The notes below the pieces were generated by a model that saw only the letters and a list, made by a program, of their open reading frames with translations, had not been told where the DNA came from and made no database searches. Below are positions 1-20,582 of a stretch of DNA of 20,582 nucleotides, piece by piece. Source of the stretch: a virus; IMG/VR virus record IMGVR_UViG_3300045741_000039, positions 1 to 20,582 of that record. One strand, written 5' to 3'. The translations under genes were made by a program, and so were the position numbers. The number at the start of each line of letters is the position of its first letter. Position 1 is the first letter of the stretch.

Positions 1-735
1 AAGTCAGACATCCCGAAGCAGTGTCACTTCGAGGTGGTCGGCGCAAGGGGCGTTCTTGGCGAACAGCAGCGTTCCGAGAAGCTAACACAGGTTGTTGCCT
101 TTGCCTCGAACCATCCTCGGTTCTCGATGATGCTGAAGGATCAGAAGAACCTGAAGCAGCTTTATCAGGATGCTGGTGTCAAGAATCCCGAGCAGTTCAT
201 CAAGAACGAAGACGAGATGGAAGATCCGGCTGTTCAACAGTTGAAGCAGCAAGCACAGCAGATCATCAAGGAACTCACGGCCAAGTTGCAGGAATCAGAG
301 AAGGCCGCAAACGACAAGATTGCCGGACTGCAACAGAAGATGCAACAGCATCAGGAAAAGACACAGGTGCTTACACAGTCCGCGCAACTGGAGCATGCAG
401 AGAAAATGCAACAGATGGCGCTGGACTACAACGCCAAGATGGCCGACATCCAGGCGAAGCTACAGGTCAACGCAGAGAAAATCACGGCGGACCTCGTACA
501 ACAACGAAACCAGATGTTGCACGAAATAGGCTCAATGCTGCATACGCATGCAACCACGATGCAGGCCAAGGCAGAAGAGCGCAAGCCGCAGGACAACAAC
601 AACGAAGTCTTTGGAAAATTGACTTCGGTGCTCGATGAATTGAAGGACGTGATGGAAGCCGATACCGTTCCGGTTCACGGTCCAGATGGACGAATTTCCA
701 AGGTTACAAAGCAGAGGAAACGAGCGTTACAGTGA
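1..735 (+). CDS. Portal (head-tail connector) protein, C-terminal part
   Basis: The reading frame is open from base 1, so the gene starts before the window and 244 residues remain. The portal is the dodecameric ring at one head vertex through which DNA is packaged and ejected. The visible part opens with FEVVGARGVLGEQQRSEKL, then a helical stretch with NHPRF and GVKNPEQFIKNEDE, a pattern I associate with the C-terminal portion of podovirus portals. From about residue 80 onward it becomes Gln/Lys/Glu-rich with heptad-like spacing, suggesting a long coiled coil or barrel extension inside the head. It ends in a basic tail (KVTKQRKRALQ). It overlaps the next gene by 4 bases (GTGA). An ATG-like start at residue 12 is really a GTG inside the longer frame, so I treat the gene as truncated by the window. 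The call rests on the C-terminus and on position upstream of scaffold and capsid genes. A minor head protein with a coiled coil is the alternative. Confidence 0.72.
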   Translation, partial: KSDIPKQCHFEVVGARGVLGEQQRSEKLTQVVAFASNHPRFSMMLKDQKNLKQLYQDAGVKNPEQFIKNEDEMEDPAVQQLKQQAQQIIKELTAKLQESEKAANDKIAGLQQKMQQHQEKTQVLTQSAQLEHAEKMQQMALDYNAKMADIQAKLQVNAEKITADLVQQRNQMLHEIGSMLHTHATTMQAKAEERKPQDNNNEVFGKLTSVLDELKDVMEADTVPVHGPDGRISKVTKQRKRALQ

Positions 736-1415
736 TCGGCTATCAACCAAAACGACGAATAGCTGGTGTCATTCAAAACACGGCGAGTTGCTATACAACC
801 TCGTTTCCGTTGACGGAAAACCCGATCAGCGAGGGCGGGCGCTGGTCGCAGAATGATCCAAATCTGACGAACGTGAAAACGGAACTTCTCGTCGGAGTGC
901 AAGTAGCTCATGGGACGATGGCCGGAGGAGGGTTCGACGATTCTGCCGCAGGACTGTCTGGATTCAATCGCAGTCATTCCATTCAGGCTACGGTATGGAA
1001 GGACTCCGGTATTACTGGTGGAAATGCAGAAGTAGAACTGCATTTGAGTTGGTCAGACACGAATGCTCCATACACGTCGTCATTCGGCACGACGACGGTA
1101 TTCGGTTACGAGATCAACATCAACCAGAACGATGATTACATGATCCTCGGGAGATTCAAGGCGACGCCTGAATTGACGAGAGCGGCGACGACTGGCGTAG
1201 TCCCGGTGACTGGGGATATTTTCAAGGCAACGTTCGTATACAACCCGGGAGACGGTTCAGCGGATATCACTGTTTATTGGAATGGCACAGTGAGAATTTC
1301 CTACCATGACACGACACCGCCGATTGCGGGAAATCCTGGCATTGGTTTCTACGTCGATGCTGGCGTTGCCAATAACAAGTTCGGGTTCACGTCCATAACG
1401 GCGTGTAATCTCTGA
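732..1415 (+). CDS. Concanavalin A-like lectin/LamG-fold protein, probable virion surface protein
   Basis: A 227-residue protein starting with GTG in a GTGA overlap with the portal gene. Residues 29-38 (ENPISEGGRW) followed by beta-strand-like segments resemble the opening of concanavalin A-like lectin/glucanase domains, where a similar N-P-L-S-E-G-G-x-W string is common. The rest fits a single jelly-roll: alternating hydrophobic strands, FGYEININQNDDYMILGRF near the middle, then VYWNGT and GFYVDAG near the end. There is no signal peptide or membrane segment. Such domains bind sugars or serve as decoration or fibre modules. A glycan-binding capsid or tail decoration role is inferred from the fold and the location in the head region. 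I see no obvious catalytic glutamate pair, so an enzyme is unlikely. The next gene starts on the last base of its stop codon. Confidence 0.6.
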   Translation: MIGYQPKRRIAGVIQNTASCYTTSFPLTENPISEGGRWSQNDPNLTNVKTELLVGVQVAHGTMAGGGFDDSAAGLSGFNRSHSIQATVWKDSGITGGNAEVELHLSWSDTNAPYTSSFGTTTVFGYEININQNDDYMILGRFKATPELTRAATTGVVPVTGDIFKATFVYNPGDGSADITVYWNGTVRISYHDTTPPIAGNPGIGFYVDAGVANNKFGFTSITACNL

Positions 1416-2089
1416 TGGCAGCTTCCTGGGCACAAACGGTAACTCCGTGGTCGACCGTAAGCCCATCTACCAGCGGCGCGTTTACTCCGTCCGCAGGCAG
1501 TGCACTCATTGTCATCGATCTGGATACCGCGGCGACTGGCAGGACGCTGACCTGCTCCGGTACCGGATCATTCCCGCAGCTTAATCCTCCTGGGGCATTC
1601 AACGACGCTAACGGCAATTCGCTGGCGATGTTCACCCAGTTGAATTGCAGCGGCGGCTCGCAAACCATCACCGTCACCAGCAGCACGGCTGGCGATCTGA
1701 TGGCAAGTTATGCGTGGGAGTACTCCAGCGTCAGCAGCATAGATTCCGGTGGAGCGGTATCAAGGGCTACTCCCGGAACAGGAACTGGAGCGATTGTCGG
1801 CACGGCGCAGACTGTGGCAACCGGAGATATTCTCCTTGCCTACTGTCAGGATGTGTCTGGCACCGGCACGGCGATCACATCGCCATCGGGAACGAATCGC
1901 GGTTCAGGAGTCAACGAGACAAACTTTTGCGTAACGGAATACGCTGGAGCCGGTGGATCTATCACTCCATCGTTTACCAGTTCTTCCGGAGGAACAGATA
2001 ACTTCGACGTAATGCAATTGGTGATTCATGCGACAGCAATATCGTCAGTTCCACCTCAGATCGGGAAAAGCATTTACATCATGCCATGA
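1415..2089 (+). CDS. Beta-rich virion-type protein, unknown function
   Basis: A 224-residue protein whose ATG shares one base with the preceding TGA. It is rich in Gly, Ser, Thr and Ala, with beta-strand patterns such as SALIVIDLDT, GSQTITVTSS and GDILLAYCQD. Two similar halves can be suspected: each has a G-D-(L/I)-(M/L) strand followed by an S/T/G-rich loop. Four cysteines (about residues 47, 78, 143 and 172) are scattered rather than paired. There is no signal peptide. This composition is common in phage decoration, tail-fibre or Ig-like beta-sandwich proteins, and tight coupling to the lectin-like gene upstream suggests the two products act together. I do not recognise the family by name. 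Confidence 0.6.
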   Translation: MAASWAQTVTPWSTVSPSTSGAFTPSAGSALIVIDLDTAATGRTLTCSGTGSFPQLNPPGAFNDANGNSLAMFTQLNCSGGSQTITVTSSTAGDLMASYAWEYSSVSSIDSGGAVSRATPGTGTGAIVGTAQTVATGDILLAYCQDVSGTGTAITSPSGTNRGSGVNETNFCVTEYAGAGGSITPSFTSSSGGTDNFDVMQLVIHATAISSVPPQIGKSIYIMP

Positions 2090-2271
2090 TTACGACGCAG
2101 ACTTTTGACATCCAAGACAACAGAGATGAACTGGAAGTGATTTCTTCCGCGCTTTGGCTGATCGGCGAGAAACGCTACAGCGAGGCGTGTTCCGTGCTGA
2201 TAGCCAGACACGACAAACTGACTGCATATCCAAAACTGAAAATCTATGATCAGAGAGAGCATAGGGCATGA
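2086..2271 (+). CDS. Small hypothetical protein (61 aa)
   Basis: A 61-residue protein starting in an ATGA overlap with the gene before and ending in an ATGA overlap with the gene after. That double coupling is the main evidence that it is translated. The sequence reads as a short beta or irregular N-terminus followed by an amphipathic helix pair (ELEVISSALWLIGEKRYSEA, then ACSVLIARHDKL). The shape recalls a tetratricopeptide-like helical hairpin, but one hairpin is too little to assign a family. No cysteine cluster, signal peptide or membrane segment is present. Function unknown. Confidence 0.6.
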   Translation: MITTQTFDIQDNRDELEVISSALWLIGEKRYSEACSVLIARHDKLTAYPKLKIYDQREHRA

Positions 2272-2501
2272 CTCCCGGAAGTTTTGACAGCGTTACAGCA
2301 AGAGAAATGGTCGGGGATCAGCAGGCGAGAATAATAGAGTTAAAAGCCAGACAGGATGCTGATGCAAATAACTATGCCCCTCCGGAATATGGTCCAGATG
2401 GAACATATTTTTACAAGGTAATGAAAGAAATGGAAAGAGTTGTCTATTCAGAACAATTCAAAAAAAGGACTGAAAGAAACAAAAGAAAGGCTCTTGCATG
2501 A
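2268..2501 (+). CDS. Small charged hypothetical protein (77 aa)
   Basis: A 77-residue protein coupled by ATGA overlaps at both ends. The N-terminal half is a helix rich in Gln, Arg and Asp. Next comes NNYAPPEYGPDGTYFY, which looks like a Pro/Gly/Tyr-rich turn. The C-terminal third is strongly basic (KKRTERNKRKALA). By eye the DNA here (about 2330-2500) is more A-rich than the flanking genes. The basic tail could contact nucleic acid, but this is speculation. Family not recognised. Confidence 0.55.
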   Translation: MTPGSFDSVTAREMVGDQQARIIELKARQDADANNYAPPEYGPDGTYFYKVMKEMERVVYSEQFKKRTERNKRKALA

Positions 2502-2842
2502 TTATCGTTGGCACGCCGCATACGAAAGGCGCGGGGTACTACATCAACGACAAGAACTTGCGCACTCGTCAGGAAGCGGACATTCGCACCTGCACTCATT
2601 GTCAACAGATCATCAAGATGCAGGAATGGAAAAAAGCGGGAGCATGGTGTCCCAAATGCTTTGCGCCAATATGCAGTGGATGCGGAAAAAGAATGCTTAC
2701 ATTCGGATGCGAACCGTTCATCCGGACAATTGAAAAAGTTGCAGAGGAACGCATGCGGTTCAAGAGATTCATGAAGGATGCGGGGTTGGACGAGCCAGTG
2801 ACCCCACAACAAATTCTCACTGGCTCACAAATGAAGGAGTAG
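2498..2842 (+). CDS. Cysteine-rich zinc-ribbon-like protein
   Basis: A 114-residue protein starting in an ATGA overlap. It contains C32-x2-C35, C51-x2-C54, C59-x2-C62 and a further C71. The core (WCPKCFAPICSGCGKR) looks like a zinc ribbon or treble-clef knuckle. The four cysteines of the first two pairs, or of the last two, could hold one zinc ion. The N-terminus IIVGTPHTKGAGYYIND is conserved-looking but not diagnostic. The C-terminal third is helical (EKVAEERMRFKRFMKDAG), with a Pro-rich linker. No catalytic signature is visible. Position among head genes suggests a small structural or assembly protein, but zinc proteins of this size can also regulate late transcription. Function unknown. 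Confidence 0.65.
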   Translation: MIIVGTPHTKGAGYYINDKNLRTRQEADIRTCTHCQQIIKMQEWKKAGAWCPKCFAPICSGCGKRMLTFGCEPFIRTIEKVAEERMRFKRFMKDAGLDEPVTPQQILTGSQMKE

Positions 2843-2845
2843 AGC

Positions 2846-3328
2846 ATGGCACAGTTTTCTTCCGGAACCCCGTCAACTTTCACCCCTACCGCCAGCACGA
2901 CCACACTGGCCGCAGGCGGACTGCAAATGCTGACTGTTGGCGATATTGCCAAGGTAAAGATGTTCAACTGGGGCGGCGATGGATCATCACTCGTCGGCTA
3001 TATCAGCCGCGTTGCGAGAGTAAGTAACACGCCTGCTGGCGCCGTATCCACTGCTGGCGTCATCAGCGCATCTTCTCCCGGCATTACACCAAACTGCACT
3101 TACCCAATCGTCTACGCGACTACGCAACCGACAGGGACCGCCGATGCATTCCTCTTCAAACAGAACTGGAACGTACAGGGTGGTGGCGGAGCGGTTGTAC
3201 TGCCAATCGGCGGCGAATGGTTCGTCACTGGCGGAGCACTGGGCACGGCATACAGCGCATTGGCATGGGGAAACATCACCGGCGCGGATGCTAACTTGTC
3301 CAACTATGGCCTGACCTGGGAAGAGTGA
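2846..3328 (+). CDS. Small beta-rich virion-type protein
   Basis: A 160-residue protein with a good Shine-Dalgarno (GAAGGAG, 2833-2839) six bases before the ATG, one of the strongest in the window and consistent with an abundant product. The composition is Gly/Ala/Thr/Ser-rich, with strands such as LQMLTVGDIAKVKMFNW and GGAVVLPIGGEWFVTGG. There is no signal peptide. A head decoration or stabilising protein would fit the strong ribosome binding site, size and location, but this is inferred from context only. The protein at 3555-4094 has similar composition. Confidence 0.6.
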   Translation: MAQFSSGTPSTFTPTASTTTLAAGGLQMLTVGDIAKVKMFNWGGDGSSLVGYISRVARVSNTPAGAVSTAGVISASSPGITPNCTYPIVYATTQPTGTADAFLFKQNWNVQGGGGAVVLPIGGEWFVTGGALGTAYSALAWGNITGADANLSNYGLTWEE

Positions 3329-3329
3329 C

Positions 3330-3551
3330 ATGTCGCTTGCCGGAGATTACGCCATTGCCTATGCCGCAGCGGAAGCCCAAAAAGCATCCGCTGTAGCAAC
3401 GGATCCTCCTCCATTTGTCGGTCCGAACGGACGCGCTGAAGTCACTCCACTTGGAAGACTTCATCTTATCCAGACGACAAGCGGGGATTTTGAAATTCCA
3501 GCTGCGGGAGCTTTGCTTTTCGCTGCATGGATTACACAGACTTTTGGATAA
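3330..3551 (+). CDS. Small hypothetical protein (73 aa)
   Basis: A 73-residue protein whose ATG lies one base after the preceding TGA. An Ala-rich N-terminal helix (YAIAYAAAEAQKASA) is followed by PPPFVGPNGRAEVTPLGRLHLIQ, a Pro/Gly-rich segment, and a short hydrophobic C-terminus (AAGALLFAAWITQTFG). The C-terminal segment is too short and too interrupted for a confident membrane helix and could be a buried strand. Translation is probably coupled to the gene upstream. Likely a small virion or assembly protein by position. Family not recognised. Confidence 0.55.
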   Translation: MSLAGDYAIAYAAAEAQKASAVATDPPPFVGPNGRAEVTPLGRLHLIQTTSGDFEIPAAGALLFAAWITQTFG

Positions 3552-3554
3552 TCC

Positions 3555-4094
3555 ATGTCAACACAAAACTTCCGTTCGCTGATTCTGCCGGGGCCTACAG
3601 CGGCCCTGCCGACCATTACGGCCACGACAGAAACGGTATTGATCCCGACTATCTTTACTCCTATAGCGGCGATGGACCCTAATGTGTCTGCGGCCTATAT
3701 GCTTACTGTAGGCGGAACCTGTACTACCGGAACGGCTGGTACGTTGACGATCACGCCGCGCTATGGACTGGTGATAGGCGGCACATCCATGACCGCCTCT
3801 GGAGCGCAGAACTATGTACCTAGCATAACTACTGCGCCGTTCATTTACCAGTGTTGGGTTTACATACGGTCCATTGGCGTAGCGGCTGGTGCAAACTCGA
3901 ACGTGGTTTGTACCGGCATGTGGGAGTCTGGAGGGGCAGTTGCCACTGCGGCCAGCAGCACGTTCGTTTCCCATACCAGTACCGGCTCGGTCGCCGTAGA
4001 TACTACGGTCGCCTCTGGTCTATGGATAGGCGTTACATTCTCTGTCGCCCCATCGGTCATTCCTCTCTGGGCGACTTGGGAAAAGATCGGGTAA
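3555..4094 (+). CDS. Beta-rich virion-type protein (179 aa)
   Basis: A 179-residue Thr/Ala/Gly-rich protein starting three bases after the previous stop, with only a weak GGA upstream, so translation is probably coupled. Strand-like repeats (AAYMLTVGGTCTTGTAGTL, SVAVDTTVASGLWIGVTFS) and the ending VIPLWATWEKIG suggest a beta-sandwich or jelly-roll. C72 and C75-like cysteines occur near the first third. The general look, including an aromatic closing strand, matches small tail-fibre or decoration domains. No enzyme motif, signal peptide or membrane helix is visible. Function unknown. Confidence 0.57.
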   Translation: MSTQNFRSLILPGPTAALPTITATTETVLIPTIFTPIAAMDPNVSAAYMLTVGGTCTTGTAGTLTITPRYGLVIGGTSMTASGAQNYVPSITTAPFIYQCWVYIRSIGVAAGANSNVVCTGMWESGGAVATAASSTFVSHTSTGSVAVDTTVASGLWIGVTFSVAPSVIPLWATWEKIG

Positions 4095-4097
4095 TAG

Positions 4098-5480
4098 GTG
4101 GCCTATATCCGGGGCTTTCCTGGGGCAAAGGCGCCGGATAGCCCAACAAAGTTTGTCGTAAAGCAAGGCCCCTTCGCTCCTCCTGTAGGACCGAAGGGCG
4201 GATTCATTTCCGCTGCACCGCAAATAGCGAATTATGCGCTTGTTGCTGGACTCGGTTTCTTTAGTGCCTCCGCTGTCACGCCGCAGGGACAGGCAAACGC
4301 TTCCGAGTATCAATTCGGTACGCATGCAGCAGCGATACACAATGCCGAGGCGATAAAGTCAAAAGTTTGGAAGTCGGTACCGACTCCGCCTGTAGCAACG
4401 TCCCAAGTTCCCAGATTTGTCTCCTCTGCGCCGCAGAGCGTAGACCTGACGCAACAACCGGCGATATTCAAATCCGCGCCGACGCCAATAGTCGTCAGCA
4501 CGCCGCTGCCGTTCAGGCTGGTTCAGGCAGGGCCGGAGCAGGTAGATTTATCCATATCTGGATGGGTGGCGGAAAGTGCCCCGATGTTTCAGGGCGCTCC
4601 GCCCGCATCAATATGGGCATCGCCGCAGACCGATCCGACGCAGATTGCAGCGCAGATATGGAAGCCAGCCGCTACCCCTCCTGCCGTCTCTGGATTCCTG
4701 GGGACGTATGTCAGCGTACCGGCGCAGATAGAGGAACGTCCGACAAGGCAGGTTTGGCCGTCTCAGATTTCGGGACAGACTCCTCCGGTCATCAAGTCGA
4801 TATGGGCCGCGCCGCAAATAGTCGACCTGACGTTACAGGCGGTCATACTTGGACCGGCTATTACGCCTCCGGTCGTGTCGTATGCCGTGCCGCAGTTGTA
4901 TGCGTCTCCGCAACTGATCGACCTGACGCAGCAGGGATGGATTCGCGGGACCGCTCCGATGGGGCAGGGGCCGGTCCCGCCGTTGACGTTTGGCATACCG
5001 CAAACTGATCCGACGCAGATTGCGCCAAGCATATGGCAATCGGTACCGACGCCTCCGGCCATATTGGGCGTTACCGTACAGCCGAATACGCCGGTACCGC
5101 CACAGTTCGATACGAGCGTAAATTCGACAGTTCTATGGACGCCGAGTACGTTCAGTCCGAGTGCTCCACCTGCGCCGCCTAGCGTAACGGTTTCTTCTGG
5201 CGGGCCAACATGGTTCTACAAGCCATATCCGAAGAAGAAAAAACGCAAGATTGTCGAGCTTGAGAATGTCGTCATCATTCCAAGCGAATCTCCGGAACTG
5301 GACGAGAAGCGGATTTACCGTTACTTCGGAGAACTTGCTCCAGAACTGAAAAACATCCGCATCCAAATGATCGAGATGCGCGAGGCATTGGCCTATGCCA
5401 AACAGGAAAATACCCGCATCGAGAGGCAGAAAAAACTCGACCGGGACGACGATGAATTTCTGATTCTTCTTTCTCTATGA
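4098..5480 (+). CDS. Proline-rich tandem-repeat protein with basic patch and helical C-terminus
   Basis: A 460-residue protein with a GTG start three bases after the previous stop. Residues 40-340 are built from degenerate units of about 30-35 residues, each with an (A/S)-P-Q-x-x-D-L-T-Q-Q or P-Q-T-D-P-T-Q-I-A core and a W-x-S-x-P-T-P-P-V segment. The PQ-type cores fall near residues 41, 112, 146, 176, 209, 239, 271 and 301. After a Pro/Ser linker (341-370) comes a basic cluster P378-KKKKRK-I-V, then a helical region (about 413-447) with coiled-coil character (IQMIEMREALAYAKQENTRIE). The repeats look extended and non-globular, like a fibrous stalk or spacer. The helical end may oligomerise. 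It lies just upstream of scaffold and capsid genes, so a head fibre or other virion filament is a reasonable guess. Family not recognised. Confidence 0.65.
   Translation: MAYIRGFPGAKAPDSPTKFVVKQGPFAPPVGPKGGFISAAPQIANYALVAGLGFFSASAVTPQGQANASEYQFGTHAAAIHNAEAIKSKVWKSVPTPPVATSQVPRFVSSAPQSVDLTQQPAIFKSAPTPIVVSTPLPFRLVQAGPEQVDLSISGWVAESAPMFQGAPPASIWASPQTDPTQIAAQIWKPAATPPAVSGFLGTYVSVPAQIEERPTRQVWPSQISGQTPPVIKSIWAAPQIVDLTLQAVILGPAITPPVVSYAVPQLYASPQLIDLTQQGWIRGTAPMGQGPVPPLTFGIPQTDPTQIAPSIWQSVPTPPAILGVTVQPNTPVPPQFDTSVNSTVLWTPSTFSPSAPPAPPSVTVSSGGPTWFYKPYPKKKKRKIVELENVVIIPSESPELDEKRIYRYFGELAPELKNIRIQMIEMREALAYAKQENTRIERQKKLDRDDDEFLILLSL
4218..5111 (+). repeat. Degenerate tandem repeats encoding ~30-35-residue Pro/Gln units
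   Basis: About eight in-frame units lie within the 460-residue protein gene. At DNA level the clearest copy is a perfect 17-base match, GATCCGACGCAGATTGC, at 4632-4648 and again at 5007-5023, exactly 375 bases (125 codons) apart. The segment encoding D-L-T-(Q/L)-Q recurs around 4443, 4824 and 4920 with synonymous changes. Spacing between unit cores alternates near 30 and 32-34 codons, suggesting a two-unit super-repeat of about 63 residues that was duplicated and then diverged. Confidence 0.7.
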
Positions 5481-5671
5481 GCAAATACACGGAACTTCGT
5501 GAGCATCCCTACTTTCAGCAGTTGATTGTCGAAATGAAGGAGCGATGTCCGATAGTCCCGGACTATGACCCGGAAGACGAAAAATCCGGCGAAAGAATGA
5601 AAGCCCTGTCCCTTAAAAGACAGGGCTTTTTGTTGGCACTGACTTTACTCACAGGAGATACGCATGGCTGA
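5477..5671 (+). CDS. Small hypothetical protein (64 aa) with a terminator inside its 3' end
   Basis: A 64-residue protein starting in an ATGA overlap with the repeat-protein gene. Its last 8 bases overlap the start of the scaffold-like gene. The sequence has a conserved-looking opening (KYTELREHPYFQQLIVEMKER), a Pro/Asp-rich middle (VPDYDPEDEKSGE) and a hydrophobic-helical end (RQGFLLALTLLTG). The hairpin and T-run at 5600-5631 fall within codons for about residues 42-52. Transcripts stopped there would lack the stop codon and encode a truncated product. No earlier stop codon exists in frame, so the full-length reading frame crosses the hairpin. Function unknown. Position suggests a head-assembly accessory protein. 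Confidence 0.6.
   Translation: MSKYTELREHPYFQQLIVEMKERCPIVPDYDPEDEKSGERMKALSLKRQGFLLALTLLTGDTHG
5600..5631 (+). terminator. Rho-independent terminator-like hairpin within a coding sequence
   Basis: An 11-base perfect stem (AAAGCCCTGTC, 5600-5610, with GACAGGGCTTT, 5619-5629) encloses an 8-base loop and is followed by a T-run ending at 5631. It lies inside the 3' part of the 64-residue gene and about 33 bases before the scaffold-like start codon. It may be a leaky terminator or an RNA end or processing point that sets transcript ratios between upstream genes and the scaffold/capsid pair. Confidence 0.8.
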
Positions 5672-6338
5672 AAACCTACAGCAGAACGACACGACTGCTG
5701 AACCAGATTCGATGGAGAAGATCGCGAAAGACTTCAACATCGAGGAAACCGCAACGCAGTTCCGGGAGCAAGCAGCCCCCATCCGTCAAGAAGTGCAACA
5801 ACCGCTAAGACAGCAGGCCGTGGAGCAGGCGCCGGATCCATTCGACACCGATGCGCACAAGGCCTACCTGACGCGCATTGCACAGGGGCAGAACGCCCTG
5901 GAAACCACCCTTAACGCCGCCATGACGAAAATCTCTGCTTATGAGCAGAGGGCGTCTCGCGAAGCGTTGGAAGCCGACATTGGAAAGGCAGTTAAGGCGG
6001 TCAACGAGATTGTGGATCATCCGAATCCGAAGCTGATCGAAGCGAGGCTGGAACTTGAAGCCCGCGACGATCCGAAATTCCGAACCATATGGGAGAACAG
6101 GCAGAAAAACCCGCAGGCGCTAGAACGCGCTCTTAAGGTCAAAGCCAACCTGTTTGCGGAGGAATTCTCGGTAAAGGTCGATCCGAAACTCGTGACGTCG
6201 CAACGTGCCTTGAAACTTTCTCAATCTCAAACGGCGACGACCACTACCAAAGACCCTGATGCCAACGCTGCATGGGAAAACCTCACCGAAGAGGAATTCC
6301 ATCAGAAATGGGCTCAGTCAGTCAGCGGAGGGTACTAG
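5664..6338 (+). CDS. Scaffold-like capsid assembly protein
   Basis: A 224-residue acidic, Gln/Glu/Ala-rich protein preceded by a clear Shine-Dalgarno (AGGAG, 5653-5657). It looks almost entirely helical: a disordered N-terminus with many Gln (residues 30-55), a central helical region (AYLTRIAQGQNALETTLNAA onward), then a charged C-terminus ending EEEFHQKWAQSVSGGY. High charge, helicity, low hydrophobicity, size, and position directly before the major capsid gene are typical of phage scaffolding proteins. These line the procapsid interior and leave during maturation. No protease motif is visible, so removal would be by exit or by another protease. The name is inferred from gene order and composition rather than a sequence motif. 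Confidence 0.7.
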   Translation: MAENLQQNDTTAEPDSMEKIAKDFNIEETATQFREQAAPIRQEVQQPLRQQAVEQAPDPFDTDAHKAYLTRIAQGQNALETTLNAAMTKISAYEQRASREALEADIGKAVKAVNEIVDHPNPKLIEARLELEARDDPKFRTIWENRQKNPQALERALKVKANLFAEEFSVKVDPKLVTSQRALKLSQSQTATTTTKDPDANAAWENLTEEEFHQKWAQSVSGGY

Positions 6339-6354
6339 CTGACAAGGAAAACTC

Positions 6355-7446
6355 ATGGCAACACGTGTCGCAACGCAGGCAACCGACGTAGCGGCCCCAG
6401 TCAACTTCGTGTTGATGAAGGGTCTGCTTCAGGCTGCTAGAAAGAAACTGCCGTATTTCAATGGAACGCTTCCCGGCGTACTGGAGAAGAATGGCGGATC
6501 GGCTTCCGTAAAATGGGAGCGTATCAACAACCTGACCGCCACCACCACGGCGCTCGGTGAATTCCAGGGTAACGCGGCATTCCTGTATGGACGCCAACTC
6601 GTCACCCCGACGGTATCCAACGTCACTGCGGCAATGGCGAAATACGGCCAAGCCATCCAGTTGACGGAGGAAATCGACCTGTACAACGTCAATACGCGAG
6701 CCATGAAGTTTTTGGACACGCTTGGCGCAAACGCAGGGGAATCGCTGAATGCCTTGATGTTCGCGGTCTATCAGGCCGCTGGCGCAACGCAGACTCGTTT
6801 CTGCAATGGTTCTGCCGGTGGCGCTGCGAACTTGTCCAACACGGCTGCTGCAATCGGCCTTACGGACATCAAGTTTGCGGTTAACGGCCTGAACAACGCG
6901 GCAGCAATGCCGTTTACACCTCTGGGAACTGGCTCGACCAACATCGGCACCCTGCCGATCCGCTCCAGCTACTACGGAATCTGCCATGTGGACGAGGAAG
7001 AAGACCTTCGCGGCCTCACTGGCTTCATTCCCGTGGAGCAGTATGCGGGCTACACCGAAACCATGCCGTTCGAGTTTGGCGCGGTGGGTGGTGTACGTTG
7101 GGCGTCCACCCAGGTTTCGACCATCGCTTCACAGGCTGGAAAGAAAACCGCAGTAGGTTTCCGTGGTACTTCGACCATCCTGAACGACGTGTACGACTCA
7201 TTCATCTACGGCAAAGAGGCAATCGGCACCGTGGGTCTTGGGAACATGCATGCCGCCAACAGTTACGAGATGTACAACCCGAAAGCGCCGCCCGCCGTGG
7301 AACTGATCTACAAGTCGTTGGGTTCTGCCGGTGCCGGTGATCCGTTCAATGAAATCGCATCGCTGGCGTGGAAGGCATTCTTCGTCGGCAAGATTCTCAA
7401 CGCGAGTTGGGTGTACAAACTCCGAAGCCTATCGGCCAAGGTGTAA
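6355..7446 (+). CDS. Major capsid protein (N4-gp56-like)
   Basis: A 363-residue protein with Shine-Dalgarno AAGGA (6344-6348). It forms the icosahedral head lattice with an HK97-type fold. Features typical of the N4-gp56-like capsid group are an N-terminal ARKKLPYFNGTLPGVLEKN-type arm, the WERINNLTATTTALGE segment, a long spine helix around TLGANAGESLNALMFAVY, and a C-terminal strand ending in a basic tail (YKLRSLSAKV). The acidic HVDEEEDLRG segment and IPVEQY near the middle also fit. Length is in the usual 350-400 range. It follows the scaffold-like gene and is followed directly by a terminator hairpin, as expected for a highly expressed gene. No separate delta-domain or protease is fused to it. 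Confidence 0.88.
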   Translation: MATRVATQATDVAAPVNFVLMKGLLQAARKKLPYFNGTLPGVLEKNGGSASVKWERINNLTATTTALGEFQGNAAFLYGRQLVTPTVSNVTAAMAKYGQAIQLTEEIDLYNVNTRAMKFLDTLGANAGESLNALMFAVYQAAGATQTRFCNGSAGGAANLSNTAAAIGLTDIKFAVNGLNNAAAMPFTPLGTGSTNIGTLPIRSSYYGICHVDEEEDLRGLTGFIPVEQYAGYTETMPFEFGAVGGVRWASTQVSTIASQAGKKTAVGFRGTSTILNDVYDSFIYGKEAIGTVGLGNMHAANSYEMYNPKAPPAVELIYKSLGSAGAGDPFNEIASLAWKAFFVGKILNASWVYKLRSLSAKV

Positions 7447-7452
7447 CCAAGG

Positions 7453-7478
7453 AAGCCCCGGAGCAATCCGGGGCTTTT
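7453..7478 (+). terminator. Rho-independent terminator after the major capsid gene
   Basis: A 10-base perfect stem (AAGCCCCGGA, 7453-7462, with TCCGGGGCTT, 7467-7476) has a GCAA tetraloop and is followed by TT and then CTTC, giving a short T-rich tail. It begins 7 bases after the capsid stop codon. Its end lies only 4-6 bases before the ATG of the next gene, so when folded it also masks that gene's ribosome binding region. Partial termination would give capsid mRNA in excess of the tail-gene mRNA. Confidence 0.85.
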
Positions 7479-7482
7479 CTTC

Positions 7483-8175
7483 ATGACGTTCATTGACGCC
7501 GTAAACCGAATTCTTCGCATCAACGGATTTATCAGGGGAGATACCGACATTCTCTCCGCATTCACGGATACGAATCACAATGCAACCTCGAACATCTGCC
7601 AGATAGCCATTCAGTCCGAAATAGCGGAACTGAGTATTTTCGCAAACCTTGCCATGGAGCGGGCGAACGCCACGCTGTCATTGGCGACCGGAACGAGAAC
7701 GTATGCGCTCAATTCCGCATTCGTTCGTTTGTGGGGTGATCCCCCGTTCTTTCTGGACACGACACAAAATTATCGGATATTCGAATATCCCGGAGGCGAG
7801 GATCAGTTGCGCGACGACATAATCGACTACAAGACGCAATCGGGTGCGCCGAACTATTTCTACTTCGAGCAGACCTCCGTCAAGACCGTTGCATTCTTCC
7901 CCGTGCCAGACGCATCGGTAAACGGAAGGTCTATATTCTACGATTACGAGAAGTCGGTGACGCCGGTCAATTCCACCGACACGTTGCCATTTCAGAGGGA
8001 CGACGAATCTTTCGCCTTTTGCGAAGCGGCAGGAAGACGATTCAAGTATCTGTACGAAGGGAAGAACGACATACCAGTTACCAAAGACCCTGTATATCAG
8101 GAGGCGATGGCAAAACTTCTTCAACTGATGCGCGGGAAGAATCCATCGCGCCGGTACGGTAAGGATTATGTCTGA
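7483..8175 (+). CDS. Head-tail adaptor (gp4/gp11-like tail tube protein)
   Basis: A 230-residue protein. It begins as a helical bundle (FIDAVNRILRINGF, then TNHNATSNICQIAIQSEIAEL), followed by a mixed alpha/beta part (WGDPPFFLD, YFEQTSVKTVAFFPVPD, IFYDYEKSV, DTLPFQRDDESFAFCEAAGRRFKYLYEGK). The order of helices, then K-x-V-x-F-x-P-x-P-D, then a D-T-x-P-F-x-x-D-D-E helix is characteristic of podovirus adaptor proteins that join portal to tail (the role of T7 gp11 or P22 gp4). The capsid stop and this ATG are in the same frame, with no ATG, GTG or TTG codon between, so the start is fixed at 7483. No good Shine-Dalgarno is present apart from GGGG in the hairpin arm. It overlaps the next gene by 8 bases. 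Confidence 0.7.
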   Translation: MTFIDAVNRILRINGFIRGDTDILSAFTDTNHNATSNICQIAIQSEIAELSIFANLAMERANATLSLATGTRTYALNSAFVRLWGDPPFFLDTTQNYRIFEYPGGEDQLRDDIIDYKTQSGAPNYFYFEQTSVKTVAFFPVPDASVNGRSIFYDYEKSVTPVNSTDTLPFQRDDESFAFCEAAGRRFKYLYEGKNDIPVTKDPVYQEAMAKLLQLMRGKNPSRRYGKDYV

Positions 8176-9781
8176 CGAACTTCGCCCTGGATCACCGTTT
8201 CGTTTGGTTGCGCAGTATGGACTTAACGAGAACCCTGACCCGGACATCGGGGAATGCACGATCGGGTACAACTTCGACATAGCGGTTGATCAATCGTGGT
8301 TCATACCTCGTGATCCGTTCGACCTGAAAGGCACGGCCCCGAATGCAGGGATAGTGACAGGCATTATGCAGTTGGTCACTAGAATAGGAACGCAATCCAC
8401 ATTGGTATGCGCCGGAACGACTATCTATCTATGGGATGGTGGTTCTACATGGACATCCAAGGCGTCCGTTCCTAGCGGCTCTCTGCTGAGGGACATGTTC
8501 TGGCCGTTGGGAGACTATAGTCTGATTACCGACGTTTCCTTGCAGAACGTACTGCTGAAGTGGGATGGTACGACTATCTCGAATGCCCCAACAGGATTGG
8601 GTGGAACGCCGCTGTATGCCAAATATGGCGTCGTTCATCAGAATAGAGTATGGCTGTTCAACGTGACGACCAACACGACAACGCCGCATTTGTGTGTGGC
8701 AAGTGCATTCGAAGATCCGACGACATTCAACATCACCAATAGAGGCGGGCCGACTGCCTACGGCGGAGCGGCATTCGCAACCGGAACCGAAGCGTTCTAC
8801 ATGACGATGCCTGATCTTCGTCCGATCAATGGTGTTGCGGTATTCCAGAATTCTCTGATCGTCTCGACTCTGAACGGTCGCATGTTCCAGTTGACCGGAT
8901 CGAGTGCGAAGGACTTCCAGTGGGTTGATTTCTTCGACGGATCGCCTTCTGTTGGTTCCGAATCTATCGCCAACATTGGTAATGACGTGGTTTTCATGCG
9001 CAGCGGCGGGCACATCAACTTGATGTCTGCAACACAGAACTTCGGCAACGCACGAACGGATGAACTGACGAGGTGGCTGAAATCCACCATTTCCAATCTG
9101 TCAGGCGCGAATCAGATCATCTATGACATTGCCAACCAGAAGGTGCTGTTCTTTATCTCCGGAAAGGTCATGGTGCTGTTCAAGGACTTTCTGTCCAAGG
9201 ACAACTTCAATCTTCGCGGGAAACCTTCTCCGTGGAGCATCTATACGACGCAGCACCCGAACTCGTTCAATACGCAAGCCGCGAAGTACATGCTGATCCC
9301 GAATACCACGAACTACTCCGTGTATTGGGGTGACTCGAATGGCAACGTGTTCGACATCAATGGTTCGTCTGCGGGTGGAGATGCCGCCACATATCCGATC
9401 ATGTACAAGAGGCGCTCACGACACATCGGCCCGGAAATGTTCAATGGTCAATGGCCGTGGGCGGGAAGGAACATAGAAGGATCTGTGGAATATCGTCGTA
9501 TCGGTCCAAATCAGGTTTCCTTGTCGTTCGACTGGGACGACGAATACAACACATCTGTCAGCACGATAAGCCTGAGAGGACCATCTGGAGGAGACTCCGG
9601 AGCTTACTTCGGAGGGAAGTTCTACTTTGGCGGTCCAGTATATTTCAATCAGGGGTTCAGCGCGGTACAGAGGCTTTCCGATTCGGACTTCTCTCCTTCC
9701 GGGAAGGGTCCAGGGTTCTATCTGGACGTTAGTTCTGCCACGACAACGCAATTTGAAATAGACAGCATCCAGTTGCGATGA
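8168..9781 (+). CDS. gp10-like tail hub/stabilisation protein, beta-propeller type
   Basis: A 537-residue protein overlapping the adaptor gene by 8 bases. It is almost wholly beta, with recurrent propeller-like blades: STLVCAGTTIYLWDG, YSLITDVSLQNVLLKWDG, KYGVVHQNRVWLFNV, INGVAVFQNSLIVSTLNGRMFQL, SIANIGNDVVFMRSGGHINLMS. The G-x-x-x-x-F-x-x-S-L-x-V pattern, the position after the adaptor and the length match the P22 gp10-type tail accessory/stabilisation proteins and their relatives in other short-tailed phages. These plug or extend the tail below the adaptor. The C-terminal 110 residues (after about residue 420) look like a separate beta domain (YRRIGPNQVSLSFDWDDEY). A T7 gp12-like nozzle protein is the alternative name for the same role. 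Confidence 0.72.
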   Translation: MSDELRPGSPFRLVAQYGLNENPDPDIGECTIGYNFDIAVDQSWFIPRDPFDLKGTAPNAGIVTGIMQLVTRIGTQSTLVCAGTTIYLWDGGSTWTSKASVPSGSLLRDMFWPLGDYSLITDVSLQNVLLKWDGTTISNAPTGLGGTPLYAKYGVVHQNRVWLFNVTTNTTTPHLCVASAFEDPTTFNITNRGGPTAYGGAAFATGTEAFYMTMPDLRPINGVAVFQNSLIVSTLNGRMFQLTGSSAKDFQWVDFFDGSPSVGSESIANIGNDVVFMRSGGHINLMSATQNFGNARTDELTRWLKSTISNLSGANQIIYDIANQKVLFFISGKVMVLFKDFLSKDNFNLRGKPSPWSIYTTQHPNSFNTQAAKYMLIPNTTNYSVYWGDSNGNVFDINGSSAGGDAATYPIMYKRRSRHIGPEMFNGQWPWAGRNIEGSVEYRRIGPNQVSLSFDWDDEYNTSVSTISLRGPSGGDSGAYFGGKFYFGGPVYFNQGFSAVQRLSDSDFSPSGKGPGFYLDVSSATTTQFEIDSIQLR

Positions 9782-10452
9782 ACAGAACAACGCTATTCAG
9801 AAACGGCAAGCCTACTCTACGTCAGTTCGTCAGCCATGACGGCGACGAGCTTGGCCCGGACATGGGCATCCTGTGGGCGGCTTACAAGCGCGGGTCGTTC
9901 GACATCAAGGAAATGGACGAGCGTTCTTTCGCCGAGTTCACGTTGGCATCTTTGTCTCGCTATTCAACAGTCTGGATCATGGAAGACCGAAACAATGGAT
10001 TCCGATCCGGATCAGGACCGGTTTGCGTCATTGGTGTGAACTCGAACGGCTGGATGATTACGCCAAAAGTATTCTGGTTTTCTTGGGCGACGAAGAGAAA
10101 CAAATTGCGTTGCACGGTCGCCTTCTTTCAGAAGACCAGATATGAAAAGACGGTGGGCGTATGCGAGGTCAGGACGGAGCAGGATGGACTTAAGTTGACT
10201 CAGCACGCTATCAAGTTTGTTCCCTCTCTGCGATACGTCGGAAAGATATGGTTCGGCACGCCTAATGGGGATCAGTTTATTTTCTCGGTCAAAGGAGCAA
10301 AACATGCCGGGGTTGATGGGAATAGAAAGGATGCAGACGGGGTACAACGGGACCGTGCAAGTCGGCCAGCAGTCAGTGGAAGTGAAGAACGGGAAAGCGT
10401 CAGTTCAGGGTCGGACATTCAAGGTGTCGAAGAACGGAATGGTGACGTCTGA
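9778..10452 (+). CDS. GNAT-like virion-region protein with an extended tail
   Basis: A 224-residue protein starting in an ATGA overlap. Residues 1-172 form one domain: an N-terminal segment (TLFRNGKPTLRQFVSHDGDE), a helix, then strands with GVNSNGWMITPKVFWFSWATKRNKL, GVCEVRT and LRYVGKIWFGTPNGDQFIFSVKG. The pattern of an acetyltransferase-like fold followed by L-R-Y-V-G-x-x-x-x-G is common in podovirus proteins encoded just after the gp10-like gene, often annotated as acetyltransferase or internal core protein. Residues 176-224 are hydrophilic, low in hydrophobic residues and lie out of frame over a separate small gene with its own strong ribosome binding site. The true domain probably ends near residue 173, and the tail may result from a lost stop codon. 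Catalytic acetyl-CoA motifs are not clear, so enzymatic activity is uncertain. Confidence 0.6.
   Translation: MNRTTLFRNGKPTLRQFVSHDGDELGPDMGILWAAYKRGSFDIKEMDERSFAEFTLASLSRYSTVWIMEDRNNGFRSGSGPVCVIGVNSNGWMITPKVFWFSWATKRNKLRCTVAFFQKTRYEKTVGVCEVRTEQDGLKLTQHAIKFVPSLRYVGKIWFGTPNGDQFIFSVKGAKHAGVDGNRKDADGVQRDRASRPAVSGSEERESVSSGSDIQGVEERNGDV
10291..10297 (+). promoter_or_regulatory. Strong Shine-Dalgarno for the small overlapping gene
   Basis: AAAGGAG lies 6 bases before ATG 10304. It sits inside the coding sequence of the gene upstream and is the reason to start the downstream gene at 10304 rather than at the upstream in-frame ATG at 10217. Confidence 0.8.
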
Positions 10453-10525
10453 TGGACATCTCGTCGGGCAAGTTGTTAATGGGCAATTCCATCCCTCTCA
10501 GCAGAATCAACAGCCAGCGCAATGA
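10304..10525 (+). CDS. Small beta-repeat hypothetical protein (73 aa)
   Basis: A 73-residue protein starting inside the gene before it in a different frame. The frame is open further upstream, to an ATG at 10217, but that region only repeats the neighbour's codons in another frame, so 10304 with its AAAGGAG is preferred. The sequence has short strand-turn units built on N-G and D-G turns: TVQVGQQSVEVKNGKASVQG, then FKVSKNGMVTSDGHLVGQV, then VNGQFHP, ending in a Gln-rich tail. This looks like a tiny beta-solenoid or repeated hairpin. It ends in an ATGA overlap with the hydroxylase-like gene. Function unknown. A minor virion protein is plausible from position. Confidence 0.65.
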   Translation: MPGLMGIERMQTGYNGTVQVGQQSVEVKNGKASVQGRTFKVSKNGMVTSDGHLVGQVVNGQFHPSQQNQQPAQ

Positions 10526-11055
10526 AAAATTTCCTGAGATTGGCTACGGGATGCGATGTTACGCCGCTGCTGGTTGCCATACATACAAAAGATTTGTGGA
10601 ACAAGGTAGACATCAGGACAAATCATCAGGAGACGGCTCATTCAGAAGTTGACGATATTCTTCTGAGATTTAATTCAATGGAGAGCATAGAGTCAATTCC
10701 AGACGAACATGAAAGTGTGAACTTCCCGGCATTTTCAGAACTGCCACAGGCAAGACCACTTGTTTTCGGTCTGATGGCTAGAGTCGAAGGCGAGAGATTG
10801 GGGCGATGTATTATCGCAAAACTGAAACCAGGATCAAAGGTATATCCACACGTGGACGGAGGGTCTCACGCATCGTATTACAAACGTTTTCATATCATCC
10901 TTCAAAGTTCGCCAGGCGTCGTATTCAGATCGGGTGACGAAGTTGTTTACATGGCTCCTGGGGATGTGTGGTGGTTTGACAACTCAAAGGAGCATGAGGT
11001 CATCAACAACAGTGCAGATGATCGGATACACCTAATAGTGGACATCAGGAAATGA
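10522..11055 (+). CDS. Aspartyl/asparaginyl beta-hydroxylase-like Fe(II)/2-oxoglutarate dioxygenase
   Basis: A 177-residue protein with start and stop in ATGA overlaps. The C-terminal 75 residues form the cupin core of the Asp/Asn beta-hydroxylase family. H110-V-D112 and H158 give the HxD...H iron triad. The segment YKRFHIILQSSPGVVF follows, then GDVWWFDNSKEHEV and R168-IHLIVDIR, where the arginine is the expected 2-oxoglutarate contact. Known members hydroxylate Asp/Asn side chains of proteins or free amino acids, using Fe(II), oxygen and 2-oxoglutarate. The N-terminal part (AHSEVDDILLRFN, then ELPQARPLVFGLMARV) belongs to the soluble form of the family and has no membrane anchor. All key residues are present, so an active enzyme is plausible. 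The substrate is unknown. A modified phage structural protein or host component is possible. The acetyltransferase follows directly. Confidence 0.82.
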   Translation: MKNFLRLATGCDVTPLLVAIHTKDLWNKVDIRTNHQETAHSEVDDILLRFNSMESIESIPDEHESVNFPAFSELPQARPLVFGLMARVEGERLGRCIIAKLKPGSKVYPHVDGGSHASYYKRFHIILQSSPGVVFRSGDEVVYMAPGDVWWFDNSKEHEVINNSADDRIHLIVDIRK

Positions 11056-11501
11056 TTACCTATCAAGTGGAAAAATGGAATGATGTTGTAGACGAAATGA
11101 AGCCGCTGTGGCCTCTCCACTGGGAAGAAGTAGCCGTGGACAAGGATGAAATAAAACTTAATCCAGATTATGCCTCATACGAGAATTACGACAGAAATGG
11201 CGCTTTGCATATCGTTGTGATGAGGGAATCCGGAAGAGTGTGCGGTTATCATGTAAGCATCGTCCGTCCTCACCTACATTACATGGAAAGCTTGTCTGCA
11301 TTCGTTGATGTGTACTACATCGAGAAACAATATAGAGGACAGAAGGCAGGGCTAAAGCTATTCCAAGAGGCTGAACGAACTCTCAAGGCAAGGGGAGTGC
11401 AGAAGATATTTTCTGGCACAAAAAAGCATCTTGATTTCAGCAAGTTGTTCGAAGGTCTTGGATATACGGCAACCGAAACACAATTCACGAAACTCATATG
11501 A
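11052..11501 (+). CDS. GNAT-family acetyltransferase
   Basis: A 149-residue protein in ATGA overlaps at both ends, the size of a single GNAT domain. The order of elements fits: an N-terminal strand and helices (VVDEMKPLWPLHWEEV), central strands (ALHIVVMRESGRVCGYHVSIV), then strand beta4 (LSAFVDVYYIEKQ) leading into motif A R95-G-Q-K-A-G100-LKLFQEAE. That motif binds the acetyl-CoA pyrophosphate. The last part (IFSGTKKHLDFSKLFEGLGYTATETQFTKLI) has the usual F-x-x-L-G-(F/Y) ending. Members acetylate amines of proteins, antibiotics or small molecules. The substrate is not deducible. Close coupling to the hydroxylase-like gene suggests that both act on one target or in one pathway. Confidence 0.82.
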   Translation: MITYQVEKWNDVVDEMKPLWPLHWEEVAVDKDEIKLNPDYASYENYDRNGALHIVVMRESGRVCGYHVSIVRPHLHYMESLSAFVDVYYIEKQYRGQKAGLKLFQEAERTLKARGVQKIFSGTKKHLDFSKLFEGLGYTATETQFTKLI

Positions 11502-12421
11502 AAATATTTCGATTAATTTCATGGTTTCTACCGGGCGGATTCTTCTGTCCCGGAGTAGGTGCTGCGGTGATAGGCGCCGGAGTTCTTGGTGCTGGCGGAG
11601 CTATTTATAGCGCAGACCAAGCAAGGAAGGCCTCGAATACCGCGACTGATGCCGCCAAACAGGCCAACGAGCTTGCTCTGATGCCATTGAGCAGCGGCGC
11701 ATCCAGCATCAATCGTAGGGCCGGAACGGTATCTCTTGACCCATCCATACGAGCACTTAGAGATTCTACGCTTGCCAATATTCCCGGTTATCGCAGCAAC
11801 CTGAACACGGCCTATGGCGACTTCTCCGGGCGGTTGGGTAGCATCTATGGTGGCCTGCAAGGCAATCAGAGTCCATTCATCCAAGCGCGTGTCAATCCGC
11901 TACTGCAACAGCAGGCACAGCAAACAGGACAGTTGCAAACCAGCCTTGGAATGCGCGGGCTTTCCGGTTCCAGCTTCGGAGATCAGGCTCTCACCAACCT
12001 GAACACGGACTACGGACGAGCAATCGGTGATCAAGCCGCGCTCGCAACACAGGACACGCTTAACGCACAGACCGGCGTGGCAGGGCAGATGTTCAATGCG
12101 GCAGGGGCGAACAATCAGCAGAACATGGCGCTCGATACCTCAATTCAGGGAACGGCAGGGCAGGACTTGGCGCAGGAATTATCTGCCCTTGGACTCGCTC
12201 CTGCTGACATCGGAGCGATTCTTAATTCTGGAGTGCTGGCCGGGAATGCTGGACAGAATTATGCAAGCAATATCGGGCAGAGCATTGGGTCAATGGGTAA
12301 CTTGTTTACCGGATTGTCTAAGTATCAATATCCAGGACTCAGAAGCCCTTCCACAAGTCCTCAATATGGAAGTGGGATGGGTGGTTCAGCGTATGGCGGT
12401 ACTGATTACTTTGCACCATGA
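11498..12421 (+). CDS. Internal virion/DNA-ejection protein (small)
   Basis: A 307-residue protein starting in an ATGA overlap. Residues 19-38 (GVGAAVIGAGVLGAGGAIYS) form a Gly/Ala-rich hydrophobic segment, followed by a helical Gln/Ala/Asn-rich body (ARKASNTATDAAKQANELAL, LLQQQAQQTGQLQTSLGMRG, ALATQDTLNAQTG). It ends in a Gly/Ser/Tyr-rich tail. This architecture is typical of the smallest ejection protein of short-tailed phages (the role of T7 gp14 or P22 gp7), which enters the host envelope to help build the DNA channel. Two larger candidates of the same class follow directly, which supports the assignment. The hydrophobic segment may instead act as an N-terminal membrane anchor. There is no classical signal peptide. 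Confidence 0.65.
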   Translation: MKIFRLISWFLPGGFFCPGVGAAVIGAGVLGAGGAIYSADQARKASNTATDAAKQANELALMPLSSGASSINRRAGTVSLDPSIRALRDSTLANIPGYRSNLNTAYGDFSGRLGSIYGGLQGNQSPFIQARVNPLLQQQAQQTGQLQTSLGMRGLSGSSFGDQALTNLNTDYGRAIGDQAALATQDTLNAQTGVAGQMFNAAGANNQQNMALDTSIQGTAGQDLAQELSALGLAPADIGAILNSGVLAGNAGQNYASNIGQSIGSMGNLFTGLSKYQYPGLRSPSTSPQYGSGMGGSAYGGTDYFAP

Positions 12422-12432
12422 TGGAATAAAAA

Positions 12433-13767
12433 ATGGATGACTCACTGAACGTATTAGGCGCAATCGGCATGGGTCTCTCCTCTGCCGGAGGGGCGCTCAA
12501 TCAGAATGTCTACAACCATAACGTCAACATGGCTTCGCAGCAGCAGGCGCAGGATGCGAAGAAGAAGGAGTTCCTTGCTACGTTGCTGACGGATCATTAT
12601 CAGAATGGAACGCTTGCTCCGGAGGCTTATCAGCAGGCCATGCAGAAGTTGGGATATAACATCCCGCCATTGGCACAACAATTTGATACGACTGGATCAG
12701 AGGGGGCAATAAAGCAAAAACTTGACCAAGGAGGTTATCTTAGCGGTGGAGATGTTGCTGACAACAATGGAGGATTAACTGGGCAAAGCGCACTTCGATC
12801 TCCGTCTCCATTAGAGGGGGCTGCTATGAACATTGCTGGCGTGCCTTCTCCTCTGAATCAAGATCCGGCAATGAAAGTTCCTCCAGTAGGCGTGTCTCCA
12901 TCGAAACCGGACTTTTATTCTATATCTGAAATCAATAGCGCGGTTACTGACTTCGAGAAATCTCTTCCGGACAATATGCCGCGTGCGGAAAAATACAAAA
13001 GGCTAGATGCATTCAAGAAGGATTTGCGTGATTTGCGCAAGAGCCAGTTAGAAGAATCGACAAACATGATGAAGTACCGCAAGGAAAAGCGGGACTCGAA
13101 TAAGCCAATAACTCAGCAAATCCCAATGGGAGAAGAGACCGCCGAGATTCAGTTTGATCCAGAGAAAAAACTAGAAGGGGAAAGACTTCCCGGAAATCCA
13201 GATTTTGCGATTATCTCTAAAGGTTCTCGTCAGCCTATCGCTAAAATTGTCATGCCTCCTGATCATTTCGCGCAATTAAAGGCGGCGGACACGATCAATG
13301 CTCAACTTGAGCGTCAGGTCGATCCATACAGGCAGGATATGTATGCGATCAGAAAAATGAGGGATTTGCTTGCAAGGGACGATGGAGCAGCTACCAAACA
13401 GGTCATGGATGAACTCCCCGGTCTGTTCGCAAGAAACAGAACGACGAACATGCTGTACTCTAAAAATTCTTCGTTTGGCAATATTGCCAATCGCATTGCC
13501 AATGCCGTATCTCAGTTTTCCACTGGAACATTCAATGAAGATTCTCGTCGTCAGTTGAGAGAAATGCTAGACGAGATGCAGAAGAATGTCATCAGACCAG
13601 CCATGGTGAAACACGAGAAGGCATTCAAGGAGCGGGCAGAATATGGAGACGTCGATCCCAAGCTAATCAGCATTCCGGATATGCCATCAGAGGACGAATC
13701 AAGTACCGTCGATCCGAAGGTTCAGAAGCAAATTGACGACTTCATCAACAGCCGCAGAAAGAAGTAA
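12433..13767 (+). CDS. Internal virion protein (medium), helical
   Basis: A 444-residue protein. It starts with a short Gly/Ala hydrophobic stretch (LGAIGMGLSSAGGALNQN), then Gln-rich helices (ASQQQAQDAKKKEFLATLL), a Pro/Gly-rich linker around residues 75-160, and long charged helices (KYKRLDAFKKDLRDLRKSQ, then RQDMYAIRKMRDLLARDDGA, then RRQLREMLDEMQKNVIRPAM). It ends in a basic helix (QIDDFINSRRKK). No enzyme motif is visible. Position between a smaller and a much larger ejection-type protein suggests the middle member of a three-protein set, like T7 gp14-15-16 or P22 gp7-20-16 in organisation, though I see no direct sequence match. The stop is followed at once by the next ATG. Its own ribosome binding site is poor and a 2-3-codon mini-frame sits just upstream. 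Confidence 0.6.
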   Translation: MDDSLNVLGAIGMGLSSAGGALNQNVYNHNVNMASQQQAQDAKKKEFLATLLTDHYQNGTLAPEAYQQAMQKLGYNIPPLAQQFDTTGSEGAIKQKLDQGGYLSGGDVADNNGGLTGQSALRSPSPLEGAAMNIAGVPSPLNQDPAMKVPPVGVSPSKPDFYSISEINSAVTDFEKSLPDNMPRAEKYKRLDAFKKDLRDLRKSQLEESTNMMKYRKEKRDSNKPITQQIPMGEETAEIQFDPEKKLEGERLPGNPDFAIISKGSRQPIAKIVMPPDHFAQLKAADTINAQLERQVDPYRQDMYAIRKMRDLLARDDGAATKQVMDELPGLFARNRTTNMLYSKNSSFGNIANRIANAVSQFSTGTFNEDSRRQLREMLDEMQKNVIRPAMVKHEKAFKERAEYGDVDPKLISIPDMPSEDESSTVDPKVQKQIDDFINSRRKK

Positions 13768-16566
13768 ATGGCCGACTTGAGCGTGACTGATCTGCTGGAC
13801 GATCAAGATTTCAGGCAGCAGGCTCCCGAGGTTCAGGATGGAATCTTTCGTCAATATGCGGCAGAGGACAAGGAATTCCAGAAGCAGCCAAAGGAAGTTC
13901 AAGCTGGAGTTCGATCAAGAATACTTGGAGTATCTTCCGGCAAGGCCGGATTGAGCGCACCTGTCATGCCATATGCAATTAACCAAGGAAAGGCTGGATT
14001 GGCCGGGACAATAGGCGCTGTTGCAGGGTTTCCGATAGATATTGGCAGAGGAGCTGCTCAGAGCGTCTATCAGGCTGCTACCGATCCAACCGTCAGGGCA
14101 CCGTGGCAGATAAAACTGACGGACCCTCTTAAGTACACCAAGGCCATTACTGGAGCAGTAGCGAAGCCTCTAGGCGTTGAGTCAAAACCCATTCCATTAG
14201 ATGAATATGGAAGGCCGTCAAAGTCTGCTGAATATATTGGTAAGTTCGCAGAGTTCACTGGAGCGTCGTTGATACCAGGCGGCGGCGTAGTAGGCATGGC
14301 GGCAAGGCGTGGTCTTGGCCCGGCATTGGCGGCAGCGGGAACAGAAGTGGGAATTGCAGGATTCAGTGCTCTGGATACTGTTCATGGAAAGCAGCTAGGT
14401 GAGAGATACCTTGGCCCTTATGTTGGTGGCCGGGAAACTGGTGGACAGATCGGAGAACTGATCGGTGCGGCAACCGGTCCGGTCATGATGGCAAAGGGGG
14501 TCGAATATCTAGGGAGAGGGGCGGGTAAGGTAGCATCAATGACAGGGGCTACTCAGTTAATGCCAGACGCCCAAAGGTCAGCAGGAAAGGCGCTGGCAAT
14601 AGACGAGCTTCGCAATTCCATGTATCCGGATGTCAGAACAGCAGAACAGACAAAGGCAAACCTCGAAGAGTCGGCGCAACTGCAACAGCAAATACCTGGT
14701 TTCAATCCTACACTCGGGCAGGCAACCAATGCTCCCGGTGTCATCGAACTGGAAAAAAAGGTCGGATCAAGAAACGCGGAAGCATTTGCTGAAGCTGAAG
14801 CAAGAAAGGGCGCTAATGAGGTGGCTCTCGAAGCATTCCGCACAAAGGCGTTTCCGTCAGGAGAAGGTTCTCCGGTACAAGCAGCAGCATTGAGATACAG
14901 GGGAATTTCTGCTGGCTTGCTGACATCTCAGAACAAGATAGAAGATCAGATCAGGGCGCTTAACGGCGCAATCGACAGGAGCTTCACTCCGGAGATGGGT
15001 AAGCGTCTTGACGATCTTTACATGGATTTGCGTAAGAACGTGAAGACGCAGGCAGAACAAAAGTATGCCAGCGTATACAAGATTGCTGATGATAACGGTG
15101 TCAGGATTGAAATGTCCGACATTGGTAATTTCATCAACAAACTCAAGACATCTGACCCGGCGGCATTTAACAGAGACGTAATCCCAGGGTCTTTTCAGGA
15201 GGTCATTGATCGCTATTCTACAAAATCCACTCCAGGAAGAAGTCTTGTAACTAGCACCGGAAAGAAAATACGTGTTGAGCAAGGACAGGAAATTCCTCCC
15301 GGACAAGCATCATTTCAGGAGCTTCATTCTCTCTACAAGCGAACTTTTCGTGACTATGGAAGAGCGAGGGACGACCAGACAAGAAACTACATAAAGCAGC
15401 TTCAGGATGCGCTGAAGTCAAAACTGGACAACTTCGAGAGGTCTGGACCAGTTGGCGAAGTCATGTCCAATCTTACGGAGGAATTCAAAGCAGCAAATGA
15501 GTTCTACCGTAAAAATTATGCCTCTGTTTTCAAATCTGGTCTTGGAGACGACATAGCCAGAAAGTCTGTTTTTTCCGGCACTACCCCAGACGAGAGGCTG
15601 GTAAGGGACTTGATATTCAAGCCTGACAATGAAGTCAGGATGGGGGAGTTCTTTCAGATATACGGAGACAATCCTGAAGCAAGAAAGTTACTTAACAATG
15701 GCGTGATGGATGTTTTTGCCAGAGAAATTAAGGCGTCAGGTGGTGAAATAACGCCTGCTGCAGTCAAGAGATTCCAGCAGAGATACAGCAGGGCGCTTGA
15801 ATATGTTCCGGATATGCAGAAAACATTTTCGAACGTGCAAAATACTATTGAAGGATACGTTGCAAGACGGGCGGAAGTGCAACAGCAAAGAAAGATGCTG
15901 GATCGTACTGTGCTGTCCGACATAGCGGAAAAATCAGGAGCAAGACAAGACCCGCAGGCCATTCTGAATCTTGCCATCAAGGACAGGCAATACATGCTGG
16001 CCCTTCTGAACAAGGGAAAACTTGGAGAAGAAGAACGAAAATCTCTTTCGCGCTCCATTGCAGACAAGGTTAGCGAACAAAAAGACCCATATCAGTTTCT
16101 TTTGGACAATCAGGAAACGCTGAAGCCAGCAATGATAACGCTTGGCGGTTCAGAGCATTGGGCAAACCTGGAGCGTATGGCAAAGGCTCAGAAAATTATG
16201 AATCGCGTTCCTGATGTTGGAAATATCGGAGAAAAGACGCTTCAGGACATAGGAAAAAAACTTATCGGTACTCCAGTGAACAGCATATTCTCCCAATCGC
16301 GTGCGGCAGCACAAGGAAGACAAAGCAAACCGTATATGTTTCTGGACATGGGAGGCAAGTACATATTCAAGATCAAATCAGAAGAAGCAGACCGCGTTCT
16401 TCGTGAAGCGATCTACGATCCTGATCTACTGAGCGCGTTATCTAAAGTCGATGTTCCGGTAGGTGAAATATCAAAGCAATCCATCATAAACGTCAAGCAT
16501 CACCTGATGTCGCATGGCGTTCGAGTTCTATCCGCCACTGCTGCTGATCGGTATCTGAATCAGTGA
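13768..16566 (+). CDS. Large internal virion/DNA-ejection protein (932 aa)
   Basis: A 932-residue protein starting right after the previous stop. The first 50 residues hold two copies of a helical motif (DFRQQAPEVQDGIFRQYAAE and EFQKQPKEVQAGVRSRIL), a unit often repeated at the N-terminus of large podovirus internal proteins. Residues 70-250 contain several Gly/Ala-rich hydrophobic helices (LAGTIGAVAGFPIDIGRG, GGVVGMAARRGLGPALAAAG, IGELIGAATGPVMMAKG) that could cross or enter membranes. The remainder is charged and helical. No lytic transglycosylase or peptidase motif is evident, unlike T7 gp16. Expected to be ejected with the DNA and form part of the envelope-spanning conduit. Arginine codons are often AGA/AGG, unlike the neighbouring ATP-grasp gene. 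It overlaps the next gene by 4 bases (GTGA). Confidence 0.68.
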   Translation: MADLSVTDLLDDQDFRQQAPEVQDGIFRQYAAEDKEFQKQPKEVQAGVRSRILGVSSGKAGLSAPVMPYAINQGKAGLAGTIGAVAGFPIDIGRGAAQSVYQAATDPTVRAPWQIKLTDPLKYTKAITGAVAKPLGVESKPIPLDEYGRPSKSAEYIGKFAEFTGASLIPGGGVVGMAARRGLGPALAAAGTEVGIAGFSALDTVHGKQLGERYLGPYVGGRETGGQIGELIGAATGPVMMAKGVEYLGRGAGKVASMTGATQLMPDAQRSAGKALAIDELRNSMYPDVRTAEQTKANLEESAQLQQQIPGFNPTLGQATNAPGVIELEKKVGSRNAEAFAEAEARKGANEVALEAFRTKAFPSGEGSPVQAAALRYRGISAGLLTSQNKIEDQIRALNGAIDRSFTPEMGKRLDDLYMDLRKNVKTQAEQKYASVYKIADDNGVRIEMSDIGNFINKLKTSDPAAFNRDVIPGSFQEVIDRYSTKSTPGRSLVTSTGKKIRVEQGQEIPPGQASFQELHSLYKRTFRDYGRARDDQTRNYIKQLQDALKSKLDNFERSGPVGEVMSNLTEEFKAANEFYRKNYASVFKSGLGDDIARKSVFSGTTPDERLVRDLIFKPDNEVRMGEFFQIYGDNPEARKLLNNGVMDVFAREIKASGGEITPAAVKRFQQRYSRALEYVPDMQKTFSNVQNTIEGYVARRAEVQQQRKMLDRTVLSDIAEKSGARQDPQAILNLAIKDRQYMLALLNKGKLGEEERKSLSRSIADKVSEQKDPYQFLLDNQETLKPAMITLGGSEHWANLERMAKAQKIMNRVPDVGNIGEKTLQDIGKKLIGTPVNSIFSQSRAAAQGRQSKPYMFLDMGGKYIFKIKSEEADRVLREAIYDPDLLSALSKVDVPVGEISKQSIINVKHHLMSHGVRVLSATAADRYLNQ

Positions 16567-17882
16567 ATCTGCTTATCATTGACCCTGACGCTAACGGCCT
16601 AGACCTTGCCCTGCGCACGCTGGCCTACGGTCACGATGTCAAATGGTTCATGTCGAACCACAAGGATGGGACAGTCAGAAAAACCGGCATTGGCCTGGTG
16701 GAGCGCGTCTCCGACTGGGAGAAATGGATGCAATGGGCGGACTGCGTTTTCCTGACCGGCAACGACAAGTACATCGATCGACTTGAGGATTTCCGAAAGT
16801 TAGGCTATCCGATCTTCGGTCCAGGCAAATCCTCCGCCGCATTGGAAGTGAATAGACAGTTGGGCATGAAGGTTCTGGAACGAGCCGGAATTGAATGCCC
16901 GCCTTACAAGTCCTTTGCATCGTTCGAGGATGCCGAGCGCCACGTATGGAAAACGGAAGGGCGCTTCGTGTTCAAGACTCTCGGAGACGAAGAGGACAAG
17001 AGCCTCAGTTACGTATCCAAGACGCCGGCGGACATGATTAACAAAATCCGCGAGTGGAAGAAGAAGGGCAGCAAGCTCAAGGGCCCGTGCATGTTGCAGG
17101 AGTTTGTCTCTGGAATAGAGATGGGTATTTCCTGCTGGTTCTCGCCGAAGATGGGATTCGGAAAGTGGAAGAACATCAACTTCGAGCACAAGAAACTGAT
17201 GTCAGGAAACTTTGGCCCAAATACCGGAGAACAAGGCACGGTCATGCAGTACACGAAGAAGGACAAGCTGTTCGATGAAGTCCTGAATCCGTTGGAATCA
17301 GTGCTTGCGCAAATGGGTCATGTCGGCGACATCGACGTTGGCTGCATCATCGACAAGCAGGGCAAACCGTGGCCTCTGGAGTTCACCGCCCGTGCTGGAT
17401 GGCCTGCGTTCTACATCATGCAGCGTGAGCACATCGGCGATCCGCTGCTGTGGATGATTGATCTGATGCAAGGTAAGGACACGCTGGAAGTGTCCGAACA
17501 AGTGGCCGTGGGGTATGTGCTGGCGCAACCGGAGTACCCATACACGACAGACATGAACCACCGCGCCATCGGCAACCCGATCTATGGCATCACGGACGAG
17601 AACTGGGATCACCTTCACCCTGCGGACATGATGAAGGGACGCGCCATCGACATGAAGAACGACAAGCCGGTGGAGCAGGATATGTTCCTGACCTCCGGGG
17701 AATACGTGATGGTCATCTCTGGACTAGGTGACACGGTACGCAAGGCGATCAAAGACGCCAAGAAAGTAGTAGACGAAATCTGCGTTTCGGATGAATTGCT
17801 GCGCGACGACATAGGTGAGGAACTGGAAGAACAGTTGCCCATCCTTCATGAACACGGTTACGCACTCTCAATGGAGTATTAA
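16563..17882 (+). CDS. PurD-like ATP-grasp ligase (phosphoribosylamine-glycine ligase family)
   Basis: A 439-residue protein starting GTG in a GTGA overlap. Length and order match PurD throughout. It has a Rossmann-like N-terminus (LLIIDPDANGLDLALRTLAYGHDV), then GPGKSSAALEVNRQLGMKVL (86-105) and ECPPYKSF. Nucleotide-binding strands follow at FVFKTLG (135-141) and MLQEFVSGIEMG (177-188), then HKKLMSGNFGPNTGEQGTVM (209-228, compare H-K-R-x-G-D-x-D-x-G-P-N-T-G-G-M-G in PurD). LEFTARAGWP (272-281) takes the place of EFNxRxGxPE. The C-terminal domain ends SGEYVMVISGLGDTVRKAI, then LLRDDIG. Two differences stand out: the N-terminal G-x-G-G-R-E-H motif is replaced by DPDANGLDLA, and the usual metal-ligand Asn after E273 is Thr275. 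ATP-dependent carboxylate-amine ligation is likely, but the substrate probably differs from glycine plus phosphoribosylamine. The setting, between ejection protein and fibre, is unusual for a purine gene. Confidence 0.8.
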   Translation: MNLLIIDPDANGLDLALRTLAYGHDVKWFMSNHKDGTVRKTGIGLVERVSDWEKWMQWADCVFLTGNDKYIDRLEDFRKLGYPIFGPGKSSAALEVNRQLGMKVLERAGIECPPYKSFASFEDAERHVWKTEGRFVFKTLGDEEDKSLSYVSKTPADMINKIREWKKKGSKLKGPCMLQEFVSGIEMGISCWFSPKMGFGKWKNINFEHKKLMSGNFGPNTGEQGTVMQYTKKDKLFDEVLNPLESVLAQMGHVGDIDVGCIIDKQGKPWPLEFTARAGWPAFYIMQREHIGDPLLWMIDLMQGKDTLEVSEQVAVGYVLAQPEYPYTTDMNHRAIGNPIYGITDENWDHLHPADMMKGRAIDMKNDKPVEQDMFLTSGEYVMVISGLGDTVRKAIKDAKKVVDEICVSDELLRDDIGEELEEQLPILHEHGYALSMEY

Positions 17883-19310
17883 GTGGGAACAAAATACAGC
17901 AACCAAACGACGAGTGGATACAATGCTAGTCCCCCTCCCGACGATGGTACGACAGTAGCAGCCAATCAACTTACTTGGGCGACGATCAAGGGAAAGCTCT
18001 CTGATCCCCTTAATAACTTCGACACGGCTATCAATGCGGCATTACTGAATGCTCTGGATACATCATGCTCTACAGTATCTGGAACATATACGACAATTGC
18101 TTCAGATAATGCCAGAACATTGCAATGTTCTGGAACGTTCACGTTGTCACTGGGAGATGCGTCTACGCTCGGTGCTGGATGGTGGTGCAATATCGTCAAT
18201 GCGGGATCTGGAACGATTACTCTTGGTAGGGCTACAGGTGGTAATACGCTGGCTGGAGTTGCCTCCAACATTACTCTTGGTCCGTTGCAAGCTACTACCG
18301 TAATCGTCAACCAGGCGGCGAACGGATTCAACCTGACGGACTGCAACAGCCTGATTGTGGATCAGACGGATATAACGAAACAGGCAAAGTTTGACGTAAG
18401 CGGCATGCCTACTGCTACTGTTGCCAATCTAAAGATCGCAGCCGCGCAGATTGTGGAGGGGCAACAAGGAGTGAATATCGCTTCCGCTGCAACAGTCAAT
18501 CTTGATACGGCTACTGGGAACTATATTCACGTTACCGGAACGACGACGACTACTGCAATTACTCTTACGCAAGGCAGGGAAAGAACTGTCGTTGCCGATG
18601 CTGCTTGGCCTGTCACGGCGGGCGCGTCCTTGATAATGACTGGAATCATTGCCTCTGGAAGTACGTACACTTTTAGTGCTGGAGACGTTATCAAGTTACG
18701 TGGCGAGGCGGCAGGGGTTGTGCGCGTGGTCGGAGTTGATCTTTCGAGTCCAGCGGTTCAGGGATCATCTCTTGTCTTGCTGTCTACCCAAGTAGCTTCA
18801 AATAGCGCCACTTTACAATTTACCACCAACATCACGTCTCTCTTCGATGAATACGTCTTTAAGTACATCGCCATTGTGCCCGCAACGAACAGTGCCGGAT
18901 TCCTGATGAACATGAGTATCAATGGTGGGTCGTCCTACGATTCTGGAGGTACTTCTTACTCATATGCCAACAACGTTGCTGGTGCAAACGCTACTAATTA
19001 CGGTACAAGTTCTACTGGTGCTGCGAATATTGTATTAAACGGCGTGACGAATGGTTTGAGCAATAGCTCATCCGGCGCCGGATATAACGGAGAATCTTCT
19101 CTTTACGTGCCATCTAGTACTACCAATATAAAACATGTTAAGACTACGGCTGGTTATAACGGCAATCTTGCTCTTGCCACAGTTGATGCTATGGCTGCTG
19201 GCATTTCAACCGGCCTCACCACTTCCGCGGTTAATGCAGTTAGTTTCCAGATGAGTTCTGGAAATATCACATCTGGACTCATCCGTATGTATGGGGTCAG
19301 GAAACAATGA
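17883..19310 (+). CDS. Tail fibre protein
   Basis: A 475-residue protein with a GTG start directly after the previous stop. The N-terminus has a recurrent phage fibre opening: TSGYNASPPPDDGTTVAANQ, then LTWATIKGKLSDPLN (residues 10-44). It probably attaches the fibre to the tail. The middle (about 55-290) is a Thr/Gly/Ala-rich beta-helical or triple-strand shaft with repeats such as GTFTLSLGDAST and GSGTITLGRATGG. The C-terminal domain (about 293-475) begins SSLVLLSTQVASNSATLQFT, contains FDEYVFKYIAIVPATNSAGF, and ends with RMYGVRKQ, a recognisable fibre-tip domain that would bind the host receptor. No catalytic triad or depolymerase motif is visible. The gene leads straight into the lysis cassette, the usual order in many short-tailed phages. 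Confidence 0.82.
   Translation: MGTKYSNQTTSGYNASPPPDDGTTVAANQLTWATIKGKLSDPLNNFDTAINAALLNALDTSCSTVSGTYTTIASDNARTLQCSGTFTLSLGDASTLGAGWWCNIVNAGSGTITLGRATGGNTLAGVASNITLGPLQATTVIVNQAANGFNLTDCNSLIVDQTDITKQAKFDVSGMPTATVANLKIAAAQIVEGQQGVNIASAATVNLDTATGNYIHVTGTTTTTAITLTQGRERTVVADAAWPVTAGASLIMTGIIASGSTYTFSAGDVIKLRGEAAGVVRVVGVDLSSPAVQGSSLVLLSTQVASNSATLQFTTNITSLFDEYVFKYIAIVPATNSAGFLMNMSINGGSSYDSGGTSYSYANNVAGANATNYGTSSTGAANIVLNGVTNGLSNSSSGAGYNGESSLYVPSSTTNIKHVKTTAGYNGNLALATVDAMAAGISTGLTTSAVNAVSFQMSSGNITSGLIRMYGVRKQ
19299..19302 (+). promoter_or_regulatory. Shine-Dalgarno deciding the start at 19312
   Basis: AGGA (within TCAGGAAAC) lies 9 bases before ATG 19312. An in-frame ATG at 19291 is also possible, but it sits inside the fibre gene's last codons and has no purine-rich site at the right distance. 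Confidence 0.55.
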
Positions 19311-19311
19311 G

Positions 19312-19575
19312 ATGGTAACCGAGAAGCGCGACCGAAGAGTAACCGATACCCAACTTAACGCGAGGATTGCGATTCTGGAAAACAACCAAGAACTCATGAA
19401 AGATCAGCATGACAAAATGCTTGAGATTCTGGAATGTATGCGTAAGCGTTTGGACGGACTGGTTTCGGAACAGACAAGATTTCAAGGCATGATCGGCGAG
19501 ATAACGATTGTGCTGGCCGGGATTGCTACCGTTACTGAAATCTTCGGCGGATTCATACGGGATCATTGGAAATGA
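19312..19575 (+). CDS. Coiled-coil protein with C-terminal membrane segment (XhlA-like lysis accessory)
   Basis: An 87-residue protein. Charged N-terminal helices with heptad-like spacing (TQLNARIAILENNQELMKD, HDKMLEILECMRKRL; about residues 12-57) are followed by one hydrophobic segment near 59-81 (GMIGEITIVLAGIATVTEIF) and a short charged end. This layout matches haemolysin XhlA-type and other coiled-coil membrane proteins found beside endolysin genes. They act with holins at the inner membrane. The start at 19312 is preferred over 19291 because of the AGGA upstream. The stop overlaps the endolysin ATG (ATGA). It could be a second holin or antiholin. Its role is inferred from topology and place. 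Confidence 0.68.
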   Translation: MVTEKRDRRVTDTQLNARIAILENNQELMKDQHDKMLEILECMRKRLDGLVSEQTRFQGMIGEITIVLAGIATVTEIFGGFIRDHWK

Positions 19576-19985
19576 GCGATCAACTCCGCGCCATGCTTAT
19601 CCGACAGGAGGGATTGAGGCTAAAGCCTTATCGAGATACTGTCGGCAAGCTGACCATCGGCGTGGGGAGAAATATCGAGGACGACGGCATCAGTGAAGCG
19701 GAAGCGTATGCCCTTCTCGACAACGACATCATTACGCATACCTTGCAAGCGCAGAAACTCCCGGTCTTCCAAAGCCTAGATTCAGTCAGGCAGGACGTGT
19801 TGATAGACATGGTGTTCAACATGGGACTACCGAGAGTGATGGGCTTCAAGAAGATGCTTGCGGCACTCGCTGTTGGCGACTGGAACGAAGCGGCGGCAGA
19901 GATGCGTTGCAGCAAATGGGCTGAACAAGTAGGAAACCGCGCCATTGAACTTGCTGCGATGATTAGCAGTGGACAATATCCATAG
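19572..19985 (+). CDS. Endolysin, T4-type lysozyme (glycoside hydrolase family 24)
   Basis: A 137-residue muramidase that cuts the glycan strands of peptidoglycan to release progeny. The catalytic triad is complete: E13 (RQE-G-LRLKPYRD), D22 and T28 (VGKLT-IGVGR), with the same 9- and 6-residue spacing as E11, D20 and T26 of T4 lysozyme. The rest matches the family (EAEAYALLDNDI, DVLIDMVFNMGLPRVMGFKKM, AAAEMRCSKWAEQVGNRAIEL). No signal peptide or signal-anchor is present, so it should need a holin to cross the inner membrane. I chose ATG 19572, which forms an ATGA overlap with the previous gene, over a TTG two codons upstream. It is shorter than T4 lysozyme (164 aa), missing mainly C-terminal elements. 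Confidence 0.93.
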   Translation: MSDQLRAMLIRQEGLRLKPYRDTVGKLTIGVGRNIEDDGISEAEAYALLDNDIITHTLQAQKLPVFQSLDSVRQDVLIDMVFNMGLPRVMGFKKMLAALAVGDWNEAAAEMRCSKWAEQVGNRAIELAAMISSGQYP

Positions 19986-19988
19986 GAG
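19984..19988 (+). promoter_or_regulatory. Shine-Dalgarno deciding the start at 19994
   Basis: AGGAG overlaps the endolysin stop codon. It is 5 bases from ATG 19994 but only 2 bases from ATG 19991, so the second of the two consecutive ATGs is the better start. Confidence 0.6.
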
Positions 19989-19993
19989 AAATG

Positions 19994-20344
19994 ATGAGAA
20001 AAGTTCTTTTTGCTCTATTACTCGCATCAAGCAATTCCTTCGCAGTACAGCCAGCATTGCTATCGTGGGACTACGGCACCTATGATCTGGTCGCCAACCC
20101 TGACGGGCTAACAGCAACAAACCTGTTGCGCAAGGCCGAGGCTTGCACGGCCAGCGCATTGACGTTCGCGCCATTGGCATCCGTGCCGTTCCCCACGCTG
20201 ACGTTTACGGACTCGACGGTTTCCTCGGGAAAGTCATACTGCTACGAGGCGCAATCCGTCAATCCAGCGGGCGTGTCATCCATGTCTAACCAAGTGGTGA
20301 AAGTTATCCCTTTCGGCATTCCCCCCGCCCCGACTCTAAAATAG
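19994..20344 (+). CDS. Secreted fibronectin type III domain protein
   Basis: A 116-residue protein. Residues 1-17 (MRKVLFALLLASSNSFA) form a classic Sec signal peptide with a positive N-end, a hydrophobic core and an S-F-A cleavage site. No lipobox cysteine is seen, so it is a periplasmic or exported protein rather than an outer-membrane lipoprotein. The rest is one fibronectin III-like beta sandwich: ALLSWDYGTYDLV, then APLASVPFPTLTFTDSTVSSGKSYCYEAQSVNPAGVSS, then SNQVVKVIPFG, with a Pro-rich end. C51 and C83 could form a disulphide after export. It sits between endolysin and holin. Possible roles are spanin-like, surface-binding, or a small exported protein unrelated to lysis. None can be chosen from the sequence. 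Confidence 0.75.
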   Translation: MRKVLFALLLASSNSFAVQPALLSWDYGTYDLVANPDGLTATNLLRKAEACTASALTFAPLASVPFPTLTFTDSTVSSGKSYCYEAQSVNPAGVSSMSNQVVKVIPFGIPPAPTLK

Positions 20345-20372
20345 GCGGTGGGGCTCACGACAGGAGAAGATA

Positions 20373-20582
20373 ATGTCAGACTCAATAGAAAGCGTTGTTC
20401 CGGGAAACATCCCTGATACACGATTGCCACGCCCCAGTTCTCACAAGGTAGCCGTCGGCGCGACGGCTGGCGCCATGACCATCGTCGTTGTCTGGATCGC
20501 AGGATTATGGGGTTTGGATGTACCGGCAAGCGTTGCCCAGGCATTCACCATTCTAGCTGCTACGGGCTTGAGCATTCTCGTC
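20373..20582 (+). CDS. Holin, 5' part
   Basis: A protein of at least 70 residues, cut by the window end. AGGAG at 20362-20366 lies 6 bases before the ATG. The N-terminus is short and polar (SDSIESVVPGNIPDTRLPRP). After SSHKVAVG comes a first membrane segment (residues 26-46, ATAGAMTIVVVWIAGLW), a short loop (GLDVPASVAQ) and the start of a second hydrophobic segment (AFTILAATGLSILV). The K-V-A-x-G-x-x-A-G-A-x-T opening and the (V/D)-V-P-x-x-V-A motif between helices are typical of small two-helix phage holins. It would form membrane lesions that release the endolysin at a timed moment. The C-terminus is outside the window. Confidence 0.8.
   Translation, partial: MSDSIESVVPGNIPDTRLPRPSSHKVAVGATAGAMTIVVVWIAGLWGLDVPASVAQAFTILAATGLSILV

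Follow-up and report, generated by a model that had tools for sequence, protein, structure and literature searches.

Does a relative of PurD that is encoded among the virion genes of a virus serve purine synthesis, or does it catalyse another reaction? The question is raised by a virus record of 20,582 bases, here called the window, which contains a single copy of such a ligase gene. The features around it are as follows.

10522..11055, plus strand: 2OG oxygenase, aspartyl/asparaginyl beta-hydroxylase-like, in the same operon as the ligase
11052..11501, plus strand: GNAT acetyltransferase, in the same operon
11498..12421, plus strand: putative internal virion protein, 307 aa; proteins at the same place in relatives match phrog_598 (DNA ejection)
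12433..13767, plus strand: putative internal virion (ejection) protein, 444 aa, related to that of the viral relative L002
13768..16566, plus strand: putative ejection protein, 932 aa, named from its position only; overlaps the ligase start by 4 nt
16563..17882, plus strand: PurD-like ATP-grasp ligase, 439 aa, GTG start; sequence, profile, structure and signature evidence
17883..19310, plus strand: putative tail fibre, 475 aa, matching phrog_14820 (unknown function); starts directly past the ligase stop

An earlier, sequence-only reading had placed the ligase at 16563-17882 and described it as translationally coupled to the preceding gene. Both points held, since the open reading frame has exactly these coordinates and a GTGA overlap (16563-16566) joins its start to the stop of the 932-aa gene; its own stop abuts the next start at 17883. 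The GTG start is backed by L002, whose ligase is 85% identical and has ATG at the equivalent position. The window copy is intact. In a scan for promoters and terminators the number of sites was not above that in shuffled sequence.

The protein matched the NCBIfam model TIGR00877 at an E-value of 2.8e-21, although its 75.8 bits fall short of the 288 bits that define a PurD equivalog. The Pfam family GARS_A was barely reached (4.4e-6, score 27.1 against a gathering score of 27), GARS_C stayed below its threshold (1.1e-6, 29.3 against 34.8) and GARS_N was not found in the protein. A search of the PDB matched PurD 2xcl at 2.4e-18. Alignments from sequence searches begin only at about residue 44 to 76, and the likeness of the N-terminal part is visible by structure: the predicted model (pLDDT 94.4) matches PurD 2yw2 with Z 36.3 over residues 1-426. 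In the comparison with PurD and other ATP-grasp subfamilies that the sequence-only reading had proposed, the top solved matches were all PurD (Z 32-36), followed by PurK/PurT at 24.5. PurD, PurK, PurT and biotin carboxylase all match at Z > 22, which identifies the fold as ATP-grasp. The likeness to PurD from end to end is therefore real, with TIGR00877 and the PDB matches supporting most of the protein and the model its N-terminal part. No close structural counterpart was present in BFVD (best TMq ~0.4), and PHROGs contained no family matching the ligase.

Fold and substrate specificity are separate matters, and the active site was compared residue by residue. In Aquifex PurD, ATP is bound by K103, K143, E185, E192 and K214, Mg by E100 and K214, and glycine by D212, R287 and E292 (PMC8880213). 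By alignment, the signature of the window protein is as follows.

E95/R98, K138, Q179, E186, E208-K211 (EHKK), E223-T226 (ExGT), E273-T275-R277 and W280-P281

Its ATP and Mg positions are R98, K138, Q179, E186, K210 and E95; E95, K138, E186, K210 and E273 are identical to PurD, and R98 and Q179 replace Lys and Glu, respectively. Among the glycine ligands, D212 has become E208 and E292 has become A282, so that R277 alone is kept. As had been claimed from the sequence, GGREH is lost and the Asn of the metal site is Thr275. In addition, E223 stands at one of the glycines of NTGG and W280 at the GDPE Asp; the EFN and RxGDPE motifs (PS00184) are absent, with EFTARAGWPA in their place.

These changes are not peculiar to the window. 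R98, Q179, E208, E223 and T275 are common to a branch of phage proteins and a branch of cellular proteins, and GGREHA is replaced in both, whereas it is intact or nearly so in 24 true PurD. The ATP half of the enzyme has been retained and the substrate half (glycine and phosphoribosylamine sites) rebuilt alike in the two branches, suggesting that they carry out the same or similar chemistry. The exchange of Asn for Thr at the metal position could weaken catalysis, though PurK and PurT are likewise not known to have Asn there.

Two trees (88 and 45 sequences) of canonical PurD, cellular paralogues and phage proteins each resolved three groups. SH-aLRT values in the larger tree were 100 for PurD, 95 for the cellular group and 98 for the phage group; bootstrap/SH-aLRT values in the smaller were 100/100, 99/96 and 98/92. 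When rooted on PurD, the phage proteins formed one clade, sister to the cellular branch, with the window protein nested inside it. The window protein lay outside the PurD clade in both trees and outside the cellular paralogue clade. A phylogeny including phage sequences had been put forward as a check by the sequence-only reading, and the phage clade that it anticipated, apart from canonical PurD, was recovered.

The cellular branch is broad. In plasmid searches, the same exchanges were seen in PurD-like proteins of Halarchaeum, Roseomonas and Sphingomonas, and a genome scan gave 150 matching stretches. The best 80 of these, 53-79% identical to the haloarchaeal protein, came from haloarchaea, Patescibacteria, DPANN archaea, Omnitrophota, Acidobacteria, Rhodothermia, Parvularculaceae and others. 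The paralogue was present in 45 of 116 Halobacteria genomes, mostly as a stand-alone gene, and no conserved operon was seen in the cellular neighbourhoods. When 385 genomes of the Parvularcula class were searched for close copies, only the cellular paralogue was found. PurD above the cut-off was also present in 24 of 31 paralogue-bearing cellular genomes; in four draft genomes (G023, G024, G026 and G028) neither PurD nor PurM was found. The nearest kin of the phage ligase is a widespread, uncharacterised PurD paralogue of bacteria and archaea. As the altered residues also occur in this family, the changed specificity is common to cells and not a phage invention. The two branches may still differ in their substrates.

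These data bear on whether the gene is an ordinary purD serving purine synthesis during infection. The end-to-end fold match, and the fact that PurD is the best solved relative, are what such a gene would give. However, the family score lies far under the cut-off, substrate residues are gone, the clade is separate and the sister family is present either alongside true PurD or in genomes that gave no PurD or PurM match, so that an ordinary PurD is very improbable. By its sequence and its modelled structure, the ligase is a real PurD homologue but very probably not a GAR synthetase. The earlier proposal of a repurposed ligase thus stands in part. The separate clade and the altered substrate residues agree that it is not ordinary PurD, but repurposing within phages, linked to the virion, is not supported: the same residues define a cellular family, mostly alongside true PurD, and the neighbouring ejection-type proteins vary (23 clusters, below).

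Among 50,697 phage records there was one clear relative, MW202796.1, in which the gene is unannotated. Further candidates from the phage collection (H2-H28) were not counted as members, their 21-30% identity being in the range of true PurD; several of these bear a purD annotation and the majority are mined contigs that have none. In IMG/VR, whose contigs are often fragments, at least 311 contigs encode relatives, as judged by a profile-derived pattern search. The best 80 of the 311 were fetched, and 82 viral copies were examined. Their conserved signature is EHKK, TGExGT and ExTxRxGWP. DPDANG, earlier suggested as the mark of a phage clade, is no such mark, as its positions proved variable.

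Since the search patterns had included EHKK, conservation was retested on loci selected by their head-closure gene, with a scan built from six closely related sequences. The ligase was carried by 25 of 29 contigs selected in this way with at least 7.5 kb downstream, a prevalence that holds within the lineage and not for phages at large, as the sample consists of kin of the head-closure proteins of ligase-bearing phages. The signature was kept (at least 16 of 17 residues) in 24 of the 26 other copies covering all 17 key residues, one of them having Ile for Trp280. Between the window and L002, dN was 0.109 and dS 1.87 (dN/dS ~0.06), and the ligase (85% identity) was close to the capsid protein (89%) in conservation, compared with 58% for the putative tail fibre and 55% for the first ejection-type gene. 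This ratio indicates strong purifying selection on the ligase gene.

Two copies, L254 and L275, are degenerate, having lost catalytic residues with their frames open and their position unchanged, and they suggest that a non-catalytic role is possible. Were the family made up of pseudoenzymes that serve the virion structurally or by binding, such open frames, and a pN/pS of ~0.22-0.27 in L254, would be readily explained. The signature retained by 24 of 26 copies, the strong purifying selection and the intact window copy argue against this, and it is improbable.

The gene order of the viral loci is head closure, 2OG oxygenase and GNAT in some, two to three ejection-type genes, ligase, and tail-fibre- or lysozyme-type genes. 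In nearly all of the 82 copies examined, the ligase follows the final gene of putative ejection type, and in most the two overlap. Of 78 loci in which a same-strand gene precedes the ligase, 69 have it within ~30 nt and 42 show an overlap of exactly 4 nt, these counts being approximate, with genes called as longest ORFs. Proteins at the first ejection place in relatives match phrog_598 (DNA ejection) and those at the head-closure place match phrog_578. Across the phages, the genes that immediately precede the ligase form 23 unrelated sequence clusters; no recognisable homologue of the 932-aa protein of the window was found, in these clusters or elsewhere in the searches. Its earlier description as a DNA-ejection protein is based on gene order and on relatives. 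Similarly, the downstream gene adjoins the ligase as described, but its identity as a tail fibre is only putative, phrog_14820 being of unknown function.

In the 55 ligase-bearing loci with enough upstream sequence, the 2OG oxygenase was present in 23, GNAT in 16 and neither in 27. Dependence of the ligase on these two genes was rejected, as 27 of 55 loci are without both.

The same neighbourhood raises the question of whether the ligase modifies proteins, attaching an amino acid or an acid of similar kind to a protein of the host, the tail or the ejection apparatus, possibly in concert with the hydroxylase-like and GNAT genes. Translational coupling to ejection genes points in this direction, as does the operon shared with oxygenase and GNAT in part of the phages. 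GNAT also recurs in cells, where 7 of the 55 genes close to the paralogue matched it; among the 25 families listed for 70 control genes, no GNAT family reached two or more, a count that allows for single GNATs. Such a role is a serious rival, but the less probable one. The enzyme is conserved next to ejection-type proteins that are unrelated to one another, which speaks against a virion protein as its tailored target, about half of the loci (the 27 of 55 above) have neither partner gene, cellular relatives function without phage proteins, and Pseudomonas phage PfAn1 has both oxygenase and GNAT without the ligase.

ATP-grasp ligases are found in some phage base-modification systems. Against a ligase acting on a DNA base or nucleotide, a scan of ten window genes recognised no base-modification gene, the early region being outside the contig. 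The gene sits among virion genes, its cellular relatives are mostly single genes, and a role of this kind is very improbable.

The ligase is most likely a PurD-derived ATP-grasp carboxylate-amine ligase with non-PurD substrates, distinct from GAR synthetase, and probably joins another acid to another amine than PurD does. It would bind MgATP, activate a small acid that is not glycine by phosphorylating its carboxylate, and transfer the acyl group to an amine that is not phosphoribosylamine. Conserved in one lineage of P22-like short-tailed phages, it would be translated late with the ejection proteins and would act inside the infected cell at a late stage; that it acts after ejection is less likely. 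On balance, the target is expected to be a small metabolite of the host or an envelope precursor, since the cellular relatives do without phage proteins and the enzyme stays conserved beside virion neighbours that vary. A virion or host protein is a less probable target. A bolder proposal, which is tentative, is that bacteria, archaea and one phage lineage share a family with an undescribed reaction, fixed in the phage within the ejection operon and perhaps delivered with the genome, altering a host metabolite or a component of the envelope at the start of infection.

Genes of this kind are easily labelled purD and tallied as purine auxiliary metabolic genes, which on the present evidence would be wrong for this family. 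As the paralogue is common in haloarchaea, and is also present in genomes that gave no PurD or PurM match, identifying its substrates in a single assay would define a reaction for many lineages at once. That many environmental phages have a core enzyme in their virion operon suggests late or ejected chemistry still to be described. No publication on the phage family was found in a search mostly confined to papers outside subscription.

Compared with PurD (TIGR00877; 2yw2, 1gso), the ligase shares the whole fold, E95, K138, K146, E186, K210, E273, R277 and the C-terminal RxDIG, but not GGREHA, two of three glycine ligands, the Asn of EFN or GDPE. A 2011 survey of archaeal purine synthesis set aside two 'extra' PurD-like haloarchaeal proteins, rrnAC0307 and Hlac_1553, as non-GAR synthetases; both GARS_N and the GDPE Asp are missing from them (Biol Direct 2011, PMC3261824). 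From this description and their taxonomy they appear to belong to the cellular paralogue family. Proteins of this kind had already been called non-GARS; the window ligase is no isolated case either. The cellular family (L085, L088-L167) resembles the phage ligase in R98, Q179, E208, E223 and T275, but forms a separate well-supported branch, has Tyr for Trp280 and Thr for Ala282, and is mostly stand-alone.

PfAn1 (PV364321; P. fluorescens) resembles the window in gene order, with a related 2OG oxygenase (46%) and a related GNAT (38%) ahead of the ejection genes. In contrast, its tail protein follows directly after the transglycosylase and it has no PurD-like gene, indicating that the ligase is dispensable in the wider group. 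The peptide-bond modules of PA11, PhiRIO-1, PhiM6 and LUZ24-like phages, with amidoligase, COOH-NH2 ligase, GATase and ATP-grasp genes, have been proposed to modify peptidoglycan (PMC6256558, PMC3890496). They are likewise phage-encoded ligases that include ATP-grasp enzymes. In the scan of ten window genes no amidoligase, COOH-NH2 ligase, GATase or GGCT occurred, with the early region lying off the contig. The modules are multi-gene, their ATP-grasp gene encodes ~290 aa and, in the LUZ24-like UFV-P2, they lie in the early region, whereas the window has a single full-length PurD-like gene within a late virion operon.

The gene for the PurD-like ATP-grasp ligase is absent from the annotation of the public phage record MW202796.1, in which it occupies positions 42140-43459 (20001-21320 of locus L001). 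The record is titled Myoviridae, yet the late genes in its listing look podovirus-like.

Two other loci carry degenerate copies at the usual ligase position:

L254, 18126-19337: degenerate ligase copy
L275, 17104-18270: degenerate ligase copy

In both copies the catalytic residues have been lost and open frames are retained.

In one haloarchaeal genome (G424, locus L286) an apparent IS element carrying a transposase-like ORF interrupts the PurD-like cellular paralogue just past FEHKKLFPGN. In two other such genomes, G456 and G457 (L287 and L288), a copy truncated at FEH is followed directly by a second copy. It is curious that the breaks in these three genomes lie near the same codons.

Other genes noted in the window:

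4098-5480: 460-amino-acid protein consisting mostly of degenerate proline-rich repeats (PTPPV, PQxVDLTQQ)
10522-11055: 2OG aspartyl/asparaginyl beta-hydroxylase-like gene
11052-11501: GNAT gene

The repeat protein gene lies upstream of the capsid gene. The 2OG and GNAT genes overlap by 4 nucleotides and are placed after the head-closure gene and before the ejection-type genes. The same pair recurred at this place in Pseudomonas phage PfAn1 (PV364321), Limnohabitans phage DC33 and loci L009, L020 and L030; in these phages the structural proteins could not otherwise be recognised. Phage DC33 (PQ492659.1, L199) is classed as Inoviridae; its genome is 39 kb and carries this pair of tailed phages, and the label is probably a misclassification.
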